Part shown: in pieces, positions 1 to 64,000 of the stretch
Layout of the letters: the number at the start of each line of letters is the position of its first letter
Numbering within the stretch: position 1 is the stretch's first letter
Source: Roseimicrobium gellanilyticum
Lineage (GTDB): Bacteria; Verrucomicrobiota; Verrucomicrobiia; Verrucomicrobiales; Verrucomicrobiaceae
Assembly: GCF_003315205.1 (NCBI RefSeq)
Contig: NZ_QNRR01000007.1
Coordinates: forward strand, 248,001-312,000
Direction of reading: 5' to 3'
Length of the DNA: 64,000 nt
The notes under the pieces: generated by a model
Databases searched by the model: none
What the model was told of the DNA's origin: nothing
Seen by the model: the letters and a program-made list of their open reading frames with translations, nothing else
Made by a program: the position numbers and the translations under genes

Positions 1-1
1 G

Positions 2-880
2 CAGAGCGGCAGCGGGGTGAATCTGCACATGAGCCTGCCCAAGGACCTGTGGTGGGCGGTGGTGGATGCCCCGCGCATCTCGCAAGTGCTGCAGAACCTG
101 ATCCTGAACGGCATTCAGGCCATGAATAATCATGGTCATATGGACGTGCTCGCGCGGAACATTGTGGCGCCTCAGGGGCACCATTCGCTGCGTCCGGGCC
201 CTTATGTGGAAATCCTGGTCCGCGACCGCGGCTGCGGCATGGACCCGGCAGATGCCGCCCGCGCGCTGAACGAATCCTTCACCCGCAAGCCGAATGGCAA
301 CGGTGTGGGCCTGACCACTTGCAAGCACATCATCACGGAGCACGGCGGGCAGATCGCGGTGTCCTCCATGAAGAACGTGGGTACGGAAGTCATGTTCTGG
401 CTGCCGGCCACCCAGCCTCTGCAGGGCAAGGACGCCGCACCTGTCGCTCCGCCACGCCTCAAGTCTGGTCTCGGTACCATCCTGGTCGTGGATGACGAGG
501 AGCGTCTGCGCAAGGTGGTGCATGCCGTGCTGAAACGCTGCGGCTATCGTGTCTTTGAAGCCTCCAGTGGTGAAGAGGCTGTGCAAGCCTACCGGCAGCT
601 CATGCGCCAGAATGATGATGTGGACATCGTCATCATGGATCTCACCCTGAAGGGTACCCTCACGGGGGAGAAGGCCATGATGGAAATCTGCGCCATGGAT
701 CCCTCTGCGAAGGTCATCGCCTCCAGTGGTGGCATGCTGGAAGAGTCCCGTGAGGGCTTCCTCTCACAAGGTTTCTGTGATGTCCTTCCCAAGCCCTATC
801 TGGCAGCCGATGTCTCGAACGTGGTGCATCAGGTCCTGATGAAAGACATCAAGGGCGAACACTCTGGACGGGCAGCCTGA
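2..880 (+). CDS. Hybrid sensor histidine kinase/response regulator, C-terminal part
   Basis: The gene enters from outside the window; the frame is open from base 2, so the GTG at 17 is not the true start. What is visible is a HATPase_c domain followed by a receiver domain. The N box is seen in QVLQNLILNGIQAM, the G1 box in RDRGCGMD and the G2 box in NGNGVGLTTCKH. After a proline-rich linker the receiver starts at TILVVDDEE, has its phospho-acceptor Asp in VIMDLTLKG and its conserved Lys in LPKPY. The protein should autophosphorylate in response to an upstream sensor region and pass phosphate to its own receiver. The signal is unknown because the sensor half lies outside the window. No output domain follows the receiver, so a separate partner is likely. 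The next gene is convergent. Confidence 0.93.
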   Translation, partial: QSGSGVNLHMSLPKDLWWAVVDAPRISQVLQNLILNGIQAMNNHGHMDVLARNIVAPQGHHSLRPGPYVEILVRDRGCGMDPADAARALNESFTRKPNGNGVGLTTCKHIITEHGGQIAVSSMKNVGTEVMFWLPATQPLQGKDAAPVAPPRLKSGLGTILVVDDEERLRKVVHAVLKRCGYRVFEASSGEEAVQAYRQLMRQNDDVDIVIMDLTLKGTLTGEKAMMEICAMDPSAKVIASSGGMLEESREGFLSQGFCDVLPKPYLAADVSNVVHQVLMKDIKGEHSGRAA

Positions 881-893
881 GGATCAAGGGCAG

Positions 894-2438
894 TCATCGT
901 TTTCGCAAGGTGGGCGAATAGTCCCCCAGCGGGGTGGCCGTCCACCATTCGCCTGTCTTTTGGCGAGTTTCCGCATCCGTGAACTGGTAGCGGTAGAACT
1001 TTGCCCGGACCGCATGGATGGACTCGATGGGAAAGGGAGGCGGCTCCATGAGGGAGTAGATCCTCTCGTCATGCCGTAAAAGCGCTTCCAGATACCTGCC
1101 GAACCACGCCATCTGCGGATTCTGCAGGTCTCGCTGGGGGATGAAGCCGGGGTAGAATGCGGCGAACCACATCTGCCAGTCCAACCGCGGCTGATGCGGA
1201 GCGACGAAGGGTGGCGCCCGATCCAGCAGTCTAGGCTTCCACTTGAACTCCAAGGGCTGGAAGTAGGCGCCGTCGTCGCTGACCTCGATGATGATCTCAT
1301 TCCGCTCCGTGGTCATGACCCGGAAGAGGCCGTAGCTATTGATGGTGCGGAAGGGGGCAAGGTACTCGGTGCAGTCTGAGAGTGTGCTGAAGAGCGCACC
1401 GGTCTTCGGAATGTTTTCGCGAACGGCCACGGCGATGCTGAATAGCAACATCAGTGATACGACGGCACCTTGCCCCACAAGCATCCACGTGGGAGGTGCT
1501 GCTGGTGGCGTTTCCGTCCAGCGGAGCCACCGCTTCAGGAATGCCGGCCAGCAGGTGTCGTCGAGGACCGAGAATGAGAGGAGGATCGTGAGCCAGTTGA
1601 AGAAGGTGTAGTTGCCCGTCAAAAGGACGACAAACATCAGCCCGGTGAAGGAGAAGGCGACCACGAGATTCAGTGTGCGTATCGTCTGTACCCAAGCCGG
1701 GGCCAGCAGGCGCCAAACCCATGCGACTACGATGAGGAACGGTACTACAAGCTCCACGACAAACATAAGAACGCAGGAGGCCTTGTGGAACCAGAGCGGG
1801 AAGTGATGGACGTGCCAGGCAACCCAGGTGGGGATGGGCTGTGACTCGTAGTGATAGGACAGGGCGGTGAGGTTGTGCCAGTTGGGATCGCCTGCAGTGA
1901 TCTTCGTGAGGCCGGAGAGGAACATCAATTTCAGTATCAGCGCCTGCGGGAGAAGCATCGTCACTCGCGACGGAGACGGCGTCTTGTCATGAATGCGCCC
2001 GATGTAGAGCCGCCATGGCGAGATGAGGGCGGCGATGAATCCGGCCTCCAGCAGCAGGGTGTCCCACTGGAAGCTTAGGAAGACATCACCGGTGGTGCAG
2101 ATGGAGAGGTAGGCAAACCACAGGGCAAGCAGCAGCGGCCCCTGCAGCACACCTGCCATCACCAACACCGCCGCTGCACAGGCACCCCAGCACAGCCACT
2201 GGGCAATCGCATCGCTGTAGCCCAGCCAATACGCTGTGGGCACCTTTGCCCACGGAGTGAAGTCATTGATCTCCGCCGCCTGAAGGACCCGCTCCAGAAA
2301 CTTCGGCACGGGCATCAGCCCCTGATCGCCGGTCAGCGCGTCCATTTGCGACGACCACGAGATGAATGCGATCAAATAGATCGCTCCGAGCGCGCGGGGG
2401 AAGAGCCAGCCAAAGACACGGTACGTGGGAGATGCCAT
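894..2438 (-). CDS. Lipase maturation factor family membrane protein
   Basis: A 514-residue polytopic protein resembling the LMF1 family, which in animals assists folding of lipases in the ER and in bacteria has no settled role. The N-terminal half holds several hydrophobic spans (FPRALGAIYLIAFISW near the start and more up to about residue 345). The C-terminal 150 residues are polar and end in the typical WFGRYLEALLR and MEPPPFP stretches. The initial segment with ALTGDQGLMPV also fits the family. The ATG at 2438 gives the expected length. It runs in the same direction as the ceramidase-like gene upstream, about 80 bases away, so the two might be co-transcribed; a shared role in lipid or lipoprotein handling is only a guess. 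Confidence 0.85.
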   Translation of the reverse strand: MASPTYRVFGWLFPRALGAIYLIAFISWSSQMDALTGDQGLMPVPKFLERVLQAAEINDFTPWAKVPTAYWLGYSDAIAQWLCWGACAAAVLVMAGVLQGPLLLALWFAYLSICTTGDVFLSFQWDTLLLEAGFIAALISPWRLYIGRIHDKTPSPSRVTMLLPQALILKLMFLSGLTKITAGDPNWHNLTALSYHYESQPIPTWVAWHVHHFPLWFHKASCVLMFVVELVVPFLIVVAWVWRLLAPAWVQTIRTLNLVVAFSFTGLMFVVLLTGNYTFFNWLTILLSFSVLDDTCWPAFLKRWLRWTETPPAAPPTWMLVGQGAVVSLMLLFSIAVAVRENIPKTGALFSTLSDCTEYLAPFRTINSYGLFRVMTTERNEIIIEVSDDGAYFQPLEFKWKPRLLDRAPPFVAPHQPRLDWQMWFAAFYPGFIPQRDLQNPQMAWFGRYLEALLRHDERIYSLMEPPPFPIESIHAVRAKFYRYQFTDAETRQKTGEWWTATPLGDYSPTLRKR

Positions 2439-2516
2439 GCGTGCCCGAATCTCTCAGGTCCGGTGCACTCTGTCACGCATCACATCCTGCAAGATAGAAG
2501 AACAGAGAAGAGCCAA

Positions 2517-4043
2517 CTACTCCACCTCTGGTGGCACTGCGCCATAGGTCCACGCACGACCGAAACGCCCAATCTTCGGAGGCTCCGGCATGGGGTCGGG
2601 TTTCAGTTGCTTCGAAAGCTCGATGCCAGCATCTGCCATCTGGGTGCCGGCGGTGACCTCGAGATTGCTGTAGTAGGTGAGACGCGTCTCATAGCCGCCG
2701 CCATTGGGTCCGAAGGCTTCCTCCGTGGGCACATACCCGGTGCATCCATTGGCCAGTTCCGTGGGGAAGGTCATGGGGAAGCCGCTGTCCTTTTTGATGC
2801 GCAGGCCGTTCGCCACGAAATACTCCGCGGGATTGCTCACGCATACGACCGGCCCGACCTGGATGGCCTGCACTTCCACCTCACAGGTTGGTTCTTTTTT
2901 TACCAGTGCATCGAGCATCACGATTTCCTTCGCGAACATCCAGTCCGTGGTGTCGCCGGCGGGTTTGGGCTGGGTTACGATTTCCATGCTTTTCTTGACT
3001 CGTTCCGCAGAAGGAATGCGGCGCTTGATGGGGAAGACCTTTTGCTTCGCATCGAGCGTGGCTTCCGTAGTCTTCGGCATGGAGAGGATGACCTTCACGG
3101 CTTCCGCGCCTACGCGTCCACCCACGAGCCTGGACCACTCCTCGGGACCGGGACGTTGATACTGGCTCATGTTGTCCACCTGGGTGATGTCTCCGCAGGC
3201 TCCCTGGAGGAAGACCACGGGCGTGCGGGTCTGGAAGGCTCCCTGAATGGTCTGCTCCAGATACTGGATCCAGTTTGCCGAGATGCCGCCGGGGCTGGTG
3301 GTGGCATGGCAGGCAAAGTTCACCACACATCCGAGCATGGCCCCGGTATTGATATCCCACGCGGCAATCACACCCACTTCGGGATCGATGGGACCGGCGT
3401 AGTCCACGATGTCGGGATTGCCTGGTCCGGGGTGACTGTAGGCGAGGCCATTCTTCATCTTCATGCGCCGGTTGAAGGACACCTTGTCCTCATGTCCCCT
3501 GCCGAAGCCGAGGCTGGCAGGTTGCTTCGTCTTGTCCGCCCACACCACGGCGTCCACGATGGCCTTCGTCACGGTGAGGAGGAATCCAGCGTCTGCCATG
3601 GAGGATTCTTCATAACCAAGCTTCTGCACGAAGGGGGTGGCATGGTCGAGTTCGCCGGGTTGAATCATGCCCACAGGACCCGAGGAGTGGGAATGGGAGG
3701 CACCGACCATGACGCAATCCGGGGTGATGCCACATTGCTTTGCGATCTGTTCGCGCGCATCCAGCACCACCTTGCGCGGGATGATCAGAGTATCTGTGCC
3801 CACAAGAGCCACGCGCTTCTTGCCGTCATCGAAGACAGCGGCGCGGACCTTGCAGGGATCGTGGAAGGTGCGGTGATAAGACTTCCCGTAGCCGCCCGGT
3901 TGTTCCATGCCGATGGCGGGCGTGATGTCGCGTTCTGCGAACCCTGCTTTGACTTTTGAAGTGGGAGCTGGCGCTGCGGGAGGGGCAGCATGCAAGGCAC
4001 TGGCGCAGAGGGTCGCGAAGACAAGGCAGCGTAAGATGGACAT
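2517..4043 (-). CDS. Secreted neutral/alkaline ceramidase-like hydrolase
   Basis: A 508-residue exported protein resembling the N-terminal domain of neutral/alkaline non-lysosomal ceramidases, zinc enzymes that cleave the amide bond of ceramide. The motifs seen are AERDITPAIG close to the N terminus, the His-rich VMVGASHSHSSGPVG region and VNFACHATTSPGG, where family members place zinc ligands. I chose the ATG at 4043 rather than the in-frame GTG at 4088 because it starts a normal signal peptide (MSILRCLVFATLCASALHA). The protein is shorter than full ceramidases and seems to lack their C-terminal Ig-like domain, as do many verrucomicrobial and planctomycete homologues, so the substrate may not be ceramide. 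It is read away from the Ku gene. Confidence 0.85.
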   Translation of the reverse strand: MSILRCLVFATLCASALHAAPPAAPAPTSKVKAGFAERDITPAIGMEQPGGYGKSYHRTFHDPCKVRAAVFDDGKKRVALVGTDTLIIPRKVVLDAREQIAKQCGITPDCVMVGASHSHSSGPVGMIQPGELDHATPFVQKLGYEESSMADAGFLLTVTKAIVDAVVWADKTKQPASLGFGRGHEDKVSFNRRMKMKNGLAYSHPGPGNPDIVDYAGPIDPEVGVIAAWDINTGAMLGCVVNFACHATTSPGGISANWIQYLEQTIQGAFQTRTPVVFLQGACGDITQVDNMSQYQRPGPEEWSRLVGGRVGAEAVKVILSMPKTTEATLDAKQKVFPIKRRIPSAERVKKSMEIVTQPKPAGDTTDWMFAKEIVMLDALVKKEPTCEVEVQAIQVGPVVCVSNPAEYFVANGLRIKKDSGFPMTFPTELANGCTGYVPTEEAFGPNGGGYETRLTYYSNLEVTAGTQMADAGIELSKQLKPDPMPEPPKIGRFGRAWTYGAVPPEVE

Positions 4044-4227
4044 GGTGGAACGTCGGGTGAAGTTGGGCTGGATAGCAAAAGGGCGCACGGCACAGCACCT
4101 TGCGTACTATTGAGGAGAACTTGCATACATTTGTTGCCCGACCCACGCAGCATCCAGAGGCTGAGAGGCGTGCGATTCCCGGGTGTCAGGCCCTGCACCT
4201 GGCGCAAACCTCCGCTGCATACATGCC

Positions 4228-5088
4228 ATGCGTGCCATCTGGAAAGGCTCCATCAGTTTCGGGTTGGTGAACATCCCCGTTGCCCTCTATCCGGCTACTC
4301 ACACGGAGGATTTGAAGTTCCGACTTCTGCGCTCCAAGGATCTGAGTCCGGTGAACTACAAGCGCGTAGCGGAGGCGGATGGCAAGGAAGTGCCCTGGGA
4401 TCAGATTGTGAAGGGGTATGAGTACGAAAAGGGGAAGTTCGTGGTCATCAAGGAGGAGGACTTCAAACGCGTGGATATCGAGGCCACGCAGACCGTGGAC
4501 ATCCTCAACTTCGTGGAACTGGAGGAGGTGAATCCCGTCTACTTCCACAAGCCGTACTACATGGAGCCGCAGAAGGGCGGCGATCGCGCTTATATTTTGC
4601 TGCGTGAAGCGCTGGAGAGCACGGGCAAGATTGGCATCGCCAAAGTGGTCATCAAAACCCGGCAACACCTGGCCGCGCTCAAGCCGCAGGGGGACGGACT
4701 CATGCTGGAGTTGATGCACTTTGCGGCAGAGTTGCGCGACGTGGAGGAGTTCCGTCATCCGCGCGAGTCCAAGATCGCCAAGAAGGAGTTGGACATGGCT
4801 AAGGCCTTGATCTCATCCATGACGGAGAAATGGGAACCGGAAGCTTACAAGGATGACTACAGGGAGGCTCTGGAGGATATGATTGAGGAGAAGGTGAAAC
4901 ATCCGGACAAGGCACCGCCAAAGAAGGCGGCGAAGAAGCGTCCCAGCAATGTCATCGACCTTGTGGCAGTGTTGCAAGAGAGCATGCGGGAAGGCTCCAA
5001 GGCGAAGAAGAAGACCGCAAAAGCCGCCTCGCCTTCGAAGAAGAAACCTGCGGCGAAGAAACGGACGAAGACCCGCAAGGCTGCCTAG
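4228..5088 (+). CDS. ku: Ku DNA end-binding protein
   Basis: A 286-residue bacterial Ku, the homodimeric ring that threads onto double-strand break ends and recruits LigD in non-homologous end joining. The sequence opens with the typical MRAIWKGSISFGLVNIPV and contains the bridge/pillar stretch NFVELEEVNPVYFHKPYYM, followed by LAALKPQGDGLMLELMHFA. The start at 4228 is chosen because this motif begins the protein in the whole family; an upstream in-frame ATG at 4183 would add 15 unrelated residues. The C terminus is a long Lys/Ala tail (roughly residues 225-286), which in other bacterial Ku proteins helps DNA binding and LigD interaction. It is the first gene of a three-gene end-joining operon, with ligD 28 bases downstream. 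Confidence 0.97.
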   Translation: MRAIWKGSISFGLVNIPVALYPATHTEDLKFRLLRSKDLSPVNYKRVAEADGKEVPWDQIVKGYEYEKGKFVVIKEEDFKRVDIEATQTVDILNFVELEEVNPVYFHKPYYMEPQKGGDRAYILLREALESTGKIGIAKVVIKTRQHLAALKPQGDGLMLELMHFAAELRDVEEFRHPRESKIAKKELDMAKALISSMTEKWEPEAYKDDYREALEDMIEEKVKHPDKAPPKKAAKKRPSNVIDLVAVLQESMREGSKAKKKTAKAASPSKKKPAAKKRTKTRKAA

Positions 5089-5116
5089 GCAGTGCGCATG
5101 GCAAGGAGTCATCACC

Positions 5117-6802
5117 ATGGCCTCGCTCAAGGAATACAAGCGCAAGCGCAACTTCGCGATCACTACCGAGCCGGAGGGACGGGTGGAAAAGTCGAAGCGG
5201 AAGCAACCGCGGTTTGTCATCCAGAAGCATGATGCCACCCGGCTGCACTATGATTTCCGTTTGGAAATGGGCGGCACCTTGATCTCATGGGCTGTACCAA
5301 AAGGGCTGCCGATGGTGAAAGGAGAGAAGCACCTCGCAGTGAAGGTGGAGGATCATCCCATTTCGTACATCGACTTCGAAGGAACCATTCCGCAGGGGCA
5401 GTATGGTGGCGGCACCGTGCAGGTGTGGGATCGTGGAACATATGAACCTCTGAGCAAGACTCCCAAGAAAGAACTGGATGGAGGCAAGCTTCACGTGATG
5501 CTGAAGGGCAAGAAGCTCAATGGCGAGTGGTACCTGGTGCGGCTGAAGAGTGAGGAGAATCAGTGGCTTATCATCAAGGGAGGTGAGGATCACAAGAATC
5601 TCTCCAAGAAAGTGCATGCCCAATCGGCGCTCTCGGGCAAGACCATGGCGCAGCTCGCGAAAAGTGACCACGTCTGGCAGTCGAAAGCCAGGGGGCCGCA
5701 TTCAGGCAACGGGCATGGCTCATTGAAGGAACGACTGGCGGAAGCCCGGGAGTCGGTCAGGACGCCGAGGAAGGTGGCACGCGCGAACTCCACATCAAAG
5801 ACTCCAAAGAAGAAGCCGGCCTTGAAGGCCAAATTTCTCGAACCGATGAAGGCACGCATCGAAGATAAAGTGCCGCCGGGTGATTGGATCTATGAAATCA
5901 AGTTCGATGGTTTCCGCGCGGTCACCTACAAGAAGGGAAAGGCCGTGCATCTCCTTTCCCGGACCAACCATGACCTGGCGGCGAAGTTTCCGGATGTCGT
6001 GGAGGCGATGGAAGGCATAGACGCCCAGAATGCGATTGTTGACGGCGAAATTGTCGCGCTCGACAAAGCGGGACGGTCTTCCTTTCAGCTTCTTCAGGCT
6101 TATGAGCTCGGCCAGGAGCGGCCGCCGCTCTGCTACTATGTCTTTGATATTCTCGCCCTGAATGGCAAGAGCACACGCGACCTTCCGCTGGAAGAGAGGC
6201 GTGAAAAACTCAAGGCCATCCTGCCGGAGTTCTCGGACATCATCCGCTTTTCCGCTTCCATCGGGACGGAGGCTGAGAAGCTGCTGAAAAAAGCCGGCGC
6301 CCTCGGACTGGAGGGTCTGATCGGGAAACGCAAGGGCTCACGCTACGAGGTCGGCCAGCGCAGCGGCGCGTGGATCAAGCTGAAGATCGTCCGGGAACAG
6401 GAGTTTGTGATCGGTGGCTACACACCGCCGGGTGGCACCCGGCAGCACATCGGTGCGTTGCTGGTGGGGGTGTATCAAAAGGGGAAGCTGGTGTACTCCG
6501 GTAAAGTCGGTACGGGCTACACCGGCGCGGTGCTGAAGGACCTGCATGCACGATTCAAGAAGGTCACGGCGAAGACCTGTCCCTTCACAGACCTTCCGGA
6601 GGAGCGTGAGGGAAGATATGGTCAGGGCATTACCGCGAGTGTGATGAAGAAGTGCCACTGGGTGAAGCCGGTGCTGGTGTGTCAGGTGAAATTCTCCGAG
6701 TGGACCCGGGACAACCGGTTGCGCCAGCCTGTGTACCTGGGCCTGCGTGAAGACAAGAAGGCAAAGGATGTCATTCGCGAATCCGCCAGCAAACTCTCAT
6801 GA
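5117..6802 (+). CDS. ligD: DNA ligase D, phosphoesterase plus ligase domains
   Basis: A 561-residue ATP-dependent ligase with an N-terminal 3'-phosphoesterase domain but no polymerase domain. The PE domain (about residues 30-160) shows RFVIQKHDATRLHYDFRLE and GTIPQGQYGGGTVQVWD, holding its His/Asp metal ligands. A basic linker follows. The adenylation domain has its nucleotidyl Lys at 262 in YEIKFDGFR (KxDG motif) and further ligase motifs such as VDGEIVALD. The OB-fold domain includes FVIGGYTPPGG and ends with the family-typical KFSEWTRDNRLRQPVYLGLR. AAGGAG at 5103-5108 precedes the ATG at 5117, which decides against the longer open frame from 4949. It is followed by the polymerase gene with an ATGA overlap. 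It should seal breaks held by the neighbouring Ku. Confidence 0.96.
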   Translation: MASLKEYKRKRNFAITTEPEGRVEKSKRKQPRFVIQKHDATRLHYDFRLEMGGTLISWAVPKGLPMVKGEKHLAVKVEDHPISYIDFEGTIPQGQYGGGTVQVWDRGTYEPLSKTPKKELDGGKLHVMLKGKKLNGEWYLVRLKSEENQWLIIKGGEDHKNLSKKVHAQSALSGKTMAQLAKSDHVWQSKARGPHSGNGHGSLKERLAEARESVRTPRKVARANSTSKTPKKKPALKAKFLEPMKARIEDKVPPGDWIYEIKFDGFRAVTYKKGKAVHLLSRTNHDLAAKFPDVVEAMEGIDAQNAIVDGEIVALDKAGRSSFQLLQAYELGQERPPLCYYVFDILALNGKSTRDLPLEERREKLKAILPEFSDIIRFSASIGTEAEKLLKKAGALGLEGLIGKRKGSRYEVGQRSGAWIKLKIVREQEFVIGGYTPPGGTRQHIGALLVGVYQKGKLVYSGKVGTGYTGAVLKDLHARFKKVTAKTCPFTDLPEEREGRYGQGITASVMKKCHWVKPVLVCQVKFSEWTRDNRLRQPVYLGLREDKKAKDVIRESASKLS

Positions 6803-7731
6803 GCGACAGGAAGAAGACTACGCTGAAAATAGGCAAGCGCGAGGTGGCCGTGTCCAACCTCGATAAGGTCTTCTATCCCGAGACGGGATTCACGAAGGGA
6901 CAGGTCATCGACTACTACGCACGCATCGCTCCCGTGCTGGTGCCTCATGTCAAAGGTCGGCCTGTCTCGCTGAAGCGCTATCCCGACGGGGTGAATGGCA
7001 TGTTCTTCTATGAGAAGCAATGTCCCTCACATGCTCCTGATTGGATCAAGAAGAAGACGGTCAAGGTGGCCAAGGACAACGGCGAGTACATTGACTACTG
7101 CGTATTTGATGAACTCCCAGCCCTGGTGTGGGCGGCGAACATCGCGAACTTGGAGCTGCATACTTTCCAGCATCGGCGTGGAGCGTTGCAACGACCGACT
7201 GCCCTGGTGTTTGACCTCGATCCCGGTCCGCCCGCCGACGTCGTGCAGTGCTGTCAGGTGGCGCTCTGGTTGCGAAAGATGTTTGCCGCGCTGGATCTGG
7301 AGTGTTTCCCGAAGACTTCAGGGTCCAAGGGGATGCAACTGGTGGTGCCGCTGAATACAGCCACCAACTATGACAAAACGAAGGCCTTTGCGCATCAAGT
7401 GGCGGATACACTGGCAGCAGAGCATCCTGAGATGGTGGTTTCTGACATGAAGAAAAGTCTGCGCAAAGGGAAGGTCTTCATCGACTGGAGCCAGAATGAT
7501 GACAAGAAGACCACGGTAAGTGTCTACTCCCTGCGTGCAAAAGAGGTGCCCTCCGTGTCTACGCCACTGAAGTGGAGCGAGGTGGAGTCCGCCTGGAAAA
7601 ACCGGGCGAAAGGGAAGAAGGGGAAAGTGCTCGTATTCGAAGCAGACGAGGTGCTGAAACGTGTGAAGAAGTTTGGCGATCTTTTTGAACCGGTGTTGAC
7701 GATGAAGCAGAAGCTGCCGAAGATCGGGTGA
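6799..7731 (+). CDS. LigD-type DNA-repair polymerase (AEP primase family), stand-alone
   Basis: A 310-residue archaeo-eukaryotic primase-type polymerase equal to the POL domain of fused LigD. It fills gaps and adds templated nucleotides, often ribonucleotides, at broken ends. The metal-binding pair is D139 and D141 in VFDLDPGPP, the third acidic residue is D229 in VFIDWSQND, and the nucleotide-binding loop is KTSGSKGMQ. N-terminal motifs (LDKVFYPETGFTKGQ, RPVSLKRYPDG) are typical. Its ATG at 6799 overlaps the ligD TGA by four bases, suggesting translational coupling. In Pseudomonas-type LigD the order is PE-ligase-POL in one chain; here the same order is kept but the last domain is a separate protein. 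It converges on the photolyase gene with a gap of only seven bases. Confidence 0.95.
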   Translation: MSDRKKTTLKIGKREVAVSNLDKVFYPETGFTKGQVIDYYARIAPVLVPHVKGRPVSLKRYPDGVNGMFFYEKQCPSHAPDWIKKKTVKVAKDNGEYIDYCVFDELPALVWAANIANLELHTFQHRRGALQRPTALVFDLDPGPPADVVQCCQVALWLRKMFAALDLECFPKTSGSKGMQLVVPLNTATNYDKTKAFAHQVADTLAAEHPEMVVSDMKKSLRKGKVFIDWSQNDDKKTTVSVYSLRAKEVPSVSTPLKWSEVESAWKNRAKGKKGKVLVFEADEVLKRVKKFGDLFEPVLTMKQKLPKIG

Positions 7732-7738
7732 GCATCCA

Positions 7739-9142
7739 TTACCTGCCCTTCGCCATCTTGAATCGTTTCAGGGTGCGTTCACGTTCTTGGCTGTGATCCA
7801 CAATAGGCAGGGGATATCCTTTCGCCAGCGGGGTATCGCAGGGCTGGAATAACTTCTCCGCCGCCACATCCTTCAGCTCGGGCACCCACTGCTTGATGTA
7901 CTCACCCTCGGGATCGTAGCGCTTCGTCTGCGTCCAGGGATTCTGGATGCGGAAATAGGGGGCCGCATCCGCGCCGGTCCCTGCGCTCCATTGCCAGCCG
8001 CCGTTGTTGCTGGCGATCTCGCCGTCCACGAGCTGCTGCATGAACCAGCTCTCACCGAGCCTCCAGTGCACATGCAGGTCCTTGGTGAGGAACATGGACA
8101 CGATCATGCGCACGCGGTTGTGCATCCAGCCGGTGGCCAGGAGCTGACGCATGCCAGCATCCACGATCGGGAAGCCGGTACGGCCTTCCTTCCAAGCCTC
8201 GTAGTGCGCGTCATCGCCGTCCCATGGGACGCTGCGGAACTCTGGATTGAACTCCATCTCCAGCACCTCCGGCCAGTGATGCAGCACCGTCATGTAAAAC
8301 TCCCGCCACGCCAGCTCCTTCACGTAGGCCTCGATGCTGGCCTTCGTGGATGCTTTGGCTGTCGCTGCCGCCTTCTGGCACCGCTGGTACAATTCACGAA
8401 TGCCGATGAGGCCGTAACGGAGATCCGGACTCAAGCAGGAAGAATGGTGGCCCGCGGGAGTATTGCGCATGTCTGCATAGGCTGCGAGCCTGCCCGAAGA
8501 GATGAAGGCTTTCATGCGATCCCGTGCTGTGCGTTCGCCGGGAGGTGGGGTGGCGGCGGTGCATTCGGGCAGGCTCCAGTGGCGCACTGTGGGGAGCTTG
8601 AGACTCACCAGCTTGGGCAGAGTTATTCCCAGCGACTTCACTGCGGGCACCGGCTCCGGTTTCGGTAGCGACAGCCAGTTCTTGGAATAAGGGGTGTAGA
8701 CCCGGTAGGGTTTGCCTTCGCCATTGAGCACCTCCTCCGGGCCATGAAGGGTGACATCCTTGAAGGTAAGAAACTCTACGCCGTGTTTCTGGCACATAGC
8801 GGCCACTTTCCCTTCCACCTCACGACCAAAAGGGTCAGGATCGCGGTTGGTGTAGACAGCGCTGGCTCCGGTCTCATGCACCAGCCTTTCCAGTTCGCTG
8901 ACGGCGTCGCCTGCTCGCAGGAGCAATTGTGACCCAATGGCCTCCAAGTTCTTCGCCAGGGACTCCAGATTCCCGCAGAGGAAATGCTGACGGTTCGGTC
9001 CGGTCCAGTCGTGCTGGCGTTTCCAGGTGCTCAGAATGTAAGCGGGTACTACCTGGTCAGAGCCCTTGGAGGCATGATGCAGTGCGGTGTTGTCCGTGAG
9101 ACGGAGGTCACGGCGAAACCAGTGAATGCTGACCCGGGGCAT
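7739..9142 (-). CDS. phrB: Deoxyribodipyrimidine photolyase (CPD class I)
   Basis: A 467-residue flavoprotein that uses blue light to split cyclobutane pyrimidine dimers. The N-terminal alpha/beta antenna domain opens with SIHWFRRDLRLTDN. The C-terminal FAD domain shows TGFPIVDAGMRQLLATGWMH, NRVRMIVSMFLTKDL and the hallmark SNNGGWQWSAGTGADAAPYF, with the Asn next to the flavin and the DNA-contact Trp. Length is normal for the class (about 470). The ATG at 9142 starts directly at the Rossmann-like beta strand. It lies tail-to-tail with the end-joining operon, so this is a small DNA-repair neighbourhood. Its start lies 112 bases from the divergent lipoprotein gene, leaving room for a shared promoter region. 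Confidence 0.96.
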   Translation of the reverse strand: MPRVSIHWFRRDLRLTDNTALHHASKGSDQVVPAYILSTWKRQHDWTGPNRQHFLCGNLESLAKNLEAIGSQLLLRAGDAVSELERLVHETGASAVYTNRDPDPFGREVEGKVAAMCQKHGVEFLTFKDVTLHGPEEVLNGEGKPYRVYTPYSKNWLSLPKPEPVPAVKSLGITLPKLVSLKLPTVRHWSLPECTAATPPPGERTARDRMKAFISSGRLAAYADMRNTPAGHHSSCLSPDLRYGLIGIRELYQRCQKAAATAKASTKASIEAYVKELAWREFYMTVLHHWPEVLEMEFNPEFRSVPWDGDDAHYEAWKEGRTGFPIVDAGMRQLLATGWMHNRVRMIVSMFLTKDLHVHWRLGESWFMQQLVDGEIASNNGGWQWSAGTGADAAPYFRIQNPWTQTKRYDPEGEYIKQWVPELKDVAAEKLFQPCDTPLAKGYPLPIVDHSQERERTLKRFKMAKGR

Positions 9143-9254
9143 GCCGCACCTATACGAGCCACGGTCGCAGGAGGGCGAAAAAAATGGAAATGTTTACCCG
9201 TTGCCCAAATGCCCGAAGACGGGGATAGTTCCGGCCCCCATTTCACATCATTTC

Positions 9255-11849
9255 ATGTCGCGCACTTGGAAGCTCCCACTTCTCGGCCTGCTGGCGGCCG
9301 TTGTCGGCCTGCTGGCGCTGGCTGCATGCAAGGATGAGAAAGAGAAGAAGACCGGCTCGGATGGCGAGGAGGTGGTCGAGATCCCCCTGGACCTCGATGA
9401 GCAACTCATCAAGAAGACCATCTCCCGTCTTGGGACGGGGTTCATGGTTTGGGAGCGCCTTCGCAATGATCGCTGGGAGATCTGGGTGAAGAAGCTCAGC
9501 GGAGGCAAGGAGACCCGCATCATCCCGGCGGAGGAAGGGCGCGATCACGCATGCCCCAAGATCTCTCCGGATGGCCGAATGCTCGCCTACATGAGCTACC
9601 CCAAGGGGAAGACGGGCTACCCGGGGCACGCCAGGAAACCGGGCACCCTGTGGCTCATGAACCTCGTCAGCAGGAAGCGGCGGGTCATTTCCCAGGAAGC
9701 CAGAAGCTATGCAGAGCACCGTGCCGTGACGTGGCTGGATGCGAACCGCCTGTGCTACATCGATGGCGAAGGCTATTCGACGGAATACGACGTGAAGACG
9801 GGCAAGACCAAGCGCCTTGTGAAACTGGCCCATGAGACTTTTGGTTATCTCGTCAGCCCGGACATGAAGCATGCCACCAGTGGCACGCCTGAATTTGCCA
9901 TTTACGACCAACAGCAACAACTGGTGCGCAACCAACAGCGCATGGGCGGCTGCCAGCCCTACTTCACCCAGGATGGCCAGTGGGGGTACTGGATGGGTGG
10001 CGCGGGCGGCCCCATCAACAAGATGCGGCTGGCCACCCGTGAGATAGGTCAGGTATTGCAACGCGATGATACGCGGCTGCACGGGAAGCGGAATTATGTC
10101 TACTTCCCCATGGTGTCGCCGTGCCAGAGGCTCATGGCCTTTGCAGCGTCTCCCGACAAGCACGATCACTTTGAGGCGGACTACGATATCTATCTCGCGC
10201 ACGTCCATCCCCAGCAGCTCTATATTATCGGAAACCCGGTTCGTTATACGAAGTTCAAGGGAGTGGACCGTTATCCCGATGTGTTCCGGCGCGAGTTGCC
10301 CCTTGGCTCACACTACATCGAGGGGAAGACGGAGATGAAGTTCACCATTCCCGCAGAGCACGCCTCCGGAGAATGGCAGTGGCATATCACGGGGCGGTTC
10401 ACCGCCACTGGCACCTCTGTCACGCGCACTTTCGAGCATCCCGGTGAATATTGGGTGGAAGCGAAGCAGGGGGGCAAGAAGCTCCGGGGCTATGTGAATG
10501 TACGCGAGGCCACCGCACCCCAGGTGGATGGTGTACGTCGCGAAGGCAAGGACGGCATCATCGTCGACTTCGATGAGCCGGTGCTTGCCGATGGCGCCTC
10601 TGTCACCGTCGCTGGTGGGCAGGCCGTGCCGGGATGGCAATTGATCAATGACGGCTATGCCGTTTCCCTGAAACTTCCGCCGGGCACGCCAGAGACTGCC
10701 GTCTTTGAACTGGATGGCTTCCGGGATATGGCCCAGCAGCCCAACCGCATGGTAAAGGCCAAGGTCAATGTGCCCTCCGTCGCATGGCCCGCATCGGATG
10801 AAGGGATGGTCTTCGTCTGGGAGAATGTGAAAGGACGCACCTCACTGCCCAACGGCATGCCTTGCGAGGTGTCCCCCCAGGGCCTTGCCTTCTGGTCCGA
10901 CCACGGAGCCATGAAGCTCAGGGGTGGATGGTTTGATGCGCCCAAGGCTGGGGAGTTGGTGTCTGCCTCCTGCGTGAAGAGCAATGAGGTGACAGTGGAG
11001 ATGATTATCACTCCGCAGCCAGCGCCCTTCGACAAGGAACTGCACCCCATCCTGACGCTGGCCAATAGCGAGAAACAACGCAACCTGACCATCGGCCAGC
11101 GCGGCACCAGGCTCTATCTGCTGCTTCGCACCCCCGAGCAGGAACCCGGCGCTCCCATGGAGGAGACTCATCTCGCCGGAGTAGATAACAATCAACCACA
11201 TCACCTCGTCATCGCTTATCGAAAGGATAAGCTCAGCGTGTGGATTGATGGTACACAAGTCTGGCATCGCAGCCGGATCCGGGGCGACTTGAGCAATTGG
11301 GAGGACATGAAGCTGCGTTTCGGTGCGTCCTCCGAGGGCAACAACTCCTGGCGTGGTCTCATTGACAGAGTGGTCATCTACGACCGCTGCCTGTCGGACG
11401 AAGAGATCTCGCAGCACTCCAACTCTTCCATCGTGGCGGAGTCGAAGCGCAACCCGCTGCAAGAGTGGAAGGTCGTGGCCAAGCTCATTGAGGCATCGCC
11501 TGTGCCGCCACTGCAGGAATTTCAGCCCTATACCGAGGCTCTCGTGAGGCACTTGTATGAAGTGCAGGAGGTCAAGGAGGGCTCCCTGCTTCCTTCCAAG
11601 CAGATTGCCGTGAGCCACTGGATCTGGCTGGATTCACAAGCATTGTCTGCCCAGCAACTCAAGGTGGGTGATATCGTCCACTTGACTCTGCATCGTGAAG
11701 AGGAGCACACGGAACTGAAGAGCTTGTTCATCAAGGATGAACTCATCGAAGGCTTGGGCGCAGACCGCTTTCATGATGCTACCGACTGGGATACTGAAAT
11801 CATGAAAGCCAGTTCCAACGCGGATAAGATCGAAAGTACGGGGCGCTGA
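9255..11849 (+). CDS. Lipoprotein with TolB/WD40-like propeller and LamG domain
   Basis: An 864-residue predicted lipoprotein. The ATG at 9255 is chosen because it starts a lipoprotein signal peptide with the lipobox LALAAC, Cys25 being the lipidated residue; the open frame extends upstream to 9126 with no signal-like sequence. Residues of about 45-380 contain propeller-like blades of TolB type (KISPDGRMLAYMSYPKG, YLVSPDMKHATSG, YFPMVSPCQRLMAF). A short Ig-like part follows around residues 390-510. A concanavalin/LamG fold comes next (HHLVIAYRKDKLSVWIDGTQ, WRGLIDRVVIYDRCLSDEEI). The last 150 residues resemble a cytochrome-free domain of unknown use. It should be anchored in a membrane and face the periplasm or outside. 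The ligand is unknown; it could bind glycans or act as a surface scaffold. Confidence 0.8.
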   Translation: MSRTWKLPLLGLLAAVVGLLALAACKDEKEKKTGSDGEEVVEIPLDLDEQLIKKTISRLGTGFMVWERLRNDRWEIWVKKLSGGKETRIIPAEEGRDHACPKISPDGRMLAYMSYPKGKTGYPGHARKPGTLWLMNLVSRKRRVISQEARSYAEHRAVTWLDANRLCYIDGEGYSTEYDVKTGKTKRLVKLAHETFGYLVSPDMKHATSGTPEFAIYDQQQQLVRNQQRMGGCQPYFTQDGQWGYWMGGAGGPINKMRLATREIGQVLQRDDTRLHGKRNYVYFPMVSPCQRLMAFAASPDKHDHFEADYDIYLAHVHPQQLYIIGNPVRYTKFKGVDRYPDVFRRELPLGSHYIEGKTEMKFTIPAEHASGEWQWHITGRFTATGTSVTRTFEHPGEYWVEAKQGGKKLRGYVNVREATAPQVDGVRREGKDGIIVDFDEPVLADGASVTVAGGQAVPGWQLINDGYAVSLKLPPGTPETAVFELDGFRDMAQQPNRMVKAKVNVPSVAWPASDEGMVFVWENVKGRTSLPNGMPCEVSPQGLAFWSDHGAMKLRGGWFDAPKAGELVSASCVKSNEVTVEMIITPQPAPFDKELHPILTLANSEKQRNLTIGQRGTRLYLLLRTPEQEPGAPMEETHLAGVDNNQPHHLVIAYRKDKLSVWIDGTQVWHRSRIRGDLSNWEDMKLRFGASSEGNNSWRGLIDRVVIYDRCLSDEEISQHSNSSIVAESKRNPLQEWKVVAKLIEASPVPPLQEFQPYTEALVRHLYEVQEVKEGSLLPSKQIAVSHWIWLDSQALSAQQLKVGDIVHLTLHREEEHTELKSLFIKDELIEGLGADRFHDATDWDTEIMKASSNADKIESTGR

Positions 11850-11878
11850 TTCTGCTGCCCACTGCTGTATTGCGTGAG

Positions 11879-13168
11879 CTAAAGTGAGCTGCTGGCGATG
11901 CTCCAGGCTTCACTTGCCGTTGCAAACACCAGGCGGCCCTCGCGCGCACGTCTGGCGAGAGATAGCGCATTCTCCACGAAATCTTCCCAGGTTGGGAGCG
12001 CTACGAGATTTGAGCGAATGACGAATGCCAGATGCGTAGGACCTTCGGCATCGGCCGCGGATGACTGGCTCAGGAGGCGATCGAGTTCTTCTTCGAAGAG
12101 GACATTTGGCAGCCACGGGCTCAACGAGCCCTTTTCATAGGACGTCAGTGGAAGGATGCCAAGGCCGGTCGAATTCTCCGGGTCTGCAATCCTGAAGTCC
12201 TTGGCGGAAGGTCGGTAGGCGCGAGAAGGGATGGATGTTCCATCGGGAATGACGCCTGTGCCGCGCTCCGCCTCCACCAAGCGTGCGACTTCTGGCATCC
12301 GCTCCAAGGTCACGTCTACCTGAACGCCTTCTTGCTCAAGGATGCGCACGACCGCATTACTTAGATAACGATCCCCGCCGCGATAAGAAGCCGGCGTCTT
12401 GTCGAGAGCTCTCCTATAGGCCTCAATCGCGGAGCGGACGCATGAGGTGACCCACGCTTCGTCAACGTGATCCTGAAACCATTCGTTAGCCTGCTCATCC
12501 CATCGCCACGGGTGCACATGCAGGCCTATCTCATCTCCTTCGCTCAACATGGAGTTCCACTCTTCTTTGAATTGCTCGAAGGCCCAGGTGGCGCTTCCAT
12601 TGGACTTCTCCACTTGCGGATCAGCTCGGGGAAACCAGGTGAAGTGAACGGGCGCTCCGCCTGCGACAGCGCTCAATAGACTGCGAAAGGCGGACGTCCT
12701 CCTGAAAAATTCCGAGGTGGATTGCCACGAGGCATCGCTTGGCTCAACCACGCGAGCATCCGGCTCCACGTCGACGCCGAGGATTGTGGGGATCGCCGGC
12801 CCTGTGTAAGGGGAAGCTGCCGCTCTCGTGAGGCTCAACCGATCCAGCAGTTCGATACGGGAGCGGCGCATCTCCGACAGGTGGGACTGAAGCCTTTCCA
12901 TCTCGCGAAGCCGGGCCTCGCATAGCTGTATGAGTGCAGGGTCGGCTTGGGCTGTGACGCTTGAGTGCGAGCTCTCTATCACGGTCAGTCGAGCCTCACA
13001 GAGCGCTTCCAACTCCGCTGCTCTGCGACTTTCCGCGTCGAGCTTGGTTCTCAACCGGGTCACCTTTTCCTCCACCCGCTTCTTTTCCTCCTTTGCCTTC
13101 GCCAGCGAGCTCTTCAAACGCTCCACCTCCGCGTGGTGGCGGGATTTTGAAATGAAAGGGAATTTCAT
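11879..13168 (-). CDS. Coiled-coil protein with polysaccharide-deacetylase-like domain
   Basis: A 429-residue protein in two parts. Residues of about 10-115 are a long heptad-type coiled coil rich in Glu, Lys, Arg and Leu. From about residue 130 there is a NodB-like fold: TILGVDVEPDA resembles the first metal-binding Asp motif and EIGLHVHPWRWD the His-x-His motif of carbohydrate esterase 4 proteins. Later, TPASYRGGDRYLSN resembles the RxGG-type loop. No signal peptide is seen, so it may act in the cytoplasm, for example on nucleotide-sugar or glycan precursors, or be inactive. The ATG at 13168 lies only about 20 bases from the decayed toxin tail on the opposite strand, and the gene may have arrived by the same rearrangement. 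A sugar deacetylase role is inferred, not shown. Confidence 0.7.
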   Translation of the reverse strand: MKFPFISKSRHHAEVERLKSSLAKAKEEKKRVEEKVTRLRTKLDAESRRAAELEALCEARLTVIESSHSSVTAQADPALIQLCEARLREMERLQSHLSEMRRSRIELLDRLSLTRAAASPYTGPAIPTILGVDVEPDARVVEPSDASWQSTSEFFRRTSAFRSLLSAVAGGAPVHFTWFPRADPQVEKSNGSATWAFEQFKEEWNSMLSEGDEIGLHVHPWRWDEQANEWFQDHVDEAWVTSCVRSAIEAYRRALDKTPASYRGGDRYLSNAVVRILEQEGVQVDVTLERMPEVARLVEAERGTGVIPDGTSIPSRAYRPSAKDFRIADPENSTGLGILPLTSYEKGSLSPWLPNVLFEEELDRLLSQSSAADAEGPTHLAFVIRSNLVALPTWEDFVENALSLARRAREGRLVFATASEAWSIASSSL

Positions 13169-13543
13169 CGTGACGATGGGTTAGCGACCATGCATGGGCC
13201 GCCGGCGGATGATGCCCTCCGCGACACGTATAATTGGCTGGATTGCACAGTGAACATTGAGATTGTGAAGGATGATGGGGTCACGGTGACTCGGAGTGAG
13301 GAGTCGACGATGGATACCCGGGGAAGGCGGGCAAGGAACTGCATCATATCACGCCTAAGTACCTAGGCGGTGCCCCTGTGGGTCCCACTATATTGCTGGA
13401 TGCTGCCTACCATCAGCTGATCACGAATGAGTTCCGGCGATTGGCTCCATACGGACATACCACGTCCAGATCCCACCGGAGTGCAAAGAATTATGAAAGA
13501 AGTTTATTCAAAGTATCCATTGCCACCTACAAATTGGTTATGA
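13169..13543 (+). pseudogene. Decayed C-terminal tail of an Rhs/polymorphic toxin (HNH-like LHH motif)
   Basis: Coding-like sequence without an intact frame. Reading in frame 2 from 13190 gives PPADDALRDTYNWLDC and so on, then the frame must shift near the G-run at 13318-13323 to read GKAGKELHHITPKYLGG and YHQLITNEFRRLAPYG (13330-13455). A second shift near 13456 returns to frame 2 and gives PTGVQRIMKEVYSKYPLPP before a TGA at 13541-13543. These pieces, in this order, look like the end of a polymorphic toxin whose LHH motif suggests an HNH/endonuclease VII-type nuclease. No toxin body is present upstream; the opposite-strand gene starts at 13168. The TGA overlaps the ATG of the next gene (ATGA), which is expected of a toxin-immunity pair. 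Two compensating indels could be decay or assembly errors. Confidence 0.65.
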
Positions 13544-14385
13544 GAGAAACGTGTGAGTTCCGTGTCGTTGAGGAGTTTGCTCCTCAACTTTTTGAATCTA
13601 CCGAGGGGAAACGTTTGGGTGATTCTGTTAGGAAAGTTGAGATTGCGACAGACGATCCTCGATTTAGTGCTGTAGGACGACTGCAGTTGGAAACTAGGTC
13701 AAAGACGGATCGTTCGTTCTTTTACGGATGGAATATCCGACGACGTTACTCGAAAACGGAACTCGACAACGCTGTACTCTTTCTACTCAACGTAACCTCA
13801 GTTTTTGAACCCGCGGGCGAGGAGTGTGGGACGAAGTACGATGACTCAACGGCTTGCCCACGCTGTGGCGCTGGAGCCATGCAAGCCACTTCGCTTTTTC
13901 TGCCTGAAAGCCGAATTCCGAAGACCAAGGAGATTAGCAAGACAATCGGGGGTGAGATTGTGGTCTCGCAGCGGGTAAAAGAATTGTTTTTGCGGCACGA
14001 CGTTACTGGCGCAGCATTGTTGCCTCTTTGCCCCAATTCGTCGTCAAGCGCGGAATCCAATGCTTGGTTCCAGCTAGGGGTGTTGGAGGCCAATGCCGAA
14101 GTCATCGCACCAACTCGCGTCGGTATCGATCCATTTGACGATGACGTGAAAGGCGAGTGCCGTTGTCCACTCGGTGATCTAGTCGGGCTCAATTTGCTCT
14201 CTGAGGTAACAATCACGTCTGGCTCGCGCGGTGAGGCGGACATCTTCTGCACGCGGCAGTTTGTCGGAGTTAGACGTGGATTGTTACGGCCGGAGCGAAT
14301 CATCCTCATTTCACCCAAAGTCTGGAGGGTGCTCGTATCTGAAAAGATCAAGGGTGTTGAGATCGAAGTCGCACATATTGCATGA
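13540..14385 (+). CDS. Immunity-like protein with CxxC cluster
   Basis: A 281-residue soluble protein starting at the ATG at 13540, which overlaps the stop of the decayed toxin tail. The longer open frame from 13378 is rejected as a start because its first 54 codons belong to the toxin remnant. The middle has EECGTKYDDSTACPRCGAG, a Cys arrangement that may bind zinc, and a later GECRCPLGD. It resembles double-CxxCG proteins found beside Rhs-type toxins in myxobacteria and relatives, but I name it only as immunity-like. Base composition from about 13390 to 14390 is visibly lower in GC than the surroundings, consistent with horizontal transfer. Its TGA overlaps the ATG of the next open frame at 14382. 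If the toxin is dead, this would be an orphan immunity gene. Confidence 0.6.
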   Translation: MRETCEFRVVEEFAPQLFESTEGKRLGDSVRKVEIATDDPRFSAVGRLQLETRSKTDRSFFYGWNIRRRYSKTELDNAVLFLLNVTSVFEPAGEECGTKYDDSTACPRCGAGAMQATSLFLPESRIPKTKEISKTIGGEIVVSQRVKELFLRHDVTGAALLPLCPNSSSSAESNAWFQLGVLEANAEVIAPTRVGIDPFDDDVKGECRCPLGDLVGLNLLSEVTITSGSRGEADIFCTRQFVGVRRGLLRPERIILISPKVWRVLVSEKIKGVEIEVAHIA

Positions 14386-14700
14386 AGCAACAAGTGGAGA
14401 GACCCGACGTCTCCGGCCAATTCTTTCTCGTACGCTATGTCGGCTGCATTGCCGCGGCAGCTTCACTTGCAGCCTCCGCCCAGGACAAACCGGACCCCGG
14501 CGCGGCGGAGTTGAAGAAGGCGATGACGGAGTTGGTCGGGACCATCAAGGATGGGAATGATGCGAAGATTGCGGAGTTGGAGGGGAAGGTGTTGCCTGAT
14601 GCGGAGAGGATTGGGAGGGGCTGCGTGTGATGTCGGGATGAAGTGCCATCTCTTCTACTGGGATGGTACTGGCTGGAGCATGCTGAGGCCTTCGGTGTAA
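14382..14700 (+). pseudogene. Internally deleted copy of the small secreted protein downstream
   Basis: The open frame 14382-14630 encodes a signal-like segment (VGCIAAAASLAASAQ) followed by DKPDPGAAELKKAM and VLPDAERIG, nearly the same as the intact gene at 14786. After IGRGC the frame breaks; the next bases, 14629-14700, encode DVGMKCHLFYWDGTGWSML in another frame, which matches the very end of the intact gene. Roughly 265 bases present in the intact copy are missing, plus one G in a G-run. The first ATG overlaps the stop of the immunity-like gene (ATGA), so this was the third gene of that unit. It may still yield an 82-residue secreted peptide. Confidence 0.75.
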
Positions 14701-14785
14701 CAAATGTTACCGTGCTACGTGAGGGAGAAACTTTGGACTGCCAGCGTTGTTCAACTCCTGCGCTTCCTTACACCCATTTGACTCT

Positions 14786-15385
14786 ATGAAATCCGAAATG
14801 CCTTTCACTAGGAAACATGGCGCCGCACCTTGGGAGGTCATCCTTTGTGTCATACTTTTTGTGGTCGCAGCTGCACCCACCCCCGCCCAAGACAAACCCG
14901 ACCCCGGCGCGGCAGAACTGAAGAAGGCGATGATGGAATTGCGTGAGGCCATCAAAGACGGGAATGACACGAAGATTGTGGAGTTGGCGGGGAAGGTGTT
15001 GCCGGATGCGGAGAGGATTGGGAAGGGGCTCGGAGCGGGGGCTGGGGAGGGGAAGGAGAAGGTGGTGGCGTTTCATGCGCGGATGCCGAAGGATGGGCAG
15101 GCGCTGGCGAGGTTGTTTGCGGTGAAGCCGGCGCAGACGGAGGTGCAGGTGCATGGGTCGACGACGGAGGAGATGGCGGCGTACGAAAATGGGTCAGTGG
15201 CGGCGAAGGAGTTTCCAGCGGCGGTGAAGGCGCTGGCGGAGAAGGGGGTGTTCGTGCCGGGGAAGACGTATTATGAGGTGGAGTTTCTGGAGCCGGGGAA
15301 TGATGTGGGGATGAAGTATCACCTGTTCTACTGGGATGGGAGTGGGTGGAGCATGCTGGGGCCGGTGTGGAGGATGGTACAGTAG
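14786..15385 (+). CDS. Small exported protein of unknown function (intact paralogue)
   Basis: A 199-residue protein with a signal peptide (WEVILCVILFVVAAAPTPAQ) and an otherwise soluble mature part. I chose the ATG at 14786; an in-frame start at 14747 adds residues without signal character, and 14798 is a further option. Visible segments are DKPDPGAAELKKAMMELREA, an amphipathic helix, then a central part with FVPGKTYYEVEFLEPGND, and the end DGSGWSMLGPVWRMVQ. It is a duplicate of the deleted gene just upstream; the 5' halves match at most positions. I do not recognise the family. Its link to the toxin-immunity unit suggests a role around the toxin, such as a periplasmic immunity or accessory factor, but this is inference from position only. 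Confidence 0.65.
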   Translation: MKSEMPFTRKHGAAPWEVILCVILFVVAAAPTPAQDKPDPGAAELKKAMMELREAIKDGNDTKIVELAGKVLPDAERIGKGLGAGAGEGKEKVVAFHARMPKDGQALARLFAVKPAQTEVQVHGSTTEEMAAYENGSVAAKEFPAAVKALAEKGVFVPGKTYYEVEFLEPGNDVGMKYHLFYWDGSGWSMLGPVWRMVQ

Positions 15386-15511
15386 GTAGTCAGTAGTCAG
15401 TAGTCAGTAGTCAGTAGTCAGTAGTCAGTAGTCAGTGGTCAGTGGTCAGTGGTCAGTGGTCAGTGGTCAGTGGTCAGTGGTCAGTGGTCAGTGGTCAGTG
15501 GTCAGTGGTCA
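15386..15511. repeat. Heptanucleotide tandem repeat, 18 copies
   Basis: Eighteen perfect 7-base units follow the stop of the preceding gene without a gap: seven copies of GTAGTCA (15386-15434), then eleven copies of GTGGTCA (15435-15511), followed by a G-run. The one-base difference is confined to a single switch point, which suggests growth by slippage from two founders. Because seven is not a multiple of three, all frames give a 7-residue peptide repeat, which creates a false open frame here. Confidence 0.98.
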
Positions 15512-15670
15512 GTGGGGGTGGGGGTGGTGTGATGGTTTTGGACTACGGAGTGGGAGTGAGCCTTGGGGTGGGAGGATCGGTGCTGGGCTTTGAAGTGGTG
15601 GGTGAGAGGCTTTTTGGGAAAGATTCTCCTTTGTTGACCAGCATCCGCGCCCCTCTACTCTGCGCGGCTC

Positions 15671-17167
15671 ATGGCTGAATTTTTGCGGCAGTTGCTCGCT
15701 CCTGGTACAAAGGCGCCCCGGTGGTTCACCGCGGTGGTGGTGGTGTGTCTGGTGATCACGGCATGGTGGTATGTGACCCGGGCGATCCAGCACGGGACGG
15801 ATGTGTCCAATGCCATCGACAAGCAGCTTGCGGCGGAGCGAGCGCACCGGTTCGATGGCGATGCTGACGCGCAGAGTGAGGCTGGCAGGCCGATGCGCTC
15901 CTTCGACATGAATGACCAGCGCGTGTACATGAACTATGCGCAGAACCTGCGCGAGCACGGGATCAGCCAGTTCACCACCCGCATGCGCATGCCCATGTAC
16001 ATGTGGCTGCTGGCGTTTGCGGCACCGGATGTGAAGATGGAGCCCACGCTGGAGGCGCAGAGGCAGTATGTGTCCGACTTCTTTCCCAAGGCGCGGGCGT
16101 TCAATGTGTACCTGTCGCTGGTCTGCCTGGTGGGGATGTTTTTTGTGGTGCGTGGGTGGCTGGGGAACTGGCTCGGGGTGGCGTTCATCCTCGTGGCTGC
16201 GTTCCAGCTCTACATCCTGAAGTCGCCGTACGTGCAGCCGGAAATTCTACTGACGACCTTGATCACGATTGGGACGATTCTCGTGGTGAAAACGCTGCAT
16301 GAGCCCACCTGGCAGAATGCGCTCGTCACCGGGTTGGTCCTCTGCGCGTGGCATCTGACCAAGGCAAATGCGCTGGTGGCGCTGGGCCTCATGGGGCTCG
16401 TGCAGGGAGTGCAGCTTCTATGTGCACGCGACTGGCCGCGCCGCTGGGCGATTGTGATCGCGGGTCTGGTGACGCTGGGAGCCTACATGCTGCCGATGTC
16501 GAAGTACCTGTACACGTCCTACGAGCTCTTTGGCGACCCGTTCCACAATGTGCAGAGCAAGTACTACATGTGGGCGGAGGATGTGCATCAGAAGCATGAG
16601 ATGCAGAAGATGGGCCTCGACCGGGATCTCTCCACCGTGGACAAGGATGGCGATGGAAAAGTCGACAACCCTGAGGCCCTGCCGACCGCGAAGAACTACT
16701 GGAATCAGCACTCTTGGGAGCAGATCAAGAAGCGCTTCGTGAAGGGTGTCTCGATGATGTTCACGAACAACTATGAGGAATACACTGCCATCCACTGGCT
16801 GCAGATCCTCTGGGCGGGCATCGTGGTCTGGGCGGCGTCCCGGAGGTGGAATGAGGCGGTGTTTGGGGTGTGGTCCTGGGGATGGTCCATGCTGTTTCTC
16901 GCCGCGTTTCTCACGGTGCTGGTCTACCTCTTCGGGTGGTTCACTCCGCTGAAGGTGGGGCCGCGCCTGCTGAACTCCATCTCGCTCATCCCGCTTTTCT
17001 TCTGCATGGCGGCCACGGCGTATCTGTTGCGCCAGGATTCGTTCAAGGTCGGCAGCTGGACCATCTCCAGCAGCAAGGCGGTGACGTTGGTCTTTCTTGC
17101 CTTCTGGCTTGTACTGACTGTGCGGCAGGTGCCGCATGACCTCGAACTTGGCTACTTTGCCGGCTAA
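15671..17167 (+). CDS. Polytopic membrane protein, GT-C glycosyltransferase-like, with EF-hand loop
   Basis: A 498-residue protein with about ten hydrophobic spans, beginning with WFTAVVVVCLVITAWWYV. After the first span a periplasmic-type stretch contains DMNDQRVYMNYAQNLREHG, a position where GT-C glycosyltransferases of the PMT/ArnT type carry their catalytic acidic pair; no clear family motif can be assigned. A soluble loop holds a textbook EF-hand calcium loop, D324-K-D326-G-D328-G-K330-V-D332-N-P-E335. This loop lies between spans, so it is probably exposed outside the cytoplasm where calcium is available. It probably uses a lipid-linked sugar, but that is inference. The heptamer satellite lies 160 bases upstream and may sit in its promoter region. 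Confidence 0.65.
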   Translation: MAEFLRQLLAPGTKAPRWFTAVVVVCLVITAWWYVTRAIQHGTDVSNAIDKQLAAERAHRFDGDADAQSEAGRPMRSFDMNDQRVYMNYAQNLREHGISQFTTRMRMPMYMWLLAFAAPDVKMEPTLEAQRQYVSDFFPKARAFNVYLSLVCLVGMFFVVRGWLGNWLGVAFILVAAFQLYILKSPYVQPEILLTTLITIGTILVVKTLHEPTWQNALVTGLVLCAWHLTKANALVALGLMGLVQGVQLLCARDWPRRWAIVIAGLVTLGAYMLPMSKYLYTSYELFGDPFHNVQSKYYMWAEDVHQKHEMQKMGLDRDLSTVDKDGDGKVDNPEALPTAKNYWNQHSWEQIKKRFVKGVSMMFTNNYEEYTAIHWLQILWAGIVVWAASRRWNEAVFGVWSWGWSMLFLAAFLTVLVYLFGWFTPLKVGPRLLNSISLIPLFFCMAATAYLLRQDSFKVGSWTISSSKAVTLVFLAFWLVLTVRQVPHDLELGYFAG

Positions 17168-17274
17168 AAACGAGCGGAGAGGGGGAGGGTAATTTTTAGG
17201 GGAAATGAATTAACCCCGTTCCCCCTGCCGTTTGGTATCCGTCTCCTCACCTGTATATTACCCCGCTCCCACCC

Positions 17275-20200
17275 ATGCCGACCGCTTCCGCAGCCTTGAG
17301 TTCCAGCGACGACGCCTCTGAACAACCCCTAGCCGCACCTGTTCCTGCCCCTCGCATCTCGCTTTTGGGGTGGGCCTCCGCGGTGGGCATCATCATGCTC
17401 TTTGCCCTGGGGCTCTACATGTATCCGCCCCTGGCCAATGCCGGTCGCGAGGTGCAGACGCCGACCTGGGCTCTTTTCTTTGGACGTTTCCATCCCATTG
17501 CGGTGCATGTGCCTGTAGGTGTGCTCTTTCTGGCGGCGCTGATGGATGTGCTGGCGATTCGCCGCAGCCCGCTGGGGGATGCGCTCAAGCCGGCCATCAC
17601 CTTCATCATGGGCGTGGGGGCATTTGGTGCGGTGGTCGCGGTGATTCTCGGAGTGGTGCTTTCGCGTGAGGGGGGCTATGACAGCGCCACCTTCCAGGCC
17701 CACCAGACGCTGGGGCTGGCCACGGCGGTGCTCGCGATTTTGTCCTTTGTGTTCAAGCTCATCACGGATGCCAGCGGCCGCATCCCCATCATGCATCGCT
17801 TTTTCATGGTGAGCACGCTCGGTGTCATGAGCGTGGGCGCTCATCTGGGTGGGAACATGGTCCACGGTCCGGACTACCTGCTCGACCACGCACCGACGGC
17901 GGTGCAGACGAATGTGGAGAAGGCGGAGGAGAAGCTGCTCTCCTTCTTCGGTCCCCTGCGCAAGGATATCCCAGGCGCAGAGAACCACGCTCCGGAGCCG
18001 GGCAGTGAGAATCCGCAGCCTGCGGCGGCCAACATCGATCCGGCAGACCCCACGGTGTACGCTTCCCTGGTAGCTCCCTTGATGGAGACCTACTGCTACT
18101 CGTGCCATGGCGCTGACAAGGACAAAGGAGCGCTCCGTCTCCATACCCACGAGCTCATGCTCAAGGGTGGCGATAGCGGGTACAATCTGGTGCCGGGCCA
18201 GCCGGACAAGAGCCTCATGATCTCCACCATGTTGCTTCCTCTCGATGACGAGGATGACATGCACATGCCACCGGGCAACAAGCCCCAGCCCAAGAAGGAG
18301 GAAATCGCCCTCCTGAGCTGGTGGGTGAAGGAAGGGGCCAGCAAGGAGCTGAAGCTTTCCGAGGCCAAGGCAAAGGTCCCCGCCGAGTTGCAGGAGACGA
18401 TGCAGACGCTGCTTTCGAAGTCGAAGTCGGGCTCCGGTGGCAGCATGCCCCCTGCCTTCCTTGTCATGGCGGAGGCGGCTGCCCAGGTGGACCCTGCCGT
18501 GGCGGAAGCGATGAAGAAAATCAACGGCAGTGGTGCGAGCCTGGCACCGGTCGCTGCGGACGCGAAGCAACTCCGCTTCACGGCGCTGAATGTGGCGAAG
18601 GACTATGCGGATGCGAACTTGAAGGAGCTTGAGCCCATCGCAGCGAGCATCGTCGCGCTCGATCTCGCGCGGACCAAGGTCACGGATGCGGCGTGCGACA
18701 CCATCGTCAAGATGACGAACCTGAAGGAACTTCATCTGGAGAATACTGCCGTCACCGACGCAGGTGTGGAGAAGCTGAAAGGGCTCGCGAATCTGGAGTA
18801 CCTCAATCTCTATGGCACCAAGGTGACGGACAAGGTCTTCGGCAGCCTGGAGGGGCTGGGCAAACTGAAGTCCGTGTACCTGTGGCAGACGGGTGTGACT
18901 CGTCCTGCAGCGGAGGCCTACAAAGCAAAGCATGCCGGCATGCTGGTAAACACTGGCTGGACGGACGCGGACAATGCGAAGGCGGTCGCCGCTGTGGCTC
19001 CCGCTCCGGTCGTTGCACCCGCGCCAGCGGCCCCAGCGGCTCCGGCGAAACCCGCTGCTGCGCCAGCGCCAGCACCGACTCCAGCTCCCAAACCGGCTCC
19101 TGCTCCCGCTGCGGCTGCGGCGGCTACCAAGGTGGAAGGCACCGCCCTGCCGAAGGCCGGTGATGCGAATGCCAAGGTGTTTGCGGATGTGGTGCTGCCC
19201 ATTCTCGAGGCCAAGTGCGTGAGCTGCCACGGTGCGGACAAGTCGAAGGGCAAGCTCAAGCTCCATACCTTTGCAGATGCTCTCAAGGGTGGCAGCGATG
19301 GTGAGACCACGGTCATCGGTGGCAATGTGAAGGACAGCCTGCTCCTCGTGCGCTCCAAGCTGCCGGTGGATGACGACGATCACATGCCGCCCAGCGACGA
19401 GCCGCAGCTCACGAAGGCGGAACTGGCATTGCTGGAGTGGTGGATTGCCGAAGGCGCCAAGGAAGACCTCACTGTGGTGGCCGCGAAGAAGACCCCGGAG
19501 ATCGAGTCTTTCCTCAAGGGGCTCGCCAGCTCCAAGCCCGCCACAAACGCGGTCGCCAAGAAGGAAGAGAAGCCCAAGGCCAAGCCGTTGACGGATGCCG
19601 AGAAGAAGTCTGTCGCTGAAGTCACGGCAAAGATGACTGCCCTGAACACCACGCTCATGCCGCTGGCGCTGGATACTGAGCAGCTTCGTTTCGGCTGCGT
19701 GAACGCCGCAGACAAGTTCGGTGACAAGGAACTGGCTGAGCTCGCTCCGGCCGCGCCGCATATTGCCTGGTTGGATCTCGGTCGCAGCAAGGTCACGGAT
19801 GCCAGCCTGTCCACGATCGCGAAGATGACTGCGCTGCAGCGTCTGCACCTTGAAAAAACTGCCGTCACGGATGCTGGTCTCGCCCAGCTCGCTGGGCTGC
19901 AGAATCTGGAGTATCTCAATCTCTACGACACCAAGGTGACTGACGCCGGCATTGCGAAGCTGGCCGCGAACAAGTCGCTCAAGAAGCTTTTCGTGTGGGG
20001 GACGCCGGTCACCAAGGATGGCGCCAAGAAGCTGGAAGCCGCCGTGCCCGGACTTCAGGTGAACGTTGGCCTCAGCGCCGAGGAAATCGTCAAATTGGTC
20101 GAGGCAGCCAAGCCCCCGCCCCCTCCCGCGCCTGCACCGGCTCCTGCGCCTGCGCCGAAGAAAGAGGAAAAGAAGGAGGAGAAAAAGCCCGAGCCGCCAA

Positions 20201-20361
20201 AGCCTGCCAATGCTCCTGCGGGCCCTGCAAAGCCTGAGAACAAACCCGCCACCCCGTCACCTGCTCCAACTCCAGCTCCCGCACCAGTCGCGCCACCGAA
20301 ACCGGCAGACGCGCCTCCAGCGGCTGCACCCGCTCCTGCGCCAGGAGCGAACAAGAAATGA
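17275..20361 (+). CDS. Membrane-anchored di-heme cytochrome c / leucine-rich-repeat protein
   Basis: A 1028-residue protein. Residues of about 25-210 form a DUF2231-like membrane part with four or five spans (WASAVGIIMLFALGLYMY, HVPVGVLFLAALMDVLAI). Two near-identical modules follow. Each has a planctomycete-type cytochrome c domain (C274-YS-C277-H278 in the first, C648-VS-C651-H652 in the second), then a DDxHMPP loop that supplies the Met ligand, and then leucine-rich repeats (LKELHLENTAVTDAGVEKL and LQRLHLEKTAVTDAGLAQL). Ala/Pro-rich linkers join the modules and a long Pro/Ala/Lys tail ends the protein. Such cytochromes are exported, so the modules should face the periplasm. It may carry electrons at the membrane or sense a partner through the repeats. 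ResB and CcsA for heme attachment are encoded just downstream. Confidence 0.88.
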   Translation: MPTASAALSSSDDASEQPLAAPVPAPRISLLGWASAVGIIMLFALGLYMYPPLANAGREVQTPTWALFFGRFHPIAVHVPVGVLFLAALMDVLAIRRSPLGDALKPAITFIMGVGAFGAVVAVILGVVLSREGGYDSATFQAHQTLGLATAVLAILSFVFKLITDASGRIPIMHRFFMVSTLGVMSVGAHLGGNMVHGPDYLLDHAPTAVQTNVEKAEEKLLSFFGPLRKDIPGAENHAPEPGSENPQPAAANIDPADPTVYASLVAPLMETYCYSCHGADKDKGALRLHTHELMLKGGDSGYNLVPGQPDKSLMISTMLLPLDDEDDMHMPPGNKPQPKKEEIALLSWWVKEGASKELKLSEAKAKVPAELQETMQTLLSKSKSGSGGSMPPAFLVMAEAAAQVDPAVAEAMKKINGSGASLAPVAADAKQLRFTALNVAKDYADANLKELEPIAASIVALDLARTKVTDAACDTIVKMTNLKELHLENTAVTDAGVEKLKGLANLEYLNLYGTKVTDKVFGSLEGLGKLKSVYLWQTGVTRPAAEAYKAKHAGMLVNTGWTDADNAKAVAAVAPAPVVAPAPAAPAAPAKPAAAPAPAPTPAPKPAPAPAAAAAATKVEGTALPKAGDANAKVFADVVLPILEAKCVSCHGADKSKGKLKLHTFADALKGGSDGETTVIGGNVKDSLLLVRSKLPVDDDDHMPPSDEPQLTKAELALLEWWIAEGAKEDLTVVAAKKTPEIESFLKGLASSKPATNAVAKKEEKPKAKPLTDAEKKSVAEVTAKMTALNTTLMPLALDTEQLRFGCVNAADKFGDKELAELAPAAPHIAWLDLGRSKVTDASLSTIAKMTALQRLHLEKTAVTDAGLAQLAGLQNLEYLNLYDTKVTDAGIAKLAANKSLKKLFVWGTPVTKDGAKKLEAAVPGLQVNVGLSAEEIVKLVEAAKPPPPPAPAPAPAPAPKKEEKKEEKKPEPPKPANAPAGPAKPENKPATPSPAPTPAPAPVAPPKPADAPPAAAPAPAPGANKK

Positions 20362-20489
20362 TGAAGCCGTTCTTGCGCGCGTGAGCTTCCTCACGGAGGG
20401 CGATTTACGCCTCTCCTCCCATGTCCGCTTCAGGGACTGTTCTTGGTCCCGCGCCTAACGATTTGCCTGATCCCCCGTTTTTCTCTGTG

Positions 20490-21161
20490 ATGCCTGTTGC
20501 ACGTTTCATTCCTCTTCTTTCCCCGGTTGTCGCCTGCCTCCTGATGTCTGGTTGCGATCAAGTGGGCGAGAGGGTCCAAATCAAGGAGACACGCGAAATC
20601 TCCAAGCACGCCACGCGTCCTCCGGTTGCAGTGGCCAGCGCAGATCGCTTCCCCCAGATGGATCGCGAGGCGCCCGAGGTGGAGCAACCAGATCCGCCGG
20701 CAGCGGAGGAACTTTTCGATTGGATCACGCCTGCGGGGTGGACGGTCGTGCAGCCCACGGGCGCGGCGAGAGGCATCCGTCTTCTCGACATGCGTTTTGG
20801 TCCCAATCAGGAGGGGCAATGTTTCCTGAGCTTTCTTCCCGGCGGAGGCGGGGGAGTGGAGGCGAATGTGAACCGCTGGCGCACGCAGATGGGTCAGGCT
20901 CCTTACACTGCTGAGGAGTTTGCCGCATTGCCGAAGAAGCCTCTGTTTGGCCGCGATGCTTCCTATGTGGCCTTCGACGGTGACTTCACGGATGTGGGCA
21001 AGTCAGAAGCGGTGAAGGACTACCGCATGCTCGGCGCTGTCCACGCTGACGAAAAGTTCATGATCTTTGTCAAAATGGTGGGCCCGAAAGCACTGGTGGT
21101 GGAGAACGAAGCCGCTTTCGATGAATTCTGCCGTTCCCTCCAGCCCAAGGTTCAACGATGA
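20490..21161 (+). CDS. Lipoprotein of unknown function before resB
   Basis: A 223-residue predicted lipoprotein. The ATG at 20490 starts a signal peptide with lipobox LMSGC (Cys22); an earlier in-frame start at 20421 adds non-signal sequence. A Pro/Glu-rich spacer follows, then a folded part with FDWITPAGWTVVQPTG, LLDMRFGPNQEGQCFLSFLP and a closing region ending in FDEFCRSLQPK. This pattern is common in verrucomicrobial and planctomycete proteins beside cytochrome maturation genes, but its function is not known to me. Its TGA overlaps the resB ATG by four bases, so it is probably translated together with the maturation proteins and may take part in handling heme or apocytochrome. Confidence 0.75.
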   Translation: MPVARFIPLLSPVVACLLMSGCDQVGERVQIKETREISKHATRPPVAVASADRFPQMDREAPEVEQPDPPAAEELFDWITPAGWTVVQPTGAARGIRLLDMRFGPNQEGQCFLSFLPGGGGGVEANVNRWRTQMGQAPYTAEEFAALPKKPLFGRDASYVAFDGDFTDVGKSEAVKDYRMLGAVHADEKFMIFVKMVGPKALVVENEAAFDEFCRSLQPKVQR

Positions 21162-22477
21162 GAGACACTGCAACCGCCCCCAAGGCCCCTTCTATCTTGA
21201 AGAAGGTGTATGGCATTTTTGCATCCTTCGGCTTTGCCGTGGCGGTGCTCACCCTCCTGCTGCTCATGACGTACCTCGGTACGCTGGAGCAGCTCGAGCA
21301 TGGCCTCTATGACAGCCAGCGGAAGTATTTCGAGTCCTGGTTCATCACCAGCATCGACATCGACTGCTGCCTTCGTGCCATGCACATCCCCTACGAGGGC
21401 GAATGGGTGCTGCCCATCCTCCTGCCCGGTGGTGGACTGCTCATGGGGTTGCTGGCGCTGAACATGATTTGCGGCGGTATCACCCGCATCATCTCGCGCA
21501 TGCGCGCGGGGTTGAAGAACAACGTCAGACCAAACCTGGGACTCATCGGTGTGCTCATCGCGCACGTGTCGGTGGTGTTCATGCTCCTGGCCGGTCTGGT
21601 GTCCCTGCTGGCGAAAGAAGAAGGTGCGGTGTGGGTGACGGAGAACCAGACGGTGGATGAATTTGAAGCGTTCCACGTCAGCGATATCCGCATCGAGAAG
21701 CTCGAACCCGCGCCTGCAGACGGCAAACGGGAGGCGATGCTCATCCCGGACAGCCAGTTTGCGGATCTCACCAAGGGCAAGGCTCGCACCTTTTACCGTG
21801 AAGGTCTCCCGTTTGAACTGATGGTGATGAACTACATGGAGCACTGTGCGGTGCGTCCAGCCAAGACTGGAGATCCGCAGAGCATGGTGGTGGATGGATA
21901 CATCCTCCAGGAGCTGCCGCTGCATGATGCGGAAATGAAACCAGTGCCGCATGAGCAGCGTGTGAATGGTGCTTATGTGAAGGCCATCGATGCGAAGACC
22001 AAGGCCGAGCATCTAGGCATCATCGTGCGTACCGAGCGCGCGCCATGGACGGTGACCATTGGCAATGAGTCGTACGGCGTGGGCATCGGCCGCCGCCAGT
22101 ACCGCCTGCCCTTCGAGGTGAAGCTGGACAAGTTTGTCCGCGAGACCCACCCCGGTACGAACCAGGCGAGGAAGTTCACCAGCCACGTGACCGTGATTCG
22201 CGATGGGAAGTCCGAGGAGAAGATCATCAACATGAATGAGCCGCTGCGTTTCGGTGGCTTCGCTTTCTTCCAGAGTTCCTTCGACATGGAGGCGGCGCAA
22301 CGCGGTGGCCAGCAGTCCTCCATGTTCCAGGTGGCGAGCAATCCCTCCGACCACTGGCCGCTCATCTCACTCATCGCTGCCATGATTGGTCTTCTGATGA
22401 ATCTCGTCTGGCATCTGACGAAATTCCTGAAGCAAAGTGCGCGAAGCAATGTGCCGGTCGCTCCGCCCAGTGTCTAA
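21158..22477 (+). CDS. resB: ResB-like cytochrome c biogenesis protein
   Basis: A 439-residue System II heme-handling protein (ResB/Ccs1). It shows three N-terminal spans (VYGIFASFGFAVAVLTLLLL, a second around PILLPGGGLLMGLLALNMI, a third at GLIGVLIAHVSVVFMLLAGL), a large extracytoplasmic domain, and a last span near residue 410 (WPLISLIAAMIGLLMNLVWH). The extracytoplasmic part contains PLRFGGFAFFQSSFD, typical of the family near the fourth span. It should form a complex with CcsA to export and attach heme to CxxCH motifs. The start overlaps the previous stop by four bases, and ccsA follows about 30 bases downstream. Its likely client is the di-heme protein encoded at 17275. Confidence 0.93.
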   Translation: MRDTATAPKAPSILKKVYGIFASFGFAVAVLTLLLLMTYLGTLEQLEHGLYDSQRKYFESWFITSIDIDCCLRAMHIPYEGEWVLPILLPGGGLLMGLLALNMICGGITRIISRMRAGLKNNVRPNLGLIGVLIAHVSVVFMLLAGLVSLLAKEEGAVWVTENQTVDEFEAFHVSDIRIEKLEPAPADGKREAMLIPDSQFADLTKGKARTFYREGLPFELMVMNYMEHCAVRPAKTGDPQSMVVDGYILQELPLHDAEMKPVPHEQRVNGAYVKAIDAKTKAEHLGIIVRTERAPWTVTIGNESYGVGIGRRQYRLPFEVKLDKFVRETHPGTNQARKFTSHVTVIRDGKSEEKIINMNEPLRFGGFAFFQSSFDMEAAQRGGQQSSMFQVASNPSDHWPLISLIAAMIGLLMNLVWHLTKFLKQSARSNVPVAPPSV

Positions 22478-22507
22478 CAACTCGTGTCCCCCGTCCTTTC
22501 CACGCTC

Positions 22508-24709
22508 ATGAAAGCTTCCCGATTGATGAAGACCCTGGCGGCCTGCTGTGCAGCCTGGGCTCTGCTGCCGGTGGTGCTGACTGCCCAGGCAGAAGCTCCC
22601 AAACCCGCTGCGGATCCTCATGCGTCTGTAACGGCAGTGCCGGCAGCCACGGCGCCCGCCCAGGTGGCGTCAGAGAACAAGGCAGCTCCCATCCCGCTGG
22701 AGACATTGATGGATCCGGAGTTGCTGAAGATCATGGCCACCATCCCAGTGCAGCAGCAGGGACGCGTGAAGCCGCTCGAGACGGTGGCTCGCACCACCCT
22801 GCTCCTGCCCATGTATGGCAAGCAGAGCATGAAGGCGGAGAAGTTCAACGAAACCACCGGAAAGGTGGAGCCGGTGCTGGATCCGCAAACGGGCAAGCCG
22901 GTGGTGAATGCCAAAGGCAAATCAACGCTGAGCGCCATGGAGTGGATGCTTATCAGCCTGTTCCGTCCGGACATTGGCAAGGAACTGAATGTCTTCGTGG
23001 TGGATAACTCGGATGCCGTGGTGATCCTGAACCTGCACGGCAAGGGCAAGCGCGACCGCTACTCGTACAATGAGATCGCGGAAGGTCGCCAGAAGCTCTC
23101 GCAAAAGATGGAAGAATTCCGCGGGATGGATCCGGCCAAGCTCTCACCGGAGTCCCGCGCGCTCTACAAGCTGAGCCAGGACTTCCTCGATTACGACATG
23201 ATGCTGGGGCACTTCGACTTCGCCCGCAATCCCTTCGGGGATCAGGTCGGGAAGGTGCCAGCGGAGATCCTTTCTCCTGCGGACGGCCCGAATCCTCCCA
23301 TCGCGGCGCTGCTGCCCAAGATGGCCGCGTATTTCAAGGCGCATCCGGAAGCTCAGGCACCCATGGCGAATCCCTGGTTCTTCAACTTCATCCGCACGCT
23401 GCTGTGCGCCAAGATGAACGGCGTGCCGCAGGAGCAGATGAATCTCTTTCCTCCTGATGACAAGAATCTCGAGGTGTGGAAGAGCCCCGGTGCGATCATG
23501 CAGGAAGCTCTGAGCGGTGCGGAGGTCTCCGCACATGAGTATGCCATGCTCACCGCCTGGGGTGAATTGGGACGCCTTGACGGCACGGCCAGCAGCAGTG
23601 ATTTCAAGGCGAAGGCGAAGCAGGTGGCGGACACGCTCAGCAAGGCGGCCTCGGACCGGGGGCAGACCGGACACATCGGCCTGGAACTGCTGCTGCACAA
23701 AGGGGACTTCTTCACCAGAGCGCTGTACATGTTTGTGCTGGGCAGCCTGGCTCTCTCTGCGGCGTGGGTATCACCCGGGGGCCGTTGGGAGAAGACGTGC
23801 AAGTCCATCTGTTGGGGAGCGATGATCATTGGCGCCGTGCTTGGCACCGTGGGGATCATCATCCGCAGTCTGATCATGGAGCGTCCTCCGATCACCACGC
23901 TCTATGAGACCATCATTTTCATCACCACAACCTCGGTGATTGGAGCACTGCTGGTCGAGTGGATGAGTCGCCGCAAGGATCTGGCCATGACAGTGGCCTG
24001 CATCTCGGGTGTTGCCGGGATGTTCCTCTCCATCCGCTTCTTCGAAATGGAAGGCAAGGACAGCTTGGTGCAGCTGCAAGCCGTGCTCATCACGAACTTC
24101 TGGCTGGCCACGCACGTGCCGTGCATCAACCTCGGCTACGCGTGTGGGATGGTGGCTTGCAAGACTTCCATGGTGTACTTCACGCGCCGCGTGTTCGGTG
24201 TCACCAAGGCTGGGGATGAGGATGCCCGCACCCTGACGCGCATCTCGTACGCATTTGTGCTGGCCGGTCTTTTCCTTTCACTCGTCGGCACTGTGCTCGG
24301 CGGCGTGTGGGCAAACTATTCCTGGGGCCGCTTCTGGGGTTGGGACCCGAAGGAGAATGGCGCGCTCATGATTGTGCTGATGAACCTGATCATCCTGCAT
24401 GCCCGCCTTGGCGGTTATGTTCGCGAGGCCGGATTCCACGTGGTGAACGTGATTCTGGGGATGATCACCATCTTTTCCTGGTTCGCGACCAACCAGCTCG
24501 GCATCGGATTGCACGCTTACGGTGAACTCAGCGGCGCCTGGAAGTGGCTCTACACCATCTGGGGCGTCATGGCTGGCTATGTGGTGCTGGGGATGATCTT
24601 CGCGCAAATGGACAAGAGCTCCCGCTCAGGTGGGAGTGTCAGCGGCGGGTCAACTCGTGAAGGGCAAAAGGGAGAGCATGACCTGCTTCCGCAGGCTGTT
24701 GCCAAATAG
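22508..24709 (+). CDS. ccsA: CcsA/ResC cytochrome c synthase with N-terminal extension
   Basis: A 733-residue protein. The ATG at 22508 is preferred to a GTG at 22484 because it begins a signal-like segment (MKTLAACCAAWALLPVVLTA). Residues of about 40-395 are a soluble extracytoplasmic domain not found in short CcsA proteins. From about residue 400 there are eight spans with the tryptophan-rich heme-binding motif SWGRFWGWDPKENGAL and flanking His residues (VNVILGMITIFSWFATNQLG region). The C-terminal half is clearly CcsA. The long N-terminal part may bind ResB or apocytochromes. The last 71 bases overlap the convergent folA gene. Confidence 0.93.
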   Translation: MKASRLMKTLAACCAAWALLPVVLTAQAEAPKPAADPHASVTAVPAATAPAQVASENKAAPIPLETLMDPELLKIMATIPVQQQGRVKPLETVARTTLLLPMYGKQSMKAEKFNETTGKVEPVLDPQTGKPVVNAKGKSTLSAMEWMLISLFRPDIGKELNVFVVDNSDAVVILNLHGKGKRDRYSYNEIAEGRQKLSQKMEEFRGMDPAKLSPESRALYKLSQDFLDYDMMLGHFDFARNPFGDQVGKVPAEILSPADGPNPPIAALLPKMAAYFKAHPEAQAPMANPWFFNFIRTLLCAKMNGVPQEQMNLFPPDDKNLEVWKSPGAIMQEALSGAEVSAHEYAMLTAWGELGRLDGTASSSDFKAKAKQVADTLSKAASDRGQTGHIGLELLLHKGDFFTRALYMFVLGSLALSAAWVSPGGRWEKTCKSICWGAMIIGAVLGTVGIIIRSLIMERPPITTLYETIIFITTTSVIGALLVEWMSRRKDLAMTVACISGVAGMFLSIRFFEMEGKDSLVQLQAVLITNFWLATHVPCINLGYACGMVACKTSMVYFTRRVFGVTKAGDEDARTLTRISYAFVLAGLFLSLVGTVLGGVWANYSWGRFWGWDPKENGALMIVLMNLIILHARLGGYVREAGFHVVNVILGMITIFSWFATNQLGIGLHAYGELSGAWKWLYTIWGVMAGYVVLGMIFAQMDKSSRSGGSVSGGSTREGQKGEHDLLPQAVAK

Positions 24710-25142
24710 TCTCATCCTTCCACTCAGACGCATTCCACGGGGGGAAGTACACTGGTCTTCCCTCCGGTGTGATGCTTGCATGCACTCGTGTGAGCACCAT
24801 CTTGTTGGCGTAGGGCAGGGCAGCGGCAAACACTTGTCCGCCGCCGATGCACACGAGCTCGCCCTGGCCGGCAGCCTCAGCCGTGGCGATCGCTTGTGGT
24901 ACGGAGGATACGACGCGCCCGATTTCCGGATCCCATCCACAGCGCGAGCTTAATACCAGCGGGCAATGCCCCGGGCGGAACCATCCGCGCATTTCCTCGT
25001 ACGTGGTGCGTCCCAGCAGCAGCCACTTGCTGTCGGTGTACTCGCGGAAGTGCGCGACGTCACGGGGCAACTTCCACGGGATGCCGCGCGCATCCGCCAG
25101 GAGGCGGTTCTCATCCATGGCGGCGATGAGGGAGAGGAGCAT
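24639..25142 (-). CDS. folA: Dihydrofolate reductase
   Basis: A 167-residue enzyme that reduces dihydrofolate with NADPH in the thymidylate cycle. The N terminus MLLSLIAAMDENRLLAD and the IPWKLPRDVAHFRE loop, holding the conserved Trp and the substrate-binding Asp, are diagnostic. LLLGRTTYEEM and ELVCIGGGQVFAAALP are the NADPH-binding strands. Length is typical. The 3' end overlaps ccsA by 71 bases on the opposite strand, with readable coding potential in both. A folate salvage gene, 5-formyl-THF cyclo-ligase, lies 1.4 kb away but on the other strand. Confidence 0.96.
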   Translation of the reverse strand: MLLSLIAAMDENRLLADARGIPWKLPRDVAHFREYTDSKWLLLGRTTYEEMRGWFRPGHCPLVLSSRCGWDPEIGRVVSSVPQAIATAEAAGQGELVCIGGGQVFAAALPYANKMVLTRVHASITPEGRPVYFPPWNASEWKDETIWQQPAEAGHALPFALHELTRR

Positions 25143-25391
25143 CGGGATGTTGAGGGTGACGGTTGAGAGTTGAGGGGCTTAAGGAAGCGAGGCGTTGTTG
25201 ATGTGCAGGGGTTGGTTCGGATCTGGAAGGGAGAAGGATCTGCATTGGATTCAACGCAGAGACACAGAGGAACTTCGGAGACTGAGAAAACAGTGCTCGA
25301 TTATCGGCTCAGGCCGCCGGCGACGGTTCGTGCCTATGAGCGGTTTTGAACTCAAGCCATCAACTATCAACCGTGGACCATCCACCTGCCG
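25143..25391. other. Intergenic spacer with repeat-like words
   Basis: No convincing gene. The stretch ATTCAACGCAGAGACACAGAGG (25248-25269 region) and ACTATCAACCGTGGACCATCC near 25366-25386 look like recurrent intergenic words of the kind scattered through this phylum, but only one copy of each was found in this window. Confidence 0.4.
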
Positions 25392-26381
25392 TTACCGCCC
25401 AAACACGCGTGACCGTCCCTCGTTCAGGACATGCACGCTGTGGTCGAGGTTTGCCTCGGCTTTCGTCCGGAAGCGTGCCACCGGCTCATGGATGGGTTCG
25501 CCGCTGATGGGGAAGGTGCCGTAGTGCATGGGCACGATGTGGCGGGCGGAAAGCATGTCTGCGGCTTCCAGCGCCTCTTCGGGATTCATGTGCACGGGAC
25601 GGCCGCTCGGAGGTTCATAGGCGCCGATGGGCATGAGTGCGATATCGACGGAGGAACGTTTGGCGATCTCCTGGAAGCCATCGAAGAGGGAGCTGTCTCC
25701 ACAATGGAAGATGGTGTGTCCGCTCTTGCGTTCCGTGATGAGGTATCCGCCAAATTTACGGTAGGTGTCGTGGATGAAGCGTGCGCCCCAGTGCTTGGTC
25801 GGCGTGAAGGTGATATCGAGCGTATCCACGCGCAGCGTCTGCCAGTAGTGCATCTCAATGACCCGGCTGAAGGCGCAATTTTTTACAATGCTGCCGACAC
25901 CTTCTGGAACAATGATCGGCTGACCTGCGGCGATGGAACGTAAACTCGGAAGATGAAGGTGGTCGAAATGCGCGTGCGTGATGAGCACGAGATCGATGTA
26001 TGGGAGGCTGCGGGCCACCAGGCTGGGGTGGCTGACGCGCTTGATGGGCCCCAACCAGAGCGCCCAGACGGGGTCCACGAGAATGTTTTTGCCACCCACC
26101 TGCAAAAGAAAACCGGCATGACCAAGCCAGGTCACGCCGGTTTCGTGGTTCTCAAGGTCTGCGCGGAAGGAAAACTCTCCGCCGGCCTGTCGTGGGGTCA
26201 GCAAGTGGGGGATGAGCACATCGCTGAAGAACTTCAGGTTGCGCTCCCGCCAGCCCTTGCTGGGCAACAGGCCCACCTTGTTGGTGTTATGCCCATTGGA
26301 GCCAGAACCAGAGGCCGCTTGGCCCTGGCGTCGCGTAAGCGCCTTTTGGCTGAAGGATCGAAAGTTGGGGTCGTGGAGCAT
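25392..26381 (-). CDS. MBL-fold metal-dependent hydrolase (NAPE-PLD/UlaG-like)
   Basis: A 329-residue metallo-beta-lactamase-fold protein. The zinc motif is ITHAHFDHLHLP, with further ligands in TPTKHWGAR, IFHCGDSSLFDGF and VPMHYGTFP. The opening of the fold, VTWLGHAGFLLQVGGKNILVDPVW, is like N-acylphosphatidylethanolamine phospholipase D and bacterial UlaG-type proteins. The N-terminal 70 residues form a variable extension that is not hydrophobic, so the protein is probably cytoplasmic. The substrate cannot be told from sequence; NAPE hydrolysis is one option. It is divergent from the 5-FCL gene with about 110 bases between. Confidence 0.88.
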   Translation of the reverse strand: MLHDPNFRSFSQKALTRRQGQAASGSGSNGHNTNKVGLLPSKGWRERNLKFFSDVLIPHLLTPRQAGGEFSFRADLENHETGVTWLGHAGFLLQVGGKNILVDPVWALWLGPIKRVSHPSLVARSLPYIDLVLITHAHFDHLHLPSLRSIAAGQPIIVPEGVGSIVKNCAFSRVIEMHYWQTLRVDTLDITFTPTKHWGARFIHDTYRKFGGYLITERKSGHTIFHCGDSSLFDGFQEIAKRSSVDIALMPIGAYEPPSGRPVHMNPEEALEAADMLSARHIVPMHYGTFPISGEPIHEPVARFRTKAEANLDHSVHVLNEGRSRVFGR

Positions 26382-26494
26382 TTCCAGCAGGGGATAAAGG
26401 CAGGAAAAGTGCCGAAGGTGTTGGAAAGTCTATGTTTTCTGGGTCAGGATGACAACCATCATTTCAGGTCTCGAAATCTTCCATCTTTGCAGCG

Positions 26495-27100
26495 ATGACG
26501 ACCTCAGAAACCCAGCAACCGGAGACCAAGAGCGAGATGAGGAAGCTCATCCGCGAACGGATGCGCGCCTGCTCGCTCGAGGATCGGGCGGCATGGTCTG
26601 AATCCGTGCTTAGCCATCTGCGGCAGAAGCCCGAATGGGTACGTCCGGGTGGAGTGGTGACATTGTTCGGAGGCATGGTCTCAGAGCCGAATCTCCTGCC
26701 ACTCCTGCCATGGCTGCAAGAAATGGGCATGCGCACGGCATTTTTTGCCATTGAGGGTGACATCATGACGCCTTATCTCATTCAAGATGAGCAGGATTTG
26801 GTGCCGGGGGTGCTCGGTGTCCTGGAACCGTGGCGCAATGCCAAGAAGCGTCTGAAATTTGAAGAAGTCTCTGTGGCGCTTGTTCCCGGAGTGGCTTTTT
26901 CCTCAGCGGATGGAACGCGCCTCGGCCGCGGCAAGGGTCACTATGACCGCGCGCTTGAGAGAATGCAGGACATCTGCGTACGCATCGGCGTGTGCTTCCA
27001 CATGCAAATCCTGCCCACCGTGCCGGCGGAAGGACACGATCGGAGAGTACAATCCATTGTGACCGAGAATGGGTGGATGAGCCTCACAGGACGGGACTGA
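26495..27100 (+). CDS. 5-formyltetrahydrofolate cyclo-ligase
   Basis: A 201-residue enzyme that converts 5-formyl-THF to 5,10-methenyl-THF using ATP. The diagnostic C-terminal motif is DGTRLGRGKGHYDRAL, which binds ATP and magnesium. KSEMRKLIRERMRAC is the usual N-terminal basic helix, and LVPGVAFSS precedes the motif. An internal ATG at codon 15 is also a reasonable start, but 26495 is kept because the frame begins cleanly. It supports one-carbon metabolism together with folA nearby. It is convergent with apaG, only 25 bases apart. Confidence 0.94.
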   Translation: MTTSETQQPETKSEMRKLIRERMRACSLEDRAAWSESVLSHLRQKPEWVRPGGVVTLFGGMVSEPNLLPLLPWLQEMGMRTAFFAIEGDIMTPYLIQDEQDLVPGVLGVLEPWRNAKKRLKFEEVSVALVPGVAFSSADGTRLGRGKGHYDRALERMQDICVRIGVCFHMQILPTVPAEGHDRRVQSIVTENGWMSLTGRD

Positions 27101-27125
27101 GATCCGTCCTGGCTATCACACCATC

Positions 27126-27509
27126 TCACACCAGCGGCAGTTCCAGACGGAAATCTGGAACACGCACGTACACGGGCTTTCCATTGTCTGTCTGGCCGAA
27201 GAACGTGCCGGTGGCGACGCTGGGCTCGGCGATGACGTGATAGCTGTTGTAGCTGAAAGTCTGGCCGGGCTCCAGGCGGGGCTTCTCACCCACCACACCG
27301 TCGCCTTCCACCACCAGTGTCTCACCGCCGTCATCCGTCACGATCCATTTGCGTCCGACGATGGTGATGGACTCGCTGGAATGATTGTGGATGGAGAGGT
27401 AGTAGGCAAAGGGGTGCGGCTTGTCCGGGGGCACCTGCAGGTGAGGCAGATAGAGCACCTGGTCCACCGAAACGGAAAGCCCGGGGAGCTGTTCAAATTG
27501 TAGGGGCAT
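27126..27509 (-). CDS. apaG: ApaG domain protein
   Basis: A 127-residue fibronectin-like beta-sandwich protein. Key segments are YYLSIHNHSSESITIVGRKW, VVGEKPRLEPGQTFSYNSYH and ATGTFFGQ, the last being the family's conserved GxMxG-like turn. ApaG is linked to cobalt/magnesium resistance in enterobacteria, and its fold is also used as a protein-interaction module; the exact role here is open. Length matches the family (about 125). Confidence 0.93.
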   Translation of the reverse strand: MPLQFEQLPGLSVSVDQVLYLPHLQVPPDKPHPFAYYLSIHNHSSESITIVGRKWIVTDDGGETLVVEGDGVVGEKPRLEPGQTFSYNSYHVIAEPSVATGTFFGQTDNGKPVYVRVPDFRLELPLV

Positions 27510-27590
27510 GGGGGGATTTTACCCAAGATGAGACATCGCGCCAGTGGGGGCGTTCAGGAATGAATTGATTCCTAGTCCCAAGGTTTCTTC

Positions 27591-27639
27591 CCCAGTGGCA
27601 CAGGCTGCCGGGACGGGCCGGCAACCTGTGTCCCAGTGG
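27591..27639. repeat. REP-like imperfect palindrome flanked by 8-base direct repeats
   Basis: The arms CACAGG-c-TGCCGG (27599-27611) and CCGGCA-a-CCTGTG (27618-27630) pair at 12 of 13 positions around a six-base loop. The hairpin is bracketed by CCCAGTGG at 27591-27598 and again at 27632-27639, as if a small element had inserted and copied its target. It lies just past the stop of the yidB-like gene but has no T-tract for a terminator. Confidence 0.7.
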
Positions 27640-27641
27640 AG

Positions 27642-28091
27642 TCATGCCTGCTGCTTCCCGCCTGTCAGGCTGCTGAGCAGGGAGGGGAGGAGGTCATCCA
27701 GGCCCTGCTGTTGCTGGTTTTCAGCGCTGTCGATCTGGCCACTGGGGGTCAGTTTGTCGACGATCTTTGGCAGGTAGTCGGCGAGGAACCCCGAGGCCTT
27801 CGAGGGATCGACTCCCAGTTGGGCTGCGAGGCCTTTCACCTGATCCGAGCCGAGTACGTCTTCAATTTGTGAAGATTTCACAGACTGGTTTTCTCCCATA
27901 CCTACCCAGGAGGTGAATACTTCACCAAGTCCTCCCTTTGAGAACTTGCTCATCAGGCCCTGTAGACCTCCGTTTTTTTCCAGAAGGCTGCTTAGTGCCG
28001 CCGCAAGAGGATCCTGTCCGCCTGCGGCCACGGCTGCATCATTTCCTTTCTTGCCAGTGAGGCTTTCAAGGAGGGTATCAATCATTCCCAT
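27642..28091 (-). CDS. YidB-like DUF937 protein
   Basis: A 149-residue small, mostly helical protein resembling YidB/DUF937. Typical parts are QDPLAAALSSLLEKNGGLQG near the start, GMGENQSVKSSQIEDVLG and LAAQLGVDPSKASGFLADYLPKIVDKLTP. It has no signal peptide or membrane span. The function of the family is not well defined. It lies 12 bases downstream of the glsB-like gene and is probably co-transcribed with it; both are stress-associated in other bacteria. Confidence 0.9.
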   Translation of the reverse strand: MGMIDTLLESLTGKKGNDAAVAAGGQDPLAAALSSLLEKNGGLQGLMSKFSKGGLGEVFTSWVGMGENQSVKSSQIEDVLGSDQVKGLAAQLGVDPSKASGFLADYLPKIVDKLTPSGQIDSAENQQQQGLDDLLPSLLSSLTGGKQQA

Positions 28092-28103
28092 GGCGATGTC
28101 GAG

Positions 28104-28367
28104 TTAGGCTTTCCCCATCCTTTTCGAGAGCACGCGATAGAGGATCAGCAGGATGAGTGAGCCGATCGTCGCGATGAAGATGCCACCCAAATCGAAGGAC
28201 TCGATGGCTCCGAGACCGAAGAGCCTGCCGACGAGCCCCCCGGTGATGGCGCCTGCGATGCCGATCAAGATGGTGACAAAGAATCCGCCAGGATCTTTTC
28301 CTGGCATGATGAACTTGGCCAATGCTCCGGCCACAAGGCCGAGGAGGATCCATGATAGGATTCCCAT
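28104..28367 (-). CDS. GlsB/YeaQ/YmgE family small membrane protein
   Basis: An 87-residue protein with three short hydrophobic spans: ILSWILLGLVAGALAKFIMP, then FVTILIGIAGAITGGLVGRL, and IFIATIGSLILLILYRVL. The G-rich middle and the KFIMPGKDPGG turn are characteristic of the transglycosylase-associated / GlsB family, found in stress operons. It is the first gene of a two-gene unit with the YidB-like gene. The biochemical role is unknown. Confidence 0.92.
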   Translation of the reverse strand: MGILSWILLGLVAGALAKFIMPGKDPGGFFVTILIGIAGAITGGLVGRLFGLGAIESFDLGGIFIATIGSLILLILYRVLSKRMGKA

Positions 28368-28780
28368 ATGGTTTATTCTATTGTGCGTGTGGATTAGGCC
28401 AGCGGCTTGACTGGCTGTGAGGGACTCACCACTGGCGTGCCTCCATGGTGGAGGAGGCTCCGGAGGTTGCGGCGTGGTGTACCACTTCAGAGAAGTAGTC
28501 TAACGTTGGGAGGCAGCAAATGGCGCTTCAGTGCGCACTGTTGAATGAAGGTTAATCCAACGAATCGTGGTCATTATCCCAGAATTTGCCTGCCCGTGAT
28601 AGCCAAAAGTGATGACTTTTGCATGGTGATTCTTCATCAGGGCTCCCGAACCTACAGCTTTGTTCAGGGAAGGAGGATGCGACGCAAAAATGGGCAACGG
28701 CGAGTGTGTCGGAATGGAATCGATTTTAAACTGGACTCCCTTCATGAACGGGTTTGCAATGAAGCGAACCTGAATCTGCC
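28368..28780. other. Intergenic region without a recognisable gene
   Basis: About 410 bases between divergent genes. I found no coding pattern on either strand; the open frame at 28500-28745 has no start context or family resemblance. A short CCTCCATGGTGGAGG inverted repeat lies near 28440-28454. The region probably holds the promoters of the glsB-like and aldolase genes. Confidence 0.5.
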
Positions 28781-29845
28781 ATGCTCGACCAAATTGTTTC
28801 CCTGCTCGGCGACAAGGCCGACTCCCTGCTCAAGCACGAGTGCAAGACGATTGCCAAAGAGTTGCTTCATCTTCCTGGTTCAGACTGGGTTGATCGGATC
28901 TTTGCTCCCAGCGATCGCAACCAGAGGGTGCTCAACAACCTCAACTGGATGTACAACACCGGTCGACTCGCGGGCACGGGATATCTGTCCATTCTTCCGG
29001 TGGACCAGGGAGTGGAGCATTCCGCGGGAGCGAGCTTCGCGCCGAATCCTGAGTATTTCGATCCGGAGAACATCGTGAAGCTGGCCATCGAGGGCGGATG
29101 CAATGCGGTGGCCTCCACCTTTGGTGTGCTGGGCATGGTCTCACGAAAGTACGCGCACAAGATTCCCTTCCTCGTGAAGTTGAATCACAATGAACTGCTC
29201 ACGTATCCGAATGCGTTCAAGGAGATCCCGTTTGGCACGGTGGATCGTGCGTATGAGATGGGAGCAGCGGCGGTGGGTGCGACGATCTATTTCGGCTCTG
29301 ATGATGCGGGCCGGGAGATTGTCGAGGTCGCACAAGCCTTCTCACGGGCACATGAGCTGGGGATGGCCACCGTGTTGTGGTGCTACCTGCGCAACCCGGA
29401 GTTCAAGAAGGACAAGGACTATCATGTGGCCGCAGACCTGACCGGCCAGGCCAATCACCTTGGCTGCACCTTGCAGGCCGATATCATCAAGCAGAAGCTG
29501 CCGGAGAATAACGGAGGCTTCATTGCGCTGAATACCGGCGGCTCCAGCTATGGCAAGTTGGACAAGCGTATCTACTCAGTCCTCTCCAGCGATCACCCCA
29601 TCGATCTGTGCCGCTATCAGATTGCGAATTGTTATCTGGGGCGCGCGGGATTGATCAACAGTGGTGGTGCCTCTGGCAAAAAAGACTTCGAGGATGCCGT
29701 GTATACCGCCGTGATCAACAAGCGTGCGGGAGGCTCTGGACTCATCTCGGGGCGCAAGGCTTTCCAGCGTCCCATGAAGGAGGGTGCGGAACTGCTGCAG
29801 CAGATCCAGGATGTGTATCTATGCAAGGAGATCACGATTGCGTGA
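28781..29845 (+). CDS. fbaB: Class I fructose-bisphosphate aldolase (DhnA type)
   Basis: A 354-residue Schiff-base aldolase of the DhnA/archaeal-type class I family, which splits fructose 1,6-bisphosphate without metal. Segments seen are [20 protein letters not shown], the Lys-containing [20 protein letters not shown], and the phosphate-binding [18 protein letters not shown] near the end, as in the family. Length is typical of the longer bacterial form. No operon partner is obvious; the thiD gene follows in the same direction after 71 bases. Confidence 0.93.
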
Positions 29846-29916
29846 TGGCGCTTTTGTGACCGGTCCACTTTTTCCTTGAGTCCGTGTCTCTCAGTGCGGA
29901 GGGGTAGTCCTTTGCC

Positions 29917-30726
29917 ATGAGAGTTGCCGCCAGCCCCCCTGTCATCCTTACCATCGCCGGATCTGATTGTTCTGGGGGGGCTGGCATTCAGGCGGATCTC
30001 AAGACGATCACGGCATTGGGCGGCTATGGGATGACGGCCGTGACTGGGGTGGTGGCGGAGACACCGCTGGTGGTTTCTCGCATTCAACTCATTGATGCGG
30101 AGGTGGTGCATGAGCAGGTGAAGCTGCTGCTGGATGCCTATCCCATGGCTGCGGCGAAGACGGGCATGTTGGGTGGCAAGGAGCAGATCGAGGCGGTGGT
30201 TTCTGCCTGGGAATCCTCAGAAAGGTCCGCAAAGCAGGTTCCGCTCGTGGTGGATCCTGTGATGGTGGCCACGAGCGGTGGACGCCTGTTGGATGAAGAT
30301 GCGGAAGAGGCGCTGGTGACCCGACTGTTTCCCCACGCTGCGCTCATCACTCCCAATCTTGATGAGGCTGCCGTGCTGGTGGGAGAGAAGATCACTACGC
30401 GTGAATCCATGGAGCACCACGCGCTGGCCTTGAGCGCGCGTCATGGCTGTGCCGTGCTGTTGAAAGGAGGGCACCTGTCGGGTGATAGTGTGCCGGATGT
30501 GCTTGTCAGTGATGGAGAACTCCACTGGCTGGAGGGACGTCGCATTGAGGGGGTGCACACGCATGGCACCGGATGCACGTACTCCGCGGCGATCGCTGCC
30601 GGGCTTGGGAACGGATTGTCGATGCTCGATGCCGTGCGGCAGGGGAAGGAATTTGTCACGAATGCCATCGCCACTCATCTCCGCTGGGGAGAGATGGAGG
30701 CGCTGAATCAGACGCAAGGAAAGTAG
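29917..30726 (+). CDS. thiD: Hydroxymethylpyrimidine/phosphomethylpyrimidine kinase
   Basis: A 269-residue ribokinase-fold enzyme that phosphorylates HMP and HMP-P in thiamine synthesis. Diagnostic parts are LTIAGSDCSGGAGIQADLKT at the N terminus, AAKTGMLGG, VVDPVMVATSGG, LITPNLDEA and the anion-hole/base motif HTHGTGCTYSAAIAAGLG. Length is normal. No TPP riboswitch could be made out in the 71 bases before the start, and no other thi gene is in the window, so it may serve salvage or be regulated elsewhere. Confidence 0.95.
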   Translation: MRVAASPPVILTIAGSDCSGGAGIQADLKTITALGGYGMTAVTGVVAETPLVVSRIQLIDAEVVHEQVKLLLDAYPMAAAKTGMLGGKEQIEAVVSAWESSERSAKQVPLVVDPVMVATSGGRLLDEDAEEALVTRLFPHAALITPNLDEAAVLVGEKITTRESMEHHALALSARHGCAVLLKGGHLSGDSVPDVLVSDGELHWLEGRRIEGVHTHGTGCTYSAAIAAGLGNGLSMLDAVRQGKEFVTNAIATHLRWGEMEALNQTQGK

Positions 30727-30810
30727 CCGCCTTGAGCCTTTAGCGGTGGGAGCTGGGTGTTCAAGTGTGACGGATGGCTTCTGGCTCGACCCTGCGGGTA
30801 GCGTGACTGA

Positions 30811-30830
30811 CAGCACACGGAGTGTGCGGA
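30811..30830. repeat. Short perfect hairpin between convergent genes
   Basis: GCACAC (30813-30818) and GTGTGC (30822-30827) form a six-base stem with a GGA loop between thiD and the convergent lipoprotein gene. It has no T-tract. It may be a REP-like word rather than a terminator. Confidence 0.4.
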
Positions 30831-30837
30831 CCACCAT

Positions 30838-31419
30838 TTAATACCCGCGCTCATAGCCACCAGTGCGCCCATAGGAGCGTGGGCTGCGGTCGTAGCCGTA
30901 GTTGTTGTAGTCACCGTCGACGTCGTCATAACGGTCGTTGTTGTCGAACCAGTCGCGGTCGTCATCATGATCGTAGTCGTGGTAGTCCTGCCTGCCCCTG
31001 CTGCGACGTGCGATGCCTTCGATCTGATCTTCGAATTGGCCGATGCATTTGTCGAAGGACTTGCGAATGTATTCACGACGGTGAAGCAGGATGCCGGGGC
31101 CGCCGGTGCGCGCGTAGGCATGGGCCACTTCTTCCCCGTGGCGGGTCAGCCGGAGATGGACATCGGCATTCACGGGACCGTCGTCGACTTCAAAGGCGAG
31201 CATGTAGTCCGCCGGAGTGCGATAGGTGGGGCGAAATCCGGAGTCGACCAGGGCGTCTTCTACCTCGGGTAGCAGCTCGCGTTCGGAAGAGCTGAGCCCG
31301 CCGGGAATCAAGACCCGGGGAGCAGGGCGGCGACCGGGGCCCACAGGCTCGACGGTTTCGCAGGACGAGAGGGCGAGCACGCCCAGCAACAGCAGAGTGG
31401 GGGAAAGCAACCGGTGCAT
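30838..31419 (-). CDS. Lipoprotein with Asp/Tyr/Arg-rich low-complexity tail
   Basis: A 193-residue predicted lipoprotein; the ATG at 31419 starts the signal peptide MHRLLSPTLLLLGVLALSSC, whose Cys20 would be lipidated. An upstream in-frame start at 31482 is rejected because it puts a charged extension before the signal. A folded middle part (ERELLPEVEDALVDSGFRPT, then ADYMLAFEVDDG) resembles small DUF4136-like lipoproteins, but weakly. From about residue 140 the sequence becomes a low-complexity D/Y/R/N/G tail (for example DYHDYDHDDDRDWFDNNDRY). The role is unknown. Confidence 0.72.
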   Translation of the reverse strand: MHRLLSPTLLLLGVLALSSCETVEPVGPGRRPAPRVLIPGGLSSSERELLPEVEDALVDSGFRPTYRTPADYMLAFEVDDGPVNADVHLRLTRHGEEVAHAYARTGGPGILLHRREYIRKSFDKCIGQFEDQIEGIARRSRGRQDYHDYDHDDDRDWFDNNDRYDDVDGDYNNYGYDRSPRSYGRTGGYERGY

Positions 31420-31559
31420 TGGAGAATAGTACGGATTTCTTAAGCTTCTGGCAAGGCGGTCCTTGGCAAACCTTCGGCACATGACCGTTCGCCAGCGGAG
31501 GCGGATGTCTTCCTCACAAGGACGCTGGCATCCGCGCGGGGCATGGGTATGCTACGGGA

Positions 31560-32696
31560 ATGTCGCTCTTCCGGGCTTGCCTGCTCACTCCGTTGCTTTC
31601 CCTGTCTTCGCTGCTTCCGGCAGCGGAATCACGGCCGCTGCTGGACAAGTTGCCCCAAAACAGCATCCAGTCCGCCTTCCAGATCCTGCGACGGGACTAC
31701 ATTCGCAGGGAGGACCTGAGCTATGAGGAACTGAACCGCGCTGCTTTGCAGGGGTTGCTGGAGCGCCTGGACTTCGGTGCGGAGCTTGTGCCTGCGAAAT
31801 CCGATGAGAATCCGTTGGTGCCGTATGTGCATGCGGAGTTTCTCGCGCCGGACGTGGCCTATCTGCGACCGGAGACGTTCACCCAGGGGGAGGGGGCTTT
31901 GTTTGAAACAGCCCTGAAGGGAATCCTGGAAAAGAAAGCCAAACATCTGATTCTGGATCTGCGCGCCGGAGGGAAAGGGCTCTTCGAGGAGGCAGCCGCG
32001 GTCTTGCAAACCTTCCTCCCGGCGGGAGAACTGATGTTCAAGATGAAGCAGCTTCACAGCGATGACGCGGAGCTTTTCATTTCAAAGGGCTCGCCGCTGT
32101 GGACCGGGCGCGTGGTGGTGTTGATCGATGGTGAGACTGGTCATGCAGCCGAGGCTGTGGCGGCGGTATTGCATGCGCAGGGCAGGACGCTTTTGATTGG
32201 CGAAAAGACCCGTGGCGCCACCGTGCGCTACTCGGACGTGACGCTGGATGACCATACCATTCTGCGCTACGCCAGCGCGGAGATGCTGCTGCCGGATGGG
32301 ACCTCCCGCTTCAAGGTGGGGCTGGAGCCAACCTTCAACATCGTGGGCAACCTGAAGCAGAAGCATCTTGCGTTTGAAGGCAGTCGTGGGAAATCCCACC
32401 TTCCTTACGTGAATGACCGGGTGCGCCCGCGCTTCAATGAGAGAGCACTGGTGCACGATCAGAATCCCGAACTCGACGACTACATCCGCCGCAGCAAGGG
32501 GCAATCCCTGCCGGGGGATGAAGGCCAGACTCGCGATGTGGTGACCCAGAGGGCCATTGATTTCATTCTCGCAGGTGACTTTGGCAGTGCCTCCAAAATC
32601 GACTGGCAGCCGAAGCACAATCCGGCGGAGGGCCCGGTGGAGAGCATCCCCAAGGCCGTGCCTGCAGACCCCTCCGCCACCAATCCAGACCAATGA
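31560..32696 (+). CDS. S41 (C-terminal-processing) protease homologue lacking the Ser-Lys dyad
   Basis: A 378-residue exported protein (signal MSLFRACLLTPLLSLSSLLPA) with the S41/tail-specific protease fold. YIRREDLSYEELNRAALQGL is the usual N-terminal helical part and KAKHLILDLRAGGKGLFEEA matches the D-L-R-x-N-x-G region. In active members a Ser follows in a GSASASE-like turn; here the turn is DGETGHAAEAVAAVL, with no Ser. The usual catalytic Lys region GKG is here GEKTRGATVRY. The PDZ domain also seems absent. The protein is probably a pseudo-enzyme that binds peptides or regulates. Its TGA overlaps the ATG of the next gene by four bases. Confidence 0.82.
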   Translation: MSLFRACLLTPLLSLSSLLPAAESRPLLDKLPQNSIQSAFQILRRDYIRREDLSYEELNRAALQGLLERLDFGAELVPAKSDENPLVPYVHAEFLAPDVAYLRPETFTQGEGALFETALKGILEKKAKHLILDLRAGGKGLFEEAAAVLQTFLPAGELMFKMKQLHSDDAELFISKGSPLWTGRVVVLIDGETGHAAEAVAAVLHAQGRTLLIGEKTRGATVRYSDVTLDDHTILRYASAEMLLPDGTSRFKVGLEPTFNIVGNLKQKHLAFEGSRGKSHLPYVNDRVRPRFNERALVHDQNPELDDYIRRSKGQSLPGDEGQTRDVVTQRAIDFILAGDFGSASKIDWQPKHNPAEGPVESIPKAVPADPSATNPDQ

Positions 32697-32989
32697 TCAG
32701 CCGCGAGACTATGACGCAAGACAAAACGGGGGATGTGCGCATTCTCACCACGGTGACCATTCAGGAGGTGCTGGATGGGAGGAGCTACCGTGCCGCCCTG
32801 GCCAATGGCAAGCGTATCCTGGCCTTTGCGATGCCCCTGGACAGGGTGCCCCCTCTTCAGGTTGGCGACCGCAGCAAGGCCATCCTCTCCCTGTGTGATT
32901 TCAATGAGGCGCGGTTGCTGCCGGAAGACATGACGGGGGTTCGAGTGGACCATCCGATCATCGATGGTGGTGGGCATGTTCGTGCCTGA
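32693..32989 (+). CDS. Small OB-fold protein resembling IF-1
   Basis: A 98-residue protein. The core RILTTVTIQEVLDGRSYRAA, then LANGKRILAFAMP and LQVGDRSKAILSLCDFNEARL follows the order of strands in IF-1/S1-like OB folds, with the ribosome-binding loop region poorly kept. It is longer than IF-1 (72 residues) at both ends. It could be an IF-1 paralogue, or another small RNA-binding OB protein. The ATG overlaps the S41 homologue stop, an odd pairing of a secreted protein with a cytoplasmic one. It is not the normal infA context. Confidence 0.65.
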   Translation: MISRETMTQDKTGDVRILTTVTIQEVLDGRSYRAALANGKRILAFAMPLDRVPPLQVGDRSKAILSLCDFNEARLLPEDMTGVRVDHPIIDGGGHVRA

Positions 32990-33077
32990 GCGGTTGGTTC
33001 GAGCTGCGATTCTTTTTGGTCACTGAAATCTGCTCGCGGGCTTCCATGGCACGCGGCATGCTTGGTTGGAGGTCCGC

Positions 33078-36000
33078 ATGTCCATACACGTCGCGCTTCA
33101 TCACCGCACCACCTACTCTTACGATCGTCTCATTTCTCTGGGACCGCAGACCATTCGTTTGCGACCGGCGCCGCACTGCCGGACCAAGATCCTGAGCTAC
33201 TCGCTGCAGGTCGCCCCCAAGCAGCACTTCATCAACTGGCAGCAGGACTCGCACTCGAACTACCTGGGCCGGCTCGTCTTTCCCGAGAAGACCCGCGAGT
33301 TTGATGTGACCGTGGATCTGGTGGCTGAGATGGCGGTGTACAATCCGTTCGATTTCTTCCTTGAGCCCTCCGCGGAAAAGTTTCCCTTCAAGTATGAGCC
33401 GTGGTTGAAGAAGGATCTGGCGCCATTTTTGGAGTGGGAGGAGCAGAGTCCAAAAATTCTGCGTTACATTGAGCCCTGGATGGGGAAGAAGGACATCCGG
33501 ACCATCGATTTTCTGGTGGAACTGAATGCGCAACTGCAGAAGGACATCAGCTATCTCATCCGCATGGAGCCGGGGGTGCAGACGGTGGAAGAAACGCTTA
33601 CGCTGCGGAGTGGTTCCTGTCGTGATACGGGGTGGCTGCTCGTGAATATCCTGCGCCGCCTTGGATTCGCGGCGCGCTTTGTGAGTGGATACCTCATCCA
33701 GCTCACGGCGGATGTGAAGGCGCTCGATGGTCCGAGCGGCACGGAGGTGGACTTCACCGATCTGCATGCGTGGTGCGAAGTGTATCTGCCCGGTGCGGGC
33801 TGGATTGGCCTGGATCCCACCAGCGGATTGCTCGCGGGAGAGGGGCACATCCCCCTGGCCTGCACACCGGAGCCCATGACGGCCGCTCCGGTGAGCGGTG
33901 CGCTCGACAAAGCGGAGTCGACGATGCACCACGAAATGAAGGTGACACGCATCTACGAGTCACCGCGCGTCACGAAGCCTTACACCGATGAACAGTGGGC
34001 GGAGATTCTGAAGAGTGGTCGCGCCGTGGATGCACGTCTGCATGCCGGTGATGTGCGTCTCACCATGGGTGGTGAGCCTACCTTCGTGTCCATAGATGAT
34101 CCGGATGGCGCAGAGTGGAACTTTGCGGCGAATGGCAAACGCAAACGTGAGCTGTCCGGAGAGCTCATCAAGCGGCTGCGCAAGCACTTCGCGCCCACGG
34201 GAGGCATGCTGCACTACGGCCAGGGCAAGTGGTATCCGGGCGAGAGCCTGCCCCGCTGGTCGCTGGGCTGTTGGTGGCGCAAGGATGGCGAGCCCATTTG
34301 GGAAAACGCAGACCTCATCGCGGATGAAAGCATCAACTACGGTCACGGCGCCGCGGAGGCGAAGGTGCTCGCGGATCGGCTTATTGACCATTTGGGGGTG
34401 GATGGCCAGTGGCTCATGCCCGCGTATGAGGATGTCTACTACTACATCTGGCGGGAGCGGCGCCTGCCGGTGAACGTGGACCCGCTCAACAGCAATCTGA
34501 ATGACAAGGAGGAACGGGAACGCATCCGTCGCATCTTCGAGCAGGGTCTGGGCAGCATCGTGGGTTATGCGTTGCCACTGCAGCGCAACTACGTAGGGGA
34601 TGAACTGGAGTGGTCCAGTGGTCCATGGTTCTTGCGTCGAGAGACGTTGTATTTGACTCCGGGTGACTCGCCCATGGGGCTTCGCCTTCCGCTGGACTCC
34701 CTGCCGTGGGCGCCGCTGAGCGAACTGCCCTACAAGCCGGAGCCTGATCCCATGGAAGAGCGTGGCGCGCTCCCTCCGCGACGTAGTCGCGCAGCGCAGA
34801 TGCACGTGGCCGTGGGCGAGACTGGAAGAGATTCTACCAAGCCGACTCATGCCACGTATCCCTACGGTCCCGAAAGCGCCGTGGCGCAGAAGGCTGGATC
34901 AAGGCAGAAGCTGGCCCCAGCATCCGCGACAGGCACGCGCCAGCCGGAGCAGGGCCGGAGCGCTCCGTGGGTGGTACGCACCGCGCTATGCGTGGAACCG
35001 CGCAATGGAAGACTGCACGTCTTCATGCCGCCAGTGACGGCGATTGAAGATTACCTCGACCTGGTGGCGGCCATTGAAGATGCCGCAGCCGATCTGAGCA
35101 TGCCGTTGATCATCGAGGGCGAGCCACCACCATATGATCCGCGCCTCAGCGTGCTGAAGGTGACGCCCGACCCGGGCGTGATTGAGGTGAACATCCATCC
35201 CTCCGCCACGTGGGATGAACTGGTGGAGAAGACCACCATCCTATACGATGAAACGCGTCTCACGCGCCTGGGCACGGAGAAATTCATGGTGGATGGCCGC
35301 CACACGGGCACGGGGGGAGGCAATCACATCATCATGGGGGGCGAGACGCCTTCGGACTCTCCCATTCTGCGTCGGCCGGATCTGTTACGCTCGCTGCTGA
35401 ACTACTGGCACAATCATCCCTCGCTCAGCTACCTGTTCTCCGGCCTCTTCATTGGACCCACCAGCCAGGCGCCGCGTGTGGATGAAGCGCGCAATGATTC
35501 CCTGTACGAACTGCAGATGGCCTTCGACCAGGTGCCTGATGCCAGCGGCTACATCGCGCCCTGGCTGGTGGATCGCCTCTTCCGCAACTTGCTCATCGAC
35601 TCCACTGGCAACACGCACCGTGCGGAGTTCTGCATCGACAAGCTGTACTCTCCGGACAGCAGCACAGGCCGCCTGGGCCTCGTGGAACTGCGCAGCTATG
35701 AGATGCCACCGGATGCACGCATGAGCGTGGCGCAGCATCTGATGCTCCGCTCCCTGATTGCCAGGTTTTGGGAAGAGCCCTATGCAGCGCCACTCGTGCG
35801 CTGGGGTACGGACATCCATGATCGCTGGATGCTGCCGCACTTTGTGTGGAACGACTTCAGTGAGGTGGTCGGGGATCTGAAGTCCTCCGGATTTGAGATG
35901 AAGTCCGAGTGGTTTGCGCCGCACTATGAATTCCGCTTCCCTCGTATCGGTGCCTTCTCGCAGAAGGATGTGGAGGTGCAGCTCCGTACGGCACTGGAGC

Positions 36001-36473
36001 CCTGGCATGTGCTCGGTGAGGAGTCTGGCGGTGGTGGCACGGTACGCTATGTGGACAGTTCACTGGAGCGCATGGAGGTGAAGGTGAAGGGCATGGTGGA
36101 TCCCCGACATGTGATCACGGTGAATGGACGCCGCCTGCCGCTGCATCCCACCGGGGTGAATGGCGAGTACGTCTGTGGCGTACGGTACCGGGCCTGGCAG
36201 CCGCCGGAGTGCCTGCAGCCCATGATTGGCGTGCACAGCCCACTGACCTTTGACCTCGTGGATACCTGGAACAACCGCTCGTTGGGTGGCTGTCGCTACC
36301 ACGTCTCCCACCCGGGAGGCCGGAGCTACGATACCTTCCCGGTAAACGCCTATGAGGCGGAGAGCCGGCGGTTGTCACGATTCGAGGCCATGGGTCATAC
36401 CGGAGGCAAGGTAACTCCTCCGGCGCCGCCCCTGTCCCGTGAGTTTCCCTTCACACTGGATTTGCGTGCTTAG
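33078..36473 (+). CDS. Transglutaminase-like protein with C-terminal DUF2126
   Basis: A 1131-residue protein. GGAGG at 33068-33072 and ATG at 33078 fix the start. Residues 1-300 are a bacterial transglutaminase-like domain: the N-terminal beta region (YSYDRLISLGPQTIRLRPA), catalytic Cys181 in SGSCRDTGWLL, the His in DLHAWCEVYLPGAGW and the Asp in GLDPTSGL. The remaining 800 residues are DUF2126, seen from VRLTMGGEPTFVSIDD through NHIIMGGETPSDSPILRRP to the end. These fused proteins occur beside circularly permuted ATP-grasp/alpha-E and second transglutaminase genes, as here. The system is proposed to make or attach a peptide, with no product known. Confidence 0.92.
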   Translation: MSIHVALHHRTTYSYDRLISLGPQTIRLRPAPHCRTKILSYSLQVAPKQHFINWQQDSHSNYLGRLVFPEKTREFDVTVDLVAEMAVYNPFDFFLEPSAEKFPFKYEPWLKKDLAPFLEWEEQSPKILRYIEPWMGKKDIRTIDFLVELNAQLQKDISYLIRMEPGVQTVEETLTLRSGSCRDTGWLLVNILRRLGFAARFVSGYLIQLTADVKALDGPSGTEVDFTDLHAWCEVYLPGAGWIGLDPTSGLLAGEGHIPLACTPEPMTAAPVSGALDKAESTMHHEMKVTRIYESPRVTKPYTDEQWAEILKSGRAVDARLHAGDVRLTMGGEPTFVSIDDPDGAEWNFAANGKRKRELSGELIKRLRKHFAPTGGMLHYGQGKWYPGESLPRWSLGCWWRKDGEPIWENADLIADESINYGHGAAEAKVLADRLIDHLGVDGQWLMPAYEDVYYYIWRERRLPVNVDPLNSNLNDKEERERIRRIFEQGLGSIVGYALPLQRNYVGDELEWSSGPWFLRRETLYLTPGDSPMGLRLPLDSLPWAPLSELPYKPEPDPMEERGALPPRRSRAAQMHVAVGETGRDSTKPTHATYPYGPESAVAQKAGSRQKLAPASATGTRQPEQGRSAPWVVRTALCVEPRNGRLHVFMPPVTAIEDYLDLVAAIEDAAADLSMPLIIEGEPPPYDPRLSVLKVTPDPGVIEVNIHPSATWDELVEKTTILYDETRLTRLGTEKFMVDGRHTGTGGGNHIIMGGETPSDSPILRRPDLLRSLLNYWHNHPSLSYLFSGLFIGPTSQAPRVDEARNDSLYELQMAFDQVPDASGYIAPWLVDRLFRNLLIDSTGNTHRAEFCIDKLYSPDSSTGRLGLVELRSYEMPPDARMSVAQHLMLRSLIARFWEEPYAAPLVRWGTDIHDRWMLPHFVWNDFSEVVGDLKSSGFEMKSEWFAPHYEFRFPRIGAFSQKDVEVQLRTALEPWHVLGEESGGGGTVRYVDSSLERMEVKVKGMVDPRHVITVNGRRLPLHPTGVNGEYVCGVRYRAWQPPECLQPMIGVHSPLTFDLVDTWNNRSLGGCRYHVSHPGGRSYDTFPVNAYEAESRRLSRFEAMGHTGGKVTPPAPPLSREFPFTLDLRA

Positions 36474-36518
36474 CGTTCGCGGCCATGATAATGCGTGGCC
36501 GCTCCCGCCCCTCACCTG

Positions 36519-39038
36519 ATGGATTCCCCGTCTGCACCTGCCAACACTTCCGTGGCAGATCTGCTTGCGGCGTGTTCTCGTAGCCCGGCTACGGGATGGG
36601 GCGAGGCTTTTGCACCGGACGGCCAGATACGTCCGGCGTGGCAGCCGTTCCTTTCCTCCCTGGCCAAGCTGACGGTGCAGGATCTCAACGCCCGGCGCGA
36701 GGAGGCGAACCAGCTCCTGCGAGAGCACGGCGCCACCTACACCATCTACAACGAACAGAAGCAGTACACGGACCGGCACTGGCGGCTGGACATCCTGCCG
36801 CTCATCATTTCCTCGCAGGAATGGAGTGGGCTGGAGGCTGCGCTGAAGCAGCGGTCCCGTCTGCTGCGGATGCTGGTGAAGGACATATACGGCGAACGCC
36901 GCCTGCTCAAGGAGGGATGGATACCACCTTCGCTCGTGATGGCGAATCCCGGTTTCATCCGGGCCGCGCACGGGGTGAATCCCGCAGGGGGCCACATGCT
37001 CTTCCATCATGCGGTGGATCTCGCGCGTGGGCCTGACGGCCGTTGGGTGGTGCTGGCAGATCGCACACAGGCCCCCTCCGGCAAGGGATACTCGCTGGAG
37101 AACCGCATCGTTCTCACGAGTTTGTTCCCTGATGAGTTCCGTTCGATGCACGTTCATCGACTTGCGGCTTTCTTCCAGGTGGAGCGTGACGCGTTGCGGG
37201 CCATGGCGCCACAGAATCACGCAGACCCACGCGTGGTGCTCTTCACTCCTGGGCCGCTGAACGAAACCTACTTCGAGCACGCGTACAAGGCGCGCTACCT
37301 CGGCTTCCCCCTGGTGGAGGGCGCGGATCTCACCGTGCGCGGACGCAAGGTGTACCTCAAGACGCTCGAAGGCCTTCGTCAGGTGGATGTGATCGTGCGG
37401 CGCGTGGATGACACCTTCTGTGATCCTCTGGAGTTGCGTGGAGAAACCTGGCTGGGTGTGCCTGGACTGGTGGAGGCCTGGCGTGCTGGTACGGTGGCGA
37501 TTGCCAATGGCATCGGCAGTGGTGTGATCGAAACGCCTGCGCTGCTTCCCTTCCTACCGGGACTTTGTCGTCACCTGCTGGGCGAAGATTTGCAGCTTGG
37601 CAATGCTGAAACGTGGTGGTGTGGCCAGCCGAAGGAACTACAGCATGTGGAGGACAATCTCGATCGCTTCGTGCTGAAGCGTGCCTTTGTGGGCGGAGCT
37701 GGTCAGCCGGTATTTGGTTCACAACTCACCGATGTGCAGCGGGACGAGCTGATGGCGCGAGTGAAGGCTTCGCCGCAGGATTTTGCCGCGCAGGAGAGGT
37801 TGCCGCTTTCGACGGCACCCGTGTTTGAGAACGGGAGAATCGAGAGGCACCCGCTGGTGCTGCGCTGCTACATTGTGCCACACGGTGAAGACTTCGCCGT
37901 GCTGCCCGGAGGTCTTACCCGCGTGAGCCCCTCGCCGCAGGGATTGGTGGTCTCCATGCAAGCAGGTGGCATCAGCAAGGACACCTGGGTGCTGGCGGAT
38001 GGCCCTGTGGAACAGCTCACGTTGCTGCTGCCGCCTTCCGTGGTGGTGCGCCCGGAGAAGATGGCGGGTGAAGTGCCCAGCCGTGTGGCGGACCATTTCT
38101 TCTGGCTGGGGCGGTATGTGGAGCGTCTGGAAGATGCCGTACGTGTGCTGCGTGCCGTGCTGCAGCGAATGACGGGGGAAGGCACCGAAGATCAGGCGCG
38201 TGAACTTTCAGCGCTGGTGCCCTGGCTGGTGGCGTTGGGACGTTTGCCGGACCGATTCGGCACGAAGGTGGCGAGCGGTGAACTTCGCGGCGAGCTGTTT
38301 GCCCTAATCGATCACTCCAATCGCGATGGCAGCGTGCGCGAGCTGATGAACCGCGTGAGCTTCAATGCGACGGCACTGCGCGACCGTCTCTCGGACGACA
38401 CCTGGCGTCTGTTGAACAAGCTTGTGCGGCATGTCCACGGGCGGAATGTGCGCTCCCGTGTTCCGGAGGCGCTGGAGTTCTTGAATTCACTCGTGCTGGA
38501 GCTCGCGGCCTTCACAGGCATGGAGATGGAGAACATGACGCGTGGCCACGGCTGGCGTTTCCTGGACTTGGGACGTCGCGTGGAGCGTGCCCAGAATATC
38601 CTCACCTTGCTCAAGGCTGCGGTGCATCCGCCGCCGCGCAATGATTCCGTGCTGGGGCCATTGCTGGAGGTATTCGACAGCGCCATGTCCTACCGCCGTC
38701 GCTACCATGCGCGCGCGCAGCTTGCTCCGGTGCTGGATATGCTGATTGCCGACGAAACAAATCCGCGCTCCCTCACGTGGCAGCTTCACCAGCTCACGCG
38801 TCACGCCTCGCAACTGCCCCGTACCGGGCGCGAAGGGGATGCGCATGAAGAGAAGCGCCAGGTGGACGGCATGCTCTCTGAGCTGGCTGGCATCAACTTC
38901 GAAACGCTGGTCAAGCACGAGGATGCGAATCCGGGCGCGCTGGTAGCGCTGTTCGATGAGTTGTTCTCGTCCCTTGGCCGATTGTCACAGACCATCTCTG
39001 CCCACTATTTCAGTCACGCACTGCCCCACGTGCGTTAG
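36519..39038 (+). CDS. Circularly permuted ATP-grasp fused to alpha-E domain
   Basis: An 839-residue protein that joins two proteins usually separate. Residues of about 50-490 are a circularly permuted ATP-grasp ligase (DUF404): YTIYNEQKQYTDRHWRLDIL, VMANPGFIRAAHGVNPAG, VVLFTPGPLNETYFEHA and QPVFGSQLTD, and conserved acidic residues. Residues of about 510-830 are an alpha-E (DUF403) helical domain starting at ADHFFWLGRYVERLEDAVR. The enzyme should form an amide bond using ATP. An in-frame GTG at 36495 is possible; the ATG is preferred by convention only. It sits between two transglutaminase genes, 16 bases from the next gene. Confidence 0.9.
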   Translation: MDSPSAPANTSVADLLAACSRSPATGWGEAFAPDGQIRPAWQPFLSSLAKLTVQDLNARREEANQLLREHGATYTIYNEQKQYTDRHWRLDILPLIISSQEWSGLEAALKQRSRLLRMLVKDIYGERRLLKEGWIPPSLVMANPGFIRAAHGVNPAGGHMLFHHAVDLARGPDGRWVVLADRTQAPSGKGYSLENRIVLTSLFPDEFRSMHVHRLAAFFQVERDALRAMAPQNHADPRVVLFTPGPLNETYFEHAYKARYLGFPLVEGADLTVRGRKVYLKTLEGLRQVDVIVRRVDDTFCDPLELRGETWLGVPGLVEAWRAGTVAIANGIGSGVIETPALLPFLPGLCRHLLGEDLQLGNAETWWCGQPKELQHVEDNLDRFVLKRAFVGGAGQPVFGSQLTDVQRDELMARVKASPQDFAAQERLPLSTAPVFENGRIERHPLVLRCYIVPHGEDFAVLPGGLTRVSPSPQGLVVSMQAGGISKDTWVLADGPVEQLTLLLPPSVVVRPEKMAGEVPSRVADHFFWLGRYVERLEDAVRVLRAVLQRMTGEGTEDQARELSALVPWLVALGRLPDRFGTKVASGELRGELFALIDHSNRDGSVRELMNRVSFNATALRDRLSDDTWRLLNKLVRHVHGRNVRSRVPEALEFLNSLVLELAAFTGMEMENMTRGHGWRFLDLGRRVERAQNILTLLKAAVHPPPRNDSVLGPLLEVFDSAMSYRRRYHARAQLAPVLDMLIADETNPRSLTWQLHQLTRHASQLPRTGREGDAHEEKRQVDGMLSELAGINFETLVKHEDANPGALVALFDELFSSLGRLSQTISAHYFSHALPHVR

Positions 39039-39054
39039 CGAGGGGGGATTGCAT

Positions 39055-39984
39055 ATGCGTTACGAGATCATCCATCGCACCATCTACAAGTACCAGGAGC
39101 CCATTTCCGTGGGACATCATCTCGCGCGGCTGGCTCCAAAGAACGAGGGGCGGCAGACGCTCTTGTGGCACGGATTGGATATTGATCCTGCGCCCTCGAC
39201 GATGGCGGGACACACGGACTACTTTGGCAATCGCGTGTTGTTCTTTGCGCTGCATGGTTCTCACAAGGAGCTGGTGGTCACAGCGCACAGCCGTGTGATT
39301 GTGAATGATCCGGTCATTCCGGATCCCCTGACGACGCCTGCATGGGAAACACTGCGTGACGGCGTGCGTGCAGATGTTCTGACTCCGGATGCGGAGGCGG
39401 GTGAGTTCTCATTCCCTTCGCCCTTCATCAGGCCGGATGCGGTGTTCGCGAAGTACGCACTCACTTCGTTCATTCCGGGACGTGCGGTGCTGGCCGCGGC
39501 GATTGAGCTGAACTCGCGCATGTTCCGTGACTTCAAGTTTGATCCCAAGGCGACGGATGTGGCGACGCCCATCCTTGAAGCTTTCAAGCTGCGTCGCGGT
39601 GTGTGCCAGGACTTCGCGCAGATCTACATTGCCTGCCTGCGTTCGATCGGGCTTCCGGTGCGTTATGTCAGCGGCTACCTCGAAACACTTCCACCACCCG
39701 GCAAACCCAAGATGGTAGGTGCTGACGCGTCACATGCCTGGGTGAGCGTCTGGTGCGGCTCAGAACATGGATGGGTGGATCTGGATCCCACGAACAACTG
39801 CCTTCCCGCGGCACGGCATATCTCGGTGGCGATTGGCCGTGACTTTGGGGACGTATCCCCGCTGCGTGGTGTCGTGTACGGCAGCGGTGAGCAGGAGCTG
39901 AAGGTCCAGGTGGATGTGAAACCGATGCCGGAATTGAAGCTGGTAGAGGCAACACAAGAGAAGGCGGAGGACACGAAGCCATAG
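39055..39984 (+). CDS. Transglutaminase family protein
   Basis: A 309-residue stand-alone transglutaminase-like protein. The ATG at 39055 follows a purine-rich AGGGGGG at 39041; the open frame from 38956 lies inside the previous gene and is rejected. MRYEIIHRTIYKYQEPISVG is the usual N-terminal beta domain. The catalytic Cys184 lies in RRGVCQDFAQIYIACLRS, the His in ASHAWVSVWCG and the Asp in GWVDLDPTN. A charged tail ends the protein. It probably acts with the ATP-grasp/alpha-E and the DUF2126 protein upstream, all in one direction with short gaps. The substrate is unknown. Confidence 0.93.
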   Translation: MRYEIIHRTIYKYQEPISVGHHLARLAPKNEGRQTLLWHGLDIDPAPSTMAGHTDYFGNRVLFFALHGSHKELVVTAHSRVIVNDPVIPDPLTTPAWETLRDGVRADVLTPDAEAGEFSFPSPFIRPDAVFAKYALTSFIPGRAVLAAAIELNSRMFRDFKFDPKATDVATPILEAFKLRRGVCQDFAQIYIACLRSIGLPVRYVSGYLETLPPPGKPKMVGADASHAWVSVWCGSEHGWVDLDPTNNCLPAARHISVAIGRDFGDVSPLRGVVYGSGEQELKVQVDVKPMPELKLVEATQEKAEDTKP

Positions 39985-40001
39985 AAGGCCCTGTCTCCCG
40001 T

Positions 40002-41582
40002 TCACCTCTGCCTGCCCAGAACTTCCTTGAGTGCCTTCTCCAGCTTGGGCCAGTGCACGGGCTTGGTGAGGTGCTGGGAAAAGCCCGCCTTGCGCGAGCG
40101 TTCCACGTCCCGCTCGGTACCGTAGCCGCTCAAGGCAATCCCTTGTGTCGGGCGGATGGCTTTCAGCTTTTCGAGGAGCTCAGTGCCACTGCCATCAGGA
40201 AGGCCGATATCGCTGATGACGCAATCCATGGATTGCTTCTCATACAGACCCACTGCCTCCCGGATGCTTCCAGCGAGATGCACTTGGTACCCTTCGCGGG
40301 ACATGATGCGTCCCAGTACTCGCGCGGTGTCGATGTGGTCCTCCACCAGAAGAAGGTGAATGGAGCCGTGCCCATCGATGTCCTGCGAGGGATTGCTCGT
40401 CGGCGAGGGGGACGTAACAAGGGGCGCCTGCTGCGTGCAATGCAGTGTGACGGTGAAGGCTGCTCCACCTACGGAGGGGTCACTTTCCGCCTGAATGGTC
40501 CCACCATGAGCGTCTACCAGTGCCTTGGCAATGGCGAGGCCCAACCCGAGGCCGCCGAAATGGCGGGTGATCTCCGGGCTGCCCTGCTCGAAGGCGTCGA
40601 AGATTTTGCCAATGAAGGAAGGGTCGATGCCCACACCGCTGTCGCGTATCTCGGCGGCAATTCTGTCACCGGGCAAGTTCCGGGTGGTGATTGTGATTTG
40701 TCCGCCGACTGGAGTGAACTTCACGGCATTCTTCAGCAGGTTCCAGAACACTTGCTGCAATCTTGCAGGATCGGCCTGTACGGCGCAGTGGATGGCTTCA
40801 AGCTGCCACTTCAGAGTAAGCTGTTTCTGTGAGATCTCCTCATGGCAGGTATCCGCCGTGTGGTGCAACAGGCTGTTCAGATCCGTAGGGCGCAGATCCA
40901 CCTCCAGCTTCCCACGAGAAATGCGGGTGAGGTCCAGCAAGTCATCGATGAGACGCGCCTCCAGCTCCACATTCCTCCGGATGATGGCGAGCATGTTGCG
41001 GAGCTGTTCGGGATCCGAATGCTCGACATCGGTCGCGGTCACAGCGGCCAGCACCGGAGTGAGCGGGGTGCGCAGTTCGTGTGAGAGTGCCGCCAGAAAC
41101 TGGTCCTTCCGTGCATTCGCTTCCTGGGTCTCCAGGAAGAGCTGCTCCATCTCCCGCCTCTGCTGCTCCAGCAGGCGCTCCGTGTGTGCCTTGTACATGG
41201 CGTTCTCCACGGCGCGATGCAGCAATTCCGGATTGAGGCGGTCCTTGACCAGATAATCCTGCGCACCCGCCTTCATCACCTGCACGGCGATGGCTTCATT
41301 GCCAGTGCCCGTGAGCATCACCACTGGGAAGCTTCGCGGTCCGCCTGCGGTGATCAGTTCTTGGAGGAACTCAACTCCGTTTCCATCGTGGAGGTGGTAG
41401 TCCAGCAGGATGCAGTCCGGACGCTCGCTCAGCACGATGTCCATGGCACCTTCCACGGAGTTGTGCTCGATGAACTCGTAGTTGTTGCCCGGGGCTTTGG
41501 TCAGATAGCGCCGGCATGTTTCCCGGTCGATGCCATTGTCGTCCAGGATGAGAAGTTTGCGGATGGGGGGAAGTCCGTCCAT
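40002..41582 (-). CDS. Hybrid kinase: receiver, histidine kinase, receiver
   Basis: A 526-residue cytoplasmic protein with a receiver domain first (acceptor D61 in CILLDYHLHDGNG), then a coiled linker, a histidine kinase core (phospho-His168 in LAALSHELRTPL; N box FWNLLKNAVKFTP; G boxes DSGVGID and GLGLGLAIAKALVDAHGG), and a second receiver (acceptor D458 in CVISDIGLPDGSG). It has no membrane span and no sensor domain. It is probably switched by phosphorylation of the first receiver, for example from the bacteriophytochrome encoded two genes upstream. It is the last gene of the light operon and has no DNA-binding output domain. Confidence 0.93.
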   Translation of the reverse strand: MDGLPPIRKLLILDDNGIDRETCRRYLTKAPGNNYEFIEHNSVEGAMDIVLSERPDCILLDYHLHDGNGVEFLQELITAGGPRSFPVVMLTGTGNEAIAVQVMKAGAQDYLVKDRLNPELLHRAVENAMYKAHTERLLEQQRREMEQLFLETQEANARKDQFLAALSHELRTPLTPVLAAVTATDVEHSDPEQLRNMLAIIRRNVELEARLIDDLLDLTRISRGKLEVDLRPTDLNSLLHHTADTCHEEISQKQLTLKWQLEAIHCAVQADPARLQQVFWNLLKNAVKFTPVGGQITITTRNLPGDRIAAEIRDSGVGIDPSFIGKIFDAFEQGSPEITRHFGGLGLGLAIAKALVDAHGGTIQAESDPSVGGAAFTVTLHCTQQAPLVTSPSPTSNPSQDIDGHGSIHLLLVEDHIDTARVLGRIMSREGYQVHLAGSIREAVGLYEKQSMDCVISDIGLPDGSGTELLEKLKAIRPTQGIALSGYGTERDVERSRKAGFSQHLTKPVHWPKLEKALKEVLGRQR

Positions 41583-41594
41583 GAGCGAGATCCT

Positions 41595-42031
41595 TTAGAG
41601 AACAGTGGACTGGCGCCACAGATGGACCATGTGGTCAATCGCCGCGTCGGTGATCGTGTTGTCTGCAGCCTTCGCTCGAAACTCGCTGGCTCCAACCTTG
41701 AGGCAACGCTCCTGCACCGCAGGGTCGTTCACGGCACTCCACACCACGACGGGAATGTCCTTGAATGACTCATCCGACTTCATCCTGACCAGCAGCTCCT
41801 GGCCGTCACCGTCAGGAAGCTTCAGATCCAGCACCAGCAGGGCAGGCATGGGCATGGCAGCAATACCAGCCTTCCAGCGGCCCAGATGATCGTGGACCTC
41901 ATCCACGCCGAGGCAGCGATGCACGGGGGCTTCGATGCTGAGCTTTTTCAGGCGGCGCATCACGGTTTCATAGTCGGCATCTTGATCCTCCACGACGAGG
42001 ATGGGCCGCACGCTGGAGGATGACATGGATT

Positions 42032-42035
<4 letters not shown>
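41595..42035 (-). CDS. Single-domain response regulator
   Basis: A 146-residue receiver-only protein. PILVVEDQDADYE holds the acidic pocket, D70 in LLVLDLKLPDGDG is the acceptor and the conserved Thr/Ser and Lys lie in VVVWSAVND and FRAKAAD. It resembles Rcp1-type regulators that serve bacteriophytochromes. Its ATG overlaps the bphP stop by four bases, so it is almost surely its partner. It lacks an output domain and may pass phosphate to the hybrid kinase downstream. Confidence 0.93.
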
Positions 42036-44247
<2,212 letters not shown>

Positions 44248-44251
<4 letters not shown>

Positions 44252-44838
44252 GCGTGAAGGCCCTCCTTTGCGATCCAGCGCTGCAGGGAGCGAAAGGTGG
44301 CGTTGGCACCGTGGATGATCCTGTCGTGATCGCCGCGCTCTGCATGTCGCTCAAGGGCATTGCAGAATTGCTTCCACATGCTTCCCGTTTCTTCTCCATA
44401 TCCGCGGAAGAATTTGCGCGCACCCTCACTGATCGGCCGGCCCTGGAGCATGGCAGAGATGTGCCGGCCTCCGAGCGTTGAACCCTCCAGCACGTAGAAG
44501 CTGCCGAAGGCGGGGTCGTTCTCCTGCACTACAGGCAGATCCTCGCAGGTGGGCAGGTCGTTTATTTGCTCGATTCCGAGACCAAGGGCCTGCAAGTCCT
44601 GCTTGAGCCAATCGGCCTTGCGTCGCTGGTCGAACTGGATGCCCTGCAATTCCCACCCGTGTCCGTGGGATAAAAGTTCCTCCATGGGTGCGTAGAACCC
44701 ATAAAAGACCTCCAGCATTTTTCGATAGGTGGATTCGAGCTCAAGCGTTCGTGCGATTTGCACTGACTCTTCCAGTTCTCGGTGGGACAGCGCCGTTTCC
44801 TGGCGAAGGCGTGGGAGGAGGGGAGGTCGATCTGGCAC
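44248..44838 (-). CDS. bphO: Heme oxygenase for the phytochrome chromophore
   Basis: A 196-residue biliverdin-producing heme oxygenase. His19 in ETALSHRELEE is the proximal heme ligand position and SFYVLEGSTLGGRHIS is the distal-helix glycine-rich motif. Length fits BphO-type enzymes. Its stop overlaps the start of bphP by four bases, as in many phytochrome operons, which supports the pairing of chromophore and photoreceptor synthesis. It is the first gene of the four-gene light operon; the 110 bases upstream, before sdhB, hold the likely promoter. Confidence 0.94.
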
Positions 44839-44948
44839 GGGAAGGAATATTTATGCCATGAGAATCGGATGAACATGGCTGTCCGCAGAGAAAATCGCAA
44901 TGCAATTTCCCGACGGCGATCTTTCCTTCGTTGAGCAGGCGCAAGCGA

Positions 44949-45749
44949 TCAGCCTGCGCCGTCGCCGCCGCCCTTGCCGGCAGGGGCGATGACTGCCTCG
45001 TGCACGGTGGCGAGTGCGTAGTCCCGATTCATTTTGGCGATCCAGCGCACGCTAATGTCCTTCGGGCAGGCTCCTTCGCACTCGTAGTGATTGGAGCAAT
45101 TGCCGAACCCTGCGGCATCCATGGAGCGGACCATGCCGAGCACACGGCGGTGTTTCTCCGGCTGGCCCTGGGGAAGCATGTTGAGCTGACCAGCCTTGGC
45201 GGAGGTGAAAAGCATGGCGCTGGCATTCGGGCAGGCGGCCACGCAGGCACCACAGCCGATGCACTCTGCGGCATCCATGGAGGCATCTGCGGCTTCCTTG
45301 GAGATGGGCAGCGCATTGGCATCCTGTACGGAGCCGGTGCGTACGCTGATGAAACCGCCGGCAATTTGGATCTTGTCGAACGAAGTGCGATCCACTGCGA
45401 GGTCCTTGATGACCGGGAAGGCCACGGCGCGGAAGGGCTCGATCCAGATGGTGTCCCCATCATGGAACTTCCGCATGTGAAGCTGGCAGGTGGTGGTAGA
45501 CCGCTCAGGGCCGTGAGCGCGTCCGTTAATCACCATGGAGCACATGCCGCAGATGCCTTCGCGGCAGTCGTGGTCAAAGGCAATGGGGTCTCCGCCCGAG
45601 GTGATGATGCGCTGGTTCACGATGTCCATCATCTCCAGGAAGGAAGCGGACTCGGGGATGTCCCTGGCTTCGATGTCCTGGAAGTAGCCTTTGGCATTGG
45701 CGCTTGCCTGGCGCCAGACTTTCAGGTGGAGGTGCAATGAGCGGGCCAT
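44949..45749 (-). CDS. sdhB: Succinate dehydrogenase iron-sulfur subunit
   Basis: A 266-residue electron-transfer subunit. The plant-ferredoxin-like N-terminal domain has the [2Fe-2S] motif [15 protein letters not shown] plus the distant Cys in STTTCQLH. The C-terminal domain has the [4Fe-4S] motif [14 protein letters not shown] and the [3Fe-4S]/[4Fe-4S] motifs [14 protein letters not shown]. It passes electrons from SdhA to the membrane heme subunit and quinone. It ends the sdhCAB operon, 57 bases after sdhA. Confidence 0.97.
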
Positions 45750-45806
45750 GGAAGGTGGTGGGTGCGGTTCGGAAAGATTGCGCGGAAGGGTGGGGACGTT
45801 GGCAGA

Positions 45807-47807
45807 CTAGACGTAGCTGCGCACGGCGAGGTGGATCTCTTCGTACTTGAGCTCCTCTTTGTGCAGGGTGGGCTTGGAGACATCTCCGGTGTATTCCCAG
45901 GCGGCGACGTAGGCGAACTTCTCGTCATTGCGCAAGGCCTCACCAGCCTGGCCACGCTTCGCCTTCTCGTCCTCAGCCGTGTACTGGTACTCGCTGCGGA
46001 AGTGACCACCGCAGCTCTCTTCGCGCTGCTGGGCATCGAGGCACATGAGCTCGCCGAACTCGAGGAAGTCCGCGAGACGACCGGCCTTTTCGAGTTCCTG
46101 ATTGAAGGACTCGCCTGCGCCGGGGACGTAGAGATTTTTCCAGAACTCTTCGCGAAGGCCGGGCAGCTTTTGGAGGGCTTCCTGCAGACCTTCACGGGTG
46201 CGGGCCATGCCGCACTTGTTCCACATGAGCAAGCCCAACTCGCGGTGGAAGTCATCCACTGTGCGCTTGCCTTTGATGTCGAGAAACTTCTTGGTGCGCG
46301 CGGCGACGGCAGCCTCCGCTTCCTTGAATGCAGGATGCGCCGTGGTGACGGAGCCGGGCTTCTGGCCTGCCATGTAGGCGGGGAGGGTGTAGGGGATGAC
46401 GAAGTAGCCATCTGCCAGCCCCTGCATGAGGGCGCTGGCGCCAAGACGGTTCGCGCCGTGGTCGCTGAAGTTTGCCTCGCCCAGCACGTGCAGGCCGGGG
46501 AGATTGCTCATCAGATTGTAGTCCACCCAGAGACCGCCCATGGTGTAGTGCACGGCGGGGTAGATGCGCATGGGCTGCTCATAACCGCTCTCGCCGGTGA
46601 TGCGCTCATACATGTCGAAGAGGTTGCCGTATTTCTCACGCACGACGGCCTTGCCGAGCTTCTCAAGCTCCTCGGTGGGCAGGTTCTTGCCACCTGCTTT
46701 GTCCTTGCCGTAACGCTTGATGGCGTCTGCGAAATCAAGGTACACGCCGAGTCCGCCGGGGCCTACACCGCGGCCTTCGTCACACACTTCTTTCGCACTG
46801 CGGCTGGAGATGTCACGAGGGGCGAGGTTGCCGTAGGTGGGGTATTTGCGCTCCAGATAGTAGTCGCGATCCTCATCCGGAATCTGGTGCGGCGGTTTCT
46901 GGCAGTCTTCCTTCTTCTTGGGCACCCAGACGCGACCGTCATTGCGCAGCGACTCGGACATGAGCGTGAGCTTGCTCTGGTAGTCGCCGCTGACCGGGAT
47001 ACAGGTGGGGTGAATCTGCGTGTAGCAGGGATTCGCGAAGAAAGCGCCCTTCTTGTGCGCGCGCCAGGTGGCGGTCACGTTGCAGCCCTTGGCATTGGTG
47101 GAGAGGTAGAAGACGTTTCCGTAGCCGCCCGTCGCGAGGATGACGGCATCGCCAGCGTGGCTGCTGACTTCACCGGTCACGAGGTCGCGCACCACAATGC
47201 CCTTGGCATGGCCGTCCACGACCACGAGTTCGAGCATTTCGGCGCGGTTGTACATCTGCACATTGCCACGGGCGATTTCCTTGTTCAGCGCGGAGTAGGC
47301 GCCGAGCAGGAGCTGCTGTCCGGTTTGACCACGGGCGTAGAAGGTACGGCTTACGAGGGCACCACCGAAGGAGCGGTTTGCCAGCAGGCCGCCATATTCG
47401 CGGGCCAGCGGCACGCCCTGTGCCACGCACTGGTCGATGATGTTCGCGCTGACTTCGGCGAGGCGGTAGACATTGGCTTCACGCGCGCGGAAGTCGCCAC
47501 CCTTGATGGTGTCGTAGAAGAGGCGGTAAACGGAGTCGCCGTCGTTCTGGTAGTTCTTCGCGGCGTTGATGCCCCCCTGGGCGGCGATGCTATGGGCGCG
47601 GCGGGGGCTGTCCTGGAAGCAGAAGCACTTCACCTTGTACCCCAGCTCGGAGAGGGTCGCTGCGGCGGAGGCGCCGGCGAGGCCGCTGCCCACCACGAGG
47701 ACGGTGAACTTGCGTTTGTTCGCAGGATTGATGAGCTTGGCTTCCTGCTTGTAGCGGGTCCACTTCTGGGCGAGCGGCCCGGCTGGAATTTTAGCGTCGA
47801 GTGCCAT
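45807..47807 (-). CDS. sdhA: Succinate dehydrogenase flavoprotein subunit
   Basis: A 666-residue FAD-binding subunit that oxidises succinate to fumarate. The dinucleotide-binding region is [20 protein letters not shown], the flavin-attachment region [13 protein letters not shown] carries the usual residues, and [15 protein letters not shown] and [20 protein letters not shown] follow. [20 protein letters not shown] is the C-terminal FAD contact. It is longer than the E. coli enzyme (588), as in the three-subunit type seen in Bacteroidota and relatives. It lies between sdhC and sdhB. Confidence 0.97.
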
Positions 47808-47834
47808 GGGAAGAGGTGAGGGGAAAGAGGTTCG

Positions 47835-48536
47835 TTATTTCACCCAGCCGAGCATGACCGAGATGGGGATGGAACAGTTTCCGATGAGAATGACGGTGGC
47901 GAAGACCAGGGCGATGGTCTTGTAGACGGGAATGGTGCGCTCATTGGAGATGCCCACCGTCTGGAACATGCTCTGCACTCCGTGGCTCAGGTGGGACCAG
48001 AGCAGGACCATGGCAATGATGTAGAAAAGGGAGGCCGGCCACCAGGAGAAGCCCGCAATCACCATGCGGTACACGTCATGCACAGTCTCGCCGTGGAGGA
48101 CGGTCTTGTAGGTATCGTAGTCATTGCCCGCACGAACCGTGAAGTGCAGGAGGTGGTAGACGATGAAGGCCAGCAGCGTAAGCCCGCTCAGGATCATGAT
48201 GCGCGCGGAATTCGTCGTCTTGATGGTTTTGTGAACGGCGTACCGGTCGGAGCGTGCAGCCCGGTTTTCTTTGGTCACCTGGATGGTCAGCACCACGTGC
48301 ACCACCACGCAGACCAGCAGGCCGATGCGGGCAATCCAGATGCCTGCGCCATGCAGCAACGTCTGCAACGTATGCCCGTATTCATTGATGGCGTCCGGAC
48401 CTGCATACACCAGCAGGTTTCCAATCATGTGTCCGAGAACGAACACCACGAGCACCATGCCCGTGAGAGCGACCAGGATTTTCTTTCCTAAGGAAGAGCC
48501 GAGAAACGAAAAAAAAGACGGGAACAGGGAGCTCAT
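47835..48536 (-). CDS. sdhC: Succinate dehydrogenase cytochrome b subunit
   Basis: A 233-residue single membrane subunit with five spans and several His residues for two hemes (VFVLGHMIGNLLVY, VCVVVHVVLTIQV, FIVYHLLHFTVR and LLWSHLSHGVQSMF). This is the Bacillus/Bacteroidota-like b558 form, which usually works with menaquinone. I take the ATG at 48536; upstream in-frame starts (48551, 48689) add polar residues with no role. Downstream are sdhA and sdhB in order, each within 60 bases. Confidence 0.93.
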   Translation of the reverse strand: MSSLFPSFFSFLGSSLGKKILVALTGMVLVVFVLGHMIGNLLVYAGPDAINEYGHTLQTLLHGAGIWIARIGLLVCVVVHVVLTIQVTKENRAARSDRYAVHKTIKTTNSARIMILSGLTLLAFIVYHLLHFTVRAGNDYDTYKTVLHGETVHDVYRMVIAGFSWWPASLFYIIAMVLLWSHLSHGVQSMFQTVGISNERTIPVYKTIALVFATVILIGNCSIPISVMLGWVK

Positions 48537-48816
48537 GGGTGAGGATTGCATATTGGCGAACCGTCGCGCCTTGGCAAGCCTTGTCGCAGGAGATATGCCT
48601 TCATGAGACCCAGTCTCCTTTCTTTTGTGCGAAAGGCTGACCGTGGGCCCGTCCTGAGTGAGCTTGCAGGGCGCGCATGATGGCTTCATTTTTCATACGC
48701 CCGCCGGAGGCGTCCAGAGGCAGTTTGTAGGACGAAAGTCGCATGTCGTCCCGGGGTTGTCGCACATGCCCTTGGCGTATCTGGGAGACCGGATTACACT
48801 TTTGACGTTTCACCCC

Positions 48817-49059
48817 ATGTATTATCAGCCATCGCAGCTCGACGGATGCAGCGTCGTGGTCTTGCTCAAGCGGGGCTTGGGGTATGTCGTTGTGAAATCC
48901 GGATTCCTTGAATTTGACGGCGAAGAGCTTTTCCTGGCCTCAGACGACGGGAGAGTCCCTTTCTCTGAGAATGAGGTGGACTCTCTGAAGCTGGTGGCGG
49001 CGGACAATCGAATCCCGGAATGCCAGGGATTCAGACTTTTTCGGATTGAGTCGATCTGA
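48817..49059 (+). CDS. Small protein of unknown function
   Basis: An 80-residue soluble protein beginning at the ATG at 48817 (YYQPSQLDGCSVVVLLKRGL), with beta-rich segments GYVVVKSGFLEFDGEELFLA and a polar end. The open frame goes back to 48658 but that part reads as noise. I do not recognise the family. It ends before a bidirectional hairpin at 49097-49122. Confidence 0.55.
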   Translation: MYYQPSQLDGCSVVVLLKRGLGYVVVKSGFLEFDGEELFLASDDGRVPFSENEVDSLKLVAADNRIPECQGFRLFRIESI

Positions 49060-49096
49060 ACACAGAGGTCTCCGGGAGGGCTGGAGTCTAAACAAA

Positions 49097-49122
49097 AAGG
49101 GCTGACCCACAGGCCAGCCCTT
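49097..49122 (-). terminator. Rho-independent terminator-like hairpin
   Basis: AAGGGCTG (49097-49104) and CAGCCCTT (49115-49122) pair perfectly. On the minus strand the hairpin is followed by a T-run (TTTTTG), so it should terminate the Dabb gene; on the plus strand the tail TTAAA is weaker. Confidence 0.7.
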
Positions 49123-49145
49123 AAAGTCAGGTTCAGTACCCGGCC

Positions 49146-49454
49146 CTAGTGAATTGGTGACGTGTCGTACACCACCACCCGCTCGAAGAACGGTTTGCAG
49201 ATCTGAACGAAGCGCGTGTGGTGCTCGCAGTCCGTCTGGTAGTGATCGTGGTCTTCGAGGTTCTTGAAGTGCAGGAGCAGGGAGTAGTCGAAGGAGTGAT
49301 CTGTGACCGGGCGCTCGGGGGTGGGGGCGGGCTTGCCCACGAAGCCATGCACCAGGTAGGGAATCTCCTTGAGCTTGATCAGCTCGTTTTCGAAGGTGGT
49401 GCGTTGTTCCGCGGTGAGGTCCTTTTTCAGCCAGAAGTAGACGTTGTGAAGCAT
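49146..49454 (-). CDS. Dabb (stress-responsive A/B barrel) protein
   Basis: A 102-residue ferredoxin-like alpha/beta-barrel protein. MLHNVYFWLKKDLTAEQRTT and DHSFDYSLLLHFKNLEDHDH are typical, as is the YQTDCEHHTRF region. Dabb proteins form dimers and bind small organic ligands; in bacteria the role is mostly unknown. Its stop lies 24 bases before the terminator hairpin. The start is 107 bases from the divergent VCBS gene. Confidence 0.9.
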   Translation of the reverse strand: MLHNVYFWLKKDLTAEQRTTFENELIKLKEIPYLVHGFVGKPAPTPERPVTDHSFDYSLLLHFKNLEDHDHYQTDCEHHTRFVQICKPFFERVVVYDTSPIH

Positions 49455-49560
49455 GGCGTGTGTGTGGATAAGGGTTCAGGCCAGCAAGTGGCGCCGGGTG
49501 AGTTCAGCGAATTTGAAGCATGACACTGCCCGTGCAAAGCGTTTTGATGAACCTCTTTCC

Positions 49561-50811
49561 ATGAAAAACACCAGTCTTCCCCTCATGTGCGCTGCTGGAG
49601 CTGCGGCGCTTGGCATGTCCCTTCTGGCCTTCGGTCAGGAGAAGCCCGCTGCAGGTACCGCCAAACCAGCCACGGCTCCTGCTCCCAAATCCAAGCCGCA
49701 GGGCCTGAAGTTCCGGGTGCAGCAACTCCACGTGGACAACAATGAGGGTTGTGCTGTGGCGGACTACAACAAGGACGGCAAGCTCGACGTGAGTGCCGGT
49801 GAGTTCTGGTATGCCGGCCCGGAGTTCAAAGAGAAGAAGCCGGTGCGCAAGCTGCGTGCCTTCGGCAAGGACTACCTCACCAACAATGCTGAGCACGCCT
49901 GGGACGTGAATGGTGACGGATGGACGGACATTATCAGCGGCTCCTTCATGGAAGGTGAAGTCTCCTGGTATGAAAACCCCAAGGCGGAAGGTCTGGCCAA
50001 AGGTGAGCCGTGGAAGCAGCACCTGCTGGCGGACACGAAGCTCGGACAGAATGAATGGACTGCCTTCCGCGACATGGATGGTGATGGTGTGCCCGAGTTC
50101 GTAGTGAATTCATGGGGCGACAACCTTCCCATGATGTGCTGGAAGCTTGCGAAGGATGATGCGGGCAATCCCATCCTGAAGCCCTGGGTCATTCACGAGG
50201 GTGGTGACCAGACGAATGGCCACGGCATTGGATTCGGCGACATCAATGGCGATGGCACGGAGGACATCATCTTCAAGAACGGCTGGTACGAGCGTCCGAA
50301 GGACGGAGCGACCACGCAGCCATGGAAGCTGCACAATGACTTCGTCTTCTACCACGCTAGCTGCCCCATGCTGGTGAAGGACCTCAACGGTGACGGACGC
50401 AACGACATCATCTGGGGCAACGGCCACAACTACGGCCTCTGGTGGGAGGAGCGCCGCGACGACAACAAGGATGGCAGCACCAACTGGCGCACCCACCTGA
50501 TTGACGACAAATTCTCCCAGCCGCACGCCCTCGCGTGGGAGGATCTGGACAATGACGGCCAGCCTGAACTCATCACCGGCCGTCGTGTGCGGGCTCACAG
50601 CGGTGGTGACCCGGGGGACAATGATCCGGGGGTGATTCACTACTTCAAGTGGAACAAGGACGCGCAGAAGTTCTCCAAGTTCAACGTGGCGATCGACGGC
50701 CCAGGCATCGGACTTCAGATCAACGTGGCGGATCTCGATGGGAATGGCTGGAAAGACATCGTCTGCGCAGGGAAAAGCGGTACGCACATTCTCTGGAACG
50801 AAGGCAAGTAG
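49561..50811 (+). CDS. Exported FG-GAP/VCBS-repeat protein
   Basis: A 416-residue exported protein. The ATG at 49561 starts the signal peptide (MKNTSLPLMCAAGAAALGMS); the open frame from 49453 lies in the opposite gene's promoter region. After a Pro/Ala linker come calcium-binding VCBS/FG-GAP blades, each with a DxNxDGxxD-like loop: DYNKDGKLDVSAG, DVNGDGWTDIISG, DMDGDGVPEFVVN, DINGDGTEDIIFK, DLNGDGRNDIIWG and DLDNDGQPELITG, plus DLDGNGWKDIVCA. It probably folds as a beta-propeller that binds calcium. Similar proteins in these bacteria are secreted and may bind polysaccharides. Confidence 0.9.
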   Translation: MKNTSLPLMCAAGAAALGMSLLAFGQEKPAAGTAKPATAPAPKSKPQGLKFRVQQLHVDNNEGCAVADYNKDGKLDVSAGEFWYAGPEFKEKKPVRKLRAFGKDYLTNNAEHAWDVNGDGWTDIISGSFMEGEVSWYENPKAEGLAKGEPWKQHLLADTKLGQNEWTAFRDMDGDGVPEFVVNSWGDNLPMMCWKLAKDDAGNPILKPWVIHEGGDQTNGHGIGFGDINGDGTEDIIFKNGWYERPKDGATTQPWKLHNDFVFYHASCPMLVKDLNGDGRNDIIWGNGHNYGLWWEERRDDNKDGSTNWRTHLIDDKFSQPHALAWEDLDNDGQPELITGRRVRAHSGGDPGDNDPGVIHYFKWNKDAQKFSKFNVAIDGPGIGLQINVADLDGNGWKDIVCAGKSGTHILWNEGK

Positions 50812-51140
50812 AGCACGTTACGCAGGGATTCTACGAAGGGGAGGCCGCGCTGTACAGGTGCGGCTTTCTCGTGTTTTCCCAGTGAAAACCCCTGCGTGAA
50901 GGACGTTTTTGCCGCTGGAAACAGGCATGGGAAGGGGCCCTGAGGAAGGGTGGTTTGGAGTGTGAACTCCTGATATTGTATCGACTAAAAAATTCTCCAG
51001 AAGTACTGTTTTCCCTAGGGAAAACACTGATCTGACGGATGAAGAAATTTTTGGAAGTTGCTGCTTCTATCTCAAATTCCTGTTGACGAAGAGCCGTTTT
51101 TTTCAATAGCCTGTGCGGGTTAACTTCAAACCCGATCCCT
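50812..51140. other. Intergenic region with two related palindromes
   Basis: About 330 bases with no gene. It holds TGTTTTCCC-TAGGGAAAACA type palindromes at 50872-50889 (imperfect) and 51007-51026 (perfect 20 bases). A weak TTGACG at 51083-51088 may be a -35 box for the SWIB gene. Just after the VCBS gene a GCCGC/GCGGC stem around 50844-50864 could end that transcript. Confidence 0.5.
51007..51026. promoter_or_regulatory. Perfect 20-base palindrome, candidate operator
   Basis: TGTTTTCCCT and AGGGAAAACA abut with no spacer, 114 bases before the SWIB start. An imperfect relative, GTTTTCCCAGTGAAAAC, lies at 50873-50889. Such symmetrical sites usually bind a dimeric regulator; the regulator is unknown. 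Confidence 0.55.
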
Positions 51141-51482
51141 ATGGCAACCAAATCCACGAAGAAAACAGCCGCTAAAAAGGCTGCTCCCAAGAAAGCCGCT
51201 GCTCCAAAGAAGGCCGCTGCTCCCAAGAAGCGCAAAGTGAATCCCGCTCTGATGAAGCCTGTGCAGCCTGATGACGTGCTCGGTGCCGTCGTCGGCAGCA
51301 AGCCCGCTCCGCGCGGCCAGATCACGAAGCGTCTCTGGGACTACATCAAGAAGAACGGCCTCCAGGACGCCAAGAACAAGCGCCAGATCAATGCTGACGA
51401 CGCCCTCAAGGCAGTGTTCGGCGGCAAGAAGTCCGTCACGATGTTCGAGATGACCAAGCTGGTCTCCAAGCACATCAAGTAA
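51141..51482 (+). CDS. SWIB/MDM2-domain protein with histone-H1-like tail
   Basis: A 113-residue basic protein. The first 33 residues are Lys/Ala/Pro repeats (AAKKAAPKKAAAPKKAAAP) like histone H1 tails. The rest is a SWIB domain: MKPVQPDDVLGAVVGSKPAP, then QITKRLWDYIKKNGLQDAKN and VTMFEMTKLVSKHIK. SWIB domains are common in Chlamydiae and relatives and are thought to act in DNA organisation. The basic tail suggests DNA binding. A strong terminator follows at 51499-51532. Confidence 0.94.
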   Translation: MATKSTKKTAAKKAAPKKAAAPKKAAAPKKRKVNPALMKPVQPDDVLGAVVGSKPAPRGQITKRLWDYIKKNGLQDAKNKRQINADDALKAVFGGKKSVTMFEMTKLVSKHIK

Positions 51483-51498
51483 ACTGCCTTTCTCGCAT

Positions 51499-51532
51499 GA
51501 GCGCGGTGGAGTGATCCACCGCGCTCTTTTTT
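51499..51532 (+). terminator. Rho-independent terminator of the SWIB gene
   Basis: A perfect 12-base stem, GAGCGCGGTGGA (51499-51510) with TCCACCGCGCTC (51515-51526), GTGA loop and a run of six T. It is the clearest terminator in the window. Confidence 0.93.
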
Positions 51533-51554
51533 GCATCCGGGGTGGCCTATCATG

Positions 51555-51575
51555 TGATGATACAATGTATCATCA
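51555..51575. promoter_or_regulatory. Inverted repeat, candidate operator
   Basis: TGATGATA (51555-51562) and TATCATCA (51568-51575) are exact inverse repeats with a five-base spacer, in the first part of the leader of the giant gene. AT-rich, unlike the surroundings. Confidence 0.4.
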
Positions 51576-51809
51576 ATGATGCGTGGTATTGACTGCGCGA
51601 TCAATGAGGCCATTGGGGAGTGATCTTGAAATCACGACGCGAGGCGTCTTTGGGCTGCGCGCAGTCCAGGGACGCTCTGCGTCACGGCCACCAGATCAAC
51701 AGGAGTTGTCACTTTCACCAAGACAAGACCACCGTGTGGCGATGTGCGTGAGGAGTTCTATTGCTTCAAGGAACGCAGGCCGATTGCACGAAATTTCTTT
51801 CCCGTTTTA

Positions 51810-51837
51810 TTGACACGCTAAATCTACATTGTATTAG
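51810..51837 (+). promoter_or_regulatory. Sigma70-like promoter candidate
   Basis: TTGACA (51810-51815), a 16-base spacer and TATTAG (51832-51837). The -35 box is perfect and the -10 box matches at four of six positions. It would give the giant gene a 5' leader of about 320 bases. Confidence 0.35.
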
Positions 51838-52164
51838 TGGGATATGTGAGCTGGCCAGAGTGCCTGGCTTGCTGGTGCCGATCCGGACGACGGAAGGTCT
51901 AGTCTGGAAATCACCTGCGCCGATCCCCGTGAGGAAGGTGCAGGACCAATGGCGGATGATGTGATGCCTTGTTTTCGAAGGCATGACCCAAGGCCGCTGT
52001 TCCGTGTCATGTCCCTTGTTCGCGACCTTCAGTCAGAATTCAGCTTTCAGATTCCCCTTGGATGGAGACGACGCTTTCTGCGTCGCCGTCGTCGTGCGGT
52101 AGCCAGCCATCCAGCATCACCAGCAGCATCACAGACAGGCAGGAGGACCAAGTCGTAGTCCGCC

Positions 52165-55100
52165 ATGCTTGATCGACTCTCCTACGTTCTGCGGCTGAGA
52201 GACCCTCTTCGCCGTCATCATCCTTACCGCATTTCCTGGCGCGCAGTGATTGGCCTTGGCAAGTTGGCCTTGCTTGCCAGCATGATGTCAGCAGCGGCAT
52301 CTGCTCAAACCAGCGGGGTGTGGAAAGTCACAGGCAACAACCTGAACTGGAGTGATCCTGCCAACTGGCAAAGCTCTGTGGCTTCAGGCATCGGCGTCAC
52401 GGCGGACTTCAGCCAGGTGAATATTCCCGGGGCGCGCAACGTCGTGCTGGATGGGCCATTCACAGTGGGCACATTAATCTTTGGAGATTCGGATGATACG
52501 CATGCGTGGACCCTGAATGGAGCCTCGACGCTGACTTTGGAGACTGCCGCCGGGATCCCTGAGATCCGGGTGGTGAACCGCACATTGACGGTGAATGCCA
52601 CGCTTGGCGGAATTCAGGGTTTCAGAAAGACGGGTGCGGGCACACTCGCGCTGGCCAATGCGGGCATCACACTTACGGGCGGCATTGCGCTGAATGAAGG
52701 GGTGCTGAGTTTCACGAATGGGGCGCTTGGCACGAACGCCGTGACGTTTGGCGGAAACGCCACCCTCACATGGGGTGCAAGTACCAATCAGGACATCTCC
52801 AGTCAGATTGTGCTTGGAGATGGTTTTACGGCCACGCTCAACACGAGCACCAACAATGTCACGCTCGCATCGGTGCTCCAGACAGGAGTCTCCGGCAATG
52901 CGGCGGTCACCAAAACCGGTGGAGGTACATTGACCCTCACTGCGGCGAATACCTGGACGGGCCTGACTCGCGTGAATGTGGGACGCCTGGTGCTCGCTGG
53001 AGGCAACAACCGCCTCGCGGCGACGTCCGGGGTTACCATTGGCCAGGCGGGCAATAGCGGTGTCCTGCAATTGGGCGATGCGAGCGGTGCGGTGAATCAA
53101 ACAGTCATCTCGCTTGCTTCGGCCGGCACTGGGACAGCAAATGCAGTGGTGGGGGGCAATGCTGCAGTCTCTACCCTGACCGTGAACGTCGCTGGCCCTG
53201 CCAGCAACTCATTCACCTTTGCAGGTCTGCTCGGAGGCGCCGGAGCGAATGAAAACAATCTGGCTCTGACCAAGGCCGGTGCTGGTACACTGGTCATCAA
53301 CAATGCCGCGAACACCTTCACGGGTGGCGTGAACATTCAGGGAGGCACCCTCGAGTTTGGTCTGGGAGCTCTGGCTGCGAATACCGTGACCTTCACGGGC
53401 AATGGCACCCTGACGTGGAACGGGACCAACACACAGGACGTGTCCTCACAGATCCGTCTCAACAACGGAGTCACAGCCTCCATCAGCGCCAACGGGAATA
53501 CCGTGACTCTTGCCACCGCATTTCAGGTGGGAACCAACAACAGCGTGACCAAGTCTGGTGGTGGCACCTTCATCATCACGGCGGCGAACACCTGGACCAA
53601 CGGTACTCGCATCAACAACGGTCGGATGATTCTGACCGGAGGTGACAACCGCCTTTCCGACCTTGGTGGCATCTCACTGGGGAATGGTGCGAACAGCGGT
53701 GTCCTGCAACTGGGCGATGCCAGCGGTGCAAGCAATCAGACCATCACGAATCTGACCATCATCGGCAACGGCACCGCCAATGCGATTGTGGGTGGCAATT
53801 CAAACATCTCGACGCTGACTCTCAATACGGATGGCATTGTGGCCTATGCCGGACTGCTGGGGGGGATCGGGGCGAATGAAAATCAGCTGGCGCTCGTGAA
53901 GGGTGGCACTGGTATCTTTGTTCTTAACGGAGAGAATACTTTCGCAGGAGATGTCACCATCAATGGTGGTTCCCTTCTCATTTCCAAGTCGGCGGCCCTC
54001 GGTTTGGGTAACAAGACGGTGCACATCCACGCGGCTGCCAATGCTCCCAGCCTGCAACTCGACGGTACCAACGGGGACATCGTCCTGGCCTCGGGCATTC
54101 GGTACGTGACGAGCAATGATGACGCGACCAATGCGGCCATCGTGAGCAAGGCAGGCAACAATGTCATCTCCGGCAGCATCGCGCCCACGACGGGCGGAGC
54201 TGGCACCGGAGCGACGCGCATCAAGGTGGAAACGGGCACGCTTACATTGGAAGGCGACATTGCGCCTGAACTGGACGTGGCGGCAGCATCAACGGTGATC
54301 CTTGATGGCGATGGCAATGGGACGGTGAGTGGCCTGATTGCAAATCACGGGGCACACACGCTGGGAATCCGCAAAGAAGGTGCTGGTACGTGGAGCTTGC
54401 TTGCCGCGAATACCTACAGCGGCCCCACTGACGTGGCTGGCGGACGTTTGAATCTCACCACGGCTCAGAGCGGCGGGGGAGCGGTGACCGTACGAGATGG
54501 TGCGACTCTGGGATTGAAGCTGGCTGCATCCGGACAAACGCTGGCCACGTCAGAGCTGACGCTCGGGGAATTGAGTGGCAGCACGCTCTCTTTTGATCTG
54601 GGTGCTTTTGCAAATCCCTCCATAGCCCTGATCACGGCACCAACGTTCATCACGCATGGACTGAATGTTCTCCATGTCTCCGGAACAGGACTCAACGTGG
54701 GGCAGTTTGCGCTCATTGATTACACGGGCTCCATTGGCGGAGATGGATTTTCGGCACTATCCTTGGGGATTCTCCCGGCGCGTGTGACGGCGAATCTGTT
54801 GAATGACACCACCAACACACAGGTGCTGCTGAACATCACCGCGTTTGACGTTCCCAAATGGATCGGTGGTGTGAACAATCAGTGGGACATTGATGACGGC
54901 ACCGGTACAGGCACGCTGAACTGGCGTGAAGTGAATAGCGGCCTGGCCACGCGCTACCTGCAGGGCAGTGGTGGCACCGACAGCGTGCTCTTTGATGACA
55001 CGGTTGGTGTGCCACTGACCGTGGATCTCACAACCACACTCACGCCTGCGACGGTGACCGTGAACACCTCCATCAATGCGTTTGTATTTGAAGGCGCGGG

Positions 55101-57963
55101 CAAGCTGAGTGGTTCCACCCAGCTGATCAAGAATGGAAGCTCCAAGCTGATCTTCAAGGAACTCGGGCTCAATGACTATATTGGTGCTACCACCATCAAC
55201 GGAGGCACCCTTCAGATTGGTGACGGCGTCACCTCCTTCGCTGGTGGCCTTGGCACTGGCGATGTGTCCATCAACAACAGCGCCACGTTGATTCTTAAAC
55301 GGCCTGACGACATCACGGTGGCGAATGTGATCAGCGGCAGCGCCGCCAGTACCATCATCCAGGAGGGGCCTGGCAGTGTGACACTCTCTGGAAACAATGC
55401 GTCGTTTGAGGGAAGCATTTCGGTGGCCGGTGGGACTTTGGTCGTGGGTGGTGCCAATGCTCTGGGCTCGCTCACGGGTGGCACGAGTATCGCCACTGGT
55501 GCGACTCTGGATGTTGGTGGGTTCTCACTGGCGGAGAATATCTCGAACGCAGGTGGTACTTTGAGAAACACAGTGGGAACTACCGGGATTCTCAGTGGAA
55601 ATATCTCACTGGATGGCGGTGGCACTGTCCATGTGGATGACTCCACCGTGCGCCTGACGATCACCACGGCGATCACAGGGACTGGAGGCCTGAAGAAGAG
55701 CGGTGCTGGAACACTGGTCCTGACGGGCAACAACACCTACGCGGGCGGCACCACGATCTCGGGCGGGATATTGCAGATTGGCGCTACTGGAGGAGCGGGT
55801 ACGTCAGGGGCGCTTCCTGCAGGTGACATTGATTTCGCCGCGGATGAGTTTTCCTCGGCCACGCTCACCATCCTGCGTTCGGATGCGATCACGATTGCCA
55901 ACAACATCACGAGCAGTGGCCTGGGCACGAATGCGATCATCATCGGGGTGAATGGAGCGGCATCTCCCAGCGGCACGGTGACGTTCTCTGGCAACAACAG
56001 CTTCACGGGTAATGTGACGATAAACGGCGGAACGCTGAAAATTACCAACAGCAATGCGCTAGGCTCGGGAACAAAGACGGTGCGTGTGGCCTCGAATGCG
56101 CTGCCCAGTCTGGTGCTGGATGGGTCAGCGGGGGACATCACCCTCGCGGCTGGCATCAACTATCAGGTCAGCAGCGATGGCTCCGGCTCCACGGCAGGTG
56201 GTATTGTAAGCATCGCGGGAAATAACACCGTCAATGGCGTGGTCTCCATGATCAATGGTGGCGGTGGCAATGCGCGGATCTCTGTGCAGGCAGGAAGTAC
56301 CCTGACTCTGGCCGGGGGTGTGGATGCCAATGGCGCCACGGGCAACCGCACCCTGCTGATTGGTGGGGCGGGCACGGGCCACATCACCGGAGTGATTTCT
56401 GATACAGGTGCCAACGTCGTCACCGTGACCAAGGATGGCGACGGTACCTGGTCCTTGGAAAACCATAATACCTTCACCGGCGTGGTGAACGTGAATGCGG
56501 GCACATTGCAGTTCAACAATGCTGCTGCCACAGGCGCCGCGCAGTCCTTGGGGCAGGGGACGGGTGTGGTGAATATCGGTACGGCTACCACGACGGGTAC
56601 GCTGGAATACATCGGCCTGGTGGACGCACTGTTGGGACGGGGCATCACGGTCGGCGGCGTGGCGGGTGGCGTGGTGAAGAACAGCAGCAACAGCGGTGTG
56701 CTGACCCTGGCCGGTACAGTGACGAAAAACGGACGTCCACTCACCCTGACCGGTGGCCGCATCAACGTCACGGGACTGGTCACGGGTGCCACACTTTCTG
56801 ATCTGATAGTGGACGCCTCGGTGGTGACCCTGAGCAACACGGCTAACAACTACAACGGCACCACGCATGTGCGCGGCGGCGGCACCTTGAAGAACGGCGC
56901 TTCCGAAGTGCTGACGGACTCCACCGTGGTGCAACTGGGTGAAGCCACCACCAACACCTCCGGCACCTATGACTTGAATGGCTTCCATGAGACCATCTCC
57001 GGGCTTACGGGAGTGGGCACGGGAGCGAGAGTCGTTACCAACAACGGCGCCACGGACAGCACGCTCACGGTCTCAGGTGCCAGCACGTTCAATGGTGTGA
57101 TACAAGATGGTGCCACGGCCAAGGTGAACCTGGCCAAATCTACCGGAGGAGTCTTCACCCTCACGGGTGACAACACCTACACAGGCACGACGACGATCTC
57201 TGGAGGCGCCCTTCAGGTAGGCGCAGGTGGCACTGGTGCTTCGCAGGTGGAGGCCATTACGCTGGGCACCACAGGGAGCGGGCAAACGACTGTAAGTGGG
57301 ACTGGCATTCTCGCGGGCACAGGCTTCGTGAGAGGTGGATTGACCATTGCCGGTGGCAGTGTCCATGCAGGTGACACGATCGCCACGGCCGGTGATCAAT
57401 TGGGAACGTTGTGGATTGGAGGCAACGTGACATTCGAATCGGGCAGTCTGGTCCTGCAGATCTCCTCATCCGATCTCAATGTCGCTGCGCTCGCGGACTC
57501 GAACTCCGCCGGCTACAGTACGGCCCTGCTGGGGCTCACCACGGAGTCCGCAGCGGCTCTGGCCAGTACCATTTCCATCGGCGCGCACGACCATCTGGAA
57601 ATCTCGGGTACAATCGACTGGGCAGCTACGGGGACACGCACGGTCTCCATTGAATTGGCCAGCACGACCGACATTCTGGCTGGCGATGTCTTCAATCTGC
57701 TCGACTGGAGTGCAGCACTGAACGCGGGCACCTTCAACGCAGGAGGCGCCCTTCGTGCTGGTGGTGAGGTGGGAGCGGACCTGCTTCTTCCCACGCTCGC
57801 CAATGGCTTGGGGTGGGATACTTCACTCTTCGCTGAGCACGGCATTCTTGTCGTCACGCAGCTTTCCGTAGTGCCGGAGCCGTCGCGCATGATGCTCATG
57901 TTGTTCGCCTTCGGTGCTGTCATTCTACGTCGCAAGAGGGGTGGTCGCGCCACCGCATTTTGA
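52165..57963 (+). CDS. Giant autotransporter-type beta-strand repeat protein with PEP-CTERM tail
   Basis: A 1932-residue exported protein. A signal region (LALLASMMSAAASAQ) follows a long basic N-terminal part. The body is made of many repeats of the autotransporter-associated type: TKTGGGTLTLTAANTWTG, TKAGAGTLVINNAANTFTGG, KSGAGTLVLTGNNTYAGGTT and TGDNTYTGTTTISGGALQVG are examples, each a pair of beta strands ending in an N-x-Y/W-T/S-G turn. This should build a long beta-helix rod. No autotransporter barrel is present. The C terminus has VPEPSRMMLMLFAFGAVILR followed by basic residues: the PEP-CTERM signal, so an exosortase would cut it. It is Gly/Thr/Ala/Asn-rich with few charged residues. 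Probably a surface or matrix protein. Confidence 0.95.
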   Translation: MLDRLSYVLRLRDPLRRHHPYRISWRAVIGLGKLALLASMMSAAASAQTSGVWKVTGNNLNWSDPANWQSSVASGIGVTADFSQVNIPGARNVVLDGPFTVGTLIFGDSDDTHAWTLNGASTLTLETAAGIPEIRVVNRTLTVNATLGGIQGFRKTGAGTLALANAGITLTGGIALNEGVLSFTNGALGTNAVTFGGNATLTWGASTNQDISSQIVLGDGFTATLNTSTNNVTLASVLQTGVSGNAAVTKTGGGTLTLTAANTWTGLTRVNVGRLVLAGGNNRLAATSGVTIGQAGNSGVLQLGDASGAVNQTVISLASAGTGTANAVVGGNAAVSTLTVNVAGPASNSFTFAGLLGGAGANENNLALTKAGAGTLVINNAANTFTGGVNIQGGTLEFGLGALAANTVTFTGNGTLTWNGTNTQDVSSQIRLNNGVTASISANGNTVTLATAFQVGTNNSVTKSGGGTFIITAANTWTNGTRINNGRMILTGGDNRLSDLGGISLGNGANSGVLQLGDASGASNQTITNLTIIGNGTANAIVGGNSNISTLTLNTDGIVAYAGLLGGIGANENQLALVKGGTGIFVLNGENTFAGDVTINGGSLLISKSAALGLGNKTVHIHAAANAPSLQLDGTNGDIVLASGIRYVTSNDDATNAAIVSKAGNNVISGSIAPTTGGAGTGATRIKVETGTLTLEGDIAPELDVAAASTVILDGDGNGTVSGLIANHGAHTLGIRKEGAGTWSLLAANTYSGPTDVAGGRLNLTTAQSGGGAVTVRDGATLGLKLAASGQTLATSELTLGELSGSTLSFDLGAFANPSIALITAPTFITHGLNVLHVSGTGLNVGQFALIDYTGSIGGDGFSALSLGILPARVTANLLNDTTNTQVLLNITAFDVPKWIGGVNNQWDIDDGTGTGTLNWREVNSGLATRYLQGSGGTDSVLFDDTVGVPLTVDLTTTLTPATVTVNTSINAFVFEGAGKLSGSTQLIKNGSSKLIFKELGLNDYIGATTINGGTLQIGDGVTSFAGGLGTGDVSINNSATLILKRPDDITVANVISGSAASTIIQEGPGSVTLSGNNASFEGSISVAGGTLVVGGANALGSLTGGTSIATGATLDVGGFSLAENISNAGGTLRNTVGTTGILSGNISLDGGGTVHVDDSTVRLTITTAITGTGGLKKSGAGTLVLTGNNTYAGGTTISGGILQIGATGGAGTSGALPAGDIDFAADEFSSATLTILRSDAITIANNITSSGLGTNAIIIGVNGAASPSGTVTFSGNNSFTGNVTINGGTLKITNSNALGSGTKTVRVASNALPSLVLDGSAGDITLAAGINYQVSSDGSGSTAGGIVSIAGNNTVNGVVSMINGGGGNARISVQAGSTLTLAGGVDANGATGNRTLLIGGAGTGHITGVISDTGANVVTVTKDGDGTWSLENHNTFTGVVNVNAGTLQFNNAAATGAAQSLGQGTGVVNIGTATTTGTLEYIGLVDALLGRGITVGGVAGGVVKNSSNSGVLTLAGTVTKNGRPLTLTGGRINVTGLVTGATLSDLIVDASVVTLSNTANNYNGTTHVRGGGTLKNGASEVLTDSTVVQLGEATTNTSGTYDLNGFHETISGLTGVGTGARVVTNNGATDSTLTVSGASTFNGVIQDGATAKVNLAKSTGGVFTLTGDNTYTGTTTISGGALQVGAGGTGASQVEAITLGTTGSGQTTVSGTGILAGTGFVRGGLTIAGGSVHAGDTIATAGDQLGTLWIGGNVTFESGSLVLQISSSDLNVAALADSNSAGYSTALLGLTTESAAALASTISIGAHDHLEISGTIDWAATGTRTVSIELASTTDILAGDVFNLLDWSAALNAGTFNAGGALRAGGEVGADLLLPTLANGLGWDTSLFAEHGILVVTQLSVVPEPSRMMLMLFAFGAVILRRKRGGRATAF

Positions 57964-58036
57964 TGTCGCATTGAGCCAATCCCTTCGTTCTACAGGACAA
58001 CGCCCCTTCGCCCTCCAGTCCACTTCACCCTTCCCC

Positions 58037-59470
58037 ATGAAATCCACATTCCTCATCGCCGCCTTTGCGGCTGCTACAGCAGGCTTGCTGTTGCCTGCCA
58101 CGGCTTCTGCAGAATCCAAGAAGCCCAATGTTCTCGTTATCCTCGCTGATGATCTCGGCTACGGGGAGACCAGCATCCAGGGCAATCCACAAATCCCCAC
58201 ACCGCACATCGATAGCATCGGCAAGAGCGGTGTCCGGTTTACGAGTGGCTATGTGAGTGGTCCGTATTGCAGCCCTACAAGGGCTGGACTTTTCACCGGT
58301 CGGTATCAGCAGCGCTTCGGCCATGAATTCAATCCCGGTCCTGCACAGACAGCAGGCCAGGCGGTGGGCCTTCCTGTGGAGGAGAAGACCATCGGTGACC
58401 GCTTCAAGGAGGCTGGCTATACCACGGGCTGGTTTGGCAAATCCCACCTTGGTTATGAGCCGCAGTTCCATCCGCTGAAGCGCGGATTCGATGAGTTCTA
58501 CGGGTTCCTTGGTGGCGCGCACGACTATCTGGATGCGAAAGCTGATGGGAAGAATCCCATTCTCAAGGGCACGGAACAGGTGGATTCAGTAGAGTACACC
58601 ACCGAGTCGTTCGCGAAGGAGGCAGTGTCGTTCATCGACAAGAACAAGAAGAAGCCCTGGTTCGTGTACCTTCCCTTCAACGCGGTGCATGGTCCGCTGC
58701 AAGCCACGGAGAAGTATCTGGCCCGTTTCGCGAACATCGAAGATCAGAAGCGCCGCACCTTCGCCGCGCAGCTTTCCGCGATGGATGATGCCATCGGCAC
58801 TGTGCTGGAAAAGATCCGGGCCAATGGGCAGGAGGAAAACACGCTGATCTTCTTCTTCGCTGACAATGGTGGGCCCACCCGTCAGACCACCTCGCAGAAT
58901 GGACCGCTGCGCGGCTTCAAGGCACAGACTTGGGAGGGAGGCATTCGCGTTGCCTGGCTGGCGCAGTGGAAGGGGCGCATTCCCGCAGGACAGGTGGACG
59001 ATCGTCCGGTCATCCAGCTCGACATCCTGCCAACGGCTCTCGCGGCTGCTGGGGTCGAAGCCAAGCCCGAGTGGAAGCTCGATGGCGTGAACCTTCTTCC
59101 TTACATCACGGGTGAAAAGAAAGAAGCTCCACACGAGGCGCTCTACTGGCGCTTCGGCCCGCAGATTGCCATTCGCAAGGGGGCATGGAAGCTGGTGAAA
59201 GGAACCAATCCCGAATCCCAGCCACTGGAACGCCGTGGTGCTGCATCCGTCGAAGGGGCGGAACTTTACAACCTGGAAAAGGACATCGGCGAAACGAACA
59301 ATCTCGCAGCCAGCGAACCTGAAAAACTGAAGGAGCTCGCTGCAGCTTGGGAGAGGTGGAACTCGGAACTGGTGGCACCCAAGTGGATTCCCGGGAACGC
59401 GGGCAAGAAGCAAGGTGCTGGCGGCGGCAAGAAGCGCCCGGCGGCCCAGACCCAAGCGCAGTCGAACTAG
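58037..59470 (+). CDS. Secreted sulfatase (formylglycine, Cys type)
   Basis: A 477-residue arylsulfatase-family enzyme. The ATG at 58037 starts the signal peptide MKSTFLIAAFAAATAGLLLP; the open frame from 57914 overlaps the previous gene. PNVLVILADDLGYGETSIQG gives the metal-binding Asp pair. Cys78 in CSPTRAGLFTGRY would be turned to formylglycine by a maturation enzyme not seen here. Further ligands are in KSHLGYEPQFHP and FFADNGGPTR. The closing LYNLEKDIGETNNLA is usual. It probably desulfates polysaccharides outside the cytoplasm. The released sulfate may feed the sulfate-binding protein encoded next. Confidence 0.95.
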   Translation: MKSTFLIAAFAAATAGLLLPATASAESKKPNVLVILADDLGYGETSIQGNPQIPTPHIDSIGKSGVRFTSGYVSGPYCSPTRAGLFTGRYQQRFGHEFNPGPAQTAGQAVGLPVEEKTIGDRFKEAGYTTGWFGKSHLGYEPQFHPLKRGFDEFYGFLGGAHDYLDAKADGKNPILKGTEQVDSVEYTTESFAKEAVSFIDKNKKKPWFVYLPFNAVHGPLQATEKYLARFANIEDQKRRTFAAQLSAMDDAIGTVLEKIRANGQEENTLIFFFADNGGPTRQTTSQNGPLRGFKAQTWEGGIRVAWLAQWKGRIPAGQVDDRPVIQLDILPTALAAAGVEAKPEWKLDGVNLLPYITGEKKEAPHEALYWRFGPQIAIRKGAWKLVKGTNPESQPLERRGAASVEGAELYNLEKDIGETNNLAASEPEKLKELAAAWERWNSELVAPKWIPGNAGKKQGAGGGKKRPAAQTQAQSN

Positions 59471-59514
59471 ACCTTCTTCGATTCATCCGCAATCATCTCA
59501 AGCGAACCGACCGG

Positions 59515-59589
59515 ACTACCGGAGGGCAATCAGAATCCATGGCGGGAGTACCACACACGTGGACAGGTCCGCCATCTCCCTCCGGTAGT
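59515..59589 (+). ncRNA. Structured leader RNA candidate before the sulfate-binding protein gene
   Basis: A 12-base outer stem ACTACCGGAGGG (59515-59526) pairs with CCCTCCGGTAGT (59578-59589). Inside, ATGGCGG (59539-59545) pairs with CCGCCAT (59569-59575), and CCAC/GTGG (59551-59554, 59559-59562) closes a four-base loop. A 12-base bulge lies on the 5' side. The outer stem ends five bases before the ATG at 59594. GGAGGG in its left arm may be a ribosome site made unavailable by pairing, or the whole hairpin followed by TTTTC may be a weak terminator. No known riboswitch family was recognised. Confidence 0.5.
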
Positions 59590-59593
59590 TTTC

Positions 59594-60637
59594 ATGATCA
59601 CACTCACTCTTTCTCACTTGCGCGGGCGGCAGCACCGCACACGCCGCTGGCTGCTGGGCGCAGCGGTTTCATCCCTCCTTGTTCCACTGCCACTGCATGC
59701 GGCTGAGCAGAAGCTGCTCAACGTGTCCTATGATGTGACACGCGAGTTCTACAAGGACTACAACGACGCCTTCGCGAAGCATTGGAAGATCAAGACTGGC
59801 AACGATGTCCTCGTGGACCAATCCCATGGCGGCTCCTCGAAGCAAGCCCGTGCGGTGCTTGATGGATTGAGTGCTGATGTGGTCACCTTCAATCAAAGTA
59901 CGGATATTGATATCCTTGTGCCCAGTGGGCTGGTGGCGAAAGACTGGACTGCAAAGTATCCCAACAACGCCGCGCCCTACACCTCCACGATTCTGTTCCT
60001 AGTGCGGAAAGGGAACCCCAAAGGCATCAAGGACTGGAGTGACCTGGTGAAGGATGGAGTGCAAGTCATCATCCCGAATCCGAAGACGTCCGGCAATGGA
60101 CGCTACAGCTACATTGGCGCATGGGCCTATGCATTGAAGTCGGATGGTGGGAATGAAGACAAGGCCAAAGAGTTCGTTGGCAAGCTCTTCAAGAACGTGC
60201 CCGTGCTGGATACCGGTGGCCGTGGTGCTACCACCACCTTCGCACAGAATGGCATCGGCGATGTGTTGCTCACCTTCGAAAACGAGGTGCATCTCACGCT
60301 CAAGGAACTCGGGGCGGACAAGTTCGATATTGTGGTGCCCTCACTCAGCATCCTGGCGGACGCACCTGTGGCTGTGGTGGAGACAGTGGCGAAGAAGAAT
60401 GGCAACGAGGATCTGGCCAAGGAGTACCTCTCCTATCTCTACAGCGATGAGGGACAGGAGCTGGCAGCGAAGCATTACTACCGCCCTCGCAATGCTGACA
60501 TTCTCAAGAAACACGGAGACCGTTTCCCCGAAGTGAAACTCGTGACGATTGATGAAATCGCCGGCGGTTGGGCCAATGCCCTGAAGGTGCACTTCAAAGA
60601 CGGCGGTGTCTTCGACCAGATTTACCAGCGCAAATAG
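59594..60637 (+). CDS. Sulfate/thiosulfate ABC transporter substrate-binding protein
   Basis: A 347-residue exported solute-binding protein of the Sbp/CysP type. The signal peptide has a long basic start and LLGAAVSSLLVPLPLHAAEQ. The mature part starts LLNVSYDVTREFYKDYN and carries DQSHGGSSKQARAVLDGL (sulfate-binding Ser/Gly loop) and VVTFNQSTDIDIL, and later PNPKTSGNGRYSYIGAWAYA. It should bind sulfate in the periplasm for an ABC transporter, but no permease or ATPase gene is in the window, so it works with a distant transporter. It follows the sulfatase and its structured leader. Confidence 0.93.
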   Translation: MITLTLSHLRGRQHRTRRWLLGAAVSSLLVPLPLHAAEQKLLNVSYDVTREFYKDYNDAFAKHWKIKTGNDVLVDQSHGGSSKQARAVLDGLSADVVTFNQSTDIDILVPSGLVAKDWTAKYPNNAAPYTSTILFLVRKGNPKGIKDWSDLVKDGVQVIIPNPKTSGNGRYSYIGAWAYALKSDGGNEDKAKEFVGKLFKNVPVLDTGGRGATTTFAQNGIGDVLLTFENEVHLTLKELGADKFDIVVPSLSILADAPVAVVETVAKKNGNEDLAKEYLSYLYSDEGQELAAKHYYRPRNADILKKHGDRFPEVKLVTIDEIAGGWANALKVHFKDGGVFDQIYQRK

Positions 60638-60668
60638 CAGTAGTGTGTGAGTGAATGAGTGCGGCGTA

Positions 60669-60712
60669 GGGAGGTCTGTCACTGCTGGTAGTGGCAGGCC
60701 TCCCAATTTTTT
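60669..60712 (+). terminator. Rho-independent terminator
   Basis: GGGAGGTCTGTCACT (60669-60683) pairs with AGTGGCAGGCCTCCC (60690-60704), with two G-U pairs, around a six-base loop, and is followed by TTTTTT at 60707-60712. It ends the sulfate-binding protein transcript before convergent cysK. Confidence 0.88.
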
Positions 60713-60725
60713 CTGGTGCCACAGT

Positions 60726-61724
60726 TTACGCGAGGATGGATTCGATCGCGCGATTGGGATCCAGGCCATTCTCCGCCAGCCAGGCGTGATTGAAGAGTTT
60801 GGACTGGTACTTGTGTCCAGAGTCGCAGAGGATGGTGACAATCGTCTGACCGGGGCCGCGCTCTTTCGCAAGCCGCACCGCGCCACCCACATTGATGCCA
60901 GAGGAGAGACCCACGAAGATGCCTTCCTCACGCAGGAGCTGGTTCACGATGGTCAGGGCAGTCTGGTCATCGATGCGATACGCAGCATCAACTGCAGCCG
61001 CTTCCACGTTCTTGGTCACCCGGCCTTGTCCGATGCCTTCGGCGATGGAGTCACCGTCGTCGGTGTCTGTATTGCCTTGGGTGAACCAGGACCACATGGC
61101 CGCACCATAAGGGTCCGCGCATACGGAGAGCACTCCAGGTTTCTTCTCCTTCAGATATTGCGTCGTGCCCGCCAAGGTTCCGCCCGTGCCTACGGAAGCA
61201 ACGAAGGCATCGACGGTGCCTTCTGTCTGCTGCCAAATCTCCGGACCTGTGGTCACGTAGTGAGCTTGGCGATTCGCCGTATTGTCGAACTGGTTGGCCC
61301 AGAACCAGTCGTTTTCTTCCGCGAGCCGGCGTGCAATGTGATTGTAATTTCCCGGGTCCTTGTAGGGCTTTGCGGGCACGGGCCGTACTTCAGCACCGAG
61401 CGTGCGCAGTAGCAGTATCTTCTCCGGTGCCTGGGTCTCGGGAATGACGATGACACTCTTGTGTCCTCGTGCCGCGCCGATGACGGTGAGGCCGATCCCG
61501 GTATTCCCCGCAGTGCCTTCCACGATGGTCTGGCCTGGCTTCAGCAGTCCCTTTTCCTCGGCATCGGTGATGATGCCCCACGCTGCGCGGTCTTTCACGG
61601 AACCACCGGGATTCATGTATTCCGCCTTGCCGAGAATCTCACAGCCCGTCAGTTCGGATAGCTTGTTCAGGCGGATGAGGGGTGTGTTTCCAATGTGGCC
61701 GTCGACTCCGCGATAGGTGGGCAT
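60726..61724 (-). CDS. cysK: Cysteine synthase A
   Basis: A 332-residue PLP enzyme that makes cysteine from O-acetylserine and sulfide. The PLP Lys lies in EYMNPGGSVKDRAAWG, the Asn in TAGNTGIG, and the glycine-rich phosphate loop in VGTGGTLAGTTQ. LFNHAWLAENGL is near the end. Length is normal. It is the last gene of a minus-strand cysteine block, about 22 bases after cysE, whose product supplies its substrate and in other bacteria forms a complex with it. Confidence 0.95.
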   Translation of the reverse strand: MPTYRGVDGHIGNTPLIRLNKLSELTGCEILGKAEYMNPGGSVKDRAAWGIITDAEEKGLLKPGQTIVEGTAGNTGIGLTVIGAARGHKSVIVIPETQAPEKILLLRTLGAEVRPVPAKPYKDPGNYNHIARRLAEENDWFWANQFDNTANRQAHYVTTGPEIWQQTEGTVDAFVASVGTGGTLAGTTQYLKEKKPGVLSVCADPYGAAMWSWFTQGNTDTDDGDSIAEGIGQGRVTKNVEAAAVDAAYRIDDQTALTIVNQLLREEGIFVGLSSGINVGGAVRLAKERGPGQTIVTILCDSGHKYQSKLFNHAWLAENGLDPNRAIESILA

Positions 61725-61746
61725 GCAGGTCTTGAGGTGGGATGCT

Positions 61747-62736
61747 TCAAATGGAGAATTCCGGGGCGGCCTTTACGCGCTTTTGGGTCTTGTCGAGGAT
61801 AGTGAGATTTTTCTCCTCGTAAATGACGAGTGAGTTGGGTGGCACACTGTGCATGAGGAAGACATTGGCCCCGATGGTGGAGTTTGCGCCGAGCACGGTC
61901 TCTCCACCCAGGATGGTTGAGTTCGGATAGATGGTGACACTATCCTCCACGTTCGGATGGCGCTTCTGTCCCTTGATGGCCTGGCCTGTTTCTGTCTTGG
62001 CGATGCTGCGAGCACCGAGGGTCACGCCATGATAGATCTTCACGTTGTTGCCAATGCGGCAGGTCTCGCCAATCACCACGCCCGTGCCGTGATCGATGAA
62101 GAAGTGTGTCCCGATGCTGGCACCGGGATGGATGTCGATTCCCGTACGAGAGTGAGCCCACTCCGTCATCATGCGAGGAATGACAGGGGCGCCCGCCTTG
62201 TGCAGCAGGTGCGCGCAACGCTGGATTGCGATGGCTTCGATGCAGGGATACGAGAGAATGATTTCTTCGCGGCTGACCGCGGAGGGATCGCCATCATAGG
62301 CGCACTCCACATCTGTGAGCAGCAACTCACGAACCCCTGGAAGCGTCTGGCAGAACTTGCGGAGGATGGGAGGGGTTTTGCCAGTGGGCTTTTTGGGGTC
62401 ACCAATGCGCACCGCCTTGCGCACCTGGTCCTCAAGCCGCAGCATCACACGCGAGAAGCGCTGGCTGGTCACTTCTACCAGCAACCCGTGGTGCAGCGCA
62501 TCCTCATCGTGGAAGCCGGGGAAGAGGATCTGCAGAAGTTCCTCGCAGATCTGGCCCACGGCGCCCTTGGAGGGCATGTTGTGGGAATCGCTATTGTTCA
62601 GACCGCCGACATTCTCATAGGAGTCGAGCAGTGCCGGAACGTATTGTCCATAGGGGAGGGCTTCCCAGGGAGCGGCCACATCTTCTTCAAGACTGCGGCC
62701 ACTGATTCGTTCCGTTTGTTTGGGAGACGCACTCAC
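61747..62736 (-). CDS. cysE: Serine O-acetyltransferase
   Basis: A 329-residue enzyme that acetylates serine with acetyl-CoA. The C-terminal half is a left-handed beta-helix with hexapeptides (GIDIHPGASIGTHFFIDHGT, GVVIGETCRIGNNVKIYHGV). The N-terminal half has the EpsC-like LLDSYENVGGLNNSDSHNMP. The open frame runs up to 62940 but overlaps the upstream rhodanese gene; no ATG exists before codon 122. I take GTG at 62736, with GTG 62754 or 62805 as alternatives; none has a clear ribosome site. It lies between rhodanese and cysK. Confidence 0.9.
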   Translation of the reverse strand: MSASPKQTERISGRSLEEDVAAPWEALPYGQYVPALLDSYENVGGLNNSDSHNMPSKGAVGQICEELLQILFPGFHDEDALHHGLLVEVTSQRFSRVMLRLEDQVRKAVRIGDPKKPTGKTPPILRKFCQTLPGVRELLLTDVECAYDGDPSAVSREEIILSYPCIEAIAIQRCAHLLHKAGAPVIPRMMTEWAHSRTGIDIHPGASIGTHFFIDHGTGVVIGETCRIGNNVKIYHGVTLGARSIAKTETGQAIKGQKRHPNVEDSVTIYPNSTILGGETVLGANSTIGANVFLMHSVPPNSLVIYEEKNLTILDKTQKRVKAAPEFSI

Positions 62737-62785
62737 AAGTGTGGAGGCATGCACAAGCTTTGAGGGGGGAGGGGGCCAGTATCGG

Positions 62786-63346
62786 TTAACTGGCTGATTG
62801 ACCACGGTTGCTCGAGGGCGCACGCTGATTCCACGGCGCTTTGGCAAGGAGCAGGCCCATGCCACAGAAGTCCGTGATGCCCGCGAATACAAGACCGGCG
62901 CCGACGAAGCCCGAGAGCCACACAAAAGCCGGATGCACAAACCACCCGAGCAGCACGCCGATGAAGACCAACGACCCTGCCACGATGCGCACCTGGCGCT
63001 CGAGGCTGATGACTTTCACCTGCCCACGATTCACCGGCAGTCCGGCGGAGATCCACGCGAGAGTGCCGCCTTCCACCACGATGGGTTGGGCAAAACCTTC
63101 CGCGGCGAGCTTTTCCGCAGCTTTCGCGGCTCGCTGGCCACTGCGGCAGAGGATGTACACGGGCTTGTCCTTGCTGGCGGTGCCGGAACTGGCCAGTGAA
63201 GAGGGGGCGAGTTTATCCAGCGGTTCGAGGCGAGCCTGGGGTACATGCACTTCGGCATATTCCACAGGGGTGCGCACATCAATGACCACGCTGCCGGGTT
63301 CTGCGGCGAGGCGCTGGCTGAGTTCGTTGGGGGAAATGGTCTTCAT
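62786..63346 (-). CDS. Rhodanese-like protein with DUF2892 membrane part
   Basis: A 186-residue protein resembling YgaP. Residues 1-110 are a rhodanese domain with the active-site Cys in YILCRSGQRAAKAAEKL; VVIDVRTPVEYAEVHVPQA is the usual first motif. Residues 110-165 form two hydrophobic spans (VRIVAGSLVFIGVLLGWFVH and GFVGAGLVFAGITDFCGMGL) of DUF2892, with a Cys in the second. It may carry persulfide sulfur at the inner membrane. It lies between sufS and cysE in the same direction, about 90 bases after sufS. Confidence 0.93.
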   Translation of the reverse strand: MKTISPNELSQRLAAEPGSVVIDVRTPVEYAEVHVPQARLEPLDKLAPSSLASSGTASKDKPVYILCRSGQRAAKAAEKLAAEGFAQPIVVEGGTLAWISAGLPVNRGQVKVISLERQVRIVAGSLVFIGVLLGWFVHPAFVWLSGFVGAGLVFAGITDFCGMGLLLAKAPWNQRAPSSNRGQSAS

Positions 63347-63439
63347 GGGGAAACCTCGCAGAGGAGTGGAAGATTGGAAGAAATTGAAGAAGGGCCTCTG
63401 GTATTCTACGCTCCAGCTGAGATCATGGTTATTTGAGGT

Positions 63440-64000
63440 TCAGTTCCGGGGCAGGCGCTTCAGGACATCTACGAGGGTATCCACTTCGTCGCGAGTGTTG
63501 TAGAAGGCCAGCGAGGGGCGCACGCTGCCCTCGACGCCGAACTTGCGCTGCGCGGGCTGGGCGCAGTGATGTCCCGCGCGCACCGCGATGCCGTGCTTGT
63601 CCAGGTGCCTTGCGATGTCGACATTGGGGATGCCGGGGATTACAAAGGAAAGCACGCTGGCTTTGTTGGCGGCTGTACCGATGGGCCGGATTCCGGGAAT
63701 GGTGGCAAGCGACTCGGTGGCGTATTCCAGCAACGCATGTTCATACGCGGCGATGGCGGGCATGCCGATGGACATGAGGTATTCCACCGCTGCACCCAGA
63801 CCCACCACACCGGCAATGTCCGGCGTGCCGGCCTCGAACTTTTCCGGAGGTTCGTTGTAGACCGTCTTCGCAAAGGTCACGTCCTTGATCATATGTCCAC
63901 CGCCCTGCCACGGAGGCATTCCGCTCAGGAGCGAGCTTTTGCCGTAGAGCACTCCGATGCCCGTGGGTCCGAAGATTTTGTGACCTGACAGCGTGTAGAA
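63440..64000 (-). CDS. sufS: Cysteine desulfurase (SufS/CsdA type), C-terminal part
   Basis: The gene runs out of the window; the last 187 codons before the stop are present, starting within FYTLSGHKIFGPTG, which includes the PLP-binding Lys. LYGKSSLLSGMPPWQGGG, EAGTPDIAGVVGLGAA and the active-site Cys in AVRAGHHCAQPA follow. This is the type II (SufS/CsdA) form that makes persulfide for Fe-S clusters. The N-terminal half is outside. It is upstream of the rhodanese, cysE and cysK genes on the minus strand. Confidence 0.95.
   Translation of the reverse strand, partial: FYTLSGHKIFGPTGIGVLYGKSSLLSGMPPWQGGGHMIKDVTFAKTVYNEPPEKFEAGTPDIAGVVGLGAAVEYLMSIGMPAIAAYEHALLEYATESLATIPGIRPIGTAANKASVLSFVIPGIPNVDIARHLDKHGIAVRAGHHCAQPAQRKFGVEGSVRPSLAFYNTRDEVDTLVDVLKRLPRN

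Follow-up and report, generated by a model that had tools for sequence, protein, structure and literature searches.

Orphan modules of the rhs-CT/rhsI and cdiA-CT/cdiI kinds are on record (PMC3150448; PMC3967940), and in CDI systems orphan toxin-tip/immunity modules with a still-working immunity gene have been documented (PMC3150448). In Vibrio, effectors displaced from T6SS clusters leave orphan immunity genes behind (PMC5361080). Then there are the immunity proteins themselves. Imm11 genes adjoin Tox-AHH, Tox-HNH, and Tox-SHH toxins, with Verrucomicrobia among the hosts (PMC3482391). In Myxococcus xanthus, the AHH nuclease MXAN_0050 has MXAN_0049 as its immunity protein (PMC12077131), and according to a commentary, Imm11 and the double-CXXCG family share the clan CL0767 (PMC12077181).

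The window analyzed here is a stretch of 64,000 nucleotides from Roseimicrobium gellanilyticum (contig C7, 248001-312000, of a 7.93-Mb draft genome in 32 contigs). It holds what is very probably an orphan immunity gene joined to a degenerate remnant of the toxin that it once neutralized. Like the rhs-CT/rhsI and cdiA-CT/cdiI orphans, the locus has the arrangement by which an orphan module is recognized, a truncated C-terminal toxin fragment without a delivery body, then an intact immunity gene. Unlike them (their tip is usually whole from the VENN/core boundary), it retains only about 72 codons of the toxin, and these are frameshifted. As in the Vibrio T6SS orphans, the immunity gene has outlived the effector, but those are arrayed at the original cluster, while here there is a single gene at a site that is empty in a sister genome of the same genus. 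The features of the locus are these:

11879 to 13168, minus strand: left flanking gene, 429 aa, same position kept in the sister genome
13190 to 13317, plus strand: first frame of the sequence-only reading (MHGPPADDALRD...DTRG), an unassigned segment that matches no toxin tail
13315 to 13461, plus strand: toxin-tail stub, piece 1, YPGKAGKELHHITPKYLGGAPVGPTILLDAAYHQLITNEFRRLAPYG (HH...AYHQ-ITNEFR), matching the L003 Rhs tail, with its motif in seven other tails
13463 to 13543, plus strand: toxin-tail stub, piece 2, in another frame, RPDPTGVQRIMKEVYSKYPLPPTNWL and a TGA stop, with matches to L003, L005, and the tail profile
13540 to 14385, plus strand: intact, very probably orphan immunity gene, 281 aa, with 16 homologs and a predicted Imm11/double-CXXCG-like fold
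14382 to 14700, plus strand: tandem copy of the gene downstream, truncated and with an internal deletion, in two pieces 86% identical (DNA) to 14789-15385
14789 to 15385, plus strand: right flanking gene, 198 aa from the ATG at 14789, same position kept in the sister genome (203 aa)

Bases 13315-13543 correspond to the last 72 or so residues of an Rhs-type polymorphic toxin, with one frameshift inside. The match covers 13315-13455 in one frame and 13466-13522 in the next, placing the shift between about 13456 and 13466. By tblastn with the tail of the intact Chryseolinea Rhs protein at L003, the first piece shows 60% identity over 48 aa (E 6e-14) and the second 47% over 19 aa (E 0.03); the second is also 55% identical over 20 aa to the tail at L005 (E 1.6e-4). 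Aligned as a whole, both pieces are 54% identical to the L003 tail. A two-row tail profile, in which the window is itself one of the rows, picks up the two pieces (E 1.5e-25 and 3e-7) when run over the whole host genome and nothing else there; no intact copy of the same tail, for which the sequence-only reading had suggested a search, turned up in the host by this profile. That reading had joined three successive frames into one toxin-like tail, with possible indels near 13318-13323 and 13456. Its middle and last frames hold up by tblastn and profile, as does a shift at about 13456-13466. Neither a toxin tail nor a family in Pfam or NCBIfam matches the first frame (13190-13317, PPADDALRD...), and the host genome offers no credible second copy of it. 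Since it has no support as toxin, the first junction falls away and a single frameshift would be enough to account for the stub. The best genome match to the first frame as a possible Rhs body was an autotransporter-like repeat protein, judged to be chance.

The toxin body is absent, as had been noticed from the sequence: RHS repeats and Rhs core are lacking upstream of the tail in the window, and the opposite-strand gene starts at 13168. With the body absent and the last 72 or so codons frameshifted, no toxin can be made from the stub. Pfam and NCBIfam give nothing above cut-off for the window's pieces, and the plasmid, phage, and IMG/VR collections hold no relative of the tail or of the immunity protein. 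An Rfam search gave no match. Elsewhere in the host there are ten Rhs-core hits, on contigs C2, C3, C8, C22, C24, and C27 (L036-L041, L043, and L044 among them). Several of these sit close to the end of a contig or on a small one (C22, C24, C27) and resemble Rhs cassette clusters. None of the host's Rhs-core loci carries the window's tail.

What sort of toxin was this? Conserved across the tail alignment are E-x-HH-[IV]-x-P-K-Y, then D-A-A-Y-H-Q-x-I-T-N-x-F-R-x-x-W-x-Y-G, and at the C-terminal end V-Y-x-x-[YF]-P-L-P. The HH and the H of AYHQ are both conserved, the latter about 22 residues after the former, and two histidines with a third about 22 residues on is the pattern of HNH/EndoVII-type toxin tails. 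The LHH motif had been read as the sign of an HNH-type nuclease. The three histidines agree with this, the canonical central N of HNH is not conserved across the alignment, and the assignment is by motif: the tail would be a small HNH/EndoVII-like nuclease. The case is strengthened by the immunity partner, whose predicted fold resembles the antidote of an HNH-superfamily nuclease. The tail has no Pfam match, and a two-sequence tail profile bears a weak resemblance to the HNH region of a group II intron maturase (E 0.17). Its predicted model is poor (pLDDT 52), and a fold search with it gave no useful match. A nine-tail profile brought up only PDCD6IP chains in the PDB (E 0.1-0.25), judged to be chance, and in other genomes of the phylum the tail had four matches too weak to accept (L026-L029, E 0.003-0.008).

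The stop of the tail (TGA, 13541-13543) overlaps the ATG of the immunity gene (13540), as first read, and the gene is intact, open over 281 codons. Relatives were sought by scanning the 281-aa protein against 85,000 species genomes, which gave six loci, with further ones coming from searches of 1982 genomes. The resulting family has 17 full-length members, the 16 homologs being 27-62% identical to the window protein. The cysteine cluster that had been remarked upon is a property of the family (C96, C106, C109, and C209 are nearly invariant across the 17), and the window protein keeps all of the nearly invariant residues. Against its homolog L002, the gene diverges by 0.28/0.24/0.63 at codon positions 1/2/3, a substitution pattern typical of coding sequence.

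An AlphaFold2 model of the protein, of middling confidence (pLDDT 76, pTM 0.72), finds its best fold match in MXAN_0049 (6A4C; Foldseek E 1.2e-4; VIA Z 9.9, 4.3 A, 179 residues aligned). The next VIA row has a Z of 5.9, leaving 6A4C as the one clear match among solved structures. The suspicion that the protein is immunity-like is supported by its predicted fold, whose match is the solved structure of an antidote to an HNH-superfamily nuclease. The likeness to MXAN_0049 (Imm11, PF07791) extends to a downstream position of the immunity gene and to a partner that would be an HH-type nuclease. Unlike MXAN_0049, the window protein has an extra N-terminal region and a cysteine cluster, and identity in the structural alignment is 16%. 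It also falls below the Pfam gathering score: it has no hit to Imm11 at E 0.1, 13 of the 17 family members match weakly at E<=0.1, and the best relative reaches 20.4 against the gathering score of 22.1 bits. The myxobacterial SitI6 double-CXXCG proteins (TIGR02264/PF09535) have in common with it the clan CL0767 (PMC12077181) and a cysteine cluster. They differ from it in that it has one CXXCG motif (C106-C109, plus C96 and C209) in place of two and that an Rhs tail takes the part that a SitA6 lipoprotein has there (PF09533 and TIGR02269 give no match). The window protein has no hit to the SitI6 models at E 0.1; three of the 17 members match TIGR02264 weakly (best E 2.4e-4), none of them shown above the curated cut-off. 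A PF09535 search of the host's own genome gave a sub-threshold match elsewhere only. Judged by the predicted fold, and in keeping with these weak matches, the family is related, though divergent, to the Imm11/double-CXXCG clan.

Then there is the evidence from other genomes that tail and immunity gene belong together. The tail lies directly upstream of eight of the 17 aligned immunity genes (window included), as two long intact toxins and six stubs, and the pairing is spread over the window's host, planctomycete-related genomes, and Bacteroidota genomes. At L003, in Chryseolinea, an intact Rhs protein of 1646 aa, which has both RHS repeats and an Rhs core (TIGR03696, E 1.3e-13), ends in GKVEFHHIEPKYLGGPKNGSLIPINASYHQQITNAFREAWSYGSRHPNAAELNRIMKDVYNQFPLYVPF, and 12 bases after its gene there starts a homolog 40% identical to the window's immunity gene. 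At L078, in Bacteroidota, a frame of 2003 codons with SpvB-, TcdB-middle-, and RHS-type regions and an RHS repeat has the same kind of tail, directly followed by an immunity homolog. The view that the stub and the immunity gene come from a toxin-immunity pair is supported by these intact Rhs-type proteins.

The remaining cases are L005, L071, L079 (twice), and L080, where only the last 43-69 or so tail codons remain, directly upstream of the immunity gene. The six stub loci, the window included, come from several phyla and retain the last 43-74 or so codons, always from DxAYHQ through the stop. Nine of the 17 have no tail upstream (L002, L004 twice, L007, L070, L072, L077, the second copy at L078, and L081), with the limit that a stub below about 30 codons would be missed. 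Chance survival and detection bias can explain why short stubs recur. It is rather improbable that the 3' end of the toxin gene acts in cis for the immunity gene, as promoter, translational coupler, or leader; if it did, displacement would be viable only where that end was spared. Longer alignments had suggested relaxed selection on the stubs, an idea dropped once the codon-position test of stubs against immunity genes was restricted to the homologous part, where no difference reaches significance (Fisher p 0.10-0.22). Two of the loci, L079 (G1204 C71) and L004, are tandem arrays of the immunity gene, and at L079 each copy has its own toxin stub in front. The array copies are separated by an unassigned gene of about 245 aa (the L004 copy has no Pfam match), and the arrays look like polyimmunity loci in Bacteroidota.

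Where did the cassette come from? The sister genome (G788), which is complete, runs colinear with positions 1-27421 of the window, most long blocks being about 78-86% identical. Between the two flanking genes it has 445 bases, as against 1620 here, with no trace of the cassette. The fall in GC content that had been noted through the immunity-like gene is real: GC drops to about 0.48-0.49, and the immunity gene has a GC3 of 0.52, compared with 0.62-0.76 in three neighboring genes. The closest immunity homolog, 62% identical, is in a MAG labeled Kuenenia, among planctomycetal-looking neighbor genes. Because the cassette is absent from the syntenic genome and its GC3 is low, it was likely acquired horizontally after the split of the two lineages; loss from the sister lineage is a conceivable alternative origin. 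The sequence-only reading had offered an orphan immunity locus left after toxin loss or a displaced cassette. An orphan with a stub it is, very probably, but since the sister genome lacks the cassette, what arrived was probably a cassette or a remnant of one, not something left by a toxin gene ancestral to the site. The toxin may have been lost before or after arrival.

I propose that the original module comprised the C-terminal tip of an Rhs-type polymorphic toxin (HH...AYHQxITNxFR) and an immunity gene coupled to it by ATGA, and that it was inserted, probably from a lower-GC donor, between two conserved genes. With the toxin body missing and the tail frameshifted, the immunity gene is the part of it that is intact. 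The ATGA overlap suggests that translation was formerly coupled to that of the toxin; without it, the immunity gene may be silent, or may rely on some weak site that it has itself. In the manner of Imm11-clan proteins, its product most likely attaches to the nuclease tail of related Rhs toxins sent by neighboring cells and blocks it, a role suggested by fold, clan, and gene order.

It may be instead that the gene is a passive leftover of horizontal transfer, unexpressed or unselected and not yet decayed. No Shine-Dalgarno sequence or other obvious ribosome-binding site is seen upstream of 13540, and the gene may therefore be poorly translated without translation of the toxin. Nor was a promoter-like site found upstream on the plus strand, weak evidence as this is. 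(A perfect 9-bp inverted repeat and T-run at 13567-13588, in the 5' part of the gene, is terminator-like and not above shuffled expectation.) The frameshifted tail and the decayed gene copy adjoining the cassette are also what a relic would show. However, 281 codons have stayed open with every nearly invariant residue kept, despite the frameshift in the adjacent tail, and I consider a dead relic unlikely, if well worth bearing in mind.

Two other views fare worse. The frameshift puts the LHH segment in the frame of the immunity gene, hence one open frame of 361 codons, from which a fusion of toxin tail and immunity protein, 335 aa from the GTG at 13378 (ORF 13378-14385), might be made and have a function. 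It is hardly to be believed: there is no in-frame ATG, GTG, or TTG ahead of the HH motif, so the fusion would lack HH, no homolog has such a fusion, and it is unremarkable for 28 or so out-of-frame codons to stay open. Rhs repeats are a known cause of assembler collapse, and one might imagine a complete toxin gene lost in this way from a 32-contig draft in which Rhs core hits lie close to the ends of contigs. It is very improbable, since the left gene is kept to its start codon and sits where the sister genome has it, no toxin body separates it from the stub, and five more short stubs precede homologous immunity genes in other genomes. Sequencing error could explain the frameshift but not the missing body. 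An orphan immunity gene with the stub of its toxin, then, is the reading I prefer.

An orphan toxin-tail/immunity module is a well-understood kind of genomic leftover, and the locus leaves the general understanding of polymorphic toxins unchanged. What it adds is a concrete pairing of two uncatalogued gene families, covered by neither Pfam nor NCBIfam above cut-off: a tail of the form HH...AYHQxITNxFR...YPLP and a four-cysteine immunity protein, by its predicted fold of the Imm11 clan. It also shows movement of tail/immunity modules across phyla and to their frequent survival as immunity gene plus toxin stub. Two new family models could be built from them, for better annotation of hypothetical proteins.

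The right-hand bound of the cassette is the truncated gene copy, whose ATG (14382) overlaps the stop of the immunity gene, again as ATGA. Since this partial tandem copy of the right-hand gene adjoins the cassette, the site has been rearranged. The host genome holds no further copy of it elsewhere. The right flanking gene is 72% identical (aa) to its counterpart in the sister genome. The tandem (14382-14700 and 14789-15385) is of a secreted-type protein gene, in no Pfam family, that is single-copy in the sister genome. Just past the right flanking gene, at 15389-15515, the heptamer GTCAGTG is repeated in 18 near-perfect tandem copies.

Follow-up and report, generated by a model that had tools for sequence, protein, structure and literature searches.

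The closest described systems come from Escherichia coli, in which stable hairpins that have no terminator-type U-tract mark boundaries of differential mRNA decay, as set out in the excerpt of PMC5927463 on which we draw. Two arrangements in this excerpt serve as references, the 5'-protective hairpin between papB and papA and the 3'-protective structure between malE and malF, and RNWUU is given there as the E. coli RNase E motif. Here we present an analysis of a hairpin in a window of 64,000 nucleotides from Roseimicrobium gellanilyticum (Verrucomicrobiota), the window being the whole stretch of DNA analysed, to which all bare coordinates refer. To our knowledge, post-transcriptional control in this phylum has been little studied, and the titles and abstract openings of open-licence PMC papers yield nothing on such an element beside sulfate-binding protein or sulfatase genes, Verrucomicrobia included. 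The window's own genome is denoted G000, and G061 is the only other genome of the genus compared.

Structure, stability and conservation of the hairpin

The hairpin occupies the 123-nt gap between two co-directional genes on the + strand, a sulfatase gene directly upstream (58037-59470; Pfam PF00884, E = 3.3e-62) and an sbp gene for the substrate-binding protein of a sulfate ABC transporter (59594-60637; TIGR00971, 453.5 bits with a cut-off of 155.5). It is built of three nested stems, all on the + strand and all identical in G061: an outer stem of 12/12 Watson-Crick pairs (59515-59526 with 59578-59589), an inner stem of 7/7 pairs (59539-59545 with 59569-59575) and an apical stem of 4/4 pairs (59551-59554 with 59559-59562) that closes the loop ACAC (CCAC-ACAC-GTGG, 59551-59562). 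The outer arms are separated by 51 nt. The perfect 12-base outer, 7-base inner and 4-base terminal stems of the preliminary description are all present in the sequence, while two of its details need correction. Four bases rather than five separate the stem from the start codon (TTTC, 59590-59593, with the sbp ATG at 59594), and what was taken for a 12-base one-sided bulge proves to be a 12/2 internal loop, with 59576-59577 unpaired on the 3' side. Ahead of the outer stem lies a 37-bp leader part (59478-59514, +), which by pairwise alignment begins the 51-nt run identical in both species (59478-59528); weak or no pairing is predicted for it, as it is unpaired in the 170-nt centroid of the window and has some weak pairs in the fold of G061. 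An RNWUU-type motif lies at the hairpin base in both species (GT-TTT, 59588-59592, +; GT-ATT in G061), with its first two bases inside the stem. The sole change between stem and start codon preserves this motif, which may be a cleavage site of RNase E type but is short and could easily occur by chance.

Folding confirms that the hairpin is a real RNA-type structure, more stable than expected by chance. Over 87 nt it folds at -42.1 kcal/mol with z = -5.85 and 0 of 200 shuffles equally stable, and z becomes -2.96 (1/200 shuffles) in a 170-nt context. The homologous leader of G061 has z = -4.44 over 100 nt and -3.29 over 173 nt, with 0/200 shuffles in both cases. In a comparison of 98 sbp upstream regions (90 nt) that span many phyla, the most stable folds are those of the two genus members; 104 loci were entered, namely 24 of the 30 loci of the family search reported below and 80 others, with starts chosen by a simple rule, and six were dropped where the start was not found or the upstream DNA was too short. 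In addition, the sbp leader is the most stable of 51 upstream folds of 90 nt from its own genome that end no more than 8 nt from an early ATG, drawn from 64 crude gene calls in 124 kb (G000:C7:248001-372000).

The two species are 108/118 identical over the columns of alignment A5, and at 46/46 of the stem bases. All nine differences in the hairpin, two of them indels, fall in unpaired columns (P = 1.0e-4 if equal mutability is assumed), although A5 was fitted to the G000 structure, which favours agreement in the stems. Folded alone, G061 again gives the 12-bp outer stem, with 6 + 3 inner pairs and an apical stem of 5 bp. The fourfold sites of sbp are identical at 88 of 168 positions (52%) and codon position 3 at 61%. 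Since the stem bases are all kept, the changes are all unpaired and the fourfold sites have diverged to this degree, the three helices look preserved by selection. Since they are kept in the sister species and stand in a sulfur-assimilation locus, the hairpin is probably a cis-acting structured element, in accordance with the cis-acting RNA first proposed. The compensatory changes that the same proposal called for do not appear: there is no covariation because none of the 23 pairs varies, and two such close genomes could hardly show any. On the whole, conservation of the leader is not extreme: across 15 kb of synteny, 20.5% of 117-column windows equal or exceed its identity, the 51-nt run ranks fourth in length, and the regions before the sulfatase gene and after sbp are conserved as well. 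The apical 16 nt are also identical in both species, and a comparison of 59515-59589 with locus L009 shows that two indels in unpaired parts offset each other, so that the outer arms keep their 51-nt spacing.

Gene neighbourhood and distribution

The sulfatase protein has a 92% identical counterpart at the same place in G061, and the terminator-like hairpin with six T that follows sbp (60669-60704, +) is also present there. Facing this pair, the - strand carries cysK (502.3 bits against a cut-off of 387), a cysE-like gene (149.5 bits, under the cut-off of 210.65), a rhodanese gene of the same sulfur locus, and a 170-residue C-terminal fragment of a cysteine desulfurase (63440-63952). This fragment best matches the family of cargo proteins of family 2A encapsulins, at 293.9 bits where 800 is the cut-off for the whole protein, and a family 2A encapsulin shell gene lies just past the window (L148:1076-1996, -; 473.3 bits, cut-off 380). 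SrpI belongs to encapsulin family 2A. In the excerpt of PMC8049743 considered here, SrpI and its cysteine desulfurase cargo are tied to sulfur starvation. Encapsulin gene and desulfurase fragment thus stand beside rhodanese, cysE-like and cysK genes, convergent with the sulfatase-sbp pair, in a compact sulfur locus.

Several further features of the neighbourhood may be recorded. The genome has an RNase E/G gene (PF10150, E = 2.9e-99). A scan for sigma-70-like promoters finds none in 57900-62000, where 1.4 are expected by chance, other promoter types lying outside the scan. Each genome of the genus has a second sbp gene (L033, G000:C3:236768-237700; L032 in G061), with a protein about 60% identical to the first; by eye, the upstream DNA of these second genes has no such hairpin. 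Upstream of the sulfatase gene, 52165-57963 (+) encodes a protein of 1932 residues in which 11 stretches match the passenger-associated-transport repeat (PF12951); its C-terminal VPEPS...RRKRGG tail is similar to a PEP-CTERM signal. In the 80-kb G061 stretch the counterpart of 41002-48746 is inverted and bases 1-41001 have no counterpart, pointing to rearrangement between the species.

Each genus member has one copy of the hairpin, by covariance model and also by pattern, and that of G061 sits at the same sulfatase-sbp position as that of the window. BLASTN against the own genome gives one full copy, the six further rows being only 15-30 bases long. A REP or another mobile or scattered repeat is ruled out by this single copy per genome, so that the worry, raised at the outset, of a repeat found at random places does not apply. 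Among 68 genomes of the family, covariance model R1 has matches at E <= 1 in seven, namely G000, G061 and five at E 0.44-0.98 that were presumed to be noise. Model R2 finds G000 and G061 among 386 order-level genomes (2/386, E <= 0.1), and G000 among 384 class-level genomes (1/384, E <= 0.05), where G061 is absent, perhaps because it was not sampled. In these samples of 386 and 384 genomes R2 thus detects no homologue beyond the genus, although diverged relatives could be missed, because the Infernal filters were strict and R2 was built from two close sequences. BLASTN has matches at E <= 0.1 in 18 of 96 genomes of relatives, those outside the genus being 17-35 bases long; the best of them (G035, L040), the one examined, looks by eye like coding DNA.

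The sbp protein itself is matched in 24 of the 68 family genomes, at 30 loci, and among the 20 of these whose upstream DNA was inspected the hairpin precedes sbp only in G000 and G061. The neighbouring genus, g11, has its sbp orthologues (in G064, G065 and G067) at a different location, without the hairpin and downstream of an ABC ATPase gene. In G064 that gene is of CysA type (sulfate ABC ATPase family TIGR00968, 351.3 bits vs 342.75); in G065 and G067 it was judged by eye. Sulfatase orthologues at E <= 1e-120 are found in G064 and G065, each followed by its own terminator-like site, and none at this threshold in G066 or G067; the 4.4-kb sulfatase loci of G064 and G065 contain no sbp. With sulfatase and sbp apart and the hairpin missing in these genomes, the element therefore accompanies the sulfatase-sbp pairing. 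Searched against the 4227 Rfam families, the whole window has 0 matches at the gathering score, in agreement with the early remark that no known riboswitch could be matched. At E <= 10 there is none on the hairpin strand, the best being an antisense Magnesium-II match of 18.7 bits (threshold 40), and the SAM riboswitch RF00162 is absent from the own genome at E <= 0.001.

Possible roles of the hairpin

Of the 64 crude gene calls, 10 have an SD-like motif ahead of an early ATG (9/64 at the first ATG; G000:C7:248001-372000); over 500 draws each the mean is 10.7 for shuffled upstream DNA (8.7 at the first ATG) and 18.6 inside genes (15.0). Against the shuffled mean, SD-like motifs are therefore not enriched before starts in this stretch. 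A one-draw control (21/64) had hinted at avoidance of Shine-Dalgarno sequences, but the 500 draws and the shuffled-upstream control show only non-enrichment. The excerpt of PMC10783764 used here names Akkermansia muciniphila and a second verrucomicrobial genome as SD-scarce. The outer stem was initially said to hide the only GGAGG nearby; the motif does lie within the outer 5' arm (59521-59525), while the hiding of an sbp Shine-Dalgarno sequence does not hold up, with GGAGG 68 nt ahead of the ATG instead of the 5-10 nt of an SD-sequestering stem.

The reading that we prefer, tentatively and with a probability of about 0.4, is that of an intercistronic hairpin in a sulfatase-sbp operon, which governs the processing and the lifetime of both message parts. 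It is consistent with a stable hairpin in the 123 nt between two co-directional genes, with the terminator-like site after sbp in both genomes, and with a U-run that is not conserved (four T in the window, TATT in G061). The empty sigma-70-like promoter scan, the invariant stems with all changes unpaired, the retention of RNWUU in both species, the RNase E/G gene and the tie of the element to the sulfatase-sbp pairing likewise speak for it. Against it stand the four T after the stem in the window copy, an overall conservation of the leader that is not extreme, and a comparison of only two sequences with no compensatory change. Sulfatase and sbp would be carried on one shared transcript, a cut would fall in single-stranded RNA beside the hairpin, and the stem would then shield one of the fragments. 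If the cut fell at the RNWUU at the hairpin base, the sulfatase mRNA would gain a 3' exonuclease block as in malE-malF, and sbp would be left with a four-base, near-leaderless 5' end, which would fit a genome without SD enrichment before starts. If it fell upstream of the hairpin, the 5' end of the sbp mRNA would be shielded as in papB-papA; this version lacks the cleavage-motif feature, because the conserved upstream block has no RNWUU. Either site would uncouple the amounts of sulfatase and sulfate-binding protein. A bolder form, in which, when sulfur is limiting, cleavage at the hairpin base releases the sbp message from a repressed, structured state as a near-leaderless mRNA and the element is a genus-specific riboregulator of the sulfate-scavenging locus, seems to us quite improbable.

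Among the alternatives, control of translation is doubtful but has a modest chance. The hairpin would then restrict how readily ribosomes reach the sbp start, and it would be opened by a protein, a small RNA or a ribosome working upstream. The outer 3' arm stops four bases short of the ATG, and opening -10..+15 takes 13.8 kcal/mol in G000 (12.4 in G061); there is also an upstream ATG at 59539 with GGAGGG 12 nt ahead, whose frame overlaps the sbp start out of frame in both species. However, opening -18..+15 costs 15.5 kcal/mol (17.4 in G061; median 11.3), and equal or higher costs are met in 17/64 genes at the first ATG, sbp included, and in 12/64 at the cheapest early ATG, so that sbp is no outlier in ribosome access. 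The start codon itself is free (-3..+15, 1.9 in G000 and 0.7 in G061), starts here show no enrichment of SD-like motifs, and the peptide of the upstream frame is not conserved and ends at different points in the two species. A leader peptide from 59539 was accordingly rejected, its frame being open in both species with changes that mostly alter amino acids; likewise rejected was a longer sbp that would begin further upstream in the same frame, a frame that is open in both species, with changes that alter amino acids and with no ATG, GTG or TTG in the window copy. That the hairpin is instead an attenuator or terminator of the sulfatase gene is unlikely, because the TTTT after the GC-rich stem reads TATT in G061. 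The position does agree with that of the terminator-like site 3' of the sulfatase in two orthologues of the neighbouring genus, yet 51 nt separate the outer arms, the folds of the window and G061 leaders contain no competing antiterminator helix, and the site after sbp keeps its six T in both genomes, which together with the broken T-run speaks against the unusual attenuator once considered. The terminator scan does not list the hairpin, but with its loops of 3-8 only it would miss it anyway. On the - strand a terminator hairpin is rejected, with no T-run on that side.

The inverted repeats might also be protein sites in DNA, forming an operator or promoter region for sbp with the conserved 37 bp before the stem as core promoter. 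The identical block 59478-59514 would be of about core-promoter length, and the arm spacing survives the two indels; this reading is nevertheless improbable. The promoter scan described above is empty for the sigma-70-like type that it covers, and the three nested dyads, with slightly offset centres, would suit an RNA hairpin better. No operator regulon is seen by half-site enrichment in either genome: the outer half-site with <=1 mismatch occurs at 35 sites in G000 vs 133 for the reversed control, and at 26 vs 130 in G061, own arms counted, and neither genome has another paired CCGGAGGG...CCCTCCGG with 40-60 nt between. A genus-restricted metabolite riboswitch sensing sulfate, cysteine, O-acetylserine or SAM is very improbable, although sulfur genes lie all round (sulfatase, sbp, cysK, cysE-like, rhodanese, family 2A encapsulin and the desulfurase fragment matching its cargo) and the apical 16 nt and the 51-nt run on the 5' side are invariant. 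It lacks an Rfam match at the gathering score, the best permissive one being antisense, as well as a homologue outside the genus in the sampled genomes, it has a single copy per genome, and its changes hit the unpaired bases where a ligand pocket is expected. A new riboswitch would display a conserved unpaired core and covarying helices in distant species, while here 9/9 changes are unpaired and 0/23 pairs covary in two sequences. On these grounds, the sensing of sulfur status first suggested for the hairpin is not supported. A small RNA freed from between the two genes, pairing through the 5' block and stabilised at its end by the hairpin, is hardly to be expected; the conserved and weakly paired 5' block ahead of a stable hairpin would suit it, but no sigma-70-like promoter was found and the U-run is short and not conserved.

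Comparison with described systems

A hairpin that looks selected and stands at a start codon, in a stretch without SD enrichment, offers a testable case of how genomes of this sort adjust gene dosage inside an operon. The hairpin also marks a compact sulfate-scavenging locus of sulfatase, sulfate-binding protein, cysteine synthesis and encapsulin. Should it be no more than a stability hairpin, this is ordinary biology.

Compared with the riboswitches of Rfam, the hairpin shares the leader position before a nutrient-uptake gene, and differs in having no match, in its narrow distribution, and in that its loops vary rather than its helices. The structure between malE and malF is a REP, whereas the hairpin here is no REP repeat because it is single-copy. 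As far as the excerpt of PMC5927463 describes these systems, malE-malF is otherwise alike in being a stable intercistronic hairpin with no conserved U-run, by which the upstream mRNA would be shielded; the protected gene here would be that of an enzyme, with the binding protein downstream. In papB-papA of E. coli, within the same excerpt, cleavage belongs to the described system, while here it is putative; moreover the conserved block upstream has no RNWUU, and just four bases lie between the hairpin and the start codon. The two are alike in a stable hairpin that lies between co-directional genes just before the downstream one, in a terminator-like site at the far end, and in the RNase E/G gene that this genome has.
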